In this document: in pieces, positions 1-64,000 of the stretch | Layout: each line of letters begins with the position of its first letter | Numbering within the stretch: position 1 is the stretch's first letter | Assembly (NCBI RefSeq): GCF_003342675.1 | Contig: NZ_CP031148.1 | Coordinates: 2,046,001 to 2,110,000 of the forward strand | From: Haloplanus rubicundus | GTDB lineage: Archaea; Halobacteriota; Halobacteria; Halobacteriales; Haloferacaceae | Direction: 5' to 3' | Length of the DNA stretch: 64,000 bases | The notes under the pieces: model-generated | What the model was told of the DNA's origin: nothing | The model's database searches: none | What the model saw: the letters and a program-made list of their open reading frames with translations, nothing else | Made by a program: the position numbers and the translations under genes

Positions 1-294
1 GAGCGTCGAGAGCAGCGTCGTCAGCACGACCAGCGGCAGGCCGATGCCGTCGACGCCGACGTGCCAGTTGAGCGTGTAGCCGCCGAGTTCCAGCCACGGC
101 ACCATCGTCTCGAACGCGATGTCACCGCCCATCAGGGCGTTACCGGTCGCGTCGAACCGACTCCACATGTAGAGGCTCCCGACCACGGGGAGCAGACTCA
201 GCGCCGCGGCGAGGCGGCCGGCCACCTCGTCGGGGGCCAGCATCACCACGAACGCGGCAATAAACGTAACGGCGATGAGCGCTTCGATGATCAT
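1..294 (-). CDS. nuoM: NADH-quinone oxidoreductase-like subunit M (NuoM), partial
   Basis: Only the N-terminal 98 codons are inside the window; the gene continues past base 1. The product begins MIIEALIAVTFIAAF and shows hydrophobic helices separated by a loop with WHVGVDGIGLPLV, the sequence that opens the antiporter-like NuoM/NuoN family. NuoM is one of the proton-pumping membrane subunits of complex I. Its ATG lies inside the nuoL stop (ATGA, 4-base overlap), so it is translationally coupled and last of the nuo genes visible here. nuoN probably follows outside the window (inference). Identification rests on position after nuoL and the N-terminal sequence. Confidence 0.9.
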   Translation of the reverse strand, partial: MIIEALIAVTFIAAFVVMLAPDEVAGRLAAALSLLPVVGSLYMWSRFDATGNALMGGDIAFETMVPWLELGGYTLNWHVGVDGIGLPLVVLTTLLSTL

Positions 295-2312
295 GCGAAC
301 CACCCTCCCATCACGCCGAAGACGACGAGCAACGCCACGAGCCCGAGGGTGAGGAGCGCGGCGTAGTTAGTCACGACGCCGGTCTGGATGCGTCGAATCC
401 GACTTCCGGCGAACAGGCTCACCGACGAGACGCCGTTGACGACGCCGTCGACGACGCCCTGGTCGAACGTATCGGCCAGCCGAGCCACCGGCAGGACGAC
501 CGACTGGGCGATCCAGACCTGGTACTCGTCCTGGTAGTAGTTGTTGTACCACAGCGTCTTGATCGCGCCGAGCTTCTCGGTGTGCTCGGTCGGGTCGTCG
601 ACGTTGTAGAGGACGTGTGCCGTGAGGACGCCCGCGAGCGCGAGACCGAGCGAGACGGCCGCGCCGACGGCGACAGTCGTCGTCTCCCCGCCGATGTACG
701 CCGACGAGTACGGGAGCACGTCGCCGTAGTGGTGGGCAGTCAGCGCCTCGAAGCCGCCGTCCAGCCACTGGTGCAGGAAGTCGATGCCCGAGATGCCGAG
801 CAGTTTCTCGACGGGCACCATGTTGACGACGCCGACGACGGTGGCGAGTGCCCCCAGCACGACCAGCGGGGCCTTGACGTTCCATCGAACGCCGTGGGGG
901 TTCCGAGCAGTCTCCGTCCGGGGTTCACCGTGGAAGGTCAGGAAGACCATCCGGAAGGTGTAGAAGCCGGTGAAGAAGACGGCGAGGAGGCCCATCGCGT
1001 AGCCCGCGAGCAGCAGGGGTGACCCCCCGAGTCCGTGGATGAGCGTCTCGTAGAGCACCTCGTCTTTCGACCAGAAGCCGGCGAAGGGGAAGATGCCCGC
1101 GAGCGCGAGCGAGCCCGCGAGGAACGTGTAGTACGTCACGGGCATCCGCTCTTTGAGGCCGCCCATGTTCCACATGTCCTCGTCGTGGTGCATGGCGATG
1201 ATGACCGAGCCTGCGCCGAGGAACAGGAGCGCCTTGAAGAAGGCGTGGGTCATCAGGTGGAAGGTGGCGGCGACGTAGCCGCCGGCCCCCAGCCCCAGCA
1301 TCATGTAGCCGTACTGCGAGATGGTGGAGTAGGCGAGCACCTGCTTGATCTCCCGTTTCACGACGCCCATCGTCGCGGCGACGAGGGCGGTGAAGCCGCC
1401 GACCAGCGCGATGATGCCGAGCGCCGTCGGCGAGAGCGCGTAGAAGCCGTACATCCGCGCGACCAGGTAGACGCCGGCCGCGACCATCGTCGCGGCGTGG
1501 ATGAGCGCGGAGACGGGCGTCGGACCCTCCATAGCGTCCGGAAGCCACGTGTGCAGCGGGAACTGCGCGGACTTCCCGATGACGCCGCCGAGGATCAGGA
1601 GGCCGACGATGGTGAACCACGTCTCGGGCGCGAAGCCGAAGGTCGTCACCTCGGCCGCACCGTTGAGCGCCTCCTCGGCGAGGACGGGGAACGACCCCTC
1701 GCCCGCGAACTTCGCGGTGCCGAAGGTGGCGAAGACGGCGACGACGCCGACGAGGAAGAAGTAGTCACCGAACCGAGTGACCAAGAAAGCCTTCTTCGCG
1801 GCGCTCGGCGGCCCCTCCTGGCGGAACCAGAAGCCGATCAGGAGGTACGAACAGAGGCCGACGAGCTCGAAGAACATGAAGGCCATCAGCAGGTTGTCGG
1901 CGACGACGAACCCGAGCATGGAGGCGGTAAAGAGGCCGAGTCCGGCGTAGTACCGCGGCAAACCAGTCTCGCCCTCGTCGTTCATGTACCCGAGGCTGAA
2001 GACGTGGACCAGCAGGGCGACCAGCGAGACGATCAGCAGCATCATCGCCGCCAGCGGGTCGAGGAGCAGACCGAAGGTGAGGGTGGTCGTCCCCTCGCCG
2101 ACGCCCGCCGCCCACGTGTAGAGCGTCTCGTTGTAGACCTCGCCGCCCGCGACGGTCAGGAAGACCCAGGCCGACAGCACCAGGGAGCCGGCGGTGGCGG
2201 CGATGCCACCGAACGCGCCGCCCTTGGGGAGGTACTTCCCGCCCCCCAGCGACACGAGGAAGGAGAGGAACGGGAGCAGTACGATCGCGGGTGCGTAGTC
2301 GAACGCCGCCAT
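291..2312 (-). CDS. nuoL: NADH-quinone oxidoreductase-like subunit L (NuoL)
   Basis: 673 aa membrane protein, the largest antiporter-like subunit of complex I. Family signatures are visible: the TM5 glutamate in FFELVGLCSYLLIGFW (about residue 150), the loop HTWLPDAMEGPTPVSALIHA (about 255-275) and the lysine-bearing region KQVLAYSTISQYGYMM (about 325). The C-terminal part has the extended, more polar segment expected for the NuoL lateral helix, ending with a final TM helix. The start is supported by a Shine-Dalgarno-like GAGGTGG just upstream (2317-2323), inside the end of nuoK. It works with NuoH, K, M and J in the membrane arm to pump H+ (or Na+). Confidence 0.96.
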   Translation of the reverse strand: MAAFDYAPAIVLLPFLSFLVSLGGGKYLPKGGAFGGIAATAGSLVLSAWVFLTVAGGEVYNETLYTWAAGVGEGTTTLTFGLLLDPLAAMMLLIVSLVALLVHVFSLGYMNDEGETGLPRYYAGLGLFTASMLGFVVADNLLMAFMFFELVGLCSYLLIGFWFRQEGPPSAAKKAFLVTRFGDYFFLVGVVAVFATFGTAKFAGEGSFPVLAEEALNGAAEVTTFGFAPETWFTIVGLLILGGVIGKSAQFPLHTWLPDAMEGPTPVSALIHAATMVAAGVYLVARMYGFYALSPTALGIIALVGGFTALVAATMGVVKREIKQVLAYSTISQYGYMMLGLGAGGYVAATFHLMTHAFFKALLFLGAGSVIIAMHHDEDMWNMGGLKERMPVTYYTFLAGSLALAGIFPFAGFWSKDEVLYETLIHGLGGSPLLLAGYAMGLLAVFFTGFYTFRMVFLTFHGEPRTETARNPHGVRWNVKAPLVVLGALATVVGVVNMVPVEKLLGISGIDFLHQWLDGGFEALTAHHYGDVLPYSSAYIGGETTTVAVGAAVSLGLALAGVLTAHVLYNVDDPTEHTEKLGAIKTLWYNNYYQDEYQVWIAQSVVLPVARLADTFDQGVVDGVVNGVSSVSLFAGSRIRRIQTGVVTNYAALLTLGLVALLVVFGVMGGWFA

Positions 2313-2313
2313 C

Positions 2314-2616
2314 TTACCACCTCATCTCCTTGGCCAGCGTCACGTCCACGTCGTTGAAGTTGCGATACAGCACGAGGATGATGCCGATGCCGACCGCGAC
2401 CTCCGCGGCGGCGAGCGCCATCGTGAACAGGCTGAACGTCTGGCCGGTGACGTTGCCCCAGTACGCGGAGAACGCCACGAGGTTGATGTTGGCCGCGTTC
2501 AGCATGAGCTCGACCGACATCAGGAACAGGAGCGCGTTCTGACGGGTCAGGATGCCGAACAGCCCGATGCAGAACACGGCGGTCGCGAGCAGGAGGTACC
2601 ACTGCACTGGGACCAT
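2314..2616 (-). CDS. nuoK: NADH-quinone oxidoreductase-like subunit K (NuoK)
   Basis: 100 aa, three hydrophobic helices, the usual NuoK length. The sequence LFLMSVELMLNAANINLVAF carries the conserved glutamate of TM2 used for proton transfer; a second family segment is ALAAAEVAVGIGIILVLYRN with another conserved glutamate. MrpC homologues look similar, but the nuo context settles it. The ATG abuts the last base of nuoJ2, and an exact GGAGGTGA Shine-Dalgarno sequence sits 6-13 bases upstream (2623-2630), so this internal cistron has its own ribosome entry. One base separates it from nuoL. Confidence 0.96.
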   Translation of the reverse strand: MVPVQWYLLLATAVFCIGLFGILTRQNALLFLMSVELMLNAANINLVAFSAYWGNVTGQTFSLFTMALAAAEVAVGIGIILVLYRNFNDVDVTLAKEMRW

Positions 2617-3017
2617 CAGCGGTCACCTCCGTCGCCGGCGTCGGTTTCCGCGTCCGTCTCGGCCTCCGCGTCGCCGCGGAACCGATCACGGACCCGCCGA
2701 CCGCCGTCGGCGAGCAACGCCACGGCGCTGCCGTCCTCCTCGCGTTTCGCCAGGAGGATCGCCCCGTCGAGGGCGGCGTCGAGCGCCACCGCGATGACGA
2801 TAAAGGCGACGAGCATCCCCTCGCCGGGCACGGTACCCATATCGAGGTTGAACATCGCGTAGCCGATGCTCGCGGTGATTTCGGCGTCCGGGCCGAACAT
2901 CTGTGGGTCGCCGAACGAGGCCCGGAGGACGGCCGCCGCAATCACGACGAACAGCGCGACGGCCGCGAGGCCGGGGAGCAGGTGCGAGCCGGTTCTGAGC
3001 GACGGCTTCGTCGTCAC
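2616..3017 (-). CDS. NuoJ C-terminal-half-like subunit (NuoJ2)
   Basis: 133 aa. It starts with GTG, overlapping the stop of the upstream nuoJ gene (GTGA). One helix near residues 15-32, an intermediate loop, then IGYAMFNLDMGTVPGEGMLVAFIVIAVALDAALDGAILLA, which resembles the last helices of NuoJ, and an acidic C-terminal tail of repeated E/A/D/T residues. Complex I normally has one NuoJ of about 160-200 aa; here the function is divided between this ORF and the next, as is usual in haloarchaea (family knowledge). It belongs to the membrane arm. The hydrophilic tail after residue 85 has no counterpart in bacterial NuoJ that I recognise. Confidence 0.85.
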   Translation of the reverse strand: MTTKPSLRTGSHLLPGLAAVALFVVIAAAVLRASFGDPQMFGPDAEITASIGYAMFNLDMGTVPGEGMLVAFIVIAVALDAALDGAILLAKREEDGSAVALLADGGRRVRDRFRGDAEAETDAETDAGDGGDR

Positions 3018-3298
3018 GTCTCACGCACCTCCGTTGTCGATGTCGATTCCGCTGCCGAGGTCGATTTCGTGAGCATCACGGCGAACGTGATGAGGATGAG
3101 CACCCCGCCGACGTAGACGAGGATCTGCATGGCGGCGAGAAACTCCGCCTGCATCATCACGTAATGTACCGCGACGCTCAACAGGGCGCCACCCAGGAGG
3201 AGTGCGGAGTGCCACACGTCCTCGACCAGGACGACGCCCAGGCTGCAGCCCAGTGTGATCAGGGCGAACAGCGCGAACGCGATCGTTTCATACACCAT
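3014..3298 (-). CDS. nuoJ: NADH-quinone oxidoreductase-like subunit J, N-terminal half (NuoJ1)
   Basis: 94 aa with three helices. It contains the NuoJ signature ALLLGGALLSVAVHYVMM followed by LVYVGGVLILITFAVMLT; the YVGG element is highly conserved in NuoJ/ND6. The protein stops soon after this helix, where bacterial NuoJ continues, and the next gene (nuoJ2) supplies the remaining helices. The two halves overlap by 4 bases. A 63-base gap separates it from nuoI upstream, one of the few spacers in this operon. Confidence 0.93.
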   Translation of the reverse strand: MVYETIAFALFALITLGCSLGVVLVEDVWHSALLLGGALLSVAVHYVMMQAEFLAAMQILVYVGGVLILITFAVMLTKSTSAAESTSTTEVRET

Positions 3299-3361
3299 TG
3301 CTTGAGTTTGCTTGAGGTAGTCCTTTGAACGTTTCGAGACGGCGTAGCGCCGACTCGGCTG

Positions 3362-3823
3362 TCACTGGTAGTCGATTTCGCCGTCACCTTCGCCGATCCA
3401 CGCGCTCCGGTCGGGGTTGCGCGATTCGAGCGGGTCGATCCCCTTGTACCACGGGACGTTCTTCAACTGCTCTTTGTTGTAGACGAAGTCGTCTTTCGTG
3501 TCCGCCGTGAACTCGAAGTTCTGGGTCAACAGGATGGCGTCCACCGGACACACCTCCTCGCAGAGCCGGCAGTAGATACACTGGCCGATGTGGAGGTTGT
3601 ACTGTTCGCCGTTGCGCTGGTCGTCCTGTACGATCTGGATCGTGTCGTTCGGACAGACGTTCTCGCACTGCCGACACCAGATGCAGCGCTCCTGGCTGAA
3701 CTTGTGAACGCCGCGGAACCGCGGGCTCACCTCCGGCGCCACGTCCGGGTACTCGACCGTGAACGTCTTGCCGTCCAGCGCGTGTTTCATCGTCACCGCC
3801 ATGCCTTTGAGGATTCCAATCAT
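3362..3823 (-). CDS. nuoI: NADH-quinone oxidoreductase-like iron-sulfur subunit I (NuoI)
   Basis: 153 aa ferredoxin-like subunit with two classical [4Fe-4S] motifs: CIWCRQCENVCP (about residues 47-58) and CIYCRLCEEVCP (about 86-97). These form clusters N6a and N6b, which pass electrons to NuoB. The segment RFRGVHKFSQERCIWC precedes the first motif as in the family. Length is normal for NuoI. It overlaps the nuoH stop by one base (TAATG). With no nuoE, F or G in the operon, the electron donor is unlikely to be NADH directly; archaeal complexes of this type are thought to use ferredoxin or another donor (inference). Confidence 0.97.
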   Translation of the reverse strand: MIGILKGMAVTMKHALDGKTFTVEYPDVAPEVSPRFRGVHKFSQERCIWCRQCENVCPNDTIQIVQDDQRNGEQYNLHIGQCIYCRLCEEVCPVDAILLTQNFEFTADTKDDFVYNKEQLKNVPWYKGIDPLESRNPDRSAWIGEGDGEIDYQ

Positions 3824-4950
3824 TACACGATCACTCCCACGAGGACTGCCGTGAGCACCAGGTTAGCCAGGGACAGCACGAGCATCCCCTTCCAGCCGAT
3901 TTCGATCAACTGATCGATACGCACGCGCGGCACCGCGGAACGGGCCCACTGCGTGAACAGGAAGAACGCCCACATCTTGATCACCATCCAGACGAACCCG
4001 GGCAGGACCGGTCCGGCCGGGCCGCCGAGGAAGAGGACGGCCATCAGCGCGCCGCCGAGGAAGATGTGGATGAACTCCCCGAGGTAAAAGAGGACGAAGT
4101 AGACGCTCGAGTACTCGGTCTGGTAGCCGGCGACGATCTCCGTCGGCGCCTCCGGGATGTCGAACGGGTTGCGTCCGATCTCCGCCATGTTCGCCGCCAG
4201 GAAGAGGACGAACGCGAACGGGTTGACGAACGCGTACCAGCCCGGAATCGCGATGCCCGCAATCGTGACGAGCGTCTCGGTCTGTGCGGCGACGATTTCG
4301 CTCGTCCGGAAGGTGCCGGCGAAGAGGATCACCGACGCCGCCGTGAGGACGAGCGGAATCTCGTAGGCGAGGTTCTGCGCGATGGAGCGCAGCGACCCCA
4401 GAAGCGAGTACTTGTTGTTCGAGGCGTAGCCGGCCATCACGAGTCCGAGCGACGCGATGGAGGCCGCCGCGAACGCGAAGACGATCCCCGTCTCGGGGTC
4501 GGCCAACTGGAGGCCGCTCCCCAGCGGGATGACCGCGAAGCCGAGCAGCGCCGAAAAGGGCAGGATGATCGGCGCGAGGTCCCACGCCGGTCGGTCGACG
4601 CCGTCCGGAACGATCAGTTCCTTCGAGAGCAGTCGCACCGCGTCGGCGACGATGATCAGCAGGCCGAAGGGGCCGATCCGGTTGACCGCGATGCGGTCGG
4701 TGAACGCCGCCGTGATCTTCCGTTTGGCCCACGGCCCGGCCAGCGCCGTCATGCCGAGCATGATGTTGGCGATGAGAAAGGCGCCGATGAGGCCGCCGAC
4801 GATGTCGCCGAACGTGCCCGAGAGGCCGAGCGCGCCCGAGATCGTCTCGGGGAGCGTCGTCACCGGGCCGCTGGCGGAGGCGTTAGCCGCGGAGGCGTTG
4901 GCGGTCCCCGTCGGGGTGGATGTCCCCGACTGGAGCAGTAGCCCGTCCAT
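3823..4950 (-). CDS. nuoH: NADH-quinone oxidoreductase-like subunit H (NuoH)
   Basis: 375 aa polytopic membrane protein connecting the peripheral and membrane arms and forming part of the quinone chamber. Recognisable features: DRIAVNRIGPFGLL (about residue 87), LIGSLRSIAQNLAYEIPL-like sequence in LLGSLRSIAQNLAYEIPL (about 184-201), EIGRNPFDIPEAPTEIVAGY (about 258-277) and TQWARSAVPRVRIDQL (about 337-352). A haloarchaeal extra is the low-complexity Ala/Ser/Thr N-terminal tail before the first helix. It shares a base with nuoCD upstream. Confidence 0.97.
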   Translation of the reverse strand: MDGLLLQSGTSTPTGTANASAANASASGPVTTLPETISGALGLSGTFGDIVGGLIGAFLIANIMLGMTALAGPWAKRKITAAFTDRIAVNRIGPFGLLIIVADAVRLLSKELIVPDGVDRPAWDLAPIILPFSALLGFAVIPLGSGLQLADPETGIVFAFAAASIASLGLVMAGYASNNKYSLLGSLRSIAQNLAYEIPLVLTAASVILFAGTFRTSEIVAAQTETLVTIAGIAIPGWYAFVNPFAFVLFLAANMAEIGRNPFDIPEAPTEIVAGYQTEYSSVYFVLFYLGEFIHIFLGGALMAVLFLGGPAGPVLPGFVWMVIKMWAFFLFTQWARSAVPRVRIDQLIEIGWKGMLVLSLANLVLTAVLVGVIV

Positions 4951-6614
4951 CAGCGATCCACCTCACCGAGGACGATGTCGAGGCTGCCGAGCGACGCGAT
5001 CAAGTCGGGGATGTACTCGCCGTTGGACATCTCCGGCAGGGTCTGGAGGTTCGAGAAACACGGGCTCCGGATCTTGAACCGGGCGGGCTTCTCGGTGCCG
5101 TCGGCACGCACGTAGATGCCGAGTTCGCCCTTCGCGCCCTCGACGGCGCGGTAGATTTCGGTGTCGTCGTCCGGCCGGATGGTCCGGGGGACGTTCGACT
5201 GGATCGTCCGCTCCTCTTCGGGCCAGTCCTCCAGCAGGTCGACACACTGCTCGATGATCTTCGCCGACTCCTCCACCTCGCGTAAGCGGACGAGGAGGCG
5301 GCTGTAGTTGTCACAGCCGTCCTCGACCGGCACGTCCCAGTCGAGTTCGTCGTAGTAGCCGTACGGGTCGTCGCGGCGCAGGTCGTAGTCGATGCCCGAC
5401 CCGCGAGCGACCGGCCCCGTGGCCCCGTAGCTCTTCGCGACTTCCGGGGGCAGCACGCCCGTGTCGACGGTCCGGATCTGCAGGATCTCGTTGGCGGAGA
5501 TGAGGTCGTGGTACTCCTCCAGCGCCTCCGGCAGGTCGTCGAGGAAGTCCCGAACCAGTTCGAAGAACTCCTCGCGGGGTTCGGGCAGGTCCCAGACCAC
5601 CCCGCCGAGGCGGAAGTAGTTGAACATCAGGCGCTGGCCCGTCAGCTCTTCGAGGATGTTCTGGACTTTCTCGCGGTCCCGGACGGCGTACATGAAGATG
5701 GCGGTGAAGTCGCCGTAGACGTCGAGCGCGAAGGTGCCGACCGCGAGCATGTGGGCCGCGATCCGACAGAGTTCGGCGCCCATCGTCCGGATGACCTGTG
5801 CGTACTCCGGCACCTCGATGTCCGCGAGGTCCTCCGCGACGCGGGCGTACGCCCACTCGTTCAGCAGGCCCGCCGAGATGTAGTCCCAGCGGTCCGGGTA
5901 GGGCATGATCTGGTAGCGGTAGGTGCCCTGCTGACAGATCTGCTCCTCACAACGGTGGAGGTAGCCGATGTCGGACTCCACGTCGACCACCTGTTCGCCG
6001 TCGAGGACGGTCTTCAGGTGGAGGACGCCGTGGGTCGCCGGGTGGTGCGGGCCGATGTTGAGGAACATCGTGTCGCCCGCGTCGCTCGCGTGGTCCTCTT
6101 GCAGCGGGTTGGCGTGTTCGCGCAGGGGGACGATCTGTGGCCGGTCCTGATCGTAGTCCCGGCCGAGGGGGTGGCCCTGCCACGTCTCGGGGAGGAGGAT
6201 GCGACGCAGGTCCGGGTGGTCGTCGTACTGGATGCCGACGAGGTCGTACGCCTCTCGTTCGTGCCAGTCGGCGGTGCGGTAGACGGGTTCCGCCGACTCG
6301 CTGACCGGGTCGTCGGTCGGCGTCGGCACGACGACGCTCACCTCGTCGGTGGGGTCGTCGTACTTCTTGAGGTGGTAGATAGACTCGTAGCGGTCCTCGT
6401 ACTCCTGTGCCGTGACACAGGACAGGTGGTCGTAGCCGGCCTCGTCGCGCAGGCGGAAGAGGGTGTCCTGCACCTCGTCCGGTCGGACCACGAAGCCCGG
6501 CGCGTTCAGGTGGTCGTCGCGGTCGAGGACCAGATCGCCCAGTAGGGCGTCGATCTCCTCGGCCGTGGTCGGTTCCGTCTCGACCGTATCCGGGGGTGAT
6601 TCTTCGAGGCTCAT
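4950..6614 (-). CDS. nuoCD: fused NADH-quinone oxidoreductase-like subunits C and D (NuoCD)
   Basis: 554 aa with two parts. Residues about 1-180 are the NuoC (30 kDa) domain: YDHLSCVTAQEYEDRYES, DWHEREAYDLVGI and LPETWQGHPLGRDY. Residues about 190-554 are the NuoD (49 kDa) domain: LNIGPHHPATHGVLH, DIGYLHRCEEQICQ, a long helical section and the C-terminus KIRSPCFSNLQTLPEM and LGSLDIVLGEVDR. NuoD binds quinone and sits next to NuoB cluster N2. The start chosen is the ATG four bases inside nuoB (ATGA); a longer in-frame reading is only a shadow of nuoB. C-D fusion is common in this group. Confidence 0.96.
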   Translation of the reverse strand: MSLEESPPDTVETEPTTAEEIDALLGDLVLDRDDHLNAPGFVVRPDEVQDTLFRLRDEAGYDHLSCVTAQEYEDRYESIYHLKKYDDPTDEVSVVVPTPTDDPVSESAEPVYRTADWHEREAYDLVGIQYDDHPDLRRILLPETWQGHPLGRDYDQDRPQIVPLREHANPLQEDHASDAGDTMFLNIGPHHPATHGVLHLKTVLDGEQVVDVESDIGYLHRCEEQICQQGTYRYQIMPYPDRWDYISAGLLNEWAYARVAEDLADIEVPEYAQVIRTMGAELCRIAAHMLAVGTFALDVYGDFTAIFMYAVRDREKVQNILEELTGQRLMFNYFRLGGVVWDLPEPREEFFELVRDFLDDLPEALEEYHDLISANEILQIRTVDTGVLPPEVAKSYGATGPVARGSGIDYDLRRDDPYGYYDELDWDVPVEDGCDNYSRLLVRLREVEESAKIIEQCVDLLEDWPEEERTIQSNVPRTIRPDDDTEIYRAVEGAKGELGIYVRADGTEKPARFKIRSPCFSNLQTLPEMSNGEYIPDLIASLGSLDIVLGEVDR

Positions 6615-7318
6615 GGCGAGTCGGCCCAGTTGTACCGCATGACGAGGTCGTCCTCGTCGATCTGTTCGGCGAGTTTGTCGACCACTTCGTCGCGGTCGAG
6701 GTCGCTGAACTGTTCGAGTTCGTAGGGTTTGACCGTCACCGGCGAACTCTCGCCGTTGGCGATGCGCTCCTGCAGCTTGGCGACGCCGTAGACCAGCGCC
6801 TCGGGCCGGGGCGGACAGCCGGGAACGTGGATGTCCACCGGGATGACCTCCTCGGCACCCTTGATGACGTTGTACCCCTCCTGGAACGGACCGCCGGAGA
6901 TGGTACACGACCCCATGCCGACGACGAATTTGGGTTCGGGCATCTGGTCGTAGACGCGCTTCATCCGCGGGGCGAACTTGGAGACGATGGTCCCCGGAAC
7001 GATGATCACATCGGCCTGTCGCGGCGACGCACGCGGCACGCCCGCCCCGAACCGGTCGAGGTCGTGTTTGACCGCGTACGTGTGCATCATCTCGATGCTA
7101 CAGCAGGCGATGCCGAACTGCAGCATGAACATCGAGGAGCCACGCACCCACTCCATGAACCGGTCGAACTTCGTGAGGATGAACGGCGAGGAGCCGAACG
7201 CCTCGCGAAGTTTGGAGTTGAACCGGTTGTCGGTTCCCGACGCCCCGATGCGGGCGTCGCGTGTCTCGCTTCCTACCTGTGTCGTGTCGGTGACGAATCG
7301 TTCCTGTTCGCTACTCAT
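6611..7318 (-). CDS. nuoB: NADH-quinone oxidoreductase-like subunit B (NuoB)
   Basis: 235 aa subunit holding the terminal [4Fe-4S] cluster N2. The adjacent cysteines are in QFGIACCSIEMMHT (about residue 67), with the other ligands in MGSCTISGGPF (about 130) and VPGCPPRPEAL (about 165). A 50-residue hydrophilic N-terminal extension precedes the conserved core, and a further 60 residues follow the last cysteine motif, giving a protein longer than bacterial NuoB; both extensions are acidic. It overlaps nuoA and nuoCD by 4 bases each. Confidence 0.97.
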   Translation of the reverse strand: MSSEQERFVTDTTQVGSETRDARIGASGTDNRFNSKLREAFGSSPFILTKFDRFMEWVRGSSMFMLQFGIACCSIEMMHTYAVKHDLDRFGAGVPRASPRQADVIIVPGTIVSKFAPRMKRVYDQMPEPKFVVGMGSCTISGGPFQEGYNVIKGAEEVIPVDIHVPGCPPRPEALVYGVAKLQERIANGESSPVTVKPYELEQFSDLDRDEVVDKLAEQIDEDDLVMRYNWADSP

Positions 7319-7728
7319 GATTGACGCTCCGTTTTACGGCGGTTCGCGCGCGGGCTCTTGACCCACTCGACCGCGCCGTTCCGCCAGGCCCAGACGAGAG
7401 CGATGGCGAGGACCCCGATGAACACCAGCATCGGCGCGAGCACCTGAGCGAGGGTCGCCCCGCCCTCCAGTGCCGGCCGATAGATCAACGTCCACGGGAA
7501 GATCAGGACGGTTTCGACGTCGAAGACGACGAACAGCAGCGCAACCATGTAGTACTGGATGTTGAACTGGACGTGCGCCGTCCCCGTCGGGACCTCTCCA
7601 CTCTCGTAGATGACGGTCTTTCCTTGTTCGGTGACGGTCGGCCGGAGGAGCGCGGACACTACCATCATGCCGATGGGGATGCCGACGCCGACCAGGCCGA
7701 GTGCACCGATTGCTATCCACTGATTCAT
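7315..7728 (-). CDS. nuoA: NADH-quinone oxidoreductase-like subunit A (NuoA)
   Basis: 137 aa, three transmembrane helices, first gene of the operon. The family marks are YESGEVPTGTAHVQFNIQYY (about residues 40-59) and LLFVVFDVETVLIFPW (about 64-79), which includes the conserved D-E pair. The 20-residue C-terminal tail is basic, ending RRKTERQS. Upstream, bases 7778-7788 read CATAAATC on the coding strand, a plausible TATA element about 50 bases before the ATG, so the operon mRNA would have a short leader. Confidence 0.96.
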   Translation of the reverse strand: MNQWIAIGALGLVGVGIPIGMMVVSALLRPTVTEQGKTVIYESGEVPTGTAHVQFNIQYYMVALLFVVFDVETVLIFPWTLIYRPALEGGATLAQVLAPMLVFIGVLAIALVWAWRNGAVEWVKSPRANRRKTERQS

Positions 7729-7764
7729 ACCTTGATTCCTGTCGTCTTGGCGGTTAGGAGTGCT

Positions 7765-7795
7765 CCCCCATAAGCGTTGATTTATGCCATTCGGG
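7765..7795 (-). promoter_or_regulatory. probable promoter of the nuo operon
   Basis: Coding-strand sequence GGCATAAATCAACGC (centre about 7782) is the only A/T-rich TATA-like element between nuoA and the purE stop. It lies about 50-60 bases upstream of the nuoA ATG. Assignment is by position and composition only. Confidence 0.45.
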
Positions 7796-7907
7796 GACGT
7801 GAGCCGATTTCGCGCCCGTCTACGGTCCTTTTAGGGGCTGTCGTCGCGTCTACTCGGCGGTGTGTCCGACCGGCCGACAGGGGACCGCCACCCCCGACCG
7901 CGTCGAC

Positions 7908-8525
7908 CTACTCCGACCGCTCGCGGAAGCCGTCGATACCCAGGTCGTGCAGCGCCCGCGACACCCCCGCCACGCCCGCCCGCAACGCGTCGTGTTCGGC
8001 GTCCAGTCGCTCGACCAGTTCCGCGTGTTCGCGCGCCAGAATCTGGACCGCCGACAGCGCCGCGTTGTAGGACTTGCCCGCGTCGACGGCGACGATGGGC
8101 GCGCCCGTCGGCATGCCGATCACCGAATCGACCGATTTCTCCTGGACCGGCACGCCGATCACCGGGAGCGGGTAGGCGATGGAGGCCGTCATGTTCGGCA
8201 GGTCCGCGGACTTCCCGCCCGCTCCCGCGATGAGCACGTCCAGTCCGCGGTCGGCCGCCGTCTCGCCGTACGCGTACATCAGGTCCGGCGTTCGGTGGGC
8301 GGAGACGACGTAGCTCTCGAAGGTGAAGCGGGCCTCGGGCGGGTCGTCGTAGTCGGTCTGCTCGGCGAAGCCGAGTTCGCGGAGGGCGTCGTACGCCCCC
8401 GCCATCACGTCGAGGTCCGAGTCCGATCCCATGATGATACCCACCTCGGGCGTCTCCTCGGTCGGTCGGTCGGCGTCCGCCTGTGCGTGCAGTTCGTCGA
8501 TCAGGTCGTCGATGTCGTCGGTCAT
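7908..8525 (-). CDS. purE: N5-carboxyaminoimidazole ribonucleotide mutase (PurE class I)
   Basis: 205 aa. It converts N5-CAIR to CAIR in de novo purine synthesis. Signatures: MGSDSDLDVMAGAYDAL (about residues 33-49), YVVSAHRTPDLMYAY (about 71-85), the glycine-rich IAGAGGKSADLPNM (about 98-111) and GVPVQEKSVDSVIGMPTGAP (about 123-142). The first 25 residues are an acidic extension typical of haloarchaeal copies. It overlaps purK by 4 bases and follows it, so PurK product passes straight to PurE. A class I PurE paired with PurK fits the two-step carboxylation route. Confidence 0.96.
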   Translation of the reverse strand: MTDDIDDLIDELHAQADADRPTEETPEVGIIMGSDSDLDVMAGAYDALRELGFAEQTDYDDPPEARFTFESYVVSAHRTPDLMYAYGETAADRGLDVLIAGAGGKSADLPNMTASIAYPLPVIGVPVQEKSVDSVIGMPTGAPIVAVDAGKSYNAALSAVQILAREHAELVERLDAEHDALRAGVAGVSRALHDLGIDGFRERSE

Positions 8526-9691
8526 CGGAAGGTGAGTGCGTCGCGCAGTTCGCGTGTCGATTCGAGGAGTGCGGTCACGTCCGCCGGCGTCCCGTCCTCG
8601 CGGGTCGCCGTCACGTGTCCCATCTTGCGGAGCGGGCGCACCGAGTCTTTGCCGTACCAGTGGAGGTGGGCCGACTCCGCTTCGAGGACGGCCTCGACGC
8701 CGGCGAGTTCGGCCGGTCGCGTCTCGTCGACGGTCCCCAAAACGTTCGCGCTCACCGTCGGCGCGCGCTGTCGGGTCGATCCCAGCGGCCAGCCCAGGAC
8801 GGCACGGGCGTGCTGTTCGAACTGCGAGGTGACCGCCCCCTCGATACTCCAGTGCCCGGAGTTGTGGGGGCGCGGGGCGATTTCGTTGACCAAGATATCC
8901 CCCTCGGGAGTCTCGAACAGTTCGATGCCGAAGACGCCGCGGCCGTCGAGGGCGTCGAGCACCTCGCGGGCGACGGTCTGGGCGCGCTCTTTCACCGCCT
9001 CGCTCGTCCGCGCCGGGACGACCGTCTCGCGCAGGATCTCTTCCTCGTGGACGTTCTCGCCGACGGGGAACGTTCGCACCTCGCCGTCGCCCTGCACGCC
9101 GATGACGGAGACTTCGCGCTCGAAGTCGACGAACGCCTCCGCCAGCGCGGCCGGGTCGTCGGCCGACCCGACGGTTTCGATGGCGTCCTCGGCCTCCTCC
9201 GGCGAGCGGACCGGGACGTTGCCCCGGCCGTCGTAGCCGCCCTCCCGAGCTTTCAGCATCACGGCGCCGAACTCCTCGACGGCGGCTTCGAGGTCGGCCA
9301 CCGAGTCGACGCGGCGGTACTCGGGGACCGGAATCCCGGCCTCGGTCAGCATCTCCTTCTCCAGGAACTTGTCCTGAATCGTTCGCAGCGTTTCGGGCGT
9401 CGGGTGGACCGGCACGTCCGCCGCCTCGCTCGCGTCCGCGAGGTGGTCCGGGTCCGCGAGTTCGATTTCGTAGGTCAGCGCGTCGGCGCGGTCGGCCAGC
9501 CGACCGATGGCGTCCGGATCGTCGAAGTCGCCGACGATCTGATCGCGCGCGACGGGCGCGGCCGGACAGTCCGGCGTCGGGTCGAGCACGATGGTCTCGA
9601 CGCCGAGCGGGGCCGCCGCCTCGGCGAGCATCCGGCCGAGCTGGCCGCCGCCGACCACGCCGAGCGTCGGTCCGGGGACGGTTATCGTCAT
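8522..9691 (-). CDS. purK: 5-(carboxyamino)imidazole ribonucleotide synthase (PurK)
   Basis: 389 aa ATP-grasp enzyme making N5-CAIR from AIR, bicarbonate and ATP. The N-terminus has the Rossmann-like GVVGGGQLGRMLAEAA; the middle has KAREGGYDGRGNV (ATP-grasp glycine loop, about residue 149) and the catalytic segment EIAPRPHNSGHWSIEGAVTS (about 265-284). The start MTITVPGPT was chosen because it directly precedes the glycine loop and because a TTTAAG element lies about 27 bases upstream (9717-9722), fitting a leaderless transcript; longer in-frame readings run into the kinase pseudogene. It leads the purK-purE pair. Confidence 0.95.
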   Translation of the reverse strand: MTITVPGPTLGVVGGGQLGRMLAEAAAPLGVETIVLDPTPDCPAAPVARDQIVGDFDDPDAIGRLADRADALTYEIELADPDHLADASEAADVPVHPTPETLRTIQDKFLEKEMLTEAGIPVPEYRRVDSVADLEAAVEEFGAVMLKAREGGYDGRGNVPVRSPEEAEDAIETVGSADDPAALAEAFVDFEREVSVIGVQGDGEVRTFPVGENVHEEEILRETVVPARTSEAVKERAQTVAREVLDALDGRGVFGIELFETPEGDILVNEIAPRPHNSGHWSIEGAVTSQFEQHARAVLGWPLGSTRQRAPTVSANVLGTVDETRPAELAGVEAVLEAESAHLHWYGKDSVRPLRKMGHVTATREDGTPADVTALLESTRELRDALTFR

Positions 9692-9711
9692 GGGTGGTCG
9701 TGGTTTCGAGC

Positions 9712-9726
9712 CGCGCTTAAACGTTG
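9712..9726 (-). promoter_or_regulatory. TATA element of purK-purE
   Basis: Coding strand reads AACGTTTAAGCGC, with TTTAAG at 9717-9722, about 27 bases before the purK ATG. This is the normal archaeal TATA-to-start distance for a leaderless mRNA. Confidence 0.6.
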
Positions 9727-9792
9727 TTACCGCGGTCGACGGCTCCCGACGGTCCGGGCCGATTCGACGCGTCCGGCGCGTCGGATCGACGC

Positions 9793-11288
9793 TCAGTCGA
9801 CGAACTCGACGCCGGTGATTTCGAACCGGGCGCCACCGCTCTCGCCAGTCCGAGCGCGGATGGACCAGCCGTGGGCTTCGACGATTTCTTCGACGATGGA
9901 CAGTCCGAAACCCGTCCCAGCTTTGAGCGTCGTGTAGCCGCTCTCGAATATCCGATCCTGCTCCGCGGTGGAATCCCCGCACCGTCGTCTTCGACGTACA
10001 CGCCGGTTCGATCCGGGAGCACGCCGGCCGTGATCCGGACCGACGCTTCGTTGTGTTCGACGGCGTCACCGGTCTCCGACCGGTTGCCCGCCGAGCCGTG
10101 CTCGACGGCGTTCCGGAGCAGGTTCTCCATCGCCTCCTTCAGCCGACTCGGGTCACACCGAATCCGGGCGGAGCCAGCGACGGCCACCGTCGTCCGCATC
10201 GTCGCCACGTTGCTACTGCTCGCGTCCACGACGTCGGCGAAGTCGACGGCGGTGAGTTCGTCGATGGTCTCGCCGGTCCGGGCGAGCGTGAGGAGGTCTT
10301 CCAACAGGTCGTTCATCTGGGCGAGCGACCGGGCGGTCGTTTCGAGGTGAGGACTCTCACACTCCCGGCGGGCGATGTCGAGGTGCCCGTCGGCGACGTT
10401 CAGCGGGTTCCGCAGATCGTGGGCGACGGTCTACGTGAACTGGTCCAGGGTCTCGTTCTTTCTCGCGAGATCCCGCTCGCGGGTCTTTCGCTCCGTGATG
10501 TCGCGCGTGAAGCCGACGACACGCTGGACGGTCCCGTCGTCGTCCGTGACCGGTTTGCAGTGTGACTCCACCCAGAGTTGCATCCCGGAGGCGTGATCGA
10601 CTCGAAACTCGACTTGCTGGGCCGTTCCGGCCGAGGCACGTTCCATCGCCAGTGTCACTCGGTCGCGGTCGTCGTCGTGTACCACGTCCAGAAAGGCGCT
10701 CGGATCGGTACGGATCGTCTCGGGGGATTGACCGAAGACGTCCTCGTATGCGGCGTTGACGAACAGGAGTTCCCCCCAGTCGGCGGAGAACGTCCACAGG
10801 ACGTCGTTCGAGGTCTGGGCCAGTTCGTGCAGCCGCTCGTCCGCACGGGCGGCGCTTCGCTCCATCCGGCGACGCTCGACGTGAGAGACGACCTTCCGAG
10901 CGACGAGCGCGTGTTGGCTGCCGATGGGTTCCTGAATGATGTAATCGGTGACGCCCGCCGAGATGGCCTCGCTCGCGGCTACCTCGCTCCCGGTCTCCGT
11001 GAACATGATAAACGGGAGCGACGCGTCGACCGCGCGAACGTCCCGGAGTAACGCCACGCCCGTCCGTTCCGGCATGTGATAGTCGCTCAACACGCAGTCG
11101 ACGTCCCCGTTGCGGACCGCCTCGATCCCCTCGTCCGCGGACAGCGCCGTCCGCACGGTCAGCCGCTCGTTCTCGCGTTCCAGCCCCCTGACCAGAAGCT
11201 CCAAGAGATCCGGATCGTCGTTCACGTAGAGGACCGTGATCGTATCGCCGACACTCTGCACTCGCGGAACCACGCCCACCGAACGCAT
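9793..11288 (-). pseudogene. broken hybrid histidine kinase (REC-PAS-HisKA-HATPase)
   Basis: A single ancestral reading frame runs across this span but is interrupted twice. The first 285 codons encode a receiver domain (aspartate in CVLSDYHMP; later FTETGSEVAASEAISAGVTD) and a PAS domain ending GFTRDITERKTRERDLARKN. The frame then hits TAG (10431-10433), and immediately after it the same frame continues TVAHDLRNPLNVADGHL, the phosphoacceptor H-box, followed by the N-box ENLLRNAVEHG and the G1 box VEDDGAGIPP. Near 9966-9967 one base is missing: the G1-box frame ends, and the next frame carries DRIFESGYTTLKAGTGFGLSIVEEIVEAHG and the natural C-terminus ending at 9793. The homologues usually have Ser (TCG) where TAG stands, so one C-to-A change explains the stop. 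No intact kinase can be made; the receiver-PAS portion could still be translated. Confidence 0.85.
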
Positions 11289-11484
11289 ATGCTTTCGGCG
11301 TCGGGTATCAGCCCCGATAATCGGGCTACACGCAACCCCCGCTCCGCGTCCGAAGCGTGGTTTTCAGTCGTGTCTAAAGCCGCGCGAGACTCACTGTCGC
11401 TCGTCTCGCTGGCTTCAGGCACTAATCGTGCCGGAAGCACCACGGGACTCGCTCCGCTCGTCCCGTGAACTTCAGACACTCCTT
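11289..11484. repeat. hairpin-rich spacer 3' of purNH
   Basis: No gene. It contains nested inverted repeats. (1) GTGTCTAAAGCC (11371-11382) pairs imperfectly with GGCTTCAGGCAC (11411-11422), and inside it GCGAGAC (from about 11385) pairs exactly with GTCTCGC. (2) CACGGGAC and GTCCCGTG (about 11441-11467) pair exactly around an 11-base loop. (3) CTTCAGACAC (11470-11479) pairs exactly with GTGTCTGAAG (11491-11500), with the purNH stop codon in its loop. The motif TTCAGTCGTGTCT occurs twice (11363 and 11484 onward). This could be a terminator region of purNH or a small structured RNA or repeat remnant. Confidence 0.6.
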
Positions 11485-13059
11485 TCAGTCGTGTCTGAAG
11501 CACCGCTTTCCGGTGAACGCCATCGCCATGTCGTGGTCGTCCGCGGCGGCGACGACGTCCTCGTCGTTGACGGAGCCGCCGGGCTGGATCACGGCCGAAA
11601 CCCCCGACTTGGCCGCCTCCTCCACCCCGTCCGGGAACGGGAAGAACGCGTCGGAGGCCATCACGGCCCCCTCGGCGCCCTTTCCTTCGGCGTGTTCGTC
11701 CGCTTTCATCGCCGCCAGCCGCACGGCGTCGACGCGGCTGACCTGCCCCATGCCGATGCCGACCGTCTCCGTCCCCGACGCGAACAGGATGGCGTTGGAT
11801 TTGACGTGTTTCAGCGTCCGCCACGCGAACAGCATCGTCTCGATCTCCTCGTCGGTGGGGTCGCGTTCGGTGACGACCTCCAGATCCTCGCGGCTCGGCG
11901 CCCAGTCGTCGCGTTCCTGGACGAGGCGGCCGCCGGTCAGCGGCTTTTCGGTCAGCGCGTCGGTGCGTTCGGTCAACTCGCCCACGTCGAGGACGCGGAG
12001 GTTCTCCGTCTCGGTGAGGACGTCCAAGGCGCCGTCGGTGTAGCCGGGCGCGACGACGACTTCCTTGAACGAGTCGACGATGGATTCGGCGGTGGCGGCG
12101 TCGCAGGGGCGGTTCAAGGCGACGATGCCGCCGAAGGCGCTCATGGCGTCGGTCGCGAGGGCGTCGTCGTAGGCCTGTGAGAGCGAGTCGGCGGTCGCAC
12201 ACCCCGCCGGGTTGGTGTGTTTGATCACCGCGGCCGCGGGCTCCTCGAACTCCCGGATCAGATCGAGGGCGGCGTCGGCGTCGTTGTAGTTGTTGTACGA
12301 CAGCGCCTTCGCCCCCTCGTTCAACTGCGGGGCGGCGACGACGCTCGCGGCGTCGCTCGCGGCGTCGGCGTACAGCGCGGCGTCCTGGTGGGGGTTCTCG
12401 CCGTAGCGCAGCGTCCGGCTGCGGTCGTCGGAGACGGCGCGGCGGGTGGGGAACTGACCGGCCTCGTCGCCCTCGACGCGAACCTCGCCGTCCGCGACGG
12501 TGACGCGGTCCTCCGCGAACCACCTCACAGCGCGTGGGTACGCCTTGAACTCCGCCTCGTGGAGGACACGTCGCTTCAGGTCGTCGGCGTCGTCGCCCTC
12601 GTAGACCGGCACCGCCTCCTGCGTGACGATGGGACCGGCGTCGAGTTCCTCGGTGGCGACGTGGACGGTACAGCCCGTGGTGCGAACGCCGGCCGCGAGC
12701 GCCTGTTCGTGGGCGTCCTCACCACGGAATGCGGGGAGCAGGGAGGGGTGGACGTTGAGGGTGGTCGGCAGGGCCTCCAGCATCTCCCCGGAGAGGACGC
12801 GCATGTAGCCGTCCATGCAGACCAGGTCGAACTCGTAGTCGTTGAGGTGGTCGCGCACCCGCGACTCGTGGTCGGCACGAGTGTCGTCGCCGCGCTCGAC
12901 GACTTCGGTCGGGATGCCGCGGTCGGCGGCCGCCGACAGCACCGGCGCCGACTCGTGGTCGGTGAGGACTGCGGCCACCTCGGCGCCGCCGGGCGCCAGG
13001 TCCGCGATGTGCATCAGGTTCCGTCCGCGATTGCCGGCGAGACCCGCGATTCGGAGCAT
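11485..13059 (-). CDS. purNH: PurN-like / AICAR transformylase fusion (PurNH)
   Basis: 524 aa with two parts. Residues about 1-190 resemble glycinamide ribonucleotide formyltransferase: RIAGLAGNRGRNLMHIAD, the catalytic NVHPSLLPAF (about 107-116) and TVHVATEELDAGPIVTQE. Residues about 195-524 are the AICAR transformylase part of PurH: RYGENPHQDAALY, NYNDADAALDLI, AVIKHTNPAGCA, SDAFFPFPDGVEEAA and the C-terminus MAFTGKRCFRH. The N-terminal MGS-like IMP cyclohydrolase domain of bacterial PurH is absent, so IMP closure must be done elsewhere (PurO in archaea, family knowledge). The enzyme thus covers the two formyl-transfer steps. The start was set at MLRIAGLAG, the beginning of the PurN fold, 85 bases from the divergent purB. 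Confidence 0.93.
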   Translation of the reverse strand: MLRIAGLAGNRGRNLMHIADLAPGGAEVAAVLTDHESAPVLSAAADRGIPTEVVERGDDTRADHESRVRDHLNDYEFDLVCMDGYMRVLSGEMLEALPTTLNVHPSLLPAFRGEDAHEQALAAGVRTTGCTVHVATEELDAGPIVTQEAVPVYEGDDADDLKRRVLHEAEFKAYPRAVRWFAEDRVTVADGEVRVEGDEAGQFPTRRAVSDDRSRTLRYGENPHQDAALYADAASDAASVVAAPQLNEGAKALSYNNYNDADAALDLIREFEEPAAAVIKHTNPAGCATADSLSQAYDDALATDAMSAFGGIVALNRPCDAATAESIVDSFKEVVVAPGYTDGALDVLTETENLRVLDVGELTERTDALTEKPLTGGRLVQERDDWAPSREDLEVVTERDPTDEEIETMLFAWRTLKHVKSNAILFASGTETVGIGMGQVSRVDAVRLAAMKADEHAEGKGAEGAVMASDAFFPFPDGVEEAAKSGVSAVIQPGGSVNDEDVVAAADDHDMAMAFTGKRCFRHD

Positions 13060-13075
13060 GGTGGTGGGAGGCGGG

Positions 13076-13122
13076 CGCGAGGGAAAAACAGTTGCGACTC
13101 GGCGGACCGGTACGCTTTTGCG
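13076..13122. promoter_or_regulatory. divergent promoters of purNH and purB
   Basis: On the minus strand CTGTTTTTCCC (about 13081-13091) lies about 25-30 bases before the purNH ATG. On the plus strand ACGCTTTTGCG (about 13110-13120) lies about 27-33 bases before the purB ATG. Both spacings suit leaderless transcripts; the two purine genes share an 85-base control region. Confidence 0.45.
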
Positions 13123-13144
13123 CCGTCCACGGCGACTCCGGAGC

Positions 13145-14536
13145 ATGACCGATCTGCCACGGAGCGACCCGCTCGCGGCCGTCTCGCCGCTCGACGGGCG
13201 CTACGCGCGCTACACCGAACCGCTGGTGCCCTACGCCAGCGAGTCGGCGCTCATGCGGGCACGGGTCCGCGTCGAAGTCGAGTATCTCCTCGCGCTCGCG
13301 GACCTCGACGCGACACCGGTCGCCGTCGACGGCACGGAACGCGAGTCGTTGCGCGACTGCTATCAGGACTTCGACGCCGACGACGCCCGCCTGATCAAGC
13401 GCCTCGAAACCGAGGGTGCGGCGGGCTACAGCGCGACCAACCACGACGTGAAGGCGGTGGAGTACTTCCTGCAGACGGAGACGCGAGCATCGCTCCACCC
13501 GTGGATCCACTTCGGCCTGACCAGCGAGGACGTGAACAACCTCGCGCACCGCCTCCTGCTCGAACCCGCCGTCGAGGAGGTACTCCTGCCCGCGCTCGCA
13601 GGCGTGCGAGACGAACTGACGACGCTCGCCCGCGACTATCGGGACACGCCGATGCTCGCGCGCACCCACGGCCAGCCGGCGACGCCCACGACGTTCGGCA
13701 AGGAGATGGCCGTCGTCGCCGCGCGCCTCGGGCGGACGATGGGCCGGGTCCGCGAGGCTGCGGACTCGCTTTCGGGCAAACTCGCCGGCGCTTCGGGCAC
13801 CTACGCCGCCCACGACGCCGCCTACCCCGACGTGGACTGGCCGGCCTTTTCCCGCGAGTTCGTCACGGGGCTCGGCCTCGATCATACGCCGCTCGCGACG
13901 CAGGTCAACCCCTGTGACGACATCGCCACCCTGTTCGACGCCCTCCGCGGCGTCAACAACGTCCTCCGGGATCTGGACCTCGACGCGTGGCTCTACGTCT
14001 CCGACCGGTATCTGGGACAGCGCGCCGTCGCGGGCGAGACGGGGTCGTCGACGATGCCCCACAAGGTGAACCCCATCGACTTCGAGAACAGCGAGGGGAA
14101 CCTCTCGAAGGCCAACGCGGACCTGACCTTCCTCGCGGACTACGTGACCACCTCGCGACTCCAGCGCGACCTCTCGGATTCGACGGTCAAACGCAATATG
14201 GGCGCGGCGCTCGGCCACTGCCTCATCGCCTACCGCAAGACCGAGGCCGGGCTGGAGAAGGTGGTGCCGAACGAGCAGGTGATGCGCGAGGAACTAGAGG
14301 CGACGCCCGAAGTGATCGGCGAGGCGGTTCAGACGATTCTGCGCCGCGAGGGCGACACCGAGGCCTACGAGCGCGTGAAGGAGCTCACGCGAGGGGAGCG
14401 GGTGACCATCGAGGACTTCCGCGACCTGTTCGAGGACCTAGACGTGGACGCGCCGGTGCGCGAGGAGCTCCGGGCGTTGACGCCGGCGACGTACACCGGG
14501 GTGGCGGCGACTCTCGCGGATTCGGCGCCGGAGTAG
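13145..14536 (+). CDS. purB: adenylosuccinate lyase
   Basis: 463 aa. It catalyses fumarate release from SAICAR and from adenylosuccinate. Family marks: SPLDGRYARYTEPL at the N-terminus, NHDVKAVEYFL, HFGLTSEDVNN (about residues 121-131), the catalytic ARTHGQPATPTTFGKEM (about 175-191) and the mobile signature loop GSSTMPHKVNPIDFENSEGN (about 300-319). Length is normal. The start is the first ATG after a TATA-like element and matches the family N-terminus. It is divergent from purNH, its pathway neighbour, which uses the AICAR that this enzyme makes. Confidence 0.97.
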   Translation: MTDLPRSDPLAAVSPLDGRYARYTEPLVPYASESALMRARVRVEVEYLLALADLDATPVAVDGTERESLRDCYQDFDADDARLIKRLETEGAAGYSATNHDVKAVEYFLQTETRASLHPWIHFGLTSEDVNNLAHRLLLEPAVEEVLLPALAGVRDELTTLARDYRDTPMLARTHGQPATPTTFGKEMAVVAARLGRTMGRVREAADSLSGKLAGASGTYAAHDAAYPDVDWPAFSREFVTGLGLDHTPLATQVNPCDDIATLFDALRGVNNVLRDLDLDAWLYVSDRYLGQRAVAGETGSSTMPHKVNPIDFENSEGNLSKANADLTFLADYVTTSRLQRDLSDSTVKRNMGAALGHCLIAYRKTEAGLEKVVPNEQVMREELEATPEVIGEAVQTILRREGDTEAYERVKELTRGERVTIEDFRDLFEDLDVDAPVREELRALTPATYTGVAATLADSAPE

Positions 14537-14594
14537 GCAGTCCCTTCCACGTCGGTGCGCAACCCCTTTCACTCGCCGTACCGTACGCAGAGCC

Positions 14595-14939
14595 ATGACG
14601 TTCCAACCCGGGAGCGACCTGGACGCCGACACCGTACAGGAGCGGGTCGACACCGCCATCGAGGAAAACGACGTGGTGCTGTTCATGAAGGGCAACCGGC
14701 TCATGCCCCAGTGTGGCTACTCCCAGCGGGCGCTCGAACTCGTCTCCCAGTACGTCGACGACTTCGAGACGGTGGACGTGTTGCCGGCGCTGCCGGAGTT
14801 CCGCGAGGCGCTCGAATCCCACAGCGGGTGGGAGACGACGCCCCAGACGTACGTCGAGGGCGAGTTCGTCGGCGGGAGCGACGTGCTCGCGGAACTCGAC
14901 GAGCGCGGTGAACTCGAGGCGACGCTCGCGGGCGAGTAG
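14595..14939 (+). CDS. monothiol glutaredoxin-like protein (Grx4/Grx5 type)
   Basis: 114 aa thioredoxin-fold protein. The motif VVLFMKGNRLMPQCGYSQRA (about residues 27-46) is the monothiol glutaredoxin signature, with CGYS corresponding to CGFS. The cis-proline segment TTPQTYVEGEFVGGSDVLAEL (from about residue 79) provides the glutathione- or thiol-binding face and the GG-D motif. Such proteins usually carry or transfer [2Fe-2S] clusters. Haloarchaea mostly lack glutathione, so the thiol ligand would be different (inference). It follows purB by 58 bases on the same strand, possibly cotranscribed. Confidence 0.9.
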   Translation: MTFQPGSDLDADTVQERVDTAIEENDVVLFMKGNRLMPQCGYSQRALELVSQYVDDFETVDVLPALPEFREALESHSGWETTPQTYVEGEFVGGSDVLAELDERGELEATLAGE

Positions 14940-14971
14940 CCCGACGTGTTCGCCATCCAATGAGAACAGCA

Positions 14972-14990
14972 GGTCATATAAGCATACGCC
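14972..14990 (+). promoter_or_regulatory. TATA element of the 186-aa conserved gene
   Basis: CATATAAGCATACG (14974-14987) is a clear TATA-like sequence 55-70 bases before the ATG at 15044, implying a leader of roughly 30-40 bases. Confidence 0.5.
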
Positions 14991-15043
14991 CCGTACACTC
15001 CGGTAGACGGGCGTAGTGGTGCCACCCTCGCCGAGAACAAACT

Positions 15044-15604
15044 ATGTCAGGCCGCGTATATCGACTCCATTCGACGCTCGAACTGCCACTCGAAGACGTG
15101 CAAGAATACTTCGAGGGGGACCCCGACCTCCCCCCCGAAATCGCGGACGTAACCCTCACTCGACGGAACAACACGCTCATCCTCAAGGCCGTCTCGGAGG
15201 ACGAAAACCTGAGCAAGTACACCCCGACGGCCCAGCTGAAAGCCAGCGTCACCGAGACGCGGGTGTACGAGGAGGAGCCGCCACGCGCCGGCGGGCCGTG
15301 GCAGGAGGAAGAGGAGGAGATTCCCTCCGAACTCGTGGAGTTCGCCTGCTTCAAAGGCGACCGCGAGACGGTGCTCCAGAACACCGCGCTCCAGTACCCC
15401 ATGTTCCTCGTCCTGCGGGACATCGCCCGCATGGCCGAGAAGGGGACGCTCACCGCCATCGTCGAGGAGGACGACGAACTCAAGGCGACCCGAATCGTCG
15501 AGGGCGAGGACCGCCCCGCCTCCGTCGAAGTCGTCGAGAACCCCAGCCAGTCCCAAGCCGAGAAGAACGGCGTGAACTGGCGAGACAATCAGTTCATCAG
15601 CTAG
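15044..15604 (+). CDS. conserved haloarchaeal protein, function unknown
   Basis: 186 aa, acidic and soluble, no TM segment or metal motif. The N-terminal half (SGRVYRLHSTLELPLEDVQEYF, then LTRRNNTLILKAVSEDENLS) looks like a small alpha/beta fold. A Glu-rich linker (EEEPPRAGGPWQEEEEEIPS, residues 76-95) joins it to a helical second half with FACFKGDRETVLQNTALQYP. I recognise this as a protein found throughout haloarchaea but know no function. Its stop codon TAG lies in CTAG (15601-15604), which on the other strand is also the stop of the next, convergent gene. Confidence 0.8.
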   Translation: MSGRVYRLHSTLELPLEDVQEYFEGDPDLPPEIADVTLTRRNNTLILKAVSEDENLSKYTPTAQLKASVTETRVYEEEPPRAGGPWQEEEEEIPSELVEFACFKGDRETVLQNTALQYPMFLVLRDIARMAEKGTLTAIVEEDDELKATRIVEGEDRPASVEVVENPSQSQAEKNGVNWRDNQFIS

Positions 15605-16116
15605 TTCCGACCGTCCGACACCCACCCCACTCGTTTCTGCCGACGATTCGCTAGCCACGCCAGCGCCGCACACGCCGCGGCGACGACGGCCGGCCATCGC
15701 GCCGAACTCAGATACAGCTCCGGCCCCGGCAGCCCGGCCGCAGTCATCGGCCACAGGTAGGGGTGGCTGTACCCCGACGGAAAGAGGAGGAGGTAGTCGA
15801 GCAGGAAATGCGACAGGGTACCCAGCGCCAGCATGGCGGCCGTGCGGCGCCGAAGTCGGGGTGGGACGAGGAGCGTCCCGAGTCCGAGTACGACACTCAC
15901 GCCACCGACGGTCAGGAGCGCGTCCCAGTCGAACGGCACGCCGAGTAGCGACTCGACGGCCGACGCCGGGACGACGAGTCCGATGCGATTGAGGTCGGGT
16001 ACGAGGCCACCGACCATCGCGGCCGTCACCATCGCGGGCGTGATCCGATCGTCACGGAGCGACAGGAGCGCCGCGAGGACGTAGGCGGTCAGGACGTGCG
16101 TCAGCAGGTCAGCCAT
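15601..16116 (-). CDS. membrane protein of the DUF457/YdjM type (putative metal-dependent hydrolase)
   Basis: 171 aa with about four helices. Polar motifs set at helix ends mark the membrane-bound 'metal-dependent hydrolase' family: LTHVLTAYV near the N-terminus, GGLVPDLNRIG (about residues 36-46) and SHFLLDYLLLFPSGYSHPY (about 102-120), which together offer His and Asp ligands. LexA-repressed YdjM is a bacterial relative; the enzymatic activity is not proven. It overlaps the upstream membrane-protein gene by 8 bases, so the two are probably cotranscribed. Confidence 0.82.
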   Translation of the reverse strand: MADLLTHVLTAYVLAALLSLRDDRITPAMVTAAMVGGLVPDLNRIGLVVPASAVESLLGVPFDWDALLTVGGVSVVLGLGTLLVPPRLRRRTAAMLALGTLSHFLLDYLLLFPSGYSHPYLWPMTAAGLPGPELYLSSARWPAVVAAACAALAWLANRRQKRVGWVSDGRN

Positions 16117-16594
16117 CCCCGTCCTCCCGGGGTACGATGACCCAGCGGTCGGTGTCGACGCGCCACGTCCGCACGACTCGACCGAGCGTGAGCATCCCGC
16201 CGAGCGCCGACACGGCGTAGAGGTAGGTGATCTCCCACGGCGCGCGGACGACGGCTCGGTCGCTTCGGATCGTCCCGTCCTCGTAGGTTCCGTAGAGCCA
16301 CACGTCGGTACCCGGGTCGGCGTCGAGGCCGTGGACGATCACCGTGGGACCGCCGCCGAGGTCGAGGCGGGCGCCCCCGGGCGCGTCGCCGCGGGCGGTG
16401 CCGGCGACGACCACCCGGTCACCCGTCGCGAGCGTTCCGGAACCGACGGCGCCGTTGCCCGGGAACCGTCCCGCCGCCGGATCGGGGGTCAGCGTACCGT
16501 GAGCCACGAGGAGAGCGCCGAGCGCGAGGATGAGGACGGCGGCGACGCCCCGACGCGGAATCGGCCGCATGGGGGCACCGTTCCACGGCGCCAT
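16109..16594 (-). CDS. membrane-anchored protein with OB-like extracytoplasmic domain, unknown function
   Basis: 161 aa from the first of two plausible starts (MAPWNGAPMRPIP; the alternative ATG is at 16570). One N-terminal helix (VAAVLILALGALLVAHGTL), then about 80 residues rich in Gly/Asp/Val (GSGTLATGDRVVVAGTARGD, later IVHGLDADPGTDVWLYG), which resemble a beta-barrel domain outside the membrane, and a second helix (ITYLYAVSALGGMLTLGRVV) before a basic cytoplasmic tail. The beta pattern recalls NfeD or OB folds, but I do not claim homology. Its end overlaps the DUF457-like gene. Confidence 0.7.
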   Translation of the reverse strand: MAPWNGAPMRPIPRRGVAAVLILALGALLVAHGTLTPDPAAGRFPGNGAVGSGTLATGDRVVVAGTARGDAPGGARLDLGGGPTVIVHGLDADPGTDVWLYGTYEDGTIRSDRAVVRAPWEITYLYAVSALGGMLTLGRVVRTWRVDTDRWVIVPREDGDG

Positions 16595-16662
16595 GTATGA
16601 GAGTGTCGAACGTAGCGGCGACGGATCGGGCGTTTTAATCCACGGCACACGAACGGTCACAT

Positions 16663-16845
16663 ATGGGTTTTGGGAGCTACGACGAATCCGAACAGCAGAA
16701 CCAGAACGTCGACGCCGACGACGACGGTGAGGGCGTCTCCGTCCACGAGAACGACCACGAGGGCACGGTCAGCTTCGAGACGGACGCGTCGACCGACGAC
16801 CTGATCGACCAACTCGGCGAGATGAAAGACGAGGACGACGAGTAG
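16663..16845 (+). CDS. small acidic haloarchaeal protein (DUF5786-like)
   Basis: 60 aa with an extreme excess of Asp and Glu. It begins MGFGSYDESEQQNQNVDADD and ends LIDQLGEMKDEDDE. The MGFGSYDESEQ opening is a conserved mark of a tiny haloarchaeal family that I recall as DUF5786 (from memory, not checked). The C-terminal 20 residues could form one helix. No function is known. It is a single gene between a divergent membrane gene and the PAPS-reductase-like gene. Confidence 0.82.
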   Translation: MGFGSYDESEQQNQNVDADDDGEGVSVHENDHEGTVSFETDASTDDLIDQLGEMKDEDDE

Positions 16846-16919
16846 ACACCCCACTCGGCGGCGCGTCGATTCCGCGAGTGTTACCGCCCCACACGCCCGT
16901 GACGGCGGGCGGAGTCAAA

Positions 16920-16956
16920 AAACACTTTAGCGAGGCTAATTACATATTATTATACG
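16920..16956 (+). promoter_or_regulatory. promoter region with palindrome upstream of PAPS-reductase-like gene
   Basis: TTAGC-GAG-GCTAA (16927-16939) is a perfect 5-3-5 inverted repeat, followed at once by the A/T-only stretch ATTACATATTATTATA (16939-16954) reaching the ATG at 16957. There is no Shine-Dalgarno sequence. The palindrome may be an operator covering the promoter. Confidence 0.45.
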
Positions 16957-17925
16957 ATGAGCGAGTTCCCCGACTACCTCGACGTCGACTACACGGACGG
17001 CGAGGGCGAGACGCCGGACGACTATCCGACGCTCGAAGACAAGATCGAGAAGGCCATCGAGGTCACCCGACAGGGCCTCGAACAGTACGAGAACCCCGCC
17101 GTGATGTGGACCGGCGGCAAGGACTCGACGCTCACGCTCTACTTCATCAAGGAGGTCGCCGAGCAGTTCGACCTCGAGACGCCGCCCGCGGTCTTCATCG
17201 ACCACTACCAGCATTTCGACGCCATCCACGACTTCGTGGAGCACTGGGCCGAGGAGTGGGACCTCGACGTGATCTACGCCAAAAACGAGGACGTGGGCGC
17301 GTACGTCGGCGAGCACGGGCTGGAGCCGGGTGACGACATCCCGGTCTCGGAACTGTCCGAGCACAACCAGCACCACATCCGCAACATTCTGGAGTACGAG
17401 GAGGACGACTTCCCGTTCCTGCTCGACACCTACGTCGGCAACCACCTGCTGAAGACCGTCGCGCTCAACGACGCACTGGAGGAGTACGGCATCGACGGCG
17501 TCATCTCCGGCGTCCGTTGGGACGAACAGGAGGCGCGCGCGGACGAGACGTTCTTCAGCCCGCGCCACGACCCCGACATCTACCCGCCCCACGACCGCAT
17601 CCAGCCGATCCTACAGTTCGCGGAGCCGGACGTGTGGGACGCCTTCTGGAACTACGTCGTCCCCGACACCGTCGCCGACTTCCCGGACGAGGGCTACGTC
17701 CCGCAGGGTTCCGAGGACCTGCCGAACGGCCTCACGCAGGCCGACATCCCCGTCAGCCCGAAGTACTTCGCCGGCTTCCGGTCGCTGGGCAGCGAGGTCA
17801 GCACCGAGAAGTCCGACGAGGAGCCCGCGTGGCTCCAGGACATGGCGAACACGACCGAACGCGCCGGCCGCGCCCAGGACAAGGAGGACCTCATGGAGCG
17901 CCTCCGCGACCTGGGCTACATGTAA
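16957..17925 (+). CDS. phosphoadenosine phosphosulfate reductase-family PP-loop protein
   Basis: 322 aa adenine-nucleotide alpha-hydrolase. The PP-loop is AVMWTGGKDSTLTLYFIKEV (about residues 48-67); the family core continues PAVFIDHYQHFDAIHDF, GVISGVRWDEQEARADETFF (about 180-199) and YPPHDRIQPILQF. No C-terminal Cys motif typical of CysH catalysis (ECGLH) is visible, so it may instead be a CysD-like or other sulfur- or nucleotide-handling enzyme. The haloarchaeal version is usually annotated as PAPS reductase family. The gene stands alone, 101 bases before another PP-loop gene, dph6. Confidence 0.85.
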   Translation: MSEFPDYLDVDYTDGEGETPDDYPTLEDKIEKAIEVTRQGLEQYENPAVMWTGGKDSTLTLYFIKEVAEQFDLETPPAVFIDHYQHFDAIHDFVEHWAEEWDLDVIYAKNEDVGAYVGEHGLEPGDDIPVSELSEHNQHHIRNILEYEEDDFPFLLDTYVGNHLLKTVALNDALEEYGIDGVISGVRWDEQEARADETFFSPRHDPDIYPPHDRIQPILQFAEPDVWDAFWNYVVPDTVADFPDEGYVPQGSEDLPNGLTQADIPVSPKYFAGFRSLGSEVSTEKSDEEPAWLQDMANTTERAGRAQDKEDLMERLRDLGYM

Positions 17926-18026
17926 GCTCGGCCAGTCCACCCCCTTTTCGCCGCCCGCCGCGAACGTCGAGCGCCCGCGGCTGACGAACCACAGTTCCTA
18001 ACCGCTCACTCCGCCTAGCGACGGTG

Positions 18027-18746
18027 ATGACCGACGACAGCGAGGGCGACGGCGCGTGGGCGAGCCTCTTCTCCGGCGGCAAGGACTCCTCGTGGGCGCT
18101 GTATCGCGCGCTCGAGGACGGCCTGAACGTGACCACGCTCGTGACCGTCCATCCCGGCGACGACTCCTACATGTACCACGTCCCGGCGACGGATCTCGCC
18201 GCACTGGCGGCCGAGAGCGTCGGGATCGACTTGCTGGAAGTCGATCCCGGTGACCTCGGCGCGGCGACGGCGACCGACTCGGCGGCCCAGGGCGACGCCG
18301 AACTCGAACCGCTGGAGGCGGCGCTTCGCGAACTGTCGCCGTTGACCGGCGTCACCGCCGGCGCCGTCGAGAGCGAGTTCCAGACGAGCCGTATCGAGGC
18401 GATGTGCGAGCGGCTGGGACTCGACCTCTACGCACCCCTCTGGCAGCGCGACCCCGTCACGCTGGCCGAGGAGATGCTCGACGCTGGCTTCGAAATCCTG
18501 ATCGTCCAGGTCGCGGCCGCCGGCCTCGACGAGTCGTGGCTCGGCCGACGCCTCGACGCCGACACCCTCGACGAACTGATCGCCCTGAACGAACGGTACG
18601 GCGTCCACCCCCTCGGTGAGGGTGGGGAGTTCGAGACGCTGGTGGTCGACGGGCCACACATGTCCCGGCCCATCGAACTGGAGTGGGAGCGAGTGTGGGA
18701 GGGGTCGCGTGGCCACCTGCGGGTGACGGACGCGTGGCTGGGGTGA
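18027..18746 (+). CDS. dph6: diphthine--ammonia ligase-like protein (Dph6)
   Basis: 239 aa PP-loop ATPase. It amidates diphthine on elongation factor 2, the last step of diphthamide synthesis. Markers: WASLFSGGKDSSWALYRAL near the N-terminus, GAVESEFQTSRIEAMCERLG (about residues 112-131), LYAPLWQRDP, and the C-terminal GVHPLGEGGEFETLVVDGP (about 192-210). Length matches archaeal Dph6/MJ0570 family. A second ATG three bases upstream (18024) is equally possible. It is followed closely by the pilin gene, which has its own TATA element. Confidence 0.9.
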   Translation: MTDDSEGDGAWASLFSGGKDSSWALYRALEDGLNVTTLVTVHPGDDSYMYHVPATDLAALAAESVGIDLLEVDPGDLGAATATDSAAQGDAELEPLEAALRELSPLTGVTAGAVESEFQTSRIEAMCERLGLDLYAPLWQRDPVTLAEEMLDAGFEILIVQVAAAGLDESWLGRRLDADTLDELIALNERYGVHPLGEGGEFETLVVDGPHMSRPIELEWERVWEGSRGHLRVTDAWLG

Positions 18747-18760
18747 CATTATACTACACC
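18744..18760 (+). promoter_or_regulatory. TATA element of the pilin gene
   Basis: ACATTATACTAC (18746-18757) begins in the dph6 stop and ends 20 bases before the pilin ATG, consistent with a separate leaderless transcript. Confidence 0.55.
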
Positions 18761-18777
18761 CACCCGAACGGGGTCGT

Positions 18778-19269
18778 ATGTCCGGAGTCCTCCGCCGGGA
18801 CGGCCGCGCGATATCGCCGGTCGTCGGGGTCGCCCTGCTGCTCGCGCTCGTCGTCGTGTTGGCCGCGGTGCTCGGCAGTCTCCTCCTCGGAATCGAACCG
18901 CCCCCCGATCCGACGCCGCAGTACAGCTACGGCACCGAGTACCACGCCGACGGGGACGGGAACACGAACGACCGGCCGTACGTCGTGTTGACGCTCGAAG
19001 GCGGACAGGTCGAGGTCGGCGAACACTTCTACATCACCGACAGTTCGGGGAACGAGGTGCGGTGGGACGCCGTGTGGACGACCGCCGGTCCGCTAACCGC
19101 CGGCGACTACGCGCACATCGACGGCTACGGGAGCGACAGCGCCCTGAACCCCGCCTGCGAGGGCGAGACGTATCGGTTCGTCCACCGCCCCGGCGACGGC
19201 GAGAGCGCCGTACTGGCGACGGTCGAGATCGACCAGCCGGCGGTCGGGCCGGCGGCCGTCCACTGTTAG
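18778..19269 (+). CDS. type IV pilin-like protein with class III signal peptide
   Basis: 163 aa. The N-terminus RRDGRAISPVVGVALLLALV is a classic archaeal pilin (H-domain) signal: basic residues, a short cleavage motif before ISPVVG, then a 20-residue hydrophobic helix used for pilus assembly. PibD-type prepilin peptidase would cut next to the alanine. The remainder (about residues 42-163) is a beta-rich extracellular domain with two cysteines (NPACEGETYRF and the final HC), which could pair. No pilus ATPase or PilC-like gene is nearby, so it must use machinery encoded elsewhere. Confidence 0.88.
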   Translation: MSGVLRRDGRAISPVVGVALLLALVVVLAAVLGSLLLGIEPPPDPTPQYSYGTEYHADGDGNTNDRPYVVLTLEGGQVEVGEHFYITDSSGNEVRWDAVWTTAGPLTAGDYAHIDGYGSDSALNPACEGETYRFVHRPGDGESAVLATVEIDQPAVGPAAVHC

Positions 19270-19333
19270 TAGCGGTTGCACGTCATCGCACAGCCGACCC
19301 CAGTACGGCCCACGATCGGCCGTGCAGACAGTT

Positions 19334-20314
19334 TCACTCGCTACTATCGTCGCCGTTCGTCATCGTGGAGTGCGCGCCGATGAGCGCGTCCGCGAGGTCG
19401 AGGTTCTCGATCCGCGTCTCCTCGTCGATGATCGACCCGCGAACGTCGGCGTCGCGGATGGTGGCGTTCGGGAAGACGACGGTGCGTTCGAGCGTCGAGT
19501 CGGCGACGTCGGCGCCGGCCATCACGTGGACGTTCCCACGCAGTTCGACGTTCTCGACCGTCGCGTTCGGGTGGACGCGGTTGTCGCCGTCGAGATGCCA
19601 GGCGACGGCGTCGAGGTAGCTCTCCGGCGTCCCGATGTCGAACCACGCGCCGTCGAAAGTGAACGCGTGGACCGGCTGGCGGGCCTGCATCCACTGGATG
19701 AACCACCCCGGCTCGTCGGGGTTCTCGCCGGCGTCGAGATACTCCTCGAACAGCGGGAGGGTGTCGGCGGGGAAGGCGTAACACGCGATGGAGACGAGCG
19801 TGCTCTTCGGGTCGTCGGGTTTCTCCTGGAAGTCGACGACTCGGTCGCCGTCGAGTTCGACCAGTCCGTACGACCGCGCCCGCTCTTTCGATCCCACGTC
19901 GTAGGCGGCGATGGCCGGCGTGCCCTTGGCCTCGAAGAAGTCGACGAACTCCGACACGTCGAAGCTGATGAGGTTGTCACCGGCGACGACGACCAGGTCC
20001 TCCTCGACGCCTTCGCGGTCGATGAGCTGGGCGAGCGCGCCGACGACGCCGAACTTCTCGTCCTCGTCCGTCGTCTCCTCGACGGACAGGGTGGGCTTCT
20101 CGAACTCGCCCTCGGCGATATACGTCGTAAACTCGTCGGCGAAGCGCTCGTTGGTGCTGACGTACACCTCGGAGATCCGGTCGTCGGCCTCCAGATCCTC
20201 GAAGACGGTGTCGATGACCGTCGTGTCGCCGACCGGGAGAAACATCTTCGGCCGATGTTTGGTGATCGGCCAGAGTCGCGTCGCGTACCCCCCTGCCAGG
20301 ACGATGGCCTTCAT
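19334..20314 (-). CDS. sugar-1-phosphate nucleotidyltransferase-like protein
   Basis: 326 aa. The start MKAIVLAGGYATRLWPITKH places the nucleotide-binding GG-x-x-T-R-L loop at residues 8-14. Then FLPVGDTTVIDTVFED, VVVAGDNLISFD (metal-binding Asp), YGLVELDGDRVVDFQEKP and WFDIGTPESYLDA complete the family. Residues about 245-320 repeat a hexapeptide-like pattern (NVELRGNVHVMAGADVADST), a short left-handed beta-helix. Enzymes of this type activate glucose-1-phosphate or a related sugar for glycosylation of S-layer or lipids; substrate cannot be read from the sequence. Nearest relatives are glucose-1-phosphate thymidylyl- or uridylyltransferases. Confidence 0.9.
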   Translation of the reverse strand: MKAIVLAGGYATRLWPITKHRPKMFLPVGDTTVIDTVFEDLEADDRISEVYVSTNERFADEFTTYIAEGEFEKPTLSVEETTDEDEKFGVVGALAQLIDREGVEEDLVVVAGDNLISFDVSEFVDFFEAKGTPAIAAYDVGSKERARSYGLVELDGDRVVDFQEKPDDPKSTLVSIACYAFPADTLPLFEEYLDAGENPDEPGWFIQWMQARQPVHAFTFDGAWFDIGTPESYLDAVAWHLDGDNRVHPNATVENVELRGNVHVMAGADVADSTLERTVVFPNATIRDADVRGSIIDEETRIENLDLADALIGAHSTMTNGDDSSE

Positions 20315-20337
20315 ACCCCACCCGACCGACCACAGCG

Positions 20338-20356
20338 ACAAGTTCTTTTTGTATCC
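20338..20356 (-). promoter_or_regulatory. TATA element of the nucleotidyltransferase gene
   Basis: Coding strand GATACAAAAAGAAC (about 20342-20355) lies 28-41 bases before the ATG at 20314; the divergent HTH gene begins 47 bases further on. Confidence 0.5.
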
Positions 20357-20402
20357 TCGACGCCGAGGAAAGGGATTTGTCCCAGCGACCCCAACGGCGG
20401 CC

Positions 20403-20690
20403 ATGGAGTCGACGACGCGGGAACGCATCGCGGCGGCGCTTCGGGAATCCCCGGCGACGGCGAGTGACCTCTCGGCACGCGTCGGCACTTCCCGCTCGGC
20501 CGTCTACGACCACCTCCGACACGTCGCCCGGTCGCTCCGCGGCGACGACGGCGACGAACGGGTCCTGGTCTCCCCGCCGACCTGTCGGGACTGCGGGTTC
20601 GACGGCTTCGACGACCCGATCAACCACCCCTCCACCTGTCCCGAGTGTCGGAGCGAGAACGTGGCCGAACCGGCGTTCCGGATCGACTGA
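20403..20690 (+). CDS. winged-helix transcriptional regulator with zinc ribbon
   Basis: 95 aa. Residues about 1-50 form a winged helix (TRERIAAALRESPATASDLS, then RVGTSRSAVYDHLRHVARSL as the recognition helix). Residues about 60-90 form a zinc ribbon: CRDCGFDGF, then CPECRSENV, giving four cysteines. This HTH-plus-zinc-ribbon layout is common among small haloarchaeal regulators, sometimes called predicted transcriptional regulators, of unknown target. It lies divergent from the nucleotidyltransferase gene and convergent with the ABC operon; it could regulate either (inference). Confidence 0.82.
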   Translation: MESTTRERIAAALRESPATASDLSARVGTSRSAVYDHLRHVARSLRGDDGDERVLVSPPTCRDCGFDGFDDPINHPSTCPECRSENVAEPAFRID

Positions 20691-20726
20691 TCGGCGCGGG
20701 ACGAGATTCGATTGGACCGAGCCGGG

Positions 20727-22267
20727 TCAGCCGCGGTTCAGGTGACAGGCGCTCTCCCGGAGCGGCCCGAACGTCTCGTACAGTTCGTCGGCGGCGGCAC
20801 CGGCTCGGCCGGCCAGCAGGGCGTCGATGGCCGCCCCGACCGACCGCTCGGCGTCCGAGTCCGACAGGGGTTCGGGGAGGCGGAAGGCCGACCGGACGGC
20901 GAGGCGGTCGACCCCGTCGCGGTCCCGGTCGTCCGCACACCGCGCGTCGAGGCGGTCGGCCACCGTCGACTCGTCGGCGTCGACGAGCGTCGCGACCCAC
21001 ACCCGGAAGCCCTTGATCGCGTCCCACTCGTCCGCCGAGAGGTCGGTCCCCGCGGGGACGAGTCCGGGTCGCTCGCGCCGACAGACGGTCGGAAACGCCT
21101 CCGCCAGGCGGTCGGCCGCGCCGTCGACGTCCCCGGCGACGATCCGATCCAGCGCCCCGGAGAGCGTCTCCTCCGCCCGCGCATCCGGGAGGGTCGGTGG
21201 GAGGTCGAACTCCTCGCGGATCGCCGCCCGCACCGCCTCGGGGTCGGCGGACTCGGGGTCGTCGTCCGCGGCGGCGTAGGTGCGGACCGCCTCGACGTCG
21301 ATACCGTCCGCCGCCGTCCGCAGACGCAGGTTCAACACCGCCCGCCACGTCGTCGCGTCGAGGTCGTACTCCTCGTCGGGGATCACCTCCGGACACCGCG
21401 TGTGGAAGCGACAGCCCGGCGGCGGGTCGGACGGACTCGGCACGTCGCCGGTGAGTTTCGTCCCCTGCCCGCGGCGCCGCGGGTCGGCTATCGGCGTCGA
21501 TCCGAGGAGTGCGCGGGTGTAGGGGTGCTGTGGGTCCTCGAACAGCTGCTCGGTCGGCGCCGTCTCGACGATTTCGCCGAGATACATCACGGCCACCCGA
21601 TCACAGACTTCGCGGACGACGCCCATGTCGTGACTGATGACGACGATGGCGAGACCGAACTCGGCCTGTAACTCCTCGATCAGATCGAGGATGTCCGCCT
21701 GCACGCTCACGTCGAGCGCGCTCACGGGTTCGTCCGCGACGATCAGGTCGGGGTTGATAACCAGCGCCCGTGCCAGCCCCACCCGCTGTTTCTGCCCGCC
21801 GGAGAACTCGTGGGGGTAGCGGTCCATGTCGGCGGCGTCGAGGCCGACGCGCTCCAGCAGGTCGCCCACGATGCGCCGTCGGCGCTCCCGGTCGCGCATC
21901 CCGTGGACCCGCAGGGGTTCCGCCACCGACTCGCCGATGCTCATGCGCGGGTCGAAACTCGACGTGGGGTCCTGAAACACCATCTGTGCGCGCCGGCGGA
22001 ACCGCTTGAGCGCCTTCTCGCCGTACTCGGTCACGTCCTCGCCGTCGAAGACGACGTGGCCGTCGGTCGGCTCCTCCAGTCGCAGCGCCGTCGTCGCCGC
22101 CGTCGACTTCCCACAGCCCGACTCGCCGACCAGCCCCAGCGTCTCCCCCCGGTCGACGGTGAAACTCACGCCGTCGACGGCGCGGACCCGCCCCACCTCG
22201 TTGCGGAGGACGCCCTCCGTGACCGGGTAGTGTTTGACGAGGCCCTCCACGTCGAGGAGCGGCCGGG

Positions 22268-22271
<4 letters not shown>
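20727..22271 (-). CDS. oligopeptide/dipeptide ABC transporter ATPase (OppF/DppF-like) with C-terminal extension
   Basis: 514 aa. Residues about 1-260 are a normal ABC ATPase: Walker A GLVGESGCGKSTAATT, Q-loop MVFQDPTSSFDPRM, signature FSGGQKQRVGLARAL, Walker B LIVADEPVSALDV and H-loop VISHDMG. The oligopeptide-transporter C-terminal domain follows ([31 protein letters not shown]). About 190 residues are then added that OppF normally lacks; they contain two similar units (EFDLPPTLPDARAEETLSGA and AFRLPEPLSDSDAERSVGAA, each running on to a cysteine). The start at MTRPLLDVEGLVKHY overlaps the oppD stop by 4 bases. It powers import with the other four genes of this operon. Confidence 0.93.
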
Positions 22272-23328
<1,057 letters not shown>

Positions 23329-23332
<4 letters not shown>

Positions 23333-24495
23333 GTCTCCTGTCGCGGGTCCAATGCGTCACGGAGCGCATCGCCCATGAAGTTGAACGCGAGGATGGTCGT
23401 AAAGAGGAACACGCCGGGGAACGTGGAGACCCACCACGCCGTCGAGAGGTCGCTCCGCCCGTTGGCGATGACCTGCCCCCACGAGGGGACGGTCGGATCG
23501 CCGAGCGAGAGAAAGGAGAGGGAGGCCTCGAAGAGGATGAAACCCGGGATCAACAGGGTCGCGGCGGTGATCACGCTGTTCGAGACGTTGGGGACGAGAT
23601 GCCGCCGGATCACGTAGAGCGTGCCCGCGCCCGCGCTCCGGGCGGCGGTGATGTACTCCTCCTCGGCACGCTGGAGGGCTTCGGAGCGGACGAGACGCGC
23701 GATGGAGCCCCACCCCGTCAGCCCGAAGATGACGATGAACATGAACAGGCTGCCGCCGAAGAGGTAGGTGAGCAGGAGATAGAGGAAGAAAGCGGGGAAG
23801 ACGAGTTGGATGTCGACGTAGCGCATCAGGAGTTCGTCGACGAGGCCGCTCCCGTAGGCCGCGACGGTGCCGACGGCCGTGCCGATGGTCACCACCAGCA
23901 GGGTGGAGATGAGACCCACCTTCATGCTCACCTGCATCCCGTAGACGACGAGGACGAGGATGTCTTTGCCGTCGCCGGTGGTGCCGAGCGGGTGGGCCAT
24001 CGTCCCCTGACACCGGCCGTCGACGACGTCGCCGAGGCAGTTCACCGGCACCGTCGAGTCGACGCTGAGGTAGGCCGGCGGCTGGTAGGCCTGATCGAGC
24101 GCCAGCGTTGGCTTCTCCAGCAGGATCGGGCCGACGACGCCGATGCAGAAGACGACGAGCAGGTACGCGAGGCTCAGCACTGCCATCCGGTTTTTTTTGA
24201 ACTCCCGCCAGTAGTACGCGGTCAGTCGCCGGTTGTCGTAGAGCGGGACGACGACGTAGAAGACGAGCGCGAGCAGCGTCGTCACGAACAGCCAGTCGAG
24301 TTGGGTGACGTTCCACTCGACGGGGACCGTGATCGTCGGGCGACTCGCCGGGAGGACGAGGTAGTCGTACAGGAAGGCGGCGACGAGGGCGAGGCCGGCG
24401 ACGAGGGCGCCCCGGTCGCGCCGCGAGAGCGTCGACAGCCGACTCCCCGTCTCCTCCCAGTCGACCGATTCGAAGGTGTCCGGTTCCCCCGCCAT
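23329..24495 (-). CDS. ABC transporter permease (DppC/OppC-like)
   Basis: 388 aa. The EAA motif region for contact with the ATPase reads EALQRAEEEYITAARSAGAG (about residues 283-302), followed by RRHLVPNVSNSVI. The permease core with five helices occupies the C-terminal two-thirds; AHPLGTTGDGKDILVLVVYG (about 207-226) is the typical DppC opening. An N-terminal stretch of about 130 residues with several extra helices and a central loop (KPTLALDQAYQPPAYLSVDS) makes it longer than bacterial DppC, as is common in haloarchaeal copies. It begins on the last base of the partner permease stop. Confidence 0.92.
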
Positions 24496-25469
24496 CAGCG
24501 ATCACCGTAGTCGATGCGCGGGTCGAGGACGGTGTAGGCCACGTCCTGTATCAGGTTGCCGATCACCGAAATGAAGGTGAAGATGAGCGTCGTCCCGAGC
24601 ACGAGGGAGGTGTCCTGGGCGATGATGGCGTTGTACGAGAGTTGGCCGAGTCCCGGAATCCCGAAGACGACTTCGACGAGATACGAGGCGGCGAGGAAGA
24701 TGCCGAGGATGTCGCCGACGAGGATGGTCATCAGCGGCACCGCCGCCGGGCGGAGGATGTGTCGGGTGAGGATGCGGTAGCCGTCCGCCCCTTTCGACTT
24801 CGCCGTCTTGACGAACTCGGCCTCGACGTACTCCAGGGCCTCCGCCCGCGAGTAGCGCATGATGCCCGCGATGGTGCCGGTGACGAGGACGACGACGGGG
24901 AGGACGAGCTGTCGCGCCATCCCGAGGCTGAAGAAGGGGAGGTCGGAGTCGAAGACGACGGGGAACCAGCCGAGCTGGACGCCGAAGACCAGCAGGAGGA
25001 TGATCCCGAACCAGAAGTTGGGGATGGCGTAGCCGAAGAAGGCGAAGAAAGTGGCGGCGTAGTCGGTCCGCGTGTACTGGTGGGTCGCGGAGTAGAGGCC
25101 GATGGAGAGCCCGACCAGGATGGAGAGAATCGTCGTCGGCACGGAGTAGATCGCGGTGTAGGGAAGCGCGCTGGCGATGGCGTCGGTGACGGGCTGGGAG
25201 CGGCTCTGTGACCAGCCCCAGTTGAGCGTCGCCATGTTGGTCATGTACTCCCGGTACCGGTCCCACGGCGAGCGGTCGAGGCCGCGTCGGGCCTCGAACG
25301 CCTCCTCGGCGGCCTCGGCGGACCCGCCGCTGGCGGCCGCCTGGAACTGCATCTGTTCGGCCGCCGGATTCGGCGTGATGGCGAGCAGCCCCCACGTGAT
25401 CGAGAGAATGAGAAACGTGGCGACGACGGCCCACACGACCCGCCGAACCACGTACCAGCGCATGCTCAC
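24495..25469 (-). CDS. ABC transporter permease (DppB/OppB-like)
   Basis: 324 aa, six helices. N-terminal WYVVRRVVWAVVATFLILSI is the usual DppB first helix; RRGLDRSPWDRYREYMTNMA corresponds to the GLDxP segment; RYSRAEALEYVEAEFVKTAK plus SKGADGYRILTRHILRPAAV (about residues 216-255) is the EAA loop. It forms the channel with the adjacent DppC-like permease. It lies 103 bases downstream of the binding-protein gene, the largest gap in the operon. Confidence 0.93.
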   Translation of the reverse strand: MSMRWYVVRRVVWAVVATFLILSITWGLLAITPNPAAEQMQFQAAASGGSAEAAEEAFEARRGLDRSPWDRYREYMTNMATLNWGWSQSRSQPVTDAIASALPYTAIYSVPTTILSILVGLSIGLYSATHQYTRTDYAATFFAFFGYAIPNFWFGIILLLVFGVQLGWFPVVFDSDLPFFSLGMARQLVLPVVVLVTGTIAGIMRYSRAEALEYVEAEFVKTAKSKGADGYRILTRHILRPAAVPLMTILVGDILGIFLAASYLVEVVFGIPGLGQLSYNAIIAQDTSLVLGTTLIFTFISVIGNLIQDVAYTVLDPRIDYGDR

Positions 25470-25572
25470 CGGCCGGATCGACCTCCGCTACGCGTCGTCC
25501 GTCCGCCGACCGTCGCGGACGCGTCGTCGCCTCGAACCGGTGACCCGGGCGTGGGGGTCCGGGCGCCGCCGC

Positions 25573-27423
25573 TCATGCGAAGTACCACGTCTGGGAGTCC
25601 CAGCCCGTGTTGAACTCCTCGTCGTAGCCACGGACGTTCTCGGCGTAGCCGCTCACGCTCGACGGCATCGCGAGGAAGCCGAAGGGCTGTTCCTCGCTGA
25701 TGAGGCCGAACGCCTCGCCGAACAGCTCCCGACGGCGCTCCTCGTCCGTCGTCGCCGTCGCCTGCTCGTACAGCGACGCGATGTCCTCGTCGGGGTAGTA
25801 GCCGTAGTAGTTGATGCCGCCCCGCTTCTCGAAGAAGCCCTTGCTGGAGGCGGGCGTGAACGGGTAGGTGTTGAACTGCAGGTTGATCGACATGTCCCAC
25901 GGCTCGGCGCTCGTGGCCACGTCGCGCGGGCCGCCGTTGAAGACGCCTGCAGTCCACTCGGGCTCCGTCCCCTCCGGCGCCGACGTCTGGACGTAGTTGC
26001 TCTGGAACGTCGACGACGAGACGGCTTCGGGCTGGACCGCGATGCCCGCGTTCTCCTCGAACTCCTGAGCGATGAACTCGGCGATGGTCCCCTCGGTCGG
26101 CTGGCCGGAGTCGTAGTAGATGGACAGCGTCACCTGCTCGCCCGAGCCGTCGACGAGGCGTTCGCCGTCGTAGGCGTACTCCGTATCTGACAGCGCCGAT
26201 TCGAGCGTGGAGCGGGTCCGTTCCGGCCCGTACCGGTCGCCGACGCCGAACTCCGTCACCTGGCTGTCGTCGTACCACTGCGACCACTTCGGCTGCATGG
26301 TCTGAGCGACCTGTCCGTAGCCACGGAGGATGTTGCCCACGACCGTCTCCTTGTCGACGGCGAAGCCGAGCGCCTGCCGGACCGCCTTCGATCGGAACGG
26401 TTCCCACCCGTTCGCCCGCATGTTGTAGACGATGATGCGGGCGTACGGCTGTGGCGTGACGTTGACGTTGACGTTCGGCAGGTTCTCGAAGCGGGTCGCC
26501 TTGTCCGGCGGGATGCCCGAGGAGTCGACTTCGCCCGACTCCAGAGCGCCGAGGCGCGTGCTCTCCTCGCTGATGACGCGCACGACCTGCTGGTCGAAGT
26601 AGGGGGCCTCCGTGAACCGCTCGGGCACTCCCTCCACGTCCTTGAGGTAGTAGTCGTCGTTTCGGGTGACGGTGTAGCGGGCCGAGCGCTCCCACTCGTC
26701 GTAGGTGTAGGGGCCGAGATTGCCCGTGTAGGCCAGCGTGTTGAGTTCCTCGTCCTGCTGGAGTCCCTCCGTGTCCTGCTCCGGGACGTACTTCTCCAGG
26801 ATGCCCTTGGGGATGCACTGCTGGCGCCACAGGATCGGTTTGAACGGGAACGAGGGGTCGACCTCGAACAGGCTGATCTCGAACGTCCGGGTGCCCGTCC
26901 GCTCGACCGGGAGGGGTTCCCGCTCCCCGGAGTCCGGATTCACCCGGAACCACGCGTCGGCGTTGGGGTAGCCGCTCCAGTTGGGCCGGGCCTGGAAGAC
27001 GTTCTTGATCATGTACACCCAGTCCTCGGCGGTCACCTGTCCGTAGCCCGCGCCCCACTCCAGGTTCTCCCGGAGTTCGATTTCGTAGACGCGGCCGTCG
27101 TCGGTCGAGTAGTCGGCCCACAGCGGGAATATCTCACGGTTCGGTTTGATCGCCCACGTCCCGTCGAGGGTGGCGGTGACGTACGATCCGGAGGTGGCGT
27201 CGGCGATGGTGAGCCAGTTGAGCGACTGCGCGTCGACGCTCGACGCCGAGACGTACGTCCCCTGGACGCTCCGGTCGGTGCTCCCCTCGTCGCCGCCGCT
27301 TCCGTTCCCCGAACAGCCAGCGAGTCCGGCGACCCCCGTCGCGCCGAGGAGTTTCAGTACGTCGCGTCGTCCCCGACGACCCGCCGTGTCCGAGTCGCTT
27401 CGGCGGTCGTTACCAGACGGCAT
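25573..27423 (-). CDS. peptide-type ABC transporter substrate-binding lipoprotein (DppA/SBP_bac_5 family)
   Basis: 616 aa. The N-terminus has a twin-arginine signal (GRRGRRDVLKLLGATGVAG) ending in the lipobox LAGC, so it is exported by Tat and lipid-anchored outside. The family region starts with the residues after a Gly/Ser/Asp linker: LNWLTIADATSGSYVTATL, EIELRENLEWGAGYGQVTAE (cluster-C binding proteins) and LESGEVDSSGIPPDKATRF. It captures di- or oligopeptides, or another substrate of this broad family such as nickel or sugars, for the permeases encoded downstream; the substrate cannot be read. It leads the operon, with a TATA-like element about 27 bases upstream. Confidence 0.92.
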   Translation of the reverse strand: MPSGNDRRSDSDTAGRRGRRDVLKLLGATGVAGLAGCSGNGSGGDEGSTDRSVQGTYVSASSVDAQSLNWLTIADATSGSYVTATLDGTWAIKPNREIFPLWADYSTDDGRVYEIELRENLEWGAGYGQVTAEDWVYMIKNVFQARPNWSGYPNADAWFRVNPDSGEREPLPVERTGTRTFEISLFEVDPSFPFKPILWRQQCIPKGILEKYVPEQDTEGLQQDEELNTLAYTGNLGPYTYDEWERSARYTVTRNDDYYLKDVEGVPERFTEAPYFDQQVVRVISEESTRLGALESGEVDSSGIPPDKATRFENLPNVNVNVTPQPYARIIVYNMRANGWEPFRSKAVRQALGFAVDKETVVGNILRGYGQVAQTMQPKWSQWYDDSQVTEFGVGDRYGPERTRSTLESALSDTEYAYDGERLVDGSGEQVTLSIYYDSGQPTEGTIAEFIAQEFEENAGIAVQPEAVSSSTFQSNYVQTSAPEGTEPEWTAGVFNGGPRDVATSAEPWDMSINLQFNTYPFTPASSKGFFEKRGGINYYGYYPDEDIASLYEQATATTDEERRRELFGEAFGLISEEQPFGFLAMPSSVSGYAENVRGYDEEFNTGWDSQTWYFA

Positions 27424-27445
27424 ACGTTTTCAAAACGGCGGTGCG

Positions 27446-27460
27446 CACTAATACCCATCG
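27446..27460 (-). promoter_or_regulatory. TATA element of the peptide ABC operon
   Basis: Coding strand ATGGGTATTAGTG (27448-27460) lies 25-37 bases before the ATG at 27423; consistent with a leaderless transcript starting the five-gene operon. Confidence 0.45.
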
Positions 27461-27498
27461 GTCACCGTAGAACCGCGTGACGACGGCGGGTTCGGCGG

Positions 27499-28065
27499 TT
27501 ATCCGTCGCCGTGTGGGTCGGTGATGGTCACTTCGCCGTCCTCGACGGTGACGTTGATCAGCGTCTTGACGCTGTAGCCGGCATCGTCGAGTTCGTTCGG
27601 TCCCGCCTTCTTGATCACTGCCACCACGTCGATGACCTCCGCCCCGATGTGTTCGAGGGCGTCGAGGATGGCCTTCATCGTCCCGCCCGTCGAGAGCACG
27701 TCGTCGAGGACGAGCACCCGGTCGCCCGCGCCCACGTCGTTGATGTACATCTCGCTCTCGGAGTAGCCGGTCTGGGCGGCCAGCGACACCTCGCCGTCGA
27801 GGCCGTACTGGCGCTTGCGGATGACGACGAGCGGAATGTCGGTCATCAGCGAGACGGCAGTGGAGATGTGGATGCCCATCGCCGCCGGGGTGACGATTTT
27901 GTCCACGTCTTCCAGGTCCGCCTTGCGGATGATCTTGATGACGATTTCACGCAGGAGTTCGGGGCGGAGCATCGGCACCCCGTCGCTGACCGGGTGGACG
28001 AAGTACTCGTAATCCCCTTTCTCGATGATCGGCGCGTCGAGAAGCGACTGCCGCAACTGGTCCAT
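27499..28065 (-). CDS. hpt: hypoxanthine/purine phosphoribosyltransferase (HGPRTase-like)
   Basis: 188 aa type I phosphoribosyltransferase. The PRPP loop is [19 protein letters not shown] (about residues 117-135), preceded by [16 protein letters not shown] and the flexible loop [20 protein letters not shown]. The N-terminus [20 protein letters not shown] is characteristic of archaeal Hpt, which resembles bacterial adenine/xanthine PRTases. It salvages hypoxanthine (and possibly guanine or adenine) to the nucleotide, complementing the de novo genes in this window. A TTTTATTC element lies about 26 bases upstream of the ATG. Confidence 0.92.
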
Positions 28066-28083
28066 GTCGACCGTACCGACCGT

Positions 28084-28099
28084 CGAGAATAAAAGGTGA
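28084..28099 (-). promoter_or_regulatory. TATA element of hpt
   Basis: Coding strand CACCTTTTATTCTCG (28085-28099), 20-34 bases before the hpt ATG; it separates hpt from the upstream Mrp operon, whose last gene ends at 28111. Confidence 0.55.
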
Positions 28100-28110
28100 C
28101 GATACGCCCG

Positions 28111-29859
28111 CTACACGATGCCCAGCAACGCGAGCACGCCGCCGAGGACGACCATCAGGATGAAGATGCTCCCGCCGATGTTCGCGCGGTACCGCGAGAG
28201 CATCTCGGGGTCTGATCGCACGTGTGCGGCGGCGTCCGCCGCCGCGACGGCGACCCGATCCACCGCGGCGTACGTCTCCGTCACGCCGTGGACGAGGGCG
28301 CGGGTGCCGTAGAAGGCCAGCGGGTTGTACGCGGCGTCCACGTCGGGCACCCGGCCCACCTTCGACAGCGGCTTTTTCAGGGCCGCGAAGCCGGCCAGCC
28401 CGATTACCGCCAGCGCGACCCCCTCGATAACGTGGGGGACGGTGTAGGTGTGGTAGACGTGGGCGACGACGGCTTCGTCGGTCACGTCGAACGGGAGCAG
28501 GCCGAACAGCGCCCCGTCGAAGACGCCGTAGAACACGCACAGCGCCGCGACGAGGAGCATCGCGGCCTGCTGTGGCCGCGGCGCCGTCGTCACGGCGTCG
28601 CCCTCGTACGGTCCGTGGAGGAAGGCGTAGTAGCCGAACTTGATGAAAGAGAGGAAGGTGCCGACGCCCCCGATCAGGAGCAGGAGTTCGAGGGTGTAGA
28701 AGTCGCCGACGACGAGCGGTCCCTTCACGAACGTGTAGTGGCTGGCGGAGATGACGATGCCCTTGCTGACGAAGCCGTTGAAGCCGGGGAAGCCGGCGAT
28801 GGAGAGCGCGGCGACCGTGAAGGCCGCGCAGGTGACGGGCATCTTCCGCGCGAGGCCGCCCAGATACTTGAGGTTCTCCTCGCCAGTTTGGTAGATCACC
28901 GCCCCCGCCGTCATGAACAGGAGGCTCTTGTAGAGGATGTGGTTGAAGACGTGGCCGAACGCGCCCGCCTGCGCCAGCGCGGAGCCGATGCCGACGCCGG
29001 CGACCATGTAGCCGACCTGCGACTGGATGTGATAGGAGAGCAGGCGCCGCATGTCGTTCTGGAGGAGCGCGGCGGCGGCGCCGAAGACGGCCATCGCACC
29101 GCCCATGTACGCGATCCAGAGGTGCCCCTCGGGGAACGCGCGGTACATGGCGTAGACGCCCGTCTTCGTCGTGTAGACACAGAGGAAGACGCTGGCCGCG
29201 ATGTGCGGGCGCGGGTAGGTGTCGGGCAGCCACGCGTGCAGGCCGATGAAGCCGACGTTGACGCCGATGCCGATGGCCGCCAGCAGTTGCGGAATCGTCC
29301 CGACCATGCCCGCGGAGGCAGTAAAGAGGAAGGAGCCGACTTCGACGTAGTGCCACGCGATGGCCGCGAGGACGAGGCTGCCGCCGATGCCGTGCAGGAT
29401 GGCGTACCGGAAGCCCGCCCGGACGGCCTTGCCGCCGTAGTCCCAGACGAGGATGGTGCTGGTGACGGCCATCAGCTCCCACCAGACGACCATCGTCAGC
29501 CAGTCGCCGGCGAAGACGGCACCGAGGCTGGAGCCGACGTAGGTGAGGGCGTACGCCGTCTGCTTGCTCTCGGCGCCCGTCGCCCACGAGTAGGCGACGG
29601 CGACGGTGGCGATGAACGCGAATACGAGGCCGACGACCCGCGAGAAGGGGTCGACGGCGAAGAAGACGGCGTCGAAGCCGAACAGCTGTCCAGCGAGATG
29701 CGTCCCCGAGGGGACGACCCAGATCCAGACGGTCACCAGGGCCGTGACGCCGCCGCCGACGAGGTGGCCGAGGCGACGGCGGGAGCCGGCGAGGCCGGCC
29801 GCGAGCGCCGCGGCGAGGACGACGACGACGGGCGGAATCGCGGTCAGTGCCGATGCCAT
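28111..29859 (-). CDS. Mrp-associated proton-conducting antiporter subunit (NuoL/MrpA-N-like)
   Basis: 582 aa with about 14-16 helices, last gene of the Mrp operon. It carries the proton-channel marks of NuoL/MrpA/MrpD proteins: the TM5 glutamate in WLTMVVWWELMAVTSTILVW, the loop HAWLPDTYPRPHIAASVFLC and the lysine in TTKTGVYAMYRAFPEGH. The C-terminal 80 residues hold another helix after a hydrophilic region, as in NuoL. It is the third antiporter-like subunit in the operon and probably stands for the N-terminal domain of MrpA, whose C-terminal part is encoded separately upstream (inference). The ATG overlaps the preceding stop (TGATG). Confidence 0.85.
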   Translation of the reverse strand: MASALTAIPPVVVVLAAALAAGLAGSRRRLGHLVGGGVTALVTVWIWVVPSGTHLAGQLFGFDAVFFAVDPFSRVVGLVFAFIATVAVAYSWATGAESKQTAYALTYVGSSLGAVFAGDWLTMVVWWELMAVTSTILVWDYGGKAVRAGFRYAILHGIGGSLVLAAIAWHYVEVGSFLFTASAGMVGTIPQLLAAIGIGVNVGFIGLHAWLPDTYPRPHIAASVFLCVYTTKTGVYAMYRAFPEGHLWIAYMGGAMAVFGAAAALLQNDMRRLLSYHIQSQVGYMVAGVGIGSALAQAGAFGHVFNHILYKSLLFMTAGAVIYQTGEENLKYLGGLARKMPVTCAAFTVAALSIAGFPGFNGFVSKGIVISASHYTFVKGPLVVGDFYTLELLLLIGGVGTFLSFIKFGYYAFLHGPYEGDAVTTAPRPQQAAMLLVAALCVFYGVFDGALFGLLPFDVTDEAVVAHVYHTYTVPHVIEGVALAVIGLAGFAALKKPLSKVGRVPDVDAAYNPLAFYGTRALVHGVTETYAAVDRVAVAAADAAAHVRSDPEMLSRYRANIGGSIFILMVVLGGVLALLGIV

Positions 29860-31580
29860 CAGACGCTCACCCCCGTCGCCGCGGCGACGATGACCTCGAT
29901 CAGGCGGAGGAAGACGGCGGTCCGCGGAATCACGCCGAGGACGACGGCACCAGTCATGGCCGCGAGGATGGGACCGAGCATGAACCACGTGCTCTCGCCG
30001 CCGCGCCAGCCGCGGCGCTCCCAGCCGTCGGCGGGCGGGCCGCCGTGGTGGTGGTCGTGGTCGTCGTGATGCTCGTCGTGGTCGTCGTGATGCTCGTCGT
30101 GGTCGTCGTGATGCTCGTGATGCTCGTCATCCTCACTCGCGGCACCACCATCCGTCACCGGATCGGGCTCCGGCGCCGCCGCCTCCGGCCGGATCGACCA
30201 CTCTTCGCCGCCGAGGGGGAACTCGATGAGCGGCTTGGCGTCGGCGGCGTCCTCGCTCTCGAAGAACGCCTGGTAGAACACGGGCCAGAAGTACGCGATG
30301 TTGAGGACGCCCGAGAGCAGGAGGACGACGGCGAAGATCGATTGGCCGGCGCTCACGCTCCCGATGAGGAGATACCACTTGCTGACGAAGCCGGCGACGA
30401 GGGGGATGCCCGCCATCCCCGCGGCGGCGACGCCGAACGCGAGCATCGTCAGCGGCATCCGTTTCCCGATGCCCGCCATCTCGCTGATGTCGTCGGTGTG
30501 GGTCTCGACGTGGATGGCGCCCGCGGTGAAAAAGAGGGTGAGCTTCATGAACGCGTGGGCGGGGATGTGCAGGAGGCCGCCGACGATGGACGTGGGGTCG
30601 AGGATGGCGAGCCCGAGGACGATGTAGGAGAGCTGAGAGACCGTCGAGTACGCGAGCCGGCGCTTGAGGTTGTCCTGTCGGAGCGCGATGACGCTGGCGA
30701 GCAGGAGGGTGGCGGCGGCGACGACGGCGAGGGGGAGACCCATGCCGAGCGACCCCGTGAGGTCGACGCCGAAGACGTCCAGCAGGACGCGCGCGATGCC
30801 GAAGACGCCGCTCTTGACGACGGCGACGGCGTGGAGCAGGCCGGAGACGGGCGTCGGCGCCACCATCGCGTCGGGGAGCCACGAGTGCAGGGGCATGAGC
30901 GCCGCCTTGACCCCGAAGCCGGAGACGAGGAGGACGAAGGCCGCCCGCGCGAGGAGCGGGTCGGCCTCCGCGAGGCCGGCGATGCCGCCGGGGGTGAAGG
31001 CCGTGGTGCCGGTCATCGTGGCGACCAGAATCGTCCCCGCGAGGACGGCGACGCCGCCGCCGAAGGTGTAGGCCAAGTATTTGCGGCCGGCGGCGCGCGC
31101 CTCGGCCGTCTCGTCGTGCGTGACGAGCGGGTACGTCGCCACCGTCAGCAGTTCGTAGAAGACGAAGATGGTGACGAGGTTCGAGGCGAAGGCGACGCCG
31201 AGGGCGGCGGCGACGGAGGCCGCGAAGGCGGCGAAGTAGCGGGTCTGGGCGTGTTCCGAGAGGCCGCGCATGTAGCCGACGCTGTAGAAACTCGTGATCA
31301 GCCAGAGCAGGCTGGCGACGGTCCCGAAGAGGAGGCCGAGCGGGTCGGCCTGCAGGGAGAGTTCGACGCCGTCGACGAGCGTCCCGAGGTTGGTGACGTA
31401 CGTCGTGCCCGAGATGGCCGCGGGGAGCATGCTCGCGACGACGGCGAAGGCGCTCACTGCCGCGAGGACGGTCCACCCTTCGCGGACGTTCGGGCGGCTG
31501 GCGGAGGCGAGGATCGGTACGACGGCGACCGCCGCGATGGCGACCGCCAGAGCCGGTCTGAGTGAAGCGATGTCGGTCAT
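29859..31580 (-). CDS. Mrp-associated proton-conducting antiporter subunit (MrpD/NuoM-like) with His-rich loop
   Basis: 573 aa. Antiporter signatures: LVTIFVFYELLTVATYPLVT (TM5 glutamate), PLHSWLPDAMVAPTPVSGLL, HAVAVVKSGVFGIARVL (lysine) and LKRRLAYSTVSQLSYIVLG. Between the last two helices there is a hydrophilic insertion (about residues 450-525) containing three histidine-rich units built on EHHDDHD, encoded by 21-base tandem repeats. Such a loop should bind Zn2+, Ni2+ or other cations, or simply be an acidic halophilic spacer. It overlaps the upstream gene by 4 bases. Confidence 0.88.
   Translation of the reverse strand: MTDIASLRPALAVAIAAVAVVPILASASRPNVREGWTVLAAVSAFAVVASMLPAAISGTTYVTNLGTLVDGVELSLQADPLGLLFGTVASLLWLITSFYSVGYMRGLSEHAQTRYFAAFAASVAAALGVAFASNLVTIFVFYELLTVATYPLVTHDETAEARAAGRKYLAYTFGGGVAVLAGTILVATMTGTTAFTPGGIAGLAEADPLLARAAFVLLVSGFGVKAALMPLHSWLPDAMVAPTPVSGLLHAVAVVKSGVFGIARVLLDVFGVDLTGSLGMGLPLAVVAAATLLLASVIALRQDNLKRRLAYSTVSQLSYIVLGLAILDPTSIVGGLLHIPAHAFMKLTLFFTAGAIHVETHTDDISEMAGIGKRMPLTMLAFGVAAAGMAGIPLVAGFVSKWYLLIGSVSAGQSIFAVVLLLSGVLNIAYFWPVFYQAFFESEDAADAKPLIEFPLGGEEWSIRPEAAAPEPDPVTDGGAASEDDEHHEHHDDHDEHHDDHDEHHDDHDHHHGGPPADGWERRGWRGGESTWFMLGPILAAMTGAVVLGVIPRTAVFLRLIEVIVAAATGVSV
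30061..30125 (-). repeat. 21-bp tandem repeat encoding the His/Asp-rich loop
   Basis: On the plus strand the unit at 30061-30081 (beginning TCGTCGTGATGCTCG) is repeated exactly at 30082-30102 and continues as a partial third copy to about 30120. Each copy encodes seven residues of the EHHDDHD type. Exact repetition at the DNA level points to recent expansion. Confidence 0.8.
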
Positions 31581-33079
31581 GGCGAGAGGAGCGTATCGAG
31601 GGTCGGTTCGAGGGCGGTTTCGAGGCCGGTCACGGCGAAGCCGAGGACGACGGCGACGACGGCGGCGCCGACGACCAGGGCGAGGAGGCTACGGGGCGGC
31701 GCGGCCGGGCCGCCGAGGCGTTCCGACTCGGCGCCGCCGTCGGTCGCGGCTCGGACGCTCGCCGACGCCGGCGCGACGAACATCCGTTCGACGAGGATGG
31801 CGAAGTACGCGAGCGTCAGGAGCGTCGACGTGAAGATGACGACGGCGACGGGCCAGGTGCCGGCGCGGACGGCGCCGAGGGCGATGTACCACTTGCCGGC
31901 GAAGCCCACCGCGGGCGGGACGCCGACCATCGCGAGCATGAGGACGGCGCTCGCGCCGCCGAGGACGGGGAAGCGGTCGGCGAGGCCGGCGTACTCCTCC
32001 ACCGTCGTCGCGCCGGTCAGGTCGTCGACTGTCCCGGCGGCGACGAACAGTCCACCCTTCATGATGGCGTGGCCGACGAGGTGGACGACCGCGCCGAAGA
32101 CGGCGGCGCGGGTGCCGATGGCGAGTCCGACGACCACCAGCCCGTACTGCGACACCGAGGAGTACGCGAGCATCCGCTTGACCTCCGACTGGGCGACAGC
32201 GAGGACGCTCCCGACGACGATGCTCAGGCACGCGAAGACGACGATGGCGTCGCGGGCGACGGGCACCGCGTCGAAGAAGGCCGGCGTGTAGACGGTGTAG
32301 ACGATCCGAAGGAGGGCGTAGGCCGCCACCGTCGACACCAAGGCGGAGATGAGCGCGCTCACGCTGTCCGGCGAGTCGTTGTAGGCGTCGGGCTGCCAGG
32401 TGTGGAGGGGAAAGAGCGCCGTCTTGGTCGCGAGACCGACGACGACGAAGCCGAAGGAGGCGAGGACGAGCGGCGAGTCGTAGCCGACGTTCGCCAGTTC
32501 GACGGCGAGGTCGGCCATGTTGAGCGTCCCCGTCGCCACCAGCGCGTAGCCGACGCCCAACAGGTACAGCGAGGCGGCGACGGTGCCGAAGAGGAGGTAT
32601 TTGAGCGCCGACACCGCGGAGCGGCCCGTCCCCGCGCTCGCGACGAGCGCGTACGTCGCCAGCCCCGAGATTTCGAGGAAGACGTAGAGGTTGAACACGT
32701 CGCCGGTGACGGACATCCCCGAGAGGCCGGTGACGAGGAGGAGATACTGGGCGTAGAAGGCGGTGCCGCCGGGGTCGTCGCGCACGGCGTAGACGAGGAC
32801 GGCGAGCGAGACGACGGCGACGAGGGTGACCACGACGGCCGAGAGCCCGTCGACGACGAGTTCGATGCCGTAGGGCGCGACGAAGCCCCCGACCCCGTTC
32901 GACAGTTCGCCGTTCAGGAGCGCCTGCGAACCGATCCACCCCGCGAGCACCGTCTGGACGACGAGGACGGCGGCCGCAACCGCCGCCGGGCCGCGCTCGC
33001 TCACCAGCCCCGCCGCGACGGCGAGGACGGCGCCGAGCAGCGGCACGGCGACGAGGAGGGGGACGAACGCGTCAGTCAT
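31577..33079 (-). CDS. mnhD: Na+/H+ antiporter subunit D (MrpD/MnhD-like)
   Basis: 500 aa, 14 predicted helices, normal for MrpD. Signatures: FNLYVFLEISGLATYALVAS (TM5 glutamate), FPLHTWQPDAYNDSPDSVSA (loop before the catalytic helix), VKRMLAYSSVSQYGLVVVGL and VVHLVGHAIMKGGLFVAAGT (lysine). It comes straight after MnhC, as in the canonical mnhCD order, overlapping it by 8 bases. With its partners it exchanges cytoplasmic Na+ for H+. Confidence 0.94.
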   Translation of the reverse strand: MTDAFVPLLVAVPLLGAVLAVAAGLVSERGPAAVAAAVLVVQTVLAGWIGSQALLNGELSNGVGGFVAPYGIELVVDGLSAVVVTLVAVVSLAVLVYAVRDDPGGTAFYAQYLLLVTGLSGMSVTGDVFNLYVFLEISGLATYALVASAGTGRSAVSALKYLLFGTVAASLYLLGVGYALVATGTLNMADLAVELANVGYDSPLVLASFGFVVVGLATKTALFPLHTWQPDAYNDSPDSVSALISALVSTVAAYALLRIVYTVYTPAFFDAVPVARDAIVVFACLSIVVGSVLAVAQSEVKRMLAYSSVSQYGLVVVGLAIGTRAAVFGAVVHLVGHAIMKGGLFVAAGTVDDLTGATTVEEYAGLADRFPVLGGASAVLMLAMVGVPPAVGFAGKWYIALGAVRAGTWPVAVVIFTSTLLTLAYFAILVERMFVAPASASVRAATDGGAESERLGGPAAPPRSLLALVVGAAVVAVVLGFAVTGLETALEPTLDTLLSP

Positions 33080-33437
33080 TCGCCAGCACCTCCTCCAGCG
33101 TGTCCTCGTTGATCGTGCCGTAGCTCTCGTAGATGCGGACGACGAGGCCGAGCGCCACGGCCGTCAGGCTCACGCCGACGACGATGGCGGTCAGGATCAA
33201 CACGTGGGGGAGCGGCGAGACGAACGGGCCGCCACCGCCGCCGGACTGGACGACCGGCGACGCCCCGTCCGTCCGGAACGCCGCGGAGATGAAGAAGACG
33301 AAGATGCCCGTCTGGAACACGTTCAGGCCGATGATCTTCTTCACGAAGTTGTCGCTCTCGATCATGACGTAGGCGCCGATGGCGAGCAGGGCAACCACGA
33401 CGAGGTACGTATGTTTCGTCGCGATCAGGTCGATCAT
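33072..33437 (-). CDS. mnhC: Na+/H+ antiporter subunit C (MrpC/MnhC-like)
   Basis: 121 aa, three helices, a NuoK homologue. The middle helix IIGLNVFQTGIFVFFISAAF and the last one PHVLILTAIVVGVSLTAVAL (about residues 76-95) match the MrpC pattern. The loop between them has a Gly-rich GGGGGPFVSPLPH. It abuts mnhB upstream without spacing and overlaps mnhD by 8 bases. Confidence 0.94.
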   Translation of the reverse strand: MIDLIATKHTYLVVVALLAIGAYVMIESDNFVKKIIGLNVFQTGIFVFFISAAFRTDGASPVVQSGGGGGPFVSPLPHVLILTAIVVGVSLTAVALGLVVRIYESYGTINEDTLEEVLAND

Positions 33438-34001
33438 CTATCGGTCCGCCTCCGGTTCGGTGTCGGTGTCGGTTTCCTCGGCGCCGGTGTCGACGCCCGT
33501 CCCGAGCAGGAAGAAGAGGCCGGTGATGACCCCGGAGACGACGACGCCGATGCCGACTTCGACGAGTTCGATGCTGTACTTGCTACCATTGTGAAACAGG
33601 GTTTCGTAGCCGGAGACCTGGAGGAAGTTGCCGCCGACGAGATAGCCGCCGAATCCGACGACTAAGAAGGTGCCCACGCCCGAGAGAACGAGGAGGGCGA
33701 GTTGTTCGTTGCGCAGGTGGGCGGCGATGGGTTCGATGCCGAACGCGAACCCGAGCATGACGACGGTTGTCGCGGCGATGACGCCGCCCTGGAAGCCGCC
33801 CCCGGCCGAACTCGCGCCGTGGAGCATCACGAACGCGCCGAGCGTGAGGACGAAGGGGGCGATCACCCGAACGGTCGTCATGATGATCGTGCTCTCGACG
33901 TAGGGCGGGCGCTCGCTAGCGGGGCGGGAGAGCGTGCCCTCGCCGTCGACTTCGTCGTCGATGTCGGCGGCCGCGTCGGGGTCGGCGTCGGCGTCGCTCA
34001 T
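33438..34001 (-). CDS. mnhB: Na+/H+ antiporter subunit B (MrpB/MnhB-like)
   Basis: 187 aa. The family core is IIMTTVRVIAPFVLTLGAFV with MLHGASSAGGGFQGGVIAAT (about residues 58-77), the conserved HG...GGGFQGG signature of MnhB. Four helices. It has an acidic N-terminal tail of about 35 residues and a Thr/Glu-rich C-terminus (TDTDTEPEAD). It overlaps the DUF4040 gene by 4 bases and abuts mnhC. Confidence 0.94.
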   Translation of the reverse strand: MSDADADPDAAADIDDEVDGEGTLSRPASERPPYVESTIIMTTVRVIAPFVLTLGAFVMLHGASSAGGGFQGGVIAATTVVMLGFAFGIEPIAAHLRNEQLALLVLSGVGTFLVVGFGGYLVGGNFLQVSGYETLFHNGSKYSIELVEVGIGVVVSGVITGLFFLLGTGVDTGAEETDTDTEPEADR

Positions 34002-34534
34002 ACGAACGCCTCCCGCCGGAGGACGAGCAACATCGCGATCCCGGCCGCGAAGACGACGGCCACCTCGCCGAGGGTGTCGAACCCACGGTAGCCGACGAGC
34101 ACGGCGGTCACGACGTTGGTCACGCCGGTCTGGTCGTACGCGTTCGTCAGATAGTACTGGCTCACGTCGCCCGCGAGGACCGGCGTCCCCGCGGCGCCGA
34201 CGGGGGGCAGCGCCGGAACCGTCGCGCCGACGGTGACGACGATGGCGACGACCGCCAACCCCGACCGGAGGCTGATCCCCTCGAACCGCTCGGACCGCGA
34301 GACGCTGGTCCGGGCGATGGTGAGCAGGAAGAGGACGGTGGTGATGCCGGCGCCGACGGCGGCCTCCGTGAGCGCCACGTCGGGCGCGCGGAGGAGCGCC
34401 CAGAGGACGGCGACGCCGAAGCTGTAGCCCGCGAAGGCGACGATGCTGCCGACGACGTCCCGCAGGGCGGCGGCGGCGAGCGCGCTCCCGAGCATGAACA
34501 GGAGGACGGCCGCCACAGGCACGGAGAGACTCAC
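33998..34534 (-). CDS. DUF4040 membrane protein (MrpA C-terminal-like subunit)
   Basis: 178 aa. The region VVGSIVAFAGYSFGVAVLWA then LLRAPDVALTEAAVGAGITT (about residues 45-64) is the DUF4040 signature seen at the C-terminal end of MrpA and in MBH-type complexes. The remaining half, with NAYDQTGVTNVVTAVLVGYR and GFDTLGEVAVVFAAGIAML, resembles the MrpB-like domain attached there. The start is GTG within the GTGA overlap with mnhG, preceded by GGAGGAGGGG. It shows that MrpA is split in this operon. Confidence 0.88.
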   Translation of the reverse strand: MSLSVPVAAVLLFMLGSALAAAALRDVVGSIVAFAGYSFGVAVLWALLRAPDVALTEAAVGAGITTVLFLLTIARTSVSRSERFEGISLRSGLAVVAIVVTVGATVPALPPVGAAGTPVLAGDVSQYYLTNAYDQTGVTNVVTAVLVGYRGFDTLGEVAVVFAAGIAMLLVLRREAFV

Positions 34535-34872
34535 GAGTTCCCCTCCTCCTGATCGGTCGTCCAGGGAACCTCGCCCTCGCCGATCGGTTCGACCTCCTCT
34601 TCCTTCGCGGCCCGGGCGATGGCGTGGGCGGCGGTCGGGCTGGTCACGAACAGGAAGACGACCAGGAAGACGAGTTTCATCGACTCGGTGGTGAGCCCGA
34701 GGACGATTGCGAGTCCGGCGAGCGAGAGGACGGAGCCGAGCGTGTCGCTTTTCGACGCCGCGTGCAGGCGGGAGTAGAGGTCGGGCAGGCGGATGATGCC
34801 GACGGTGGCGACGAGACCGAAGAAGGTCCCCACGACGACGAAGACGGTCGCCACTATCTCGAGGGGCGTCAC
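34531..34872 (-). CDS. mnhG: Na+/H+ antiporter subunit G (MrpG/MnhG-like)
   Basis: 113 aa from a GTG start that overlaps the mnhF stop (GTGA); an in-frame ATG at 34887 would add MGGCP. Three helices with the MnhG pattern FFGLVATVGIIRLPDLYSRL then HAASKSDTLGSVLSLAGLAI (about residues 35-54) and LVFLVVFLFVTSPTAAHAIA. An acidic tail with EEEVEPIGEGEVPW follows the last helix. Its job is structural in the Mrp complex. Confidence 0.92.
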   Translation of the reverse strand: MTPLEIVATVFVVVGTFFGLVATVGIIRLPDLYSRLHAASKSDTLGSVLSLAGLAIVLGLTTESMKLVFLVVFLFVTSPTAAHAIARAAKEEEVEPIGEGEVPWTTDQEEGNS

Positions 34873-35192
34873 AGGACACCCCCCCACTCGACGGATATCT
34901 TCGAGACGGCGATGCTCATGACGAAGTTGAGCAGGCCGTACACCAGCGCCACGTCGAGGTAGCCGTACTCGCCGAGGGCGACGCTCACCAGGGCGATGAC
35001 GATGACCGTGTTCGTCCCGACGACGTTGATGGCGACGATTCGGTCCTGCGTGGTCGGCCCCCGGACCACCCGGTAGAGGAGGACGACCGCGAAGAGGGCG
35101 AAGGCGCCCGCGGCGGCCAGCAGGATGGTCGAGAACGTCGAGGAGACGGTCACGTCCGGGCCGCCGGCGGCGACGAGGGGCAGGCCGATCAT
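34869..35192 (-). CDS. mnhF: Na+/H+ antiporter subunit F (MrpF/MnhF-like)
   Basis: 107 aa, three helices. The signature LYRVVRGPTTQDRIVAINVV (about residues 43-62) with GP-x-x-x-DR is the MnhF mark; GYLDVALVYGLLNFVMSIAV forms the last helix. The start follows mnhE with a 4-base ATGA overlap. Short periplasmic N-terminus of about 20 residues. Confidence 0.93.
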   Translation of the reverse strand: MIGLPLVAAGGPDVTVSSTFSTILLAAAGAFALFAVVLLYRVVRGPTTQDRIVAINVVGTNTVIVIALVSVALGEYGYLDVALVYGLLNFVMSIAVSKISVEWGGVL

Positions 35193-36259
35193 GGGTTCTC
35201 TCCCTCCGTATCCTCGAGCCGTTCCCGCGGCGAGGCGATGCGCGCCGACTCGCGGCCGTAGAAGACGAACCGGACGAGCCGTTCGAGCGTTCCCTCCAGC
35301 AGGTCGTCCTCCGCGTCGGGGATCAAGGCGTGGACCAGGAAGTGCTGGCGGGAGACGTCGACGGTGAGCGTCCCCGGCGTCAGCGTGATGGAGTTGGCGA
35401 GCGTGGTGACGGGCATGTCGCCCCAGACGGCGGCGTCGAACTCGACGACCCGCGGGTCTATCGGCAGCCGTGGGTGCAACACCACGTACGCGAGCGCGAC
35501 GTTCGCCTTCGCGATCTCCCAGAGCAGGATCGGCGTGTAGAGCGCCAGCCTGACGACCGACATGCCGACGACTCGAAGCTTCGGCAGTTGGCCCTTGAGC
35601 GCCACGCGGGCGAGCGTGAGCGTGACCACGCCCGCCGTGACGACGCCGGTGAGCAGTTCGTACGGGTCGGTGACGAGCCACCCGCCGAGCGCGAGATAGA
35701 ACAGGAAGGAGGTGGAGAACACGAGCGCGAACTCGGGGGCGCCGATGTCGGTGAAGGGCAGGCGTCGTCGGGTGCGGCGCGTGACGGGGGCTTCCAGTAC
35801 GTCGAACCCCCGGTTCGCGAGCTCCTCCTCGAACGAGCGCAGGATCGGGGCGCTCCCGCCGGGACGGAAAGAGGGGTCGACGACGATCCGACCGACCCCG
35901 TTCGCGTCGGCGTACCGGCCGACCACGTCGGCGAAGTCGGCGGGGCTGAAGACGTACTCGCCCGTGCCGATGGTTCCGGATTCGAAGTCGACGGTCGGAG
36001 GTTCGTCCTCGCCGATCAGTTCGTCGAGGTCCTCCGCCGCCCAGGTGACGACCCGATCCAAGAGCGAGTTCGCCGCGTCGACCGCCGCCCGGTCGGTCTC
36101 GAAGATGCGCCAGCGGGCGGGAAAGACGAAGTGGACCGTCGTCGCCACGCCGGACTCCGTGGCCGCCTCGTGTGCCTGCTCGACCGCGTACGTAACCGTC
36201 CGTCGGAGCGTCTCCGAGTCACCGACGGGGACCAGCACGTCGTGTCCGTCAGCCACCAT
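35189..36259 (-). CDS. mnhE: universal-stress-like / MnhE fusion (Mrp subunit E)
   Basis: 356 aa, first gene of the Mrp operon. Residues about 1-150 are a soluble domain resembling universal stress proteins: HDVLVPVGDSETLRRTVTYA at the start, THVHFVFP-like TTVHFVFPARW, and GRIVVDPSFRPGGSAPILRS. Residues about 170-350 form MnhE: LPFTDIGAPEFALVFSTSFL, then RLALYTPILLWEIAKANVAL, and ANSITLTPGTLTVDVSRQHF (about 287-306), the most conserved MnhE stretch. A nucleotide-sensing domain joined to the antiporter subunit suggests control of Na+/H+ exchange by a cytoplasmic signal (inference). Confidence 0.92.
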   Translation of the reverse strand: MVADGHDVLVPVGDSETLRRTVTYAVEQAHEAATESGVATTVHFVFPARWRIFETDRAAVDAANSLLDRVVTWAAEDLDELIGEDEPPTVDFESGTIGTGEYVFSPADFADVVGRYADANGVGRIVVDPSFRPGGSAPILRSFEEELANRGFDVLEAPVTRRTRRRLPFTDIGAPEFALVFSTSFLFYLALGGWLVTDPYELLTGVVTAGVVTLTLARVALKGQLPKLRVVGMSVVRLALYTPILLWEIAKANVALAYVVLHPRLPIDPRVVEFDAAVWGDMPVTTLANSITLTPGTLTVDVSRQHFLVHALIPDAEDDLLEGTLERLVRFVFYGRESARIASPRERLEDTEGENP

Positions 36260-36400
36260 CAGGTAGACGACCTCCGGTGGTTCTAGCGGTGGCTCCCCTG
36301 TGCATTCTTATCACCCTGTAGCGTTCGGTTCCGGTTTGATAACTATTGCTATACGGCAGTCGCCGACGCCGTAACACCCCTTCGGTCGTCCATCCGCGGC
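36260..36400 (-). promoter_or_regulatory. upstream region of the Mrp operon
   Basis: No gene. On the operon strand TATAGCAATAGTTATCAAAC (about 36335-36354) is an A/T-rich patch 75-95 bases before the mnhE ATG, a candidate TATA region giving a leader of about 50 bases. Nothing else clear is seen up to the large inverted repeat at 36401. Confidence 0.35.
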
Positions 36401-36478
36401 ATACGGATTACTGTAACTGTGTCCCGTGGTTCGCCTAACTCTCAGCGAACCACGGGGACTGACTTACAGTAACCGTAT
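36401..36478. repeat. long nested inverted repeat between mnhE and coaBC
   Basis: Outer arms: ATACGGATTACTGTAA (36401-36416) and TTACAGTAACCGTAT (36464-36478), identical apart from one extra base. Inner arms: GTCCCGTGGTTCGC (36421-36434) and GCGAACCACGGGGAC (36445-36459), again differing by one base, around a 10-base loop (36435-36444). The right outer arm touches the coaBC stop codon (36478-36480). Possible roles: coaBC terminator, a large operator, or a MITE-like remnant. Confidence 0.75.
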
Positions 36479-37644
36479 CAGTCCATCGCCGCCGCGAGTT
36501 CGTCCGCGACGCGGCCCCCGAGGCCAGCCTTCGACCCAACGTACGTCTCGGTCTCCCCGTCGAAGACGAACAGCGCTCGCGTCTCGTCGGCGCCCATCAC
36601 CGTGGCGTCGTTGGCGACGACGAACGCGAGCCCCACCCGGTCGCGCAGGTCCCGCGCCCGGCCGATCATCGCGTCGTCGTCGCCGCTGGTCTCCGCTTTG
36701 AATCCGACCATGGTGAGGTCGGGATGGGCGTCCCGGACCGTATCGAGCAGCTTCGGCGTCGGCTCCAGATCGAGCGTCAGCGACTCGCCGGACCGGATCT
36801 TCTCCGGCGCCCGCTCGACGGTGAAATCGGAGATGGCGGCGGCGGAGACGAGGGCGTCGGCGGGGTCACCGTCGCCCCCGACCGCCGCCCGCACGGCGTC
36901 GAGCATCTCCGCCGCGCTCTCCACCCGGCGCACGTCGGCGTAGGGAACGTCCGGGCCGTCGTGGACGAGCGTCACGTCCGCCCCCCGGACGTGACAGGCG
37001 CGGGCGACGGCGCGGCCGGTCCGCCCCGACGCGCGGTTCGAGAGCGTCCGGATCGGATCGACCGACTCCGTGGTCGCACCGCTGGTGACGACGACGTGTC
37101 GGTCCGCGAGCGTCGCGGGCGTCGTCGCCCGCGCCGTCGCGGTGACGATGGCCTCCTCGCTCGCGATCTTCGCTTTCCCCTCTTCGAGCCGCGGATCGAC
37201 GAAGTCGACGCCCCACGACTCGACGGCGGAGATGGCGTCGAGGACTCCGGGGTGGTCGTACATGGGTTCGTGCATCGCGGGGGCGACGACGACCGGCACG
37301 TCGGCGCCGAGGGCGGTGGTCGCACACGTCGTCACGGGCGTGTCGTCGACGGCGGCGGCCATCTTCCCGACGGTGTTCGCCGTCGCGGGGGCGATGAGGA
37401 AGACGTCCGCCCACCCCTCGCGCCCGCAGAGGTCGACGTGTTCGACGGCGCCCGTAATCTCCGTCACCGGCGGGTGGTCCGTCGCGAACTGGAGCGCCCA
37501 CGGGTGGAGGATGCCCTCGGCGCTCGGCGTCGTGACGGCGCGGACGCTCGCCCCCTGCCGCCGGAGTTCGTGGGCGAGTTCCACCGTCGTCACCGCCGCG
37601 ATGCTCCCCGTGACGCCGAGGGCGACGTTGGTGTCGGCAAGCAT
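36478..37644 (-). CDS. coaBC: bifunctional phosphopantothenoylcysteine decarboxylase/synthetase
   Basis: 388 aa with two domains of coenzyme A synthesis. CoaC flavoprotein part, residues about 1-175: ALGVTGSIAAVTTVELAHEL, VDLCGREGWADVFLIAPATA, NTVGKMA and VVVAPAMHEPMYDHP (the decarboxylase active loop). CoaB part, residues about 180-388: VVVTSGATTESVDPIRTLSN, RASGRTGRAVA, SAAAISDFTVE, APEKIRSGESLTLDLEPTPK and VGFKAETSG. All expected motifs are intact. A CTTAAG element about 27 bases upstream points to a leaderless monocistronic mRNA. Confidence 0.95.
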   Translation of the reverse strand: MLADTNVALGVTGSIAAVTTVELAHELRRQGASVRAVTTPSAEGILHPWALQFATDHPPVTEITGAVEHVDLCGREGWADVFLIAPATANTVGKMAAAVDDTPVTTCATTALGADVPVVVAPAMHEPMYDHPGVLDAISAVESWGVDFVDPRLEEGKAKIASEEAIVTATARATTPATLADRHVVVTSGATTESVDPIRTLSNRASGRTGRAVARACHVRGADVTLVHDGPDVPYADVRRVESAAEMLDAVRAAVGGDGDPADALVSAAAISDFTVERAPEKIRSGESLTLDLEPTPKLLDTVRDAHPDLTMVGFKAETSGDDDAMIGRARDLRDRVGLAFVVANDATVMGADETRALFVFDGETETYVGSKAGLGGRVADELAAAMD

Positions 37645-37663
37645 TCGTCTCCCCTTCCGCGGC

Positions 37664-37680
37664 GAGGGTCTTAAGCCCCC
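37664..37680 (-). promoter_or_regulatory. TATA element of coaBC
   Basis: Coding strand GGGCTTAAGACCC, with CTTAAG at about 37670-37675, 25-31 bases before the coaBC ATG. The sequence itself is palindromic. Confidence 0.5.
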
Positions 37681-37751
37681 TCCGTCGGGTCGGTGAAGTC
37701 ACGATTGGGGTCTCCGAAACGCGTTTTCGGGTGGGGGGCGTACGCCCGACC

Positions 37752-38003
37752 ATGACTCGGGAGTCCGAACTCATGCTCTACGCCCTCCTCGGGATTCCAG
37801 TCGTCGTCCTCGCCTTTTTCCTCCTCACGATGGGACCTATCGGCTGGTTTCTGGCCGCCTTCCTCGGCATCGCCGTCCTCGGTGCCGCGTCGGTGTTCGG
37901 GGAGGACGAGGAGCCGACGGGGCCGGAGCGGGTGAACTGCCCGCAGTGCGGGTCGCGGACGGCCGCAGGCGGGGCCTGTGACTACTGCGGCGAAGCGCTC
38001 TGA
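37752..38003 (+). CDS. small membrane protein with C-terminal zinc ribbon
   Basis: 83 aa. Two helices (LMLYALLGIPVVVLAFFLLT and GWFLAAFLGIAVLGAASVFG) followed by an acidic linker and a zinc ribbon at residues about 60-80: NCPQCGSRTAAGGACDYCG, with CxxC pairs 11 residues apart. Small haloarchaeal proteins of this layout are common and of unknown function. Its last 22 bases overlap the 3' end of the convergent methyltransferase gene. Confidence 0.78.
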   Translation: MTRESELMLYALLGIPVVVLAFFLLTMGPIGWFLAAFLGIAVLGAASVFGEDEEPTGPERVNCPQCGSRTAAGGACDYCGEAL

Positions 38004-38722
38004 GCCGCCCGCGTCCGCAGCGCCGCCCGGTAGTAGCCGGTGTCGGCGGTCGACGGCCGGTCGACGGCGGCGACGCTCCACCCGGCGTCGGCGGCGGCCG
38101 CCCGCAGTCGGTCGGGGCCGAACAGGAGGAACTCGAACGGGTCGCCGCGCTCGCCCGCGTACTCGAACCGGATCGTGCGGCGGGCGAGGCCGTCCCGCGG
38201 GTCGTCGCGGTAGCCGATCAGGTCGGCCGTCCCCGGGTGGGCGGGGTCGTAGCCGTCGACGACGGCCGTCGCGTCGGGCGTCGTCACGGTGTCGACGTCG
38301 GCGAGCGTTCCCCGGAGTCGGTCGGTCGATCCCGCGAGGCCGAGTTGCGTCCCGCGGATCAGGACCGAGCGGAACCGGCCGGGTGGGAACGTCTCACGGA
38401 GGGCGAACAGGTCGCCCCGGCGGGCGTCGTCGACGCCGCGGTCGCGCATCGTCTCGACCAGCGCGTCGCTCACCTCGACGGCCACCGTCTCGAACCGCTC
38501 CTGAAAGTAGCACGCATCGCGGCCGACGCCGGCGCCGACGTCGAGCAACGGGCCGTCGACCCACGACTCGATCCACGGGAGGGCGTCGTCGTCGGCCGGG
38601 TCGCCGAAGTAGAACGCCTCGATCGGATGCTCGCGGCACTCGCCGTCGCCGTGGACGTGGAGCGGCGCGTCGCGTTCGTCGCGGTGGTGGTCGCGGAGGG
38701 CGCGGGCGAACGGGTCGGGCAC
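37982..38722 (-). CDS. class I SAM-dependent methyltransferase
   Basis: 246 aa from a GTG start; no ATG exists in a suitable place. Motif I is LLDVGAGVGRDACYFQER (about residues 60-77), then AVEVSDALVETMRDRG (acidic end of beta-2). Downstream parts are less conserved (FRSVLIRGTQLGLAGS; YDPAHPGTADLIGYRDDP; GDPFEFLLFGPDRLRAAAAD). The C-terminal pattern matches small haloarchaeal methyltransferases of unknown substrate. Convergent with the zinc-ribbon gene (22-base overlap) and divergent from the SRPBCC gene. Confidence 0.82.
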   Translation of the reverse strand: MPDPFARALRDHHRDERDAPLHVHGDGECREHPIEAFYFGDPADDDALPWIESWVDGPLLDVGAGVGRDACYFQERFETVAVEVSDALVETMRDRGVDDARRGDLFALRETFPPGRFRSVLIRGTQLGLAGSTDRLRGTLADVDTVTTPDATAVVDGYDPAHPGTADLIGYRDDPRDGLARRTIRFEYAGERGDPFEFLLFGPDRLRAAAADAGWSVAAVDRPSTADTGYYRAALRTRAAQSASPQ

Positions 38723-38803
38723 GGGGGATCGAACGAGCGGCGACGACAAAACCGTGGCCCCGGCGCACGGAACGCTTACCACGATTCGGTCCAACGGAGC
38801 CCC

Positions 38804-39343
38804 GTGGACCGCATCCACGTCAGTACGGTCGTCTGCCTCCCGCCCGAGGCGGTGTACGACTTCCTCGTGGACTTCCCGCGCTACGCCCGGTACTCGAAGT
38901 ATCTGACCGGCGTGACCGCGAACGGCGACGGATCGCCGGGGACGACGTATCGCCTGCGCTTCGCGTGGTGGAAGCTCTCCTACACCGCCCACACCGAGGT
39001 GACGGGCGCCGACCCGCCGACGCGTCTCGACTGGCGGGTGACGGAGGACATCGACGCCCGCGGCGACTGGCGGGTCGAACCGCTCGACTCGGTGCCGGCG
39101 GGGCTGCCGGACGACGCCGACGCCGCGTGTCGCGTCCACCTCGAAGTTGAGTTCGACCCCGACTCCGTCGGGGGCGGCACCATCGATCTGCCGCGGTTCG
39201 TCTCGCTCGACTGGGTGGTCCGGAAGGTAAAACCCGTCCTCGTCGAGGAGGCCGAACGCGTCGTCGAGCGCATCGTCGCGGACATCGAGGGACGGCGCCG
39301 CGAGGTGGAACTCGTCGTCCACGAGGCACCGGGCGGGGTGTAG
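38804..39343 (+). CDS. SRPBCC/START-like protein (polyketide cyclase/dehydrase type)
   Basis: 179 aa from GTG (VDRIHVSTVVCLPPEAVYDF). The opening 'IHVSTVVCLPPEAVYDFLVD' and FPRYARYSKYLTGVTANGDG, followed by a central beta sheet and a long C-terminal amphipathic helix (LVEEAERVVERIVADIEGRR), match the START/SRPBCC fold that binds hydrophobic ligands, as in coenzyme Q-binding Coq10-like proteins. Ligand unknown. It lies 61 bases ahead of trkA on the same strand. Confidence 0.82.
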   Translation: MDRIHVSTVVCLPPEAVYDFLVDFPRYARYSKYLTGVTANGDGSPGTTYRLRFAWWKLSYTAHTEVTGADPPTRLDWRVTEDIDARGDWRVEPLDSVPAGLPDDADAACRVHLEVEFDPDSVGGGTIDLPRFVSLDWVVRKVKPVLVEEAERVVERIVADIEGRRREVELVVHEAPGGV

Positions 39344-39404
39344 GAAACGAAATCGTGAAACGGTGGGCGTCCGCAGTGGCGTGCATGGTCAGGAGCGATC
39401 CGGC

Positions 39405-40742
39405 GTGCGCGTGATCATCGTCGGGGCGGGACAGGTCGGGTCGAGCATCGCGGCCGACCTCGCCGACGCCCACGACATCGTCGTGGTGGACCAGGACGGC
39501 GACCGGGTCGAAGAACTGACGTACTCGCTCGACGTGCTGACCGTCCAGGGCGACGGGACATCGCTCTCGACGCTGGACGAGGCGGGGATCGACGAGGCGG
39601 ACATGGTCATCGCCAGCACCGACGACGACGAGACGAATATCGTCGTCTGTGCGACGGCCCGCGCGGTGAGTGACGCCTTCACCGTCGCCCGCGTGAAGAA
39701 CACGGAGTATCTCCGGACGTGGGAGCGCTCCGAGCGGGCGTTCGGCATCGACTTCATGGTCTGTACGAACCTGCTGGCCGCGGAGTCCATCGTCCGCGTC
39801 GTCGGCATCCCGGCCGCCCGCGACGTGGACTCCTTCGCGGGCGGGCGCGTCCAGATGGCGGAGTTCGAGATTCCGCCGGGCAGCCCCGTGACGGACCAGA
39901 CCGTCGCCGAGGCCGACCGGTTCGAACAGCTCACCTTCGCCGCCATCCTCCGGGACGACGAACTCGAAATCGCCCGCGGGGACTCGATCCTCCACGAGCG
40001 CGACCGGGTGGTGGTGATCGGGAACCCCCGGTCGGTTCGCGGGTTCGCGACCACCATCGCGCCGGAGGAACCGCCGGGAACGGCCGAGGAGGTGGTCGTC
40101 ATCGGCGGTAGCGAAATCGGCTACCACGTCGCCCGACTGCTCGGTGACCGTGGGTTCAAGCCGCGCTTGATCGAACAGAACGGCGAGCGCGCCCGGCAGC
40201 TGGCCGAGGACCTCCCGAACGCCGTCGTGATGGAGAACGACGCCACCGACATGGACTTCCTGGAGCGCGAACACGTCGGCGACGCCGACTTCCTGGTCGC
40301 GGCGCTGGATTCCGACGAGAAGAACCTGCTCGTCTCCCTGCTGGCGCGGCGTCTCGGCGTCGATCGGACGGTCGCGGTCATCGACACGTCGGAGTACGTC
40401 GAACTGTTCGAAACCGTCGGCGTCGACGTGGGCGTCAACCCGCGGGAGGTGGTCGCCGAGGAGATCACCCGTTTCACCCGCGACGGCGGCGCGGAGAACG
40501 TCGCCATCATCGAGAGCGACCGCGCCGAAGTGCTCGAAGTCGAGGTGGACGCGGAGAGCGTCCTCGTGGACCGGCCGATCCACGAGTCGGTCGCCGACCT
40601 GCCGGCGGGCGTCGTCATCGGCGCCATCACCCGGGGCGACGAGTTCATCACCCCCCGCGGCGACACCGTCCTCGAACGCGGCGACCACGTCGTCGTCTTC
40701 CTCGACGAGTGCGTGGTCGACGACGTGACGCCGAAGCTGTAG
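39405..40742 (+). CDS. trkA: Trk potassium transport regulator (TrkA-like)
   Basis: 445 aa from GTG (VRVIIVGAGQVGSSIAADLA); an upstream in-frame start at 39363 would add 14 unlikely residues. Two RCK modules are visible: RCK_N1 with GAGQVG and VVVDQDGDRVEELTY, RCK_C1 around RVQMAEFEIPPGSPVTDQTV; RCK_N2 with VVVIGGSEIGYHVARLLGDR, RCK_C2 around EVLEVEVDAESVLVDRPIHE. Each binds NAD(H) or ATP and gates TrkH. The full double-RCK form is standard for TrkA. It forms an operon-like pair with trkH, 58 bases downstream. Confidence 0.94.
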   Translation: MRVIIVGAGQVGSSIAADLADAHDIVVVDQDGDRVEELTYSLDVLTVQGDGTSLSTLDEAGIDEADMVIASTDDDETNIVVCATARAVSDAFTVARVKNTEYLRTWERSERAFGIDFMVCTNLLAAESIVRVVGIPAARDVDSFAGGRVQMAEFEIPPGSPVTDQTVAEADRFEQLTFAAILRDDELEIARGDSILHERDRVVVIGNPRSVRGFATTIAPEEPPGTAEEVVVIGGSEIGYHVARLLGDRGFKPRLIEQNGERARQLAEDLPNAVVMENDATDMDFLEREHVGDADFLVAALDSDEKNLLVSLLARRLGVDRTVAVIDTSEYVELFETVGVDVGVNPREVVAEEITRFTRDGGAENVAIIESDRAEVLEVEVDAESVLVDRPIHESVADLPAGVVIGAITRGDEFITPRGDTVLERGDHVVVFLDECVVDDVTPKL

Positions 40743-40753
40743 CGGCGACTATC

Positions 40754-40768
40754 AGCAGTTTAAAGCGC
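40754..40768 (+). promoter_or_regulatory. TATA element of trkH
   Basis: CAGTTTAAAGCG (40756-40767), 34-45 bases before the trkH ATG, within the trkA-trkH spacer. It may give trkH its own transcript in addition to readthrough from trkA. Confidence 0.5.
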
Positions 40769-40800
40769 CTCCGCGAATCACCGACGGACCGAACCTCTCG

Positions 40801-42405
40801 ATGGCTATTCGTGTCGACTATCGGGCGAGCCTGAGTCTCGTCGGGACCGTCCTGAAGTATCTAGCCGTCCCGCTTTCTATCCCGCTGGTCGTCGCCGTCG
40901 CGTACGGCGAGTCGGTCGCGCCGTTTCTCGTCACGATGCTGGTGACCGTGGCCGTCGGCGGCGGGCTGGAGTGGCTCCGTCCGGACCCCGACCTCGGCGC
41001 CCGCGAGGGCTTCCTGATGGTCGCGGCGACGTGGCTCGCGGTGTCGCTGATCGGGGCGCTCCCCTACCTGATCGAGGCCCACGGTCTGCCCGGACTCGTG
41101 CCGGCGACGGCGCCGGACTCGACGCTCGCGACCCCCGCGAACGCCGTCTTCGAGAGCATGAGTGGCTTCACCACCACCGGCGCGACGGTTCTCGGCTCGA
41201 TTTCGCTCGACGCCCACGGCCACGGAATCATGCTCTGGCGCCAGCTCTCCCAGTGGCTCGGTGGGATGGGTATCGTCGTCCTCGCGGTGGCCATCCTGCC
41301 GGAACTCTCCGTCGGCGGCGCACAGTTGATGGACGCCGAGGCGCCGGGACCGGGCATCGAGAAACTCACGCCGCGCATCGCCGAGACGGCGCGGGCGCTC
41401 TGGGGGGCGTATCTCGGCTTCACCGTGCTGGAGATCCTGTTGCTCTACGGCCTCCATCTCGGGGGGATGGCGCCCAATATGGACGTCTACAACGCCGTCG
41501 CCCACGGGTTGACGACGATGCCGACCGGCGGGTTCTCGCCCGAGGCACGGAGCATCGAGGCCTTCTCCGCGGCCGTCCAGTGGCTGATTATCCCCTTCAT
41601 GATCGCCGCGGGCACCAACTTCGCGCTGTTCTGGCACGCGCTCACGGGCGATCCGAAGCGCCTCCCCCGCGATACGGAGTTTCGCTTCTACGTCGGCGCG
41701 ATGGCCGTCCTCACGGGACTGGTCGCGGCGCTCCTGTTCGTCGGGAACGGGGTGGCGACGTTCGTGCCGCCCGGCACGACGTTCGACGCCGGCTACCTCG
41801 CCGGGGTGCGTGCGACGCTGATCGGGAACGTCGAACCGGCGCTCCGACACGCCGCCTTCCAGGTCGTCTCGCTCGTGACGACCACCGGTTACGCGAGCAT
41901 CGACTTCAACGCGTGGGGGCCGTCGGCGCAGTATCTCCTCCTCTTTGCCATGTTCATCGGCGGGTCGGCCGGGTCGACCGGTGGGGGGATCAAGGTCGTC
42001 CGCTGGTACGTCATCCTCAAATCGATCCGGCGGGAGCTGTTCACGACGGCGCATCCGGAGGCCGTCCGCCCGGTGCGTCTCGGCGGCCGGACGGTCGACG
42101 AGCGGGCGATTCGCGGCATCTACGCCTTCACTCTGCTGTATCTGGTCATGTTCTTCGTCGCGTCGGGGCTGCTCTTTCTGAACACCGGCCGGAGCGGCCT
42201 CTCCCTGTCGGTGCTGGAGGCGATGAGCGCCGTCGCCGCGACGCTGGGCAACGTCGGGCCGGGGTTCGGCCTCGTCGGACCGATGGGGAGTTACCTCGAC
42301 TTCTCGGCTACCTCAAAGCTGTTCATGGTCGCGCTGATGTGGCTCGGCCGCCTCGAAATCCTCCCCGTCCTGGTCTGTCTGACGCCGGAGTACTGGCGGC
42401 AGTGA
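40801..42405 (+). CDS. trkH: Trk-type potassium uptake permease (TrkH)
   Basis: 534 aa with four pore-repeat units. Selectivity-filter-like sequences at the P-loops: ESMSGFTTTGATVLG (about residues 118-132), AHGLTTMPTGGFSPEARSIE (about 235), SLVTTTGYASIDFNAWGPSA (about 361), and SAVAATLGNVGPGFGLVGPM (about 475). Helices and RxR loops agree with bacterial TrkH. It imports K+ driven by the membrane potential, with TrkA as the gating partner, and so supplies the high cytoplasmic potassium of a salt-in halophile. Confidence 0.95.
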   Translation: MAIRVDYRASLSLVGTVLKYLAVPLSIPLVVAVAYGESVAPFLVTMLVTVAVGGGLEWLRPDPDLGAREGFLMVAATWLAVSLIGALPYLIEAHGLPGLVPATAPDSTLATPANAVFESMSGFTTTGATVLGSISLDAHGHGIMLWRQLSQWLGGMGIVVLAVAILPELSVGGAQLMDAEAPGPGIEKLTPRIAETARALWGAYLGFTVLEILLLYGLHLGGMAPNMDVYNAVAHGLTTMPTGGFSPEARSIEAFSAAVQWLIIPFMIAAGTNFALFWHALTGDPKRLPRDTEFRFYVGAMAVLTGLVAALLFVGNGVATFVPPGTTFDAGYLAGVRATLIGNVEPALRHAAFQVVSLVTTTGYASIDFNAWGPSAQYLLLFAMFIGGSAGSTGGGIKVVRWYVILKSIRRELFTTAHPEAVRPVRLGGRTVDERAIRGIYAFTLLYLVMFFVASGLLFLNTGRSGLSLSVLEAMSAVAATLGNVGPGFGLVGPMGSYLDFSATSKLFMVALMWLGRLEILPVLVCLTPEYWRQ

Positions 42406-42727
42406 GAATCAGCGCTGAAAATCGGGGGCTCGGTTTTATGTGCCGAATCCGCAAACCGACGGGTGCGACGACCGGTTGCAACGGCGGCGCCGCCGTCACC
42501 GGATTCGTCCGGTTGTGCGAGGAGCACCGCTCCCCCGCCGCCGGCGACGAGTTGTCGGACTGGGGGCGAACACGGGTGGGGAGGATTGTACCTGCGTACT
42601 CGGACACCGTACGTCCGGGGTGCGGTACTGTGAGTGACACAACCACACCGGTCGCTCCACATTTTATTTCTAACAATATACGCACAATATAAACGACTTT
42701 TACCCAGCCCTCCCCCGGTCGACTCGC
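42406..42727. other. intergenic region trkH-phoX
   Basis: No convincing gene. It holds a 10-base palindrome TCAGCGCTGA just after the trkH stop (about 42409-42418), a 16-base perfect palindrome ACGGCGGCGCCGCCGT (42481-42496), the dyad TGTG-AGTGA-CACA (42629-42641) and the phoX promoter. A frame from 42439 contains four cysteines but shows no family resemblance and was not called. Confidence 0.6.
42682..42697 (+). promoter_or_regulatory. TATA element of the phoX gene
   Basis: ACAATATAAACG (42684-42695), 33-44 bases before the ATG at 42728, in an A/T-rich stretch that begins about 42660. Confidence 0.6.
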
Positions 42728-45385
42728 ATGGTCGATTTGACTCGACGGAGTCTGATGGCAACGTCTACAGCAGCCGCACTCGGCGCCAGCGTCGCCGGCG
42801 TCGCGAGCGCGAGCGACTCGGAAATTTCGGAAGGGGACACGCCGGGCGCCCCGAGCGTCGAGGGAAGCCTCAAGCGCCTCTCGACGACGGCCTTCGGGGC
42901 GGAGGTGACGGGGCCGTTCGTCTTCGAGGACGGGTCCCTGCTCTACAGCCTCCAGCACCCGGAGGAAGCCAATCCCGAGCCCTTCGGTCGGGCGGCGGTC
43001 GGCTACTTCAGCGGCTTCACCTTCGAGTTCGACGGGAACAACGACGACTTCCCGGAGGTCGGCATCCCCGACACCGAGGAGAAACAGCGCCGGGTTCGAT
43101 CCGAGGCCGGTGACTACACGGTCCTGATTCAGGGACGCGAACCGATCGGCGACGGCGAGGAACGGCTGGGGGTCACCCAGACGCCCGACGGCACCGACAT
43201 CACTCAGCGCAACTTCGCCGGCACGCAGTACGGGGGCGCGGCGACGAACCCCGACTGCAACCAGTTCGTCCCGACGGACGAGGACGGCACCGAGGGCTAC
43301 CTGTTCACCAACTGGGAGAACAGCCCCGGCTGCATCTCGCGGGTGTTCCTCAGTCAGGACGAGGACGGCGAGTGGAGCGCCGACCCCGAGGACGCGATGA
43401 ACCTCCCGAACACGGACGCCTTCCGCGACATCGGCGGGACGCGGATCAACTGCTACGGCGACCTCAGCCCGTGGGAGACGCCCGTCTCCTCGGAGGAGAA
43501 CTACGCGCATCCCCGCGTCTCGCTGACCCACACCGTCGGCGACGTCGTCGAGGCCGGGAGCGGCGAGGGCATCCTCGGTGCGTGCCAGTTCTGGAACCGA
43601 CCGAACCCGTCGGAGATTCAGAGTGCGGTCGACGAGTACGACGAGGTCGACGGTTGGTACGTCCAGGGCTACTGGGCGATGACGGGCGTCGAGTTCCTCG
43701 CCTACTATCTGGGCGCCGAGCCGGCCGATCAGAGCGGCGACACCAATCTGGCGACGACGCCCATCGACGACGTCTACCCGAATCCGTACCGCTACGGCTA
43801 CCACGTCGATATCCGTGAGCCGACCGCGGAGGAACCGGACCCGATCAAGTACTGGGTCGCGGGCCGTGCCTCCTGGGAGGCGCCGGACTTCCAGGGCGAC
43901 GACCGGACCCTCTACGGCTGTTCGGACGGCGACAGCAAGGGTATCTACAAGTTCGTCGCCGACGAGTCGATCCCGAGCTACGAGAACACGGACGACATCG
44001 CGGGGATGCTCTACGCCCCGAAGATCACGAACGACGCCGCGAACGCCGCGGAGTCCGGCCAGCGTAACTCCCCGGCCCAGACGCCGCTCGAAGTCGAGTG
44101 GATTCCCCTCGGCCACGCCACGAACGGCGAGGTCGAGTCCTGGATCGCCGAGTACGACGACATCACGCAGGCCGACTACCTCGAAACCCACGCCGACACC
44201 GACTGGCAGGAAGACCCGGCGGCCGCCATCAAGGAGGCAGACCTCGAAGTCATCGCGAACGGCAACCGGAACTACATCACGAACGAGGAAATCGTCGAGT
44301 GGGCCGCCCAGTACGAGGAAGACGGCCCCGACGGCGTCGACGAGGACCTCCGCCGCGTCCCCTTCCTCGAGACCCGGGCGGCCGCGAAGGAGATCGGCGC
44401 CTCCATCGAGTTCAACAAGGCCGAGGGCGTCGACAGCGTCGACGACTCCCAGCCCGGCGACTTCGTCTACTTCGGCATCTCCGAGTTCAACGACGACCTC
44501 GCGGACGCGACGGGCGACGTGCAGATGGACCGCGTCGACGGCGGCGTCGTCTACCGCGCGGAACTCGGTCCCGACTACGACGTCTCGACGCTCGAACCGG
44601 TCATCACCGGCCCCGACTTCACCGACGGCCCGCAGGACGCCGACGACGCCCTCCGCAACATCGACAACGTCTACACGATGCGCGACGGGCGCGTCCTCTG
44701 CTGTGAGGACGGCTTCGGCGGTCCGTCTCGCTCCTACCCCAACGACGGGCTCTACGTCTTCCAGCCGAACGTCCAGGTCGACGTGGACTCGATGGCCGTC
44801 GGCTACGGGCAAACCGGGCAGGCGACACTCACCGCGTCGTCGCTCCCCACCGGCTTTTCGGGCGCCGAGGTCACCGTCTCGGTCTCGAACCCCGAAGTCG
44901 CCACCATCAGTGGCGTCGAGTTCCCCGACGACCTCGGTCTCACCGAGCGCTCGGTCAGTTCGGACGGGTCCACGGTGACGATTCGGGTCGCCGACACCGA
45001 CCGCAACGTTCAGGCCGGCGGCCGGAACGTCCCGCTCGCCACCCTCACCGTCCGCGGCGACAGCACCGGCACGACCGACCTGCAGGTCGCCGTGGGGCAG
45101 ATGGACGACGAGGACGGGAACGCCGTCGGCGCGAACGCCCGTACCGGCGTCCTCGTCACCGGCCCGCCGACGGTCACGGGCGGTGCGGCGCCGACCGACC
45201 CCGACGGCGACGGTCGCTACGAGGACCTCAACGGTAACGGCCGACTGGACTACGAGGACATCGAAATCCTGTTCAGCAACTTCGACGCCGACAGCGTGGC
45301 GATGAACGAGTCGGCGTACGACTTCAACGAGAACGGCCAGCTCGACTTCGACGACGTCGTCGACCTCTACGAAGAGGTCAACTGA
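42728..45385 (+). CDS. Tat-exported PhoX/DUF839-like phosphatase with cohesin-like domain and dockerin
   Basis: 885 aa. Residues 1-33 are a twin-arginine signal (DLTRRSLMATSTAAALGASV, cleavage after ASA). Residues about 40-670 match the PhoX/DUF839 family: LKRLSTTAFGAEVTGPFVFE, NCYGDLSPWETPVSSEENY (conserved NxYGNxSPWET-type motif), AMTGVEFLAYYLGAE, YKFVADESIPSYENTDD and a final VYTMRDGRVLCCEDGFGG. PhoX enzymes are Ca/Fe-dependent alkaline phosphatases acting outside the membrane. Residues about 680-812 are a cohesin-like beta domain (VDSMAVGYGQTGQATLTASS; VSVSNPEVATISGVEFP). Residues about 820-885 are a dockerin with two Ca-binding loops, DLNGNGRLDYED (from about 833) and DFNENGQLDFDD (from about 865). 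The next gene encodes a membrane-anchored cohesin-like partner. Confidence 0.88.
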   Translation: MVDLTRRSLMATSTAAALGASVAGVASASDSEISEGDTPGAPSVEGSLKRLSTTAFGAEVTGPFVFEDGSLLYSLQHPEEANPEPFGRAAVGYFSGFTFEFDGNNDDFPEVGIPDTEEKQRRVRSEAGDYTVLIQGREPIGDGEERLGVTQTPDGTDITQRNFAGTQYGGAATNPDCNQFVPTDEDGTEGYLFTNWENSPGCISRVFLSQDEDGEWSADPEDAMNLPNTDAFRDIGGTRINCYGDLSPWETPVSSEENYAHPRVSLTHTVGDVVEAGSGEGILGACQFWNRPNPSEIQSAVDEYDEVDGWYVQGYWAMTGVEFLAYYLGAEPADQSGDTNLATTPIDDVYPNPYRYGYHVDIREPTAEEPDPIKYWVAGRASWEAPDFQGDDRTLYGCSDGDSKGIYKFVADESIPSYENTDDIAGMLYAPKITNDAANAAESGQRNSPAQTPLEVEWIPLGHATNGEVESWIAEYDDITQADYLETHADTDWQEDPAAAIKEADLEVIANGNRNYITNEEIVEWAAQYEEDGPDGVDEDLRRVPFLETRAAAKEIGASIEFNKAEGVDSVDDSQPGDFVYFGISEFNDDLADATGDVQMDRVDGGVVYRAELGPDYDVSTLEPVITGPDFTDGPQDADDALRNIDNVYTMRDGRVLCCEDGFGGPSRSYPNDGLYVFQPNVQVDVDSMAVGYGQTGQATLTASSLPTGFSGAEVTVSVSNPEVATISGVEFPDDLGLTERSVSSDGSTVTIRVADTDRNVQAGGRNVPLATLTVRGDSTGTTDLQVAVGQMDDEDGNAVGANARTGVLVTGPPTVTGGAAPTDPDGDGRYEDLNGNGRLDYEDIEILFSNFDADSVAMNESAYDFNENGQLDFDDVVDLYEEVN

Positions 45386-45458
45386 GGCCGCTCGGTCGGC
45401 CCAGACGGCCGGCCCGCAGCGCCCCATCCCACCACCCCATTATCACCATACGACAACC

Positions 45459-46190
45459 ATGACACGAGAGACACGATCGATTTCGATACTCGCCGACACC
45501 CGCCGTTGCACTGCAGTCGCGCTGGCGGCGCTCGCCCTCCTCGGGGCGGTGGCGGCGGCCGGGACGGCCACGGCACAGAGCAATCAGCCGACCATCGTCG
45601 TCACCGACGGCACGACTGCACCGGACGGAACCACGACCGTCGGAGTCGTCCTCACGAACGCCCCCGACGGTCTCGCTGGCTACTACCTCGAACTCACCGT
45701 CGAGAATCCGTCGGTGGCACGCATCGACGCGGCCAGCTACCCCGACCAGTACGGTCTCACGAGCGAGCCCGCGATCGAGGATGACGGGGCGACCGTCACC
45801 CTCGAAGCCGCGGACGTGGAAGGCGCCGTCGAACCCGGCGCGACCGACGTGACGCTGGCGACGGTGACGGTCGCGGGCGCCGCGCCCGGCGATGTCGAAC
45901 TCACCGTCACCCCACAGCAGTTCGACGCCGACGACGGGAGCGCGTTCACCCCCGCCACGGCGGCCGGAACGATCACCGTGAGCGGCAGTGGCGACGCCCC
46001 GTCGGCCGACGGGGCGACCGACGCCGACGGCACCAGCGGGTCCGACGCCGACGGGACCGACGCGGACGGCGACGCCGCCGAGGGCGACGCCGACGCCGAA
46101 TCCACCGAGGGCGACGGACCGTTCTCGCCGGTGCTGGTACTCGTGGCGGTCGCACTCCTCGTGGCCACCGGCCTCCGACGGCGCAACTAA
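45459..46190 (+). CDS. membrane-anchored cohesin-like surface protein
   Basis: 243 aa. A Sec-type signal (CTAVALAALALLGAVAAAGT, cleaved near ATAQ) precedes one cohesin-like domain, residues about 46-175: TTVGVVLTNAPDGLAGYYLE, LTVENPSVARIDAASYPDQY, DVTLATVTVAGAAPGDVELT. It is similar to the cohesin-like domain at residues 680-812 of the PhoX protein just upstream. An Asp/Ala/Gly/Thr-rich linker (about 178-218) and a C-terminal helix with FSPVLVLVAVALLVATGLRR anchor it, resembling but not matching the PGF-CTERM tripartite tail. With a dockerin on its neighbour, it is a good candidate anchor for that enzyme (inference). Confidence 0.82.
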   Translation: MTRETRSISILADTRRCTAVALAALALLGAVAAAGTATAQSNQPTIVVTDGTTAPDGTTTVGVVLTNAPDGLAGYYLELTVENPSVARIDAASYPDQYGLTSEPAIEDDGATVTLEAADVEGAVEPGATDVTLATVTVAGAAPGDVELTVTPQQFDADDGSAFTPATAAGTITVSGSGDAPSADGATDADGTSGSDADGTDADGDAAEGDADAESTEGDGPFSPVLVLVAVALLVATGLRRRN

Positions 46191-46204
46191 CCCCCCGACG
46201 ACCC

Positions 46205-46621
46205 ATGTCACAGTCAACTCCCACCCCCGACGACGCGGAATCGATCCACCGTGAGTACGTCCTCGACGTGCGCATCGTCGAGCGTCCGACCCCCGACGGG
46301 ACGGTCTACCGGTTCGAAGCCCCACACCACGGCGGCGCCGAGTTCGACGACCCCGAGACGGCCGAACTGTACGCCGACGTCTACTTCGACGTCAACGGCT
46401 TCGACGAGTCGAAGGTCGGCGAGGAAGGCGTCCCGCCGGCGATCATCCAGGCCGGCCGGGACACCCTCGCCGCGTACTTCCACACCCAGTCGTACGGCGA
46501 CATCAACTGGATCGCGTCCTTCTACGGCTTCAAGCCGGAACGGACCCAGCGGTTGATCGACCGAGTCCGCAAGCGCGCGGCGAAGATTCGCGAGGGCGTC
46601 AGCGACCGCGACTTGGACTGA
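46205..46621 (+). CDS. conserved haloarchaeal protein, function unknown
   Basis: 138 aa soluble, acidic. The first half (REYVLDVRIVERPTPDGTVY, then RFEAPHHGGAEFDDPETAEL) is probably a beta sheet. The second half is helical: PPAIIQAGRDTLAAYFHTQS and YGDINWIASFYGFKPERTQR, the latter reminiscent of a small helix-turn-helix. No metal motif or TM. It starts 14 bases after the cohesin-like gene and may be in the same transcript. I recognise no function. Confidence 0.75.
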   Translation: MSQSTPTPDDAESIHREYVLDVRIVERPTPDGTVYRFEAPHHGGAEFDDPETAELYADVYFDVNGFDESKVGEEGVPPAIIQAGRDTLAAYFHTQSYGDINWIASFYGFKPERTQRLIDRVRKRAAKIREGVSDRDLD

Positions 46622-46963
46622 TCGCTCCCGCCGCCGCCTTCGAATATCATATATGAGAACTCAGTCCGTAACGTTATGTCCATCCCCGCCACCGATACAG
46701 GTGGGCGACTCGATTCGACACCGGCACGACGATAGGTCGTTCCGGGCAGTCGATTCGGCGCGGTTCCGGGGGGAACGCGTCGAGCGTCGAATCGGGGCGC
46801 CTCTCGCGTGTGACCCCTCGCTCTCGACCGCCCGTCGCAGTCGTGATTTTTGGGCGACTCGGGCGTTCACCGTCCCGCCCGTGGTATCGCCGAGCGACGT
46901 GTCGGTGTCGCCGGCGCGGATCGTTCGTGGCAGCAGCGTACGGGGATCGAAAACGAGCGCTCG
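46622..46963. other. intergenic region without clear gene
   Basis: Convergent region between the 138-aa gene and gatA. A short A/T patch (ATATCATATATGAG, about 46645-46658) lies just beyond the 138-aa gene and a T-run (GATTTTTGGG, about 46846) is near the middle. I see no protein with a believable composition on either strand and no strong hairpin. Confidence 0.5.
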
Positions 46964-48235
46964 TTACGCCTCGACGGCGCTCGCGGCGCGGACGATCGTC
47001 CGCTCGTCGAACGCGCCGCCGATCAGCTGGAGGCCGACCGGGAGTCCGTCCGCCTCGCCGGCGGGGACGGAGATGGCGGGGAGGTTCGCGAGGTTGACCG
47101 GCACCGTGTTGGCGTCGGCGAGATACATCTGGAGCGGGTCGTCGAGGCTCTCGCCGAGTTCGAAGGGGAGGACGGGCATCGTCGGCGACGCCAGCACGTC
47201 CGCCTCGGCGAGCGCCTCGTCGAAGTCCCGCTTCAGCCACGCGCGGGCGTCCTGTGCCTTCGCGTAGTACTTGTCGTGGTAGCCGGCCGAGAGGGCGTAG
47301 GTGCCGAGAAGGATGCGACGCTTGACCTCGTCGCCGAAGCCCTCCTCGCGAACCTGCGCGAACGCCTCGTTCCAGTTGCCCTCGCTCTCCGTCTCCGGCC
47401 CGTAGCGAACGCCGTCGAAGCGCGCGAGGTTCGAGGACGCCTCCGACATGGCGATGACGTAGTAGGCCTGCACGGCGCGCTCGACGGAGGGGAGGCTCAC
47501 CTCGTGCGTTTCGGCGCCCTGTGCTTCGAGGTCGGCGAGGGCGTCCTCGAACGTCTCGACGACGCGTTCGTCCGCGCCCTCGATCAGTTCCGTCGGGACG
47601 CCGATGGTGAGGCCCTCGACGTCGCCGTCGGCGGCGCTCGCGTAGTCGGCGTCGGCGCCCGCCTCGCGGGTCGTCGCGTCGCGTTCGTCGGGGCCGGCGA
47701 CGACTTCCAGCAACTCCGCCGCCGATTCGACCGTCGGCGCCAGCGGGCCGATCTGTTCCAGCGAGTTGGCGTAGGCGACGAGGCCGTACCGGGAGACCAG
47801 CCCGTAGGTGGGCTTGATGCCGACGACGCCACAGAAGGCGGCGGGACAGCGGATGGAGCCGCCGGTGTCGCTGCCGAGGGCCAGGTCGGCCTCGCCGGCG
47901 GCGACGGCGGCCGCGCTCCCGCCCGAGGAGCCGCCGGGAACCCGCGACTCGTCGACCGGGTTCTTGGTCGGGCCGAACGCGGAGGTTTCGGTGGTCGTCC
48001 CCATCCCGAACTCGTCCATGTTGGTCTTGCCGACGACCGTCGCGCCCGCCGCCTTCAGGCGCTCGACGACCGTCGCGTCGTACGGCGGCACGTACTCTTC
48101 GAGCATCGCGGAGCCGCAGGTGGTCCGGACGCCTTCGGTGGAGATGTTGTCTTTCACCGCCACCGTCCGGCCTGCGAGGGGGCCGTCGTCGTCGCCCTCG
48201 ATGGTTTCTTTCGTGATGAACGCGTCGAGGCTCAT
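46964..48235 (-). CDS. gatA: Asp-tRNA(Asn)/Glu-tRNA(Gln) amidotransferase subunit A
   Basis: 423 aa amidase-family enzyme. The Ser-cisSer-Lys triad is in place: Lys in GRTVAVKDNISTEGVRTTCG (about residue 28), cis-Ser and Ser in VPGGSSGGSAAAVAAGEADL and ALGSDTGGSIRCPAAFCGVV. The Cys/His context KPTYGLVSRYGLVAYANSLE follows the family. It releases ammonia from glutamine for transamidation of mischarged tRNA. It is shorter at the N-terminus than bacterial GatA, as in archaea. gatC overlaps by 4 bases; gatB is not in the window. Confidence 0.94.
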   Translation of the reverse strand: MSLDAFITKETIEGDDDGPLAGRTVAVKDNISTEGVRTTCGSAMLEEYVPPYDATVVERLKAAGATVVGKTNMDEFGMGTTTETSAFGPTKNPVDESRVPGGSSGGSAAAVAAGEADLALGSDTGGSIRCPAAFCGVVGIKPTYGLVSRYGLVAYANSLEQIGPLAPTVESAAELLEVVAGPDERDATTREAGADADYASAADGDVEGLTIGVPTELIEGADERVVETFEDALADLEAQGAETHEVSLPSVERAVQAYYVIAMSEASSNLARFDGVRYGPETESEGNWNEAFAQVREEGFGDEVKRRILLGTYALSAGYHDKYYAKAQDARAWLKRDFDEALAEADVLASPTMPVLPFELGESLDDPLQMYLADANTVPVNLANLPAISVPAGEADGLPVGLQLIGGAFDERTIVRAASAVEA

Positions 48236-48510
48236 GAGACGCTCGGACCCTTGAAGTAACCGTCCTCGGTCTCCGGGGCGTTGCGCAGTGCCTCCTCCTG
48301 GCTCAGTCCCTCGCGGACCTCGTCCGGACGCATGACGTTCACCAGGTCGGCCTCGGCTTCTACCTCGGGCACGTCGTCGAGGGCGTCGAAGTAAGAGAGG
48401 ATGTCGGCGAACTGCACGGCGAAGCGGTCCACCTCCTCTTCGTCCAAATCGATCCGGGCGAGGTCCGCGACGTGGCGCACCTCGTCGGGGTCGACGGGCG
48501 TCTCGCTCAT
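48232..48510 (-). CDS. gatC: Asp-tRNA(Asn)/Glu-tRNA(Gln) amidotransferase subunit C
   Basis: 92 aa. Typical GatC: VDPDEVRHVADLARIDLDEE (about residues 5-24), FAVQFADILSYFDALDDVPE and the C-terminal DGYFKGPSVS, which has the 'FxVPxV' position. It wraps GatA and stabilises the GatCAB complex. The start MSETPVDPD was chosen by the family start and by a TATA-like element about 27 bases upstream; longer in-frame readings lack family similarity. Confidence 0.93.
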   Translation of the reverse strand: MSETPVDPDEVRHVADLARIDLDEEEVDRFAVQFADILSYFDALDDVPEVEAEADLVNVMRPDEVREGLSQEEALRNAPETEDGYFKGPSVS

Positions 48511-48699
48511 GTAGCAGGGGACTTCCGGGCCGGCACTAAGGGTTTCGGTCCGGCCGTCGACGTCGGGGGTTCCGACTGCCACGCCGCCCGCACGGAGGCG
48601 CGGCGATCCGTCGTCAGCCCGTCCCGCGCGCTCCCGCGAGCGCACCGCCGGACGAGAGTGAATGACGCGACGAGAACGATAGAACACCTATCCAGTTTG

Positions 48700-48715
48700 T
48701 TTAGGCCCGCCTAAA
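48700..48715. promoter_or_regulatory. DtxR-type palindromic operator candidate
   Basis: TTTAGGC-CC-GCCTAAA is a perfect 7-2-7 inverted repeat and matches the half-site TTAGG/CCTAA used by DtxR/IdeR-type metal regulators (family knowledge). It lies about 190 bases upstream of gatC and 255 bases upstream of the GlcG-like gene. No regulator gene is adjacent. Confidence 0.5.
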
Positions 48716-48839
48716 AAGCCTCGTCAGCGACGCTATACGCCGATTGGCGAAGACACAATTAGTAAATAGTTTCAATTACCTACTTTTCGTGGCGACGATC
48801 GGATTCACGTGTCGGCTGTTGTATATTATTTGAGTATGT

Positions 48840-48864
48840 CCCGTAGAAAGCGCTTTTTTACGGG
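48840..48864. repeat. short hairpin upstream of GlcG-like gene
   Basis: CCCGTAGAAAGC (48840-48851) pairs with GCTTTTTTACGGG (48852-48864) with one mismatch and one extra base, followed by TTTTAC. It may be a terminator for a transcript from the left or a 5' structure. Confidence 0.45.
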
Positions 48865-48931
48865 TTTTACGGGGCCGAGTCGCTCCGCCATCGAGGCTCA
48901 CGTGTGGCCGGTGGTATCTCGGGACGTAAGT

Positions 48932-48948
48932 GCAAATGTTTATGTCAG
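48932..48948 (+). promoter_or_regulatory. TATA element of the GlcG-like gene
   Basis: AAATGTTTATGTC (48934-48946), 25-37 bases before the ATG at 48971, suits a leaderless or short-leader transcript of the two-gene unit. Confidence 0.5.
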
Positions 48949-48970
48949 TGCGTTCGAAACATATGATTGG

Positions 48971-49420
48971 ATGTCAGATTCTATTACACTTGACACTGCA
49001 AAGAAGTTGATCGATGCGGCCGAACGGAGGGCCGAGGAGATCGACAACCCGATGGTGATTGCGGTCACGAACGACGAGGGGAACCTCGTCGCGCAACGCC
49101 GGATGGACGACGCGTGGCTCGCCTCCGTCTCCATCGCCCGGAACAAGGCGTACACGTCCGCCGCACTGGACATGCCCACGCACGAACTCGCCGAACCCTC
49201 GGAGCCCGGCAACTCCCTGTACGGGCTTCAGACGACCGACGAGGGACGGATCGTCGTCTTCGGCGGCGGCTATCCGCTGCTGGACGAGGACGGTGACGTG
49301 GTCGGCGCGTTCGGCGTCTCCGGTGGCGCCGTCGAACAGGACATGGAGGTCGCGGAAGCCGGCGTCGCTCGGTGGGAAGAGCTTCTCGACACCGAGACTC
49401 CTCAGGCGGTGATGCACTGA
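48971..49420 (+). CDS. GlcG/HbpS (DUF336) family protein
   Basis: 149 aa. The family fold is clear: SITLDTAKKLIDAAERRAEE, MVIAVTNDEGNLVAQRRMDD, ARNKAYTSAALDMPTHELAE and GRIVVFGGGYPLLDEDGDVV followed by GAFGVSGGAVEQDMEVAEAG. HbpS relatives bind haem and sense iron; GlcG relatives are found in glycolate or corrinoid operons. Start chosen at MSDSITLD because the frame upstream has no family similarity and a TATA lies at the proper distance. Its stop TGA overlaps the ATG of the dehydrogenase (TGATG), so the two are coupled and probably act together. Confidence 0.87.
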   Translation: MSDSITLDTAKKLIDAAERRAEEIDNPMVIAVTNDEGNLVAQRRMDDAWLASVSIARNKAYTSAALDMPTHELAEPSEPGNSLYGLQTTDEGRIVVFGGGYPLLDEDGDVVGAFGVSGGAVEQDMEVAEAGVARWEELLDTETPQAVMH

Positions 49421-50583
49421 TGTCGATGAACGCCGTCGTCTACAAGGGACCACACGAAGTCGCCGTCGAGGAAGTGGCCGAGCCGGAGATCGAACATCCC
49501 AACGACGTCGTCATCGACATCACGACGACGTGCATCTGCGGGTCCGACCTCCACATGTACGAGGGGCGGACGGCCGCGGAGCCGGGTATCGTCTTCGGGC
49601 ACGAGAACATGGGCATCGTCGAGGAAGTCGGCGATGCGGTGTCGGATCTCGAAGTCGGCGACCGCGTCGTCGCCCCCTTCAACGTCGCCTGCGGGTTCTG
49701 TGAGAACTGCGAGGACGGTTACACCGGCTTCTGTACGAACGTCAACCCCGGCTTCGCCGGCGGCGCGTACGGCTACGTCGCGATGGGGCCGTACAAGGGC
49801 GGGCAGGCGGAGAAACTCCGCATCCCCTACGCCGACTTCAACGCGCTGAAACTACCCGAAGGCGACGTACACGAGGATTCGTTCGCGCTCCTCGCGGACA
49901 TCTTCCCGACGGGGTGGCACGGCACCGAACTCGCCAACCTCGAAGCCGGCGACTCCGTCGCCATCTACGGTGCGGGACCGGTCGGCCTGATGGCCGCCTA
50001 CAGCGCGAAGATCAAGGGCGCGGCCGAAATCTACGTCGTCGACCGCGTGCCGAGCCGACTCGAACTCGCCGAGGAGCACTGCGACGCGACGCCGGTCAAC
50101 TTCGAGGAGGGCGATCCGGTCGAGCAGATCAAAGATCTGCACGGCGGCGGCGTCGACAAAGGCGTCGACGCCGTTGGCTACCAAGCCGTCGACCCCGAGA
50201 AAGAGGCCGACTCCGCGTACGACCCCGCTCGCGAGAACCCTGCCGTCGTCATCAACAACCTCATTCGGACGGTGAAGCCGACGGGCGAACTCGGCATCCC
50301 CGGCCTCTACGTGCCGGAAGACCCCGGCGCGCCCGACGACATGGCCGCACAGGGTCGACTCGGCATCGACTTCGGCCTGCTGTTCGAGAAGGGCCAGGCG
50401 CTCGGCACCGGCCAGTGTAACGTCAAGTCCTACAACCGCGAACTCCGCGACATGATCATCTCGGGCCGAGCCGACCCGAGCTGGGTCGTCTCGCACCGCG
50501 TCGACCTCGAGGAGGCACCCGAGATGTACGAGGCCTTCGACAACCGCGAGGAGGGCGTCACGAAGGTCCTGCTGGAGCCGTAA
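49420..50583 (+). CDS. zinc-dependent alcohol dehydrogenase, glutathione-independent formaldehyde dehydrogenase type
   Basis: 387 aa. Catalytic zinc residues: TCICGSDLHMYEG (Cys about 38), GHENMGIVEEVGD (His about 60); structural zinc: CGFCENCEDGYTGFC (about residues 89-103). Cofactor fold AIYGAGPVGLMAAYSA (about 186-201) with VVDRVPSRLELAEE, favouring NAD+. Insertions such as GGAYGYVAMGPYKGGQAEKL and VGYQAVDPEKEADSAYDPAR are those of the Pseudomonas putida formaldehyde dismutase/dehydrogenase subgroup. Likely oxidises formaldehyde or another small aldehyde without glutathione. Coupled to the GlcG-like gene. Confidence 0.92.
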   Translation: MSMNAVVYKGPHEVAVEEVAEPEIEHPNDVVIDITTTCICGSDLHMYEGRTAAEPGIVFGHENMGIVEEVGDAVSDLEVGDRVVAPFNVACGFCENCEDGYTGFCTNVNPGFAGGAYGYVAMGPYKGGQAEKLRIPYADFNALKLPEGDVHEDSFALLADIFPTGWHGTELANLEAGDSVAIYGAGPVGLMAAYSAKIKGAAEIYVVDRVPSRLELAEEHCDATPVNFEEGDPVEQIKDLHGGGVDKGVDAVGYQAVDPEKEADSAYDPARENPAVVINNLIRTVKPTGELGIPGLYVPEDPGAPDDMAAQGRLGIDFGLLFEKGQALGTGQCNVKSYNRELRDMIISGRADPSWVVSHRVDLEEAPEMYEAFDNREEGVTKVLLEP

Positions 50584-50603
50584 GTCGACCCATCCGCAGC
50601 CCG

Positions 50604-50618
50604 ATTCTTTATATTCAC
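50604..50618 (+). promoter_or_regulatory. TATA element of the 50-aa gene
   Basis: TTCTTTATATTCAC (50605-50618) ends 20 bases before the GTG at 50638, typical for a leaderless mRNA and supportive of that small gene. Confidence 0.6.
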
Positions 50619-50637
50619 ACCACGACTACCCGAACCC

Positions 50638-50790
50638 GTGTGCCAGTACTGTAGTTACCGCTACCACGACGGCTGGACGCAACTGCTGTCGTACGACGAG
50701 ACGTACCAGACGGCGATGGGCGGCACGTCCGAGTCGACCTACGGCTTCCACGAGTCCTGGGACGACCTCCGCGAGGACGTGGGTATCTAG
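50638..50790 (+). CDS. small Cys/Tyr-rich protein, function unknown
   Basis: 50 aa from GTG: starts MCQYCSYRYHDGWTQLLSYD and ends [14 protein letters not shown]. It has a CxxC pair at residues 2-5 and many aromatic residues, so it might bind a metal as a dimer or with the neighbour. Support for being real: good codon use, a TATA box at the leaderless distance, and a stop codon that forms CTAG together with the stop of the convergent CobW gene (50787-50790). A link to the CobW metal chaperone is only suggested by position. Confidence 0.62.
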   Translation: MCQYCSYRYHDGWTQLLSYDETYQTAMGGTSESTYGFHESWDDLREDVGI

Positions 50791-51890
50791 GCCTCGCGGG
50801 GGAACGGATCGGTCCCGGCTTCGCCTGGCTCGGCGGACTCGTCGGCCAAGCAGTCGTCGAGGGCGGCCGTGATCGCGTCGGCGTCGAGGTGCCGACCGAT
50901 GATCACGAGCCGCGTCGCCGGATCGTCCACGCCCCACTCGCCGATCGGCCCGGCCTGAACGGCGGGACCGGCCTGGCTCACGCCGAGGACGGTCTCGGGA
51001 CGGCTCGCGATCCATGCGAACCCCTTCAGCCGGACCACGTCGCCCTCCCACTCGTCGAGCCAGGCGTCGAAGTGGTCGGCGTCGAAGGGTCGCTCCCGGC
51101 GGTAGACGAACGACTCGACGCCGTGGGCGGCGGCTGCGGGCCGGTCGCCGTGGTCGTGACTGTGACTGTCGTCCGCGGCCTCGGCCTCGGCGAGTGCCCG
51201 CTTCCACCCCTGCCGTCGCCGGGCCTCCTCGAAGTCGAACAGGCCGGTCCCGAGAACCGCACCTGGGTCGACCTCGGAGTAGGTCGTCCGACGAAGCTCC
51301 GCCCGGGGCTGGAGCTCCCTTATCGCCGCCTCGACGGCGTCGAGTTCCTCGTCCGGAACCATGTCACACTTGTTCAACAGGAGCACGTCACAGAACTCGA
51401 TCTGGTCGACGAGCACCTCGGTCAGCGGTCGTTCGGGTGCCGGCGCCGCGTCCGGGAGCGACTCGGCCGGGTCGAACGCCTTCCAGAACCCGTAGGCGTC
51501 GATCACCGAAACGGTGGTGTCGAGGCGGACGTTCTCGGGTGGTCCGGTCCCGTCGGTGCCCTCGGTCAGCGTCCGGGCGATGGGGATGGGTTCGCTGATG
51601 CCCGAGGCCTCGATAACGAGGTAGTCGAAGGACCGCTCCTCGGCCAGTCGAGTCACCTCCGTCACGAGGTCGTCTCCGAGGCGACAGCAGATACAGCCGT
51701 TCGAGAGGTCGATCACGCCGTCGTCGGTCTCCGCCGACAGCAGTTCGGCGTCGACGTTCACCTCACCCATGTCGTTGACGAGGACGGCGATGCGGCGGTC
51801 CCCCGGATCGTTCAGAAGGCGGTTGACCAGCGTCGTCTTCCCGGCGCCGAGCGGACCGCTGATGACCGTCGTCGGAATCGGAGGCGTCAT
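50787..51890 (-). CDS. CobW/COG0523-family GTPase, putative metallochaperone
   Basis: 367 aa from [20 protein letters not shown]; an ATG at 51920 would add ten residues and is also possible. Walker [10 protein letters not shown], the metal-binding CxCC motif in [12 protein letters not shown], the switch/Walker B region [21 protein letters not shown] (GTP specificity) and the C-terminal CobW_C domain ([40 protein letters not shown]). A His-rich loop [12 protein letters not shown] (about residues 248-259) suggests Zn2+ or Ni2+ delivery. It is divergent from trpB. No cobalamin genes nearby. Confidence 0.9.
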
Positions 51891-52006
51891 GTGAGTTCGA
51901 CTCACGGGATCGATCGTCATCAACCCCCCGCAGTCCAGCCGACGAGTTACCGACGTTGGTCGTCGATCGGCGATCGGTGGCTGTCGAACTCCACGCAATC
52001 GACGGG

Positions 52007-52022
52007 AAGGATTTTAGATACT
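52007..52022 (+). promoter_or_regulatory. TATA element of trpB
   Basis: GGATTTTAGATAC (52009-52021), 22-34 bases before the ATG at 52043; consistent with a leaderless transcript. Confidence 0.55.
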
Positions 52023-52042
52023 CGGGCGAGCATCGACCGAGC

Positions 52043-53197
52043 ATGTCCGACGGAGAGTTCGCCGGCTACGGCGGTCGGCACGTCCCCGAAGCGCTCGAAG
52101 AGCCCCTCGCACACCTCGCGGCCGCGTACGACGAGGTGGCGACGACCGAGTCGTTCCGAAACGACCTCCGACACCTCCTGGAGACGTTCGCCGGCCGCCC
52201 GACGCCGATCTTCCACGCCGAGACGCTGAGCGAGCGCTACGGCGCCGACATCTACCTGAAGCGGGAGGACCTGCTCCACGGCGGCGCCCACAAGATCAAC
52301 AACACGCTCGGCCAGGCCTTGCTCGCGAAGCGGGCCGGTAAGTCCCGTCTCATCGCCGAGACGGGCGCCGGCCAACACGGCACCGCGACGGCGATGGTCG
52401 GCGCCCTCCTCGATCTCGATACGGAGATTTACATGGGCAAAAAGGACGTGGAGCGCCAGAAGATGAACGTCTTCCGGATGCGACTCATGGGCGCGACGGT
52501 CAACGAGGTGACCCGCGGCGGCGCGGGCCTCGCCGACGCCGTCGACGCCGCGTTGGAGGACATGGCGGCGAACGTCGACGACACCCACTACCTCGTCGGG
52601 AGCGTCGTCGGCCCCGATCCGTTCCCGCGGATGGTTCGTGACTTCCAGTCGGTCATCGGCGACGAGGCGCGCGAACAGATGCTCGACCGGATCGGCGAAC
52701 TCCCCGACGCGGCGGTGGCCTGCGTCGGCGGGGGGTCGAACGCCATCGGTCTGTTCTACCCCTTCCGCGACGACGACGTGGCCTTCTACGGCGCCGAGGG
52801 CGGCGGCGAAGGAGAGGGATCGGGCCGCCACGCCGCGCCCCTCGCCGAGGGCGAGGACGAGGTGATCCACGGGATGAAGACACGCGTCATCGGCGAGGAG
52901 ACGGAGGTCCACTCGGTGTCGGCGGGTCTGGACTACCCCGGCGTCGGCCCCGAACACGCCATGTACCGGGCGAGCGGGCGGGCGGAGTACACCGCCGTCA
53001 CCGACGAGGAGGCGCTCGCCGCCTTCCGCGAACTCGCCGAAGCCGAGGGGATCATCCCCGCCCTCGAATCGAGCCACGGCGTCGCCCTCGCGACGCAACT
53101 CGCCGAAACGGGCGACCACGACACCATCCTCGTGAACCTCTCCGGTCGCGGCGACAAGGACATGGAGACGGCGGCGACGCAGTTCGACCTCGGGTAG
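52043..53197 (+). CDS. trpB: tryptophan synthase beta chain
   Basis: 384 aa PLP enzyme joining indole and serine. The PLP lysine is in [20 protein letters not shown] (about residue 85); the catalytic glutamate in [20 protein letters not shown] (about 107); the phosphate loop is [17 protein letters not shown] (about 230); GYPGVGPEH-like [20 protein letters not shown] follows. This is the normal TrpB1-like length and not the longer TrpB2. The gene stands alone; in many relatives trpB lies between trpC and trpA, so the rest of the pathway must be elsewhere. Confidence 0.94.
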
Positions 53198-53250
53198 TCG
53201 CGGGCGGTTGCGGACCGGCGTCACTGTGACCCGCACCAATCGATGCCGAC

Positions 53251-53264
53251 ACATTTAAATATTC
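53251..53264 (+). promoter_or_regulatory. TATA element of tfb
   Basis: ACATTTAAATATTC (53251-53264), about 50-64 bases upstream of the tfb ATG; the best TATA match of the window. The leader would be about 30 bases. Confidence 0.6.
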
Positions 53265-53314
53265 GGCTGCAATCACGTTCTGTATAGAGCCGTTTTGCTC
53301 ACTGATACAAACCA

Positions 53315-54301
53315 ATGACCGATAGCGTACGCGGTTACACGACCGAGCGCTCGCGCGCGCGCGAGAGCGAAGACGAGACCGAGAGCACCGAGGAGGGCGA
53401 ACAGCTTCGCTGTCCGGAGTGCGGTGGACAGCTCGCTACGGACACCGAACACGGCGAAACCGTCTGTGCCGACTGTGGCCTGGTCGTCGAGGAGGACGAA
53501 ATCGACCACGGCCCCGAGTGGCGCGCCTTCGACTCCAAGGAGAAAGACCAGAAATCGCGAGTCGGCGCGCCGACGACCCAGATGATGCACGACAAGGGGC
53601 TGTCGACGAACATCGGCTGGCAGGACAAGGACGCCTACGGCAAGACGCTCTCCTCGCGCCAGCGCGAGAAGATGCAGCGTCTCCGCACCTGGAACGAGCG
53701 GTTCCGGACCCGGGACTCGAAGGAGCGGAACCTGAAGCAGGCACTCGGCGAAATCGACCGGATGGCCTCCGCGCTCGGTCTCCCCGAGAACGTCCGCGAG
53801 ACGGCGTCGGTCATCTACCGACGCGCGCTCTCGGACGACCTGCTCCCCGGCCGCTCCATCGAGGGTGTCGCCACGAGCGCCCTCTACGCCGCCGCGCGAC
53901 AGGCGGGCACGCCCCGCTCACTCGACGAAATCGCCACCGTCTCCCGCGTCGACAAGGACGAAATCGCGCGGACGTACCGCTACGTCGTCCGCGAACTCGG
54001 CCTCGAAATCCAGCCCGCGGACCCCGAGCAGTACGTCCCCCGCTTCGCCTCCGAACTCGACCTCTCGGACGAGTCGGAGCGACGGGCGCGTGACCTGCTG
54101 AAGACGGCGAAAGATCAGGGCGTCCACAGCGGCAAGAGTCCGGTCGGCCTCGCGGCCGCCGCCATCTACGCCGCGGCCCTCCTCACGAACGAGAAGGTGA
54201 CCCAGAGCGAAGTGAGCGAGGTGGCGAACATCTCCGAGGTGACGATTCGCAACCGCTACCACGAACTGCTCGAAGCCGAAGAGCAGATTCAGGTTCCCTG
54301 A
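53315..54301 (+). CDS. tfb: transcription initiation factor IIB (TFB)
   Basis: 328 aa. An N-terminal zinc ribbon at residues about 33-57 (CPECGGQLATDTEHGETVCA, then DCG), the B-reader/linker DHGPEWRAFDSKEKDQKSRV and GAPTTQMMHDKGLSTNIGWQ, then two cyclin repeats: LGEIDRMASALGLPENVRET plus ASVIYRRALSDDLLPGRSIE, and ELDLSDESERRARDLLKTAK plus SPVGLAAAAIYAAALLTNEK. A C-terminal helix-turn-helix (QSEVSEVANISEVTIRNRYH) contacts the BRE. A 25-residue acidic N-terminal tail precedes the ribbon. Haloarchaea carry several TFBs; this is a complete, canonical one. Confidence 0.96.
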   Translation: MTDSVRGYTTERSRARESEDETESTEEGEQLRCPECGGQLATDTEHGETVCADCGLVVEEDEIDHGPEWRAFDSKEKDQKSRVGAPTTQMMHDKGLSTNIGWQDKDAYGKTLSSRQREKMQRLRTWNERFRTRDSKERNLKQALGEIDRMASALGLPENVRETASVIYRRALSDDLLPGRSIEGVATSALYAAARQAGTPRSLDEIATVSRVDKDEIARTYRYVVRELGLEIQPADPEQYVPRFASELDLSDESERRARDLLKTAKDQGVHSGKSPVGLAAAAIYAAALLTNEKVTQSEVSEVANISEVTIRNRYHELLEAEEQIQVP

Positions 54302-54311
54302 CTTCCCTCTT

Positions 54312-54458
54312 CTACCCACGTTCGACCGTCACCGACGCGTCCGGTGGGACGGTAATGGTCGTCTCCTCGCTCGAGAGATCTATCTCTATCGTTCCCATCG
54401 ACGACTCGACGGGGACGGTACGGTCCATCCGGCCGTCCCTGATGCGTACGTAGCTCAC
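54312..54458 (-). CDS. small acidic/beta-rich protein, function unknown
   Basis: 48 aa from GTG: MSYVRIRDGRMDRTVPVESS, then MGTIEIDLSSEETTITVPPD, ending ASVTVERG. It has a regular alternation of hydrophobic and polar residues expected for a small beta sheet and the Asp/Glu/Thr-rich codon use of haloarchaeal genes. It is convergent with tfb (10 bases between stops) and divergent from the nudix gene. No homologue is recalled. I consider it probable but not certain. Confidence 0.5.
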   Translation of the reverse strand: MSYVRIRDGRMDRTVPVESSMGTIEIDLSSEETTITVPPDASVTVERG

Positions 54459-54546
54459 GGTGGAGGGCACCGACCGAAGTACTGGCGTGATGCGTCAAAA
54501 AGGTACGCGTCGGAAGGCGGATACGTCCGGCGGTCCAGAGCCGACC

Positions 54547-55020
54547 ATGGAGACGACGCGACATTTCACTGCGACGATATACCTCGTCGCGGACGGGGCG
54601 ACGGCGCTCCACGAACATCCGGGCCTCGGCATCCGCCTGCCGCCCGGCGGCCACGTCGACCGCGCGGAACTCCCCCACGAGGCGGCGCTTCGCGAGGCGA
54701 CCGAGGAGACGGGGCTGGAGCCGACGCTTCTGGCCGAGGGCGACGACGTGCGCTCGGAGACGGCACGGGCCATCCCCCGCCCCCGGCACCTGATGCTCGC
54801 GGACGTGAACGTCTGTGACGGCGAGGTCGGCCACCAGCACGTCGACCACGTCTACTACGCCACCGTCGACGACCGGACCATCGACCCCGCGCCGGGCGAA
54901 CCGGGGCCGGCAGCGTGGGCGTGGTACGACCGGGACGACCTGCGCGACGCCGACGTGGACGCCGACGTGCGACAGTTGGGCATCGAGGCCATCGAGACGG
55001 CGGCCCGGAAACGCGCATGA
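54547..55020 (+). CDS. NUDIX hydrolase
   Basis: 157 aa. The Nudix box reads GGHVDRAELPHEAALREATE then ETGLEP (about residues 38-63): G-x5-E-x7-REuxEExGu, all key residues present. The rest follows the fold: TATIYLVADGATALHEHPGL at the start and DHVYYATVDDRTIDPAPGEP later. Substrate (nucleoside diphosphate derivative or other) cannot be told. Start at METTRHFTA, where the family fold begins. It overlaps the methyltransferase gene by 4 bases. Confidence 0.9.
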   Translation: METTRHFTATIYLVADGATALHEHPGLGIRLPPGGHVDRAELPHEAALREATEETGLEPTLLAEGDDVRSETARAIPRPRHLMLADVNVCDGEVGHQHVDHVYYATVDDRTIDPAPGEPGPAAWAWYDRDDLRDADVDADVRQLGIEAIETAARKRA

Positions 55021-55667
55021 GCGACGAGAAACGCGGGGTTCGACGGGTCTTCGACGAAATCGCCGCCGACTTCGCGCGGACGCGCCAGCGCCCGTGGCCG
55101 GAGATAGAGGCCTTCGTCGAGGACGTCCCGGGCGGCGACGTCGCCCTCGATATCGGCTGTGGGAACGGGCGCAACGTCCCGCTGTTGGTCGGGGCGTGTT
55201 CGCGCGTCGTCGGCGTCGACTTCTCGCGGGAACTCCTCGCCATCGCCCGCACGGACAACCCCGACGCCGCGTTCGTCTGTGGCGACGGCACGCACCTCCC
55301 GATCACGGCGGGCGTCGCCGACGTGGCGCTCTGTGTGGCCGTGTTGCACCACCTCCCCTCGACCGGGGAGCGGGCCGCGCTCCTCGACGAACTCGGCCGC
55401 GCCCTCGCCCCGGGCGGACGAGCCTTGCTCAGCGTCTGGGCCATCGAACATTCGGCGTTCGACGGCGAGCGGGACGAGATCAGGGCGAACGACAACGACA
55501 CCTACGTCCCGTGGACGGCCGACGACGGGTCGACCCACGACCGGTTCTACCACATCTTCGAGCGCGATGAACTGCGGGCACTGCTCGACGCGTCGCCGCT
55601 CGGCGTCGAGCGGCTGGACCTTTTGAACGGGAACTACTACGCGCGCCTCGTCGCCCCGGAGGGGTGA
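55017..55667 (+). CDS. class I methyltransferase (Trm9/ALKBH8-like tRNA wobble methyltransferase candidate)
   Basis: 216 aa. RVFDEIAADFARTRQRPWPE opens the protein as in Trm9; motif I is ALDIGCGNGRNVPLL (about residues 43-57), then VVGVDFSRELLAIAR, CGDGTHLPITAGVADVAL, AVLHHLPSTGERAALLDEL and GGRALLSVWAIEH. The late DNDTYVPWTADDGSTHDRFY with FERDELRALLDA matches the Trm9/ALKBH8 methyltransferase domain, which methylates the carboxymethyl group on wobble uridine. The exact target in archaea is unproven. Coupled to the nudix gene. Confidence 0.85.
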   Translation: MSDEKRGVRRVFDEIAADFARTRQRPWPEIEAFVEDVPGGDVALDIGCGNGRNVPLLVGACSRVVGVDFSRELLAIARTDNPDAAFVCGDGTHLPITAGVADVALCVAVLHHLPSTGERAALLDELGRALAPGGRALLSVWAIEHSAFDGERDEIRANDNDTYVPWTADDGSTHDRFYHIFERDELRALLDASPLGVERLDLLNGNYYARLVAPEG

Positions 55668-55687
55668 CGACGGGCGCGCGCGGCGGC

Positions 55688-56380
55688 CTACAGCAGGTCG
55701 CCGAGCGCGCGGACGAGTCGGCGTTTCGCGCCGCCGGCGGCCTGTCGGAAGCTGATGCGCCACGGCGTGCGCCGACCGACGACGCTCGTCCGGCCGTCGG
55801 CGACGGCGGCGAGGATGCTCTCGGCCGTCCGCTCGTCGGCGTCGACTTCGGTGACCGCCTGCCCGACCATCTCGGCGATGTGGGCGTCGCTGCCGGCGGT
55901 CATGGGGAGGTCGTGGAAGGCGGCGAACCGCTCGGCCTTGCGGTTGGAGCGGCCGGTGAGCAGCCGGGAGTTGTACACCTCGATGGCGTCGGCGCTGGCG
56001 AGCGTCTCGGCCGAGATGTGGGGGGCAACGCCGTGACGCGATGCCTGGAAGGGATGGGGAACGACGGCGATGCCGCCCGCCTCGTGGATGCGGTCGAGTG
56101 TCGCCTCGAACGAGAGGCCGGCGGGCACCAGCTCGTCGACACCGAGGGCGAGGACGTGGCCGACGGCGGTCGTGATCTCCATGCCGGGAATGCCGATCAG
56201 ACCGTACTCCGGGGCCATCTCGACCGCGTCGAGGCTGGCGTCTATCTCGTCGTGGTCGGTGACGGCGATGGCGTCGAGACCCACGGAGGCCGCCTGTTCG
56301 AGCAGGTGATCGACCGGATCCCGCCCGTCGTGGGACAGCGACGAGTGCGTGTGCAACTCGACCGATAACACACGCGTCAC
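55688..56380 (-). CDS. PHP-domain metal-dependent phosphoesterase
   Basis: 230 aa. PHP motifs: [15 protein letters not shown] (residues about 9-22), [12 protein letters not shown] (about 38-47), [23 protein letters not shown] (about 57-76) with GMEI, and [15 protein letters not shown] (about 104-116), plus [11 protein letters not shown] (about 163). All metal-binding His, Asp and Glu positions are present. Homologous to small RNase AM/3',5'-nucleoside bisphosphate phosphatase-like proteins; the substrate is unknown. It stands alone, divergent from purL. Confidence 0.88.
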
Positions 56381-56426
56381 GTCGGTACGGGCGGTAAAAA
56401 GGGCGCCGATCCTCCGGGACCCGCCG

Positions 56427-56442
56427 ATGGAAAGACATTACC
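56427..56442 (+). promoter_or_regulatory. TATA-like element of purL
   Basis: GAAAGACATTACC (about 56428-56440), 28-40 bases before the purL ATG. Confidence 0.35.
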
Positions 56443-56467
56443 TCCACAGCGTGAAAGACGGGGACGA

Positions 56468-58588
56468 ATGAGCCTGTCCGATCCGGACCACGAACTCGTC
56501 GCCGCCGAACTCGGGCGGGACCCCACGCCCGCCGAGGCGGCGCTCTTCGAGAACCTCTGGAGCGAACACTGCGCCTACCGGTCGTCCCGGCCCCTGCTGT
56601 CGGCGTTCGACAGCGAGGCCGACCAGGTGGTCGTCGGCCCCGGCGACGACGCCGCCGTCGTGTCCCTGCCCACCTACGGCGACGACGCCGCGGAGACGTA
56701 CGTCGCCATGGGCATCGAGAGCCACAACCACCCCTCCTACGTCGACCCCTACGACGGCGCCGCGACGGGCGTCGGCGGCATCGTCCGCGACATCCTCTCG
56801 ATGGGTGCCTACCCCATCGCGCTGACCGACTCGCTGTACTTCGGCGGGTTCGACCGCGAACACTCCCGGTACCTCTTCGAAGGGGTCGTCGAGGGCATCG
56901 CGGACTACGGCAACGCCATCGGCGTGCCCACCGTGGGGGGAAGCGTCGAATTCCACGACGACTACGAGGGGAACCCGCTGGTGAACGTCGCCTGCGTCGG
57001 CCTCGTGACGCCGGATCGGCTGGTCACCGCGGAGGCGAAGACGCCGGGCAACAAACTCGTCCTCGTCGGCAACGCCACCGGCCGCGACGGCCTCGGCGGC
57101 GCTTCCTTCGCCAGCGAGGATCTGAGCGAGGACGCCGAAACCGAGGACCGCCCAGCGGTGCAGGTGGGCGATCCCTACACCGAGAAGCTCCTCATCGAGG
57201 CCAACGAGGCGCTCGTCGACGAGAACCTGATCCGCGCGGCCCGTGACCTCGGCGCCGCCGGTCTGGGCGGCGCCTCAAGCGAACTCGTCGCCAAAGGGGG
57301 GCTGGGCGCTCACATCGAACTCGACCGGGTCCACCAGCGCGAGCCGAACATGTCCGCGCTCGAAATCCTGCTCGCCGAGTCCCAGGAGCGGATGTGTTAC
57401 GAGGTACGCCCCGAGGACGTCGAACGCGTGCAGGAAATCGCCGACCGCTACGACCTCGGCTGTTCGGTCATCGGCGAGGTGCAGGAGGGGAACTACGTCT
57501 GTACCTTTGAAGACGAGACGGTCGTCGACGTGCCCGCCGAGTTCCTCGCCGACGGCGCACCGATGAACGACCTGCCGATGGAGGAGCCAGTCGAGGCGGC
57601 GCGTGACCTGCCCGACGCGGACCTCGAATCGGCGTTCGACGCCGTCGTCGGGAATCCGAACACGGCGAGCAAGGAATGGGTCTACCGCCAGTACGACCAC
57701 GAGGTGGGGACGCGGACGGCCCGGCGGCCGGGCGACGACGCGGCGATCATGGCGATCCGCGAGTCCGGAACGGGCCTCGCGCTCTCCGCGGGCGCGATTC
57801 CGGCGTGGACGGACGCCAACCCCTACGACGGCGCCCGCGCCGTCGCGCTGGAGAACGCGACCAACCTCGCGGCGAAGGGCGCCGTCCCCCACGCCGCCGT
57901 GGACTGTCTCAACGGCGGCAATCCCGAGAAACCCGACGTCTACGGCGGCTTCGGTGCCATCGTCGACGGGCTGGCGGACATGTGCCGTGACCTCTCGGTG
58001 CCCGTCGTCGGCGGCAACGTCTCGCTGTACAACGACTCCGTGGCCGGTCCCATCCCGCCGACGCCGACGGTGGCGATGATCGGCGTCCGCGAGGGCTACG
58101 ACGCCCCGCCCCTGACCGTCACCGGCGAGGGGAGTCTGCTGGAAGTCGGCGCTCGCGGCGGCGCACTCGGCGGCTCGACGTATCTCGCCACGCAGGACGG
58201 GAGCGACGGCTTCCCCGACCTGCCCGCGGACCCGACGGCAGCCGTCGACGCCGTCCGGGCGGTGGCCGACCTCGACTCGACGCTCGCGACCCACGACGTG
58301 AGCCACGGCGGTCTCGCGGTGACGCTCGCGGAAATGGTCGGGTCGGCGGGCATCAGCGCGGCGGTCGAGGACGCCGCGGCCCTGTTCGACGAGACGCCCG
58401 GGCGGGTCGTCGTCGAGACGACCGATCCGGCCGCGGTCGAAGCCGCCGCGGGCGACGTGCCCGTGCGGGACCTGGGCGCCGCGACGGCCAAGGCGGACCT
58501 GACCCTGTCGGTCGGCGACGAGCAACTCACGCGGGACGCCGACGGGATTCGCGGCCTGCGCGACGTGATCGACCGCGAACTGGAGTGA
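56468..58588 (+). CDS. purL: phosphoribosylformylglycinamidine synthase subunit II (PurL)
   Basis: 706 aa, the small-type PurL used with PurS and PurQ. Features: [13 protein letters not shown] (about residues 37-49), [20 protein letters not shown] (about 85-104) with the conserved [66 protein letters not shown] and [14 protein letters not shown]; the second half repeats the AIR-synthase-like fold ([26 protein letters not shown]). It makes FGAM from FGAR, glutamine-derived NH3 and ATP. PurQ and PurS are not in the window. Confidence 0.96.
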
Positions 58589-58589
58589 G

Positions 58590-58763
58590 TTAGAACAGCA
58601 ACGGGACGCCGAACGTCACCGCGAGACCGACGAGCAGGACGACGAAGCCGATGCCGACCTGTCCGGTCGTGAACTCTTGCATGGGCGACGTGACGCGTCC
58701 CTCTTCGTCCTCTCCGTGCGGGTGATGCTCGTGATCCGCGTGGTCGTCGTCGTGGTCGGTCAT
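58590..58763 (-). CDS. small single-TM protein with His/Asp-rich N-terminus
   Basis: 57 aa from MTDHDDDHADHEHHPHGEDE. The first 20 residues hold seven histidines and many Asp/Glu, which could bind divalent metals. Then a conserved-looking stretch RVTSPMQEFTTGQVGIG leads into one helix (FVVLLVGLAVTFGVPLLF) that ends the protein. I recall such tiny proteins as a widespread haloarchaeal family of unknown function. One base separates its stop from the purL stop (convergent). Confidence 0.75.
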   Translation of the reverse strand: MTDHDDDHADHEHHPHGEDEEGRVTSPMQEFTTGQVGIGFVVLLVGLAVTFGVPLLF

Positions 58764-58853
58764 ACGCCTCCGTCGGACGCGGCCGTACAAAAATACACCT
58801 CATCCTCGACACCGGGCGGCTTTTGACCGCCCCCGGCGTAGCCGGCGATACGG

Positions 58854-59669
58854 ATGGCCGTAACCAAGCGAATCATTCCCTGTATCGACGTGGACATCGA
58901 CGAGGACGGCGAGGCGGCCGTCTACACGGGCGTCAACTTCGAGGACCTGAAATACACCGGCGACCCGGTCGAGATGGCCCGCGAGTACAACGCGGCGGGC
59001 GCCGACGAGTTCGTCTTCCTCGACATCACGGCCAGCGCGGAGGGGCGCGAGACGATGCTCCACGTCGTCGAGCAGATCGCGGACGAGGTGTTCATCCCCC
59101 TGACCGTCGGCGGCGGCATCCGCACCCGCGACGACGTCAAGGAGACGCTCCGGGCCGGCGCGGACAAGGTGTCGATCAACACGGCGGCCATCGAGAATCC
59201 CGACCTGGTCGACGCGGGCGCCGCGGCCTTCGGCAGCCAGTGCATCGTCATCAGCGTCGACGCGCGCCGGCGCTACGACGAGCAGGGGGAACACTACGAG
59301 GAAGTCGACGGCGAGTCCTGCTGGTTCGAGTGTACGATCAAGGGCGGCCGCGAGGGGACCGGCGTCGACGTGGTGGAGTGGGCGCGGGAGGTCGAATCCC
59401 GCGGCGCGGGCGAACTGTTCGTCAACTCCATCGACGCCGACGGGACGAAAGACGGCTACGACATCCCGCTGACCCGCGCGGTCTGCGAGAACGTCTCGAC
59501 GCCCGTCATCGCCTCCTCCGGCTGTGGTGGCCCGGAAGACGCCTACGAAGTGTTCACCGAAGCCGGCGCCGACGCGGCGCTCGCGGCCTCCATCTTCCAC
59601 TTCGACGAGTACTCCATTCGCGACGTGAAGGAGTACTTAGACGAGCGCGGCGTGCCGGTCCGACTGTAG
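58854..59669 (+). CDS. hisF: imidazole glycerol phosphate synthase subunit HisF
   Basis: 271 aa (beta/alpha)8 barrel, the cyclase subunit of histidine synthesis. N-terminal [20 protein letters not shown] and TGVNFEDL with the catalytic Asp of beta-1; [40 protein letters not shown] and [37 protein letters not shown] with the second catalytic Asp; [40 protein letters not shown]. Insertions after beta-1 and around residue 135 make it slightly longer than bacterial HisF. It lies alone, without hisH or other his genes. Confidence 0.95.
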
Positions 59670-59709
59670 AACCGACAGAACTTACGGCCCCGCGTCGGCA
59701 GTCGATTCC

Positions 59710-60561
59710 GTGCAACCCATCTACCTCGTCTTCACCGGCGCGATGGTCCTCGCGTCGCTCGGCTGTCTGTGGGACGCGGTCGGTGATCGCGAGGGCTTGA
59801 CGCTCTACGCCACCGCCGTCGTCTACGGCCTGATCCTCGAAAAGCTGGTCATCGTCGCCTTCGGCGCCTACACCTACCCCGCCGAGGCGTACCTCTTCGA
59901 TGCCCTCGGGGTACCGCTGGCTATCGCCTTCGGCTGGTCGGCGGTCATCTACGCCGGGACGACCACCGCGCGGGCGTACGGCGTCCCGCTCCCCTCGCTG
60001 CCGGGCTTCGTCGCGCTCTACGCCCTCCACATCGACCTGTCGATGGACGCCATCGCCATTCGGGTGCCGTTCTGGACGTGGACGCCCCCGGGACCGTGGT
60101 TCGGGGTGCCGCTCGGCAACTTCTTCGGTTGGTTCGCCGTCGCCTTCCTCTTTGCCGGCTGGTTCGAACTCCTCCGGCGACGGGTCTCCCACCCGCTCGC
60201 GCTGGGCGGGGGGACGCTCGTCGCGGCGCTCGGCACGCTCCTCGTCGCGCTCGAACTCTGGACGACGTTCGTCGAGTCGGTGGCGCTCGGCGCGGGGATT
60301 CTGCTCGGCCTCGGTCTCCTCTCCGCGCTCGCACTCGTCCGGTGGTCGCCGACGTTCGCCGACCGGCCGGCGCGGAGCGCGGTGGCCGCGACGCTTCTAT
60401 TCCATCTGTTCTTCATCGGCATCTTCGTCGTCACGGGCACCCACCGGACGCTGCCGGTGCTTGGGGTCGTGAGCGTCGCGGCCCTGGGCGTCGGCGTCGG
60501 CGTGCACGCCCTGCCGGGGCGAGTGGAGAACCTTACGCGGCGGCGTCGAACGCGGCCATGA
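59710..60561 (+). CDS. carotenoid biosynthesis-like (DUF422/CruF-type) membrane protein
   Basis: 283 aa from GTG ([20 protein letters not shown]). Seven or so helices, with conserved polar spots in the middle: [38 protein letters not shown] and [40 protein letters not shown]. These match the DUF422/CruF family, which hydrates the end of lycopene-type C50 carotenoids such as bacterioruberin (family knowledge); no other carotenoid gene is nearby. Its last 29 bases overlap the 3' end of convergent rpoL. Confidence 0.82.
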
Positions 60562-60817
60562 AGTCGTCGGTGAGGTCCTGTACGCGACGGGAGGCGTCGG
60601 CCACCGCGTCGAGGGGGTCGGTGCCGGCTTCGGTCTTGACGGAGAGAATCGGATCGGTCTGACCGCCCGACTGTTCGGGGTTCATGTCGTACGTCGCCGC
60701 CATCACGCCGGCCGTCTCCAGCAACGCGCCCTTGAGGACGTTCATGAACGTGTGATCCTCGCCCGCGATCTCCATGCGGAGTTCCTCGTCGGTCTTCTCG
60801 ATGACCCGCAGTTCCAT
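60533..60817 (-). CDS. rpoL: DNA-directed RNA polymerase subunit L
   Basis: 94 aa. It matches archaeal RpoL (Rpb11 homologue): [40 protein letters not shown] (about residues 22-41) and [20 protein letters not shown]. RpoL pairs with RpoD at the start of polymerase assembly. Start at MELRVIEK by family and by a TATA-like element about 25-30 bases upstream; a longer frame has no similarity. Its 3' end overlaps the carotenoid-like gene by 29 bases. Confidence 0.95.
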
Positions 60818-61236
60818 ACCCGTCGATACCGGTGGTTCGCGTTTCAAGCTTTCGTATACGAGCCGTCCGGCCGGCCGACGGAAGACGCCTCCGAACGAAC
60901 GGGAGACGGCTACGACGTCTCCGAACGAACGGGCGACGCCACGAGGGCGTCCCCCGAACGGAGAACGTACGGGACCACACGTGGTGGTCGTTCGACTGAC
61001 CAAGCCACTGCGAGGAGCACCTGACTCGCAATGCCTCTGCGATACGTGACGCGTCCGGCGGAAGGCCGACCGCGTCGGTCACTAGGTTTACGTATGTATT
61101 GAAAAATCTGTTGATACAGCCAATGTATTCCATAAATTCTGCTCTAACCACTCGTATGTTACTCGAAGCTGGCGTATGGCGTGTGGTCAGCCACTGCTAC
61201 TGACGGGTGGTGACGAGATGACGGTCGGGCGGCGAC
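60818..61236. other. intergenic region upstream of rpoL
   Basis: Holds the rpoL promoter (GCTTGAAACG on the coding strand, about 60840-60850), two copies of a 24-base imperfect direct repeat sharing CTCCGAACGAACGGG (60884-60907 and 60915-60938) with a third degenerate copy near 60945-60966, and an A/T-rich patch at about 61083-61160 that stands out from its surroundings. No gene is called. Confidence 0.6.
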
Positions 61237-61869
61237 TCACCGAACGAGATACGGATCGTTGCCCGCGACGAATCGGCCGAGGTCGGTCTCGCGGCGGTAG
61301 TCGGTCGCGCGGAGGCGGTCGATGGCGTCGACGAGGCTCGACGCGTCGTCGGACGACCACGCCGTCGGCTCGCGGATCGGCATGACGAGCCAGCCGCTTC
61401 CCAGCAGCTCCGTCGCGTGCAGCTGCTCGATGTCGAGGGTGGCCGCGTCGTGGGCGGTGCACGTCTCGACGACGTGTCGGATCGCTCGCTCGCCGACCGG
61501 GAGGAGGACGTGCGCGGCGATGGCGCGGAGTTCGGCGTCGAAGAAGGGTTCCATGGCGGCGTAGTCGTCGTCCGTCGGCGCACCCGTCGGAACACAGGTG
61601 TGGAGATAGGAGAGGAAGGTGTTGTCCACCTCGGGTTCGTCGCCCGTCGTTCGCAGGAGGCCGGCGTCGTGGAGGGCACGCTGGAGACGCCGGCCGGCGT
61701 CGCTCCGGGTGAACGGGACGCCCGTCTCGGCGCCGCCGTGGACGCCGGGATGGTCGCCGACGACGTGGAAGTGGGCGTTGGCGTCGCCGTAGCCCGGGAC
61801 GAACCGCTCGCAGGGCGGTTGCATGCCGAACGGGTTGCTGACGCGGTCGGTGACGTTTCGCACGCCCAC
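61237..61869 (-). CDS. uracil-DNA glycosylase family protein
   Basis: 210 aa from GTG (a second GTG at 61863 is possible). The UDG-superfamily pattern is seen: HFHVVGDHPGVHGGAETGVP (motif I, GEAPG-like, about residues 34-53), FLSYLHTCVPTGAPTDDDYA (about 85-104) and HVLLPVGERAIRHVVE. The C-terminal PIREPTAWSSDDASSLVDAI replaces the usual HPS-type motif 2, so enzymatic class is uncertain. Haloarchaeal genomes hold several such divergent UDG-like proteins. Next to a conserved gene of unknown function, 24 bases upstream. Confidence 0.8.
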   Translation of the reverse strand: MGVRNVTDRVSNPFGMQPPCERFVPGYGDANAHFHVVGDHPGVHGGAETGVPFTRSDAGRRLQRALHDAGLLRTTGDEPEVDNTFLSYLHTCVPTGAPTDDDYAAMEPFFDAELRAIAAHVLLPVGERAIRHVVETCTAHDAATLDIEQLHATELLGSGWLVMPIREPTAWSSDDASSLVDAIDRLRATDYRRETDLGRFVAGNDPYLVR

Positions 61870-61893
61870 ACCTACGCGTCGACGAACGTAAAA

Positions 61894-62364
61894 CTAGAGT
61901 TCGACACCGGACGGGATGAGGCTCTTGGAGCGGAGCAGGCTCCCGTTGGCGTCGTAGACGAGGAAGGTACTCTTGGCGTACGTGGCGACCGTCTCGCCGT
62001 CGATGCGGATGACGACGCTGTAGCGGCCGCCGTCGTCCGTCGACTTGCCGTACTCGCGCGCGGCGCGGACGAACCGCAACACGTCATCGGCCTCCTCGTT
62101 GAGTTCGAGGAGGAAATCACCCGTGACGCGGTCGGTGACGCTGACGACGCCGGCGGCGTCGGGGTCGTCGAGCGGGTCCTGCAGGCGGAAGGCTACGTCC
62201 GTCTCGGAGGCCTCAAGCAGGTTCCCCTCCGCGTCGGTCAGGCGGTCGGTCAGCGTCTCCCTCGGTCCGTTGAAGTCGATGATGACTTGGGGCTCGGCCG
62301 GCGGATCGCCGGTCTCGACCCAGTCGATGTTGTCTGCCTCCAACTCGAAATGGTCGCGCCTCAT
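61894..62364 (-). CDS. conserved haloarchaeal protein, function unknown (DUF5793-like)
   Basis: 156 aa soluble and acidic. It starts MRRDHFELEADNIDWVETGD and contains VIIDFNGPRETLTDRLTDAE, DVAFRLQDPLDDPDAAGVVS and RYSVVIRIDGETVATYAKST. I recall a haloarchaeal domain family (DUF5793, from memory) of this pattern. Beta-rich, no catalytic motif. It lies 24 bases before the UDG-like gene on the same strand, so cotranscription is likely. Confidence 0.75.
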   Translation of the reverse strand: MRRDHFELEADNIDWVETGDPPAEPQVIIDFNGPRETLTDRLTDAEGNLLEASETDVAFRLQDPLDDPDAAGVVSVTDRVTGDFLLELNEEADDVLRFVRAAREYGKSTDDGGRYSVVIRIDGETVATYAKSTFLVYDANGSLLRSKSLIPSGVEL

Positions 62365-62471
62365 TCCCTATCCTCGCCTTTGGGTTCAGACAGTATGAAC
62401 GTAACGCCCCGCGTCTGACGCCCCAGGCGGGCGGTGCACGCCTGTCGCGACGGCTGGCGCGTCATACTGTA

Positions 62472-63362
62472 TCAGTCGCCGACCCCGTGAGCCGCCGTAC
62501 CGTCCGCCGAGGCGTCGACGTGTTCGGTGACGAGAATCCAGCCCCGGGAGGTGAGTTCGACCTCGTCGTCGCCGAACCGAACGAGGCTGGCTTTCTCGAG
62601 TCCGCGGAGGATGGCCGCCGACGCGTCCGACGGTCCGTCGAACAGCGTCGCCGGCGCGGCGGCACCGCGGAGCGAATAGAGTTCGTAGAGCGTCCGGACT
62701 GCAACCTTGGGGACGTCCAGCCCCCGTACCGCCCGTCGGATCTTGTCGTACTCCTGTCGGAGGTGTCGACCCAGTAAGTGCTGTATCCGCGGCGGGTCGA
62801 CCGACAGATCCAGCGAGACGGCCCGGCCGTCTCTCACGTACTGGAGTTCGATCATCGTCCGTTGGTCCCCGAGCAGTTCCCCCTCGGAACGCGAGAGGTG
62901 GACGATCCTGTCGAGGTCGATCCCGAACGAGTAGTCGATGCCCGTACACCCGACTTTCCCGGGTGTGACCCGGAGCGTGCCGATGTCGAACGGTTGGCCG
63001 GTCACTCGGCCGCCGATCTCGGCCGGATGGCGGGCGGCTACCTCTCGCCCGTCGAGGAGCCACCGATAGAGGAGGCCGGCGTACGTCTCCAGGGAGTCAC
63101 GCGATCCGTCGACGAACAGTACTTCCCGGCCGTCCTCCGCGTCGAATCCGACCGTCAGGACCGGGCCAGTGAAGAAGTCGGTGGCGACCCGCGGCGACGA
63201 CCCAAGTCTGACGTCGAAGACGTCCGACTGCGCGACGGTGAGCGAATCCGTCTCGCTCTCCAGGCGGAGGTGGTCGTCTCCGAACGTGAGGTCCGCCGTG
63301 GTCGGCGCCTCGCCGACGCACTCACAGAACACGGTCGCCGAAAGCTCGATTCGACCCGACAT
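62472..63362 (-). CDS. CheF-like archaeal taxis protein
   Basis: 296 aa from MSGRIELSATVF. The layout resembles CheF/DUF439, the adaptor that links the bacterial-type Che proteins to the archaellum switch in archaea: an N-terminal beta domain (RLESETDSLTVAQSDVFDVR; LYRWLLDGREVAARHPAEIG), a related middle domain (LRVTPGKVGCTGIDYSFGID; QRTMIELQYVRDGRAVSLDL) and a C-terminal winged helix (EYDKIRRAVRGLDVPKVAVR; AILRGLEKASLVRFGDDEVE). No che or arl gene is within the window, so it could be a stray paralogue. Recognition is by overall pattern and thus moderate. Confidence 0.62.
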   Translation of the reverse strand: MSGRIELSATVFCECVGEAPTTADLTFGDDHLRLESETDSLTVAQSDVFDVRLGSSPRVATDFFTGPVLTVGFDAEDGREVLFVDGSRDSLETYAGLLYRWLLDGREVAARHPAEIGGRVTGQPFDIGTLRVTPGKVGCTGIDYSFGIDLDRIVHLSRSEGELLGDQRTMIELQYVRDGRAVSLDLSVDPPRIQHLLGRHLRQEYDKIRRAVRGLDVPKVAVRTLYELYSLRGAAAPATLFDGPSDASAAILRGLEKASLVRFGDDEVELTSRGWILVTEHVDASADGTAAHGVGD

Positions 63363-63559
63363 CGTCACGTCGTACCGACCGTCGGGACGGCGAGTCCGGG
63401 GCTCGTCTCCGAACCGCGTCCGTGACCCACGGCATCGCCTGCCGGGAACCGCCGCCAACCGTCGCTCTGTCCCCCCATACGACCATCCAAACACCATCCG
63501 ACGTATAGTAATTCGGACACAATTATCAGAGCTAATAGTATTCGAGCGGGCCGGCGCCG

Positions 63560-63574
63560 GTGGGTTTTATCCGA
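63560..63574 (+). promoter_or_regulatory. TATA element of the terminal membrane gene
   Basis: GTGGGTTTTATCCG (63560-63573), 23-36 bases before the ATG at 63596; consistent with a leaderless transcript. Between it and the CheF-like gene lies an A/T-rich stretch (about 63505-63540). Confidence 0.5.
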
Positions 63575-63595
63575 TGGGCTGCGTCGGAGGCGCGT

Positions 63596-64000
63596 ATGTG
63601 GGTCCGGTCGGAGTACGCCGGCGAACTGGCCGTCCTCCTGACGTGGCTGTCGGCGCTCATCCCGTGGAACGTCTCGTACGCCTCGAACCCGAGCGGCGCC
63701 GCCGTGCTGTTCGTCCGCTTCCCCCTCGCGCAGGTGCGGTACGTCTTCGGTCTGTCCATCGCCCGCGGCGTCGTCGTCTCCGACCCGCTCTCGGCGCTCG
63801 CGTTCCAGCGGGGGAGTCCCATCGCCGCCGCCTATCGGGTGTGGGCACTCGGCGCCGCCGTCTTCGCCGTCGCCCTCGTCGTCTCCGTCGTCTACTACCG
63901 GCGGGAGGCGTGGGCCGAGTCGTGGCCCGTCGATCCGGTGCGGCTCCTCGGCGGGCTCCTCGCCGGCACGGGCCTCGTCTTCGCGGGCGCGACGTACCTC
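63596..64000 (+). CDS. haloarchaeal integral membrane protein, partial
   Basis: 135 codons to the window edge, no stop. It begins MWVRSEYAGELAVLLTWLSA and has at least three helices: LAVLLTWLSALIPW, VWALGAAVFAVALVVSVVYY and LLGGLLAGTGLVFAGATYL. The loop FVRFPLAQVRYVFGLSIARG and LSALAFQRGSPIAAAYRVWA is distinctive. I recall similar haloarchaeal membrane proteins of unknown function, some near archaellum or taxis genes, which fits the CheF-like gene in divergent orientation (inference). Confidence 0.75.
   Translation, partial: MWVRSEYAGELAVLLTWLSALIPWNVSYASNPSGAAVLFVRFPLAQVRYVFGLSIARGVVVSDPLSALAFQRGSPIAAAYRVWALGAAVFAVALVVSVVYYRREAWAESWPVDPVRLLGGLLAGTGLVFAGATYL

Follow-up and report, generated by a model that had tools for sequence, protein, structure and literature searches.

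A histidine kinase gene of Haloplanus rubicundus, broken twice, carries a 45-nt palindromic insert that belongs to a dispersed family of units, found in frame in haloarchaeal kinases and enzymes, in which perfect DNA hairpins have been kept or made. The gene lies in a 64,000-nt stretch of DNA (contig NZ_CP031148.1, positions 2,046,001 to 2,110,000), the whole of which is referred to here as the window. Taken as a whole, the observations are best explained by the recent inactivation of a dispensable kinase that had earlier gained a dispersed palindromic unit, an account that we hold with considerable confidence for its two parts jointly; on this account, the lesions would be ordinary and reflect the recent loss of a dispensable kinase. 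The insert matters more than the lesions of the kinase.

A kinase gene with two lesions

Positions 11288 to 9793 of the window (reverse strand) hold a haloarchaeal REC-PAS-HisKA-HATPase kinase gene that is broken by an in-frame TAG and by a one-base loss. The gene was identified by translation, by Pfam and by the intact orthologues in two genomes of the same genus (G002 and G009), and it lies between two genes that, from their protein sequences, we take to be purH and purK. The earlier claim that the frames belong to one REC-PAS-HisKA-HATPase protein, made in a sequence-only reading, was borne out by Pfam and by the alignment of all three segments of the gene with the intact orthologues.

Segment A (10434–11288, reverse strand) is an open frame of 285 aa that contains the receiver and PAS domains, as indicated by the ORF list, Pfam and the orthologue alignment; an alternative start, GTG at 11261, is closer to the starts of the orthologues. 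Pfam detected Response_reg (19–118, 2.1e-18) and PAS_3 (175–260, 1.9e-16) before the TAG; the matches after the TAG were HisKA (1.6e-10) and the beginning of HATPase_c (3.8e-07). The TAG itself (10431–10433, reverse strand) is located four codons ahead of the H-box histidine, and its codon is TCG (Ser) in both the G002 and the G009 orthologue, exactly the codon that had been predicted for this position. Segment B (9969–10430, reverse strand; Pfam and orthologue alignment) comprises HisKA, the N-box and the G1 box of the ATPase domain, and this HisKA/HATPase sequence keeps the frame of segment A up to 9969, where the frame shifts. Alignment with the two orthologues showed two bases (9967–9968, reverse strand) in place of a whole codon, a net deletion of a single base immediately 3′ of the G1 box. 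The sequence-only reading had placed a missing base inside the G1 box; the gene is indeed one base short, but the site is the next codon after ...GIP (9968–9967). Segment C (9793–9966, reverse strand) contains, in the shifted frame, the remaining ATPase domain with the G2 box, GTGFGLSI; its translation between 9966 and 9796 is GTGFGLSIVEEIVEAHG...VEFVD, and the natural stop TGA (9795–9793) follows. The domain order receiver, PAS, HisKA and HATPase_c is present, the last part of the ATPase domain being found only in the shifted frame, and the gene has no single continuous reading frame (TAG at 10433–10431, net one-base loss at 9968–9967). Of the H, N, G1 and G2 boxes of the window kinase, G1 is presumably EDDGAGI.

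In the receiver of the window copy (10434–11288, reverse strand), the residue after the DY motif is Gln, and the corresponding residue is Arg in G002 and G009. In receivers this residue is usually a lysine, so the Gln or Arg at this position raises the possibility that the receivers of this kinase group may signal in an unusual manner.

The TAG would cut the protein ahead of the phospho-accepting histidine, and the one-base loss would independently put the ATP lid and the G2 box out of frame, so that no kinase could be made; the window kinase is therefore predicted to be inactive. It is quite unlikely that the truncated product of 285 aa (or 276 aa) is kept as a REC-PAS switch, which would accept phosphate and have no output domain. 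Consistent with such a switch, protein-changing substitutions are not in excess in segment A, and open frames of only 267–329 aa elsewhere in the genus contain further REC-PAS candidates, matched by sequence. In the excerpts of PMC5847659 used here, archaeal REC-PAS response regulators are described, as are archaeal REC-PAS proteins with no obvious output domain. On the other side, the two intact orthologues retain the kinase, and segments B and C are kept as well as A, which makes the lesions too young for judging REC-PAS retention. That the TAG is read through, or that the parts are made separately and cooperate, is very improbable. Bacterial in-frame stops have been reported in genes under purifying selection (excerpts of PMC7918605), but a read-through product would still encounter the frame shift ahead of the G2 box, and translation from the next ATG, at 10316, would begin after the H-box and meet the shifted frame as well; read-through and split function were rejected on these two grounds.

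Orthologues and probable repeated loss in the genus

The genome collections used here contain one genome per species. The kinase gene was found in three of the 12 genus genomes, being broken in the genome of the window (G000) and uninterrupted in G002 (475 aa) and G009 (474 aa), in which it is located upstream of purK as the window copy is. The comparison with an intact orthologue, to which the sequence-only reading had looked, could thus be made with two copies that are open throughout. No kinase pieces were detected between purH and purK at E ≤ 0.01 in the other nine genomes, where purH adjoins purK at a distance of ~70 to 640 bases. These nine include G005, the sister genome of G000 in the tree (support 100/99; 93.8% identity over 1058 columns from three proteins), in which the purH–purK gap is about 210 bases (L055) and the kinase is absent from the locus. 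The tree of the 12 genomes forces at least three gains or losses of the kinase gene. The simplest account would be that the genus has repeatedly lost this gene and, given these repeated losses and the sister genome without the gene, the window copy would represent a snapshot of one stage of loss.

The upstream neighbour in the window is a purH-like open frame (11485–13146, reverse strand), and the downstream neighbour is a purK-like open frame (8522–9691, reverse strand) that is 85–95% identical in the 11 other genus genomes, purK having been found in all 12. Outside the genus, near relatives of the kinase occur in Natronocalculus amylovorans and Halohasta litorea (55% identity). A related kinase in a genome of another family (L005, G056) also adjoins purH, in the opposite orientation. 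The spacer between purH and the kinase gene (11289–11484) shows many inverted repeats by eye. A genomic repeat at this spacer (11280–11500) was ruled out, as a genome search matched the query alone.

Age of the lesions

In a three-copy comparison, 82 of the 158 changes unique to the window copy were at third codon positions, as were 94 of 175 in G002 and 65 of 134 in G009. The third-position counts for the window copy were 47/94 in segment A, 26/46 in segment B and 9/18 in segment C, and 35/64 after the TAG. Neutral decay is expected to move the third-position share towards one third; the test is weak, and we estimate from the counts that as much as about 40% of the branch may have been neutral. 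Since its codon-position changes are like those of the intact orthologues, the decay of the window copy looks recent, with little sign of relaxed selection in this low-power test. The proposal of a recent decay with well-conserved domains is supported by the intact-like share of third-position changes, and that of two independent lesions by the intact orthologues and the aligned segments.

The ORFs in a 100-kb stretch of G009 and in a 100-kb stretch of G002, both taken around the locus, were compared with the window; an identity of at least 55% counted as a match, whatever the gene order. Matches were obtained for 42 of the 77 G009 ORFs and 17 of the 74 G002 ORFs, and the kinase was the sole one with a stop or a frame change; a general assembly problem was not seen, the other matched ORFs being unbroken. 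The window gene was also the only HisKA match with an internal stop among the matches listed (356 in all, from the 12 genus genomes). It is therefore unlikely that both lesions are assembly or sequencing errors and that the living strain has an intact kinase. Such errors would fit the fact that each lesion is a single-base event and that the remainder of the gene looks selected, but they would have left every matched ORF except the kinase unbroken, and two different types of error in a repeatedly lost gene would be a coincidence. A recent inactivation of the kinase remains our preferred account of the lesions.

A 45-nt palindromic unit in the kinase gene

The window kinase contains 15 residues after the N-box (NAVEH-GSAGNRSETGD-AVEH) that were overlooked in the sequence-only reading. 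In the DNA, these residues correspond to a 45-nt in-frame insert, which together with the 9 nt starting the next copy (VEHGSAGNRSETGDAVEH) occupies 10053–10106 (reverse strand); it was delimited by the orthologue alignment and scored 74.5 bits with the covariance model described below. By stem pairing count, hairpin 1 of this unit (10090–10106, reverse strand) forms 6 of 7 pairs and hairpin 2 (10068–10084, reverse strand) forms 7 of 7. The alignment showed that the 15-residue insert is absent from both orthologues (L002 and L003), and the next nearest loci (L004–L007) are also without it, their matching stretches being about 15 codons shorter. The window kinase would thus have gained the 45-nt unit in the post-N-box loop, probably before it was broken.

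When the genus was searched with the insert at the DNA level, like sequences were found in many kinases (91% over 75 nt in one G002 kinase), several matches sometimes falling within a single kinase gene. Kinases have two to four VEH copies after the N-box, equivalent to between one and three units, each of about 15 residues, and the units occur there singly or in tandem, for example in the window (10053–10106, reverse strand) and at L080, L096, L137, L149 and L165. Tandem arrangement is seen in the L093 kinase, where SVEHGSTRNRTESGD occurs twice in succession, in one G085 gene with five successive overlapping pattern matches, and in loci where the pattern matches are spaced exactly 45 nt. Two G000 kinases (C2:886637 and C2:2182763) have a common unit, one base apart. 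Because VEH is fixed at either end of the pattern, the left arm of hairpin 1 is constrained, whereas hairpin 2 is free. The pattern matched 40 of 59 genomes, many of the rows being chance matches as judged by translation, compared with 9 of 59 for the reversed control.

A set of units was assembled with this pattern from the loci collected, which included 45 stretches picked by hand among the matches listed for their unit-like look. The loci gave 110 pattern matches in distinct contexts, those near locus ends being skipped; 28 failed the kinase-context filter (7 of them unit-like by peptide) and 3 were duplicates, leaving 79 units. A search of six unit loci against Rfam returned nothing at the gathering score but a tRNA in L048, and the other five rows were sub-threshold.

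Hairpin structure and covariation

Each unit contains a pair of hairpins, both with a stem of 7 bp and a loop of 3 nt (columns 1–7/11–17 and 23–29/33–39). In the 79 kinase-context units, 93.9% of the 1106 stem cells held standard pairs, compared with 83.0 ± 0.6 in the shuffled sets, and double-changed stem cells numbered 154, compared with 53.8 ± 10.7; in neither case was any of the 500 shuffles as high. Two weaker measures gave 8 stem pairs with a double change (6.0 when shuffled, 3/500 as high) and 23 further pair types (19.5 when shuffled, 1/500 as high). One stem pair was A-T 38 times, G-C 14 times, C-G 13 times and T-A 3 times. Because the protein itself could impose pairing, codons for the same amino acid were also shuffled within each column. 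Hairpin 1 formed 6.56 of 7 pairs, compared with 5.82 (sd 0.075) in the codon-shuffle null, and hairpin 2 formed 6.32 of 7, compared with 5.54 (sd 0.069); synonymous sampling by kinase codon usage gave 4.77 and 3.67 pairs, respectively. Ancestry of the units can inflate the results of all of these shuffles and codon nulls and is kept solely in the slid controls, in which pairing fell to 24–44% when the partner was moved by 1–3 columns.

The mismatches among the 1106 stem cells consisted of 33 A.C, 21 G.T and 35 others. Because A.C and G.T cells are similar in number, the pairing looks like a property of DNA and not of a sense RNA; RNA-level pairing was rejected, since the mismatches show no wobble preference such as a selected sense RNA would give. 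The stems covary beyond the codon-preserving nulls, apparently at the DNA level. Such covariation can come from hairpin-templated mutation, without any function.

Dispersal beyond kinases and empty sites

A covariance model was built from the 79 units and run on the 12 genus genomes. Matches were obtained in all 12, with 10–44 in each at E ≤ 0.01, a threshold that is too lax in GC-rich DNA, and with a best match per genome of at least 47 bits; our conclusions are based on empty sites and on matches scoring more than about 40 bits. The window had four matches at E ≤ 0.01, of which the first (74.5 bits) alone is convincing and the next scored 22.0. A weak match of 22 bits at 42487–42535 (reverse strand), just past a TrkH-like gene, is near chance in GC-rich DNA.

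Among the matches listed, 20 stretches were picked by hand, nine from G000 and 11 from other genomes. Six were kinase N-box units, one was in the PAS region of a kinase, and 13 were outside kinases. Since L219, L224 and L225 are one orthologous gene and L222, L223 and L227 are IS copies, the 13 non-kinase stretches represent eight protein contexts, and in these eight unrelated contexts, for which orientation and frame were judged, the unit always has the same orientation and the same frame. G000 has the unit in an alpha/beta hydrolase (L217) and in a TPP enzyme, presumably MenD. It is also present in a DUF7097 protein (G000, G009 and G005), an aldehyde ferredoxin oxidoreductase (G003), a Mg-chelatase/AAA-like protein (G007), an HVO_0234-like beta-propeller (G003), a pyridine nucleotide-disulphide oxidoreductase (G009) and 2,3-bisphosphoglycerate-independent phosphoglycerate mutase (iPGM; L231, G002). 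Further non-kinase unit loci are L220, L225, L226, L228, L229 and L230.

The iPGM of G002 has a 15-residue insert (IERGSTSSRTRSDDAIERGS), and nine of the 12 genus genomes are without an insert. The empty iPGM site, such as GAC GAC GCC ATC GCC GAC GGC TCC, resembles the unit ends. The hydrolase has a clear unit in G000 alone and degenerate extra residues in G002 and G005, the other nine of the 12 genomes being without the unit. As regards the target-site duplications that would mark a MITE or an IS-mobilised element, short repeats such as GACGACGGC flank the hydrolase insert but belong to the unit as well.

Degenerate inserts of similar length were observed in the iPGM of G001 (L246) and G011 (L251), at the same site as in G002; they represent either a single old insertion that is decaying or repeated insertion. 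In G006, a unit is located between the tnpB-like gene and the far end in three near-alike IS copies (L222, L223 and L227), outside the open frame. Judged by its protein, this element is presumably of the IS200/IS605 type, and the unit may be a passenger of the IS or a hint of the enzyme involved.

The flanks of the units were compared for 59 of the 79 units. Of 1710 unit pairs from different loci, 10 reached at least 94% identity over 36 interior nt, and in an ungapped comparison the 84-nt upstream flanks of these pairs were 45–57% identical in nine cases and 88% identical in the tenth. Over 1706 pairs, mean identity was 48.7% for the upstream flank, and 77.6% for the 21-nt N-box versus 71.0% for the unit interior. 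The units move independently of the genes in which they reside.

Proposed origin and spread of the unit

On balance, we favour the proposal that haloarchaea harbor unrecognised 45-nt protein-coding palindromic elements, which spread by way of their hairpins, insert in one orientation and frame, and grow in tandem within a loop of the kinase ATP-binding domain. Spread would probably involve a single strand that forms hairpins and is copied into sites similar to the unit's own ends. The resemblance of the empty sites to the unit ends (GAC-GAC/GCC-(G/A)TC-GA) suggests copying at short homologies, in which a hairpin-acting enzyme of the IS200/IS605 type perhaps helps. If the proposal is true, kinases and even glycolytic enzymes acquire extra loops by unit insertion.

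We consider it unlikely that the insert is instead a conserved kinase peptide loop, swapped by gene conversion among paralogues, with hairpins that merely result from codon usage. In its favour, the post-N-box site is shared by most of the high-scoring units with an inspected context, the peptide GSTSxRxExxDD is similar throughout, and mean identity is higher for the N-box than for the unit interior; the location of nearly all kinase units at one place also fits recombination among paralogues. Conversion between kinases is, however, difficult to reconcile with units in eight unrelated non-kinase contexts and with the empty sites in nine of the 12 genus genomes at both of the contexts tested, and the observed pairing lies some ten or more standard deviations above two codon-preserving nulls (relatedness being uncontrolled in these nulls). 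We therefore prefer a dispersed palindromic unit to a swapped kinase loop.

Comparison with known elements

The domain order of the window copy is that of the haloarchaeal REC-(PAS)n-HisKA-HATPase kinases described in the excerpts of PMC5847659, and its H, N, G1 and G2 boxes are readable; unlike those kinases, the window copy has a TAG and a frame shift. Haloarchaea have dozens of sensor kinases, and the broken kinase adds one case to the lineage-specific losses among them. The unit carries a warning for the study of such proteins, in that loop insertions common to unrelated kinases may reflect the spread of an element and not a shared function.

In the parts of PMC10969869 and PMC2229807 drawn upon here, Rickettsia is the main source of protein-coding palindromic elements. 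Such elements may be selfish, tolerated or useful. A description of a palindromic coding unit in haloarchaea was not found in the literature searched (titles and abstracts). A haloarchaeal family of units would make the question of selfish, tolerated or useful elements testable in organisms with good genetics. Its assets in this respect are the tandem copy-number variation in a defined kinase loop and the clean empty sites in a central enzyme.

The archaeal repeats of Suyama and colleagues are reportedly palindromic and are said to come from Methanocaldococcus jannaschii, a methanogen and not a haloarchaeon. As mentioned in a part of PMC2229807 that cites Suyama et al. 2005, these archaeal repeats are fused into protein genes, as the haloarchaeal unit is. 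REP sequences, as characterised in the excerpts of PMC12306157, are short multi-copy palindromes of bacteria and archaea that seldom overlap coding regions. The haloarchaeal unit is likewise a short multi-copy palindrome but, unlike REP sequences so described, those of its copies with a confirmed protein context are located within coding sequence.

The haloarchaeal unit resembles the Rickettsia palindromic elements (RPE), palindromes of 105–150 bp that occur in frame in many unrelated genes (excerpts of PMC10969869 and PMC2229807). Like RPE as described there, the haloarchaeal unit is a short palindromic DNA present in many copies and in frame in unrelated conserved protein genes. Among the hallmarks of RPE-type elements, we found inverted repeats beyond the need of the protein, with relatedness controlled by the slid structures alone, in-frame copies in unrelated protein genes (eight contexts) and empty sites in orthologues in two of these eight contexts (iPGM and the hydrolase); the 45-nt length of the unit falls outside the RPE range of about 105–150 bp. 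Unlike the RPE of these sources (about 105–150 bp), the unit is about 45 nt long, forms two small hairpins and resides in an archaeal host; it is also often tandem and concentrated in one histidine-kinase loop, so that the two are likened by organisation and not by sequence. Because of its length, we do not class the haloarchaeal unit as an RPE, but regard it as an element that works like one.

Follow-up and report, generated by a model that had tools for sequence, protein, structure and literature searches.

A dockerin-bearing PhoX-family enzyme and an adjacent membrane-anchored cohesin protein in Haloplanus rubicundus: a candidate surface-display pair of haloarchaea

Gene organization

The window analysed here is a stretch of 64,000 nucleotides from the genome of Haloplanus rubicundus, in which three consecutive genes on the plus strand are of concern. 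The first (42728–45385) encodes P0001, a Tat-exported PhoX-family enzyme of 885 amino acids with a C-terminal cohesin and dockerin; the second (45459–46190) encodes P0002, a membrane-anchored protein of 243 amino acids with a single cohesin. Coordinates and reading frames were checked and give a gap of 74 bases between the two genes, as recorded in the first-pass annotation of this DNA. The third gene (46205–46621) encodes a protein of 138 amino acids with no assigned function, for which Pfam, NCBIfam and PADLOC yielded nothing significant. It is conserved near phoX in many species; at all six loci that lack the neighbouring cohesin gene it is found on the phoX strand, downstream of that gene, at observed gaps of 1 to 67 bp.

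P0001 begins with a Tat signal peptide (42728–42814) that carries a TRRSLM motif and is probably cleaved after ASA, and residues R6 and R7 of the Tat motif are invariant among 21 relatives. Residues 38–676 (42839–44755) form the PhoX region, which is recognized by PF05787 (E 7.4e-15; 55.5 bits, over the cut-off of 24) and by profile comparison with 3zwu (E 3e-11). In Pseudomonas PhoX, the positions equivalent to C242, E257 and E384 are the metal-ligand residues C179, E194 and E273; these three, the ligands placed by the alignment, are invariant across the 21 relatives. P0001 shares with PhoX alkaline phosphatase (PF05787, 3zwu) both the profile and the equivalents of these three residues, and would be expected to act as a phosphatase. 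It differs in its added cohesin and dockerin, and in that the C-terminal segment of the bacterial enzyme finds its match at the N-terminus of P0001. This match joins residues 38–82 (42839–42975; motif GAEVTGP...QHP) to residues 514–558 of Pseudomonas PhoX with weak scores, while the remainder of the region aligns in the normal order. As judged from this alignment, the propeller of haloarchaeal PhoX may be circularly permuted or closed in another way.

P0002 is built more simply. A Sec-type signal peptide (45459–45578), with its hydrophobic stretch near residue 16, is followed by the cohesin, an acidic linker rich in Ser, Thr and Gly (45984–46106) and a predicted C-terminal membrane helix (46107–46175), with a hydrophobic stretch near residue 217 and a short basic tail behind it. 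The helix is present and a PGF motif ahead of it is absent.

Cohesin and dockerin domains

The cohesin of P0001 spans residues 678–812 (44759–45163) and that of P0002 residues 41–175 (45579–45983). AlphaFold models, built from alignments of relatives, reached a pLDDT of 87.3 for the tail of P0001, and of 94.0 (pTM 0.86) for the P0002 domain. When each cohesin domain was compared with the PDB by Foldseek, all 50 of the matches listed were cohesins, and the OlpA cohesin complex 3ul4 was among the top matches of both. The second match of P0002 was the Archaeoglobus fulgidus cohesin 2xdh (E 1.3e-8, TM 0.73/0.76, 20% identity). The two haloarchaeal domains are also related to one another, as aligned by hhalign (99.8% probability, E 4.5e-30, 30% identity). 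In their predicted structures, both domains have the cohesin beta-sandwich fold.

Scans of P0001 and P0002 against Pfam and NCBIfam detected no cohesin and no match to PF00963, the profile being matched by five of the 42 members of the cohesin family alignment (best E 2.6e-6), with P0001 and P0002 not among them. Haloarchaeal sockets of this kind are mostly missed, because the Pfam cohesin profile does not detect them. Sequence searches of the PDB, plain and with profiles (including profile A5), found no cohesin either, so the cohesin assignment is carried by the comparison of folds.

The dockerin of P0001 occupies residues 822–885 (45191–45382), with a DPDGDG motif ahead of the first loop. 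It has two calcium loops of 12 residues, both of which lead into a helix in the AlphaFold model, and its calcium positions are conserved. Loop 1 (DLNGNGRLDYED, residues 833–844; 45224–45259) has Tyr842 at loop position 10, and loop 2 (DFNENGQLDFDD, residues 865–876; 45320–45355) is followed by Tyr881 at repeat position 17; positions 10 and 17 are classical recognition positions of dockerin repeats. Against solved cellulosomal dockerins the profile gave weak matches (E 0.005 and above) that were mixed with EF-hands. Dockerin_1 (PF00404) was matched by all 24 of the dockerins tested at E <= 0.1 (best 5.5e-7), P0001 itself scoring 17.1 bits, below the cut-off of 22.9. In the first-pass annotation, P0001 was described as a PhoX-like protein with a Tat signal, a cohesin-like domain and two dockerin-type calcium loops, and P0002 as having a Sec signal, a related cohesin-like domain and a C-terminal anchor helix. 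Sequence and predicted fold uphold these domain calls.

Linkage of the two genes across haloarchaea

Two samples of PhoX loci, overlapping in species, were used to compare gene content. In the first, drawn from 146 genomes across the order, 40 loci were examined and PhoX relatives fell into two classes: a long class that ends in a cohesin and dockerin, and a short class that ends near residue 681. The gene for an anchored cohesin lay directly downstream in 19 of the 21 long loci and in none of the 19 short ones. The second sample came from a scan of GTDB genomes and comprised 80 named loci and the window, 81 in all, from which one locus at a contig end was left out. Here, a downstream gene encoding a Sec signal, cohesin and membrane helix was found at 35/41 dockerin-bearing PhoX loci, the window included, and at 0/39 dockerin-less ones; in each of the 35, a gene with cohesin and dockerin is followed directly by a cohesin gene. 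The first-pass annotation had asked that co-conservation of the two genes be checked, and had named dockerin phosphatases lacking any cohesin-like protein as a rule as one outcome that would speak against pairing; the counts bear out the former and do not show the latter.

Since arrangements of this type occur in dozens of haloarchaea, the order of genes in the window is not a chance one. A gene pair that stays together points to functional linkage, which is not the same as contact. On a tree of PhoX built without the cohesin and dockerin, the presence of the dockerin changes about nine times, and so does that of the neighbour. On supported branches only, there are five independent pairs, too few to reach p 0.05, and the neighbour changes in the same direction as the dockerin in about 4.6 of them and in the opposite direction in 0.

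These data bear on the possibility that the tail serves the enzyme only as a calcium-stabilized spacer at high salt, with P0002 having some other surface role. The loops do also match ordinary EF-hands, and tail-less PhoX is common and presumably works; yet a spacer accounts neither for the invariant positions outside the calcium ligands nor for the joint presence of tail and anchored cohesin, and we regard it as improbable.

A C-terminal membrane helix is predicted in all 35 of the PhoX-locus neighbours, the window again included, and a PGF motif is found in 15 of the 35. PGF-CTERM (TIGR04126), an archaeosortase signal, was matched by eight members of the neighbour family. As an anchor in cis would be an alternative for dockerin-less PhoX, these enzymes were checked for a C-terminal helix, and by hydropathy none was scored on PhoX with or without a dockerin. 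The PhoX tails of three loci (L063, L132 and L136) look weakly PGF-like. In a further genome (G138), a protein of 155 residues (L198:6955-7422) has an N-terminus that resembles a Tat lipoprotein signal (VAGCG) and then a cohesin, which suggests that a lipid anchor may be another means of holding the socket.

Loci without the anchor gene

At six loci, spread over five species (Halegenticoccus twice, Halocatena, Halogranum, Halalkalicoccus and Halomarina), PhoX has a dockerin and its own cohesin and the neighbour is absent; the two PhoX copies of Halegenticoccus each have a cohesin of their own. The genomes of these loci hold no separate second cohesin gene of the P0001/P0002 family at a significant level. 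The anchor is therefore not always needed, and the dockerin may serve in self-association or in another role. The pairing put forward in the first-pass annotation gains strong support from gene linkage and joint presence or absence, and is qualified by these six loci.

In a rival reading, the dockerin pairs mainly with the cohesin of its own enzyme, either intramolecularly or between copies, so that the enzyme would close on itself or form a soluble polymer, with P0002 in a secondary or different role. The enzyme's own cohesin could indeed be the real partner of the dockerin, given that, of 42 cohesin-bearing PhoX open to judgement, 41 also have the dockerin, and that both are kept at the six loci whose genomes yield no further significant match to this cohesin family. 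The recognition positions tell a different story. Position 10 (Tyr842) is Tyr in 35/35 neighbour-bearing loci, and G, H, G, R, Y and D in the six without neighbour; position 17 (Tyr881) is Tyr in 34/35, and S, R, S, S, F and S in the six. Tyr842 is hence replaced in five and Tyr881 in all six, changes that pairing with a retained own cohesin does not explain. More broadly, conserved columns were lost at neighbour-less loci in 4/31 cases for the dockerin and 4/303 for PhoX (Fisher p 0.003; five of the six loci belong to one clade). For the same reason, loss of Tyr842 and Tyr881 does not amount to six independent events. Pairing with the own cohesin also leaves unexplained that the neighbour is absent whenever the dockerin is (0/39), and does not sit well with Haloarcula pellucida (L096), where PhoX has kept its own cohesin and lost the dockerin, and the neighbour is absent. 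On balance we consider it unlikely that the own cohesin is the main partner.

Cohesins and dockerins beyond the phoX locus

Counts across genomes were obtained by profile searches. In H. rubicundus itself, the cohesin profile has just two significant matches, P0001 and P0002, and the P0001-type dockerin profile just one, P0001. With one cohesin in P0002 and two of this family detected in the genome, no multi-cohesin scaffoldin of the kind that defines a cellulosome is seen within this family. A different dockerin (DVNGDGVVDIFDAV...; PF00404, E 4e-10) ends a protein of 2447 residues encoded on the minus strand (G000:C2 2756610-2763953, equivalent to L190:8610-15953); no partner cohesin was identified for it.

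Among the 146 genomes, cohesins of the P0001/P0002 family are present in 46 and P0001-type dockerins in 52, and neighbouring dockerin and cohesin genes recur behind unrelated proteins. In about 16–17 of 20 selected cohesin loci near other enzymes, counted by eye, a dockerin gene immediately adjoins the cohesin. This count is relevant to an alternative in which the dockerin-like tail binds a substrate, a sugar or the S-layer and not a cohesin. Two papers have read haloarchaeal dockerins, on glycoside hydrolases, as substrate binders (PMC10963439, PMC13260240), which lends that idea some precedent; it is opposed by the tight coupling to an adjoining cohesin gene, at PhoX loci and at these other loci alike, and by the cohesin fold being the known receptor of dockerins. 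We regard this reading as very improbable.

The cassette is not confined to PhoX. A PhoD phosphatase of Haloarcula vallismortis (L191:5187-7409; PF09423, E 6e-109) ends in a cohesin-dockerin tail 53% identical to that of P0001; within the stretch examined it has no adjoining cohesin gene, and it might share the PhoX anchor. In another genome (G046, L192:6324-10581), a nuclease-like SNase/DUF4350 protein with cohesin and dockerin is followed by a cohesin-anchor gene that overlaps it by about 11 bases; by its predicted domains this is a PhoX-type cassette with another enzyme. Scaffoldin-like proteins with two or three cohesins, some also with a dockerin, were seen at L185:11650-13272 and its flanks (G061), at L212 (G122) and at L188 (Haloarcula pellucida). 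All three adjoin dockerin-bearing proteins, several of which seem to be exported by Tat. Among the domains of the G061 proteins that were scanned are 3-keto-disaccharide hydrolase, sorbosone dehydrogenase, multicopper oxidase and ThuA domains.

Discussion

The two genes probably make up an operon-like unit that holds PhoX at the cell surface, the dockerin plugging into P0002 and the enzyme's own cohesin perhaps taking further copies. PhoX would fold with its metals in the cytoplasm before export by Tat, and P0002 would be exported by Sec; its C-terminal helix would keep it in the membrane, and the flexible acidic linker would present its cohesin to the outside. Through its calcium-loaded dockerin, PhoX would then bind this cohesin specifically, so that the phosphatase would stay at the cell and not diffuse away. 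Because a bound PhoX would still offer its own cohesin, further copies of PhoX could chain on, as could, in some species, a PhoD with this tail. That dockerin and anchored cohesin probably form such a surface clip is argued from dozens of species in which the two are retained or lost as a pair.

Among the closest known systems is the A. fulgidus pair ORF2375 and ORF2376, in which a dockerin and a cohesin are carried by the products of consecutively numbered ORFs, and to which the fold match of P0002 to 2xdh also leads. ORF2375 bears a cohesin as well, and the same two-gene arrangement, a cohesin-plus-dockerin gene adjacent to a cohesin gene, is found in the window. The A. fulgidus pair differs in having no phosphatase and in its low similarity to P0002 (20% identity in the fold match), and we know of no conserved membrane-anchored operon for it. 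Strong and specific binding of the ORF2375 dockerin to the ORF2376 cohesin has been reported (PMC9705933). Single-cohesin anchoring scaffoldins, such as OlpA of Clostridium thermocellum, offer a parallel in function: a cohesin anchored to the cell takes a dockerin-bearing enzyme, as P0002 would. In contrast to these, the P0002 family has an archaeal membrane helix or PGF-type anchor, and P0001 is a phosphatase-family protein with its own cohesin and no link to cellulose. For ANME archaea, use of cohesins and dockerins with non-cellulolytic cargo has been proposed from genomes, including scaffoldin-like proteins (PMC9012536). There the lineage is another one and the cargo consists of substrate-binding and S-layer proteins, and the section on them reports no conserved pair of enzyme and anchor genes.

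To the first-pass annotation, use of this pairing to hold a phosphatase on an archaeal surface would have been new. Pairing of cohesins and dockerins in archaea was already known (PMC9705933, PMC9012536); its use with a phosphatase, in haloarchaea and in an anchored operon is what appears to be new. Our literature search found no paper on haloarchaeal cohesins; the main review of non-cellulosomal modules lay outside that search, and may hold an earlier mention. The new element is a conserved haloarchaeal operon of phosphatase plus anchor, together with indications that pairs of this kind occur widely among haloarchaea.

Tentatively, the locus may be one case of a general haloarchaeal system of plug and socket, in which an anchored cohesin encoded beside each client starts a chain of enzymes bearing both modules, unrelated phosphorus-scavenging enzymes such as PhoX, PhoD and a nuclease-like protein share sockets, and some species have scaffoldin-like clusters that resemble cellulosomes and serve other substrates. 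A pair so compact, present in many cultured genera, would allow a clean test of whether halophilic archaea dock enzymes at their surface in molar salt, and a pair of the P0001–P0002 type may provide a salt-proof tool for coupling proteins.
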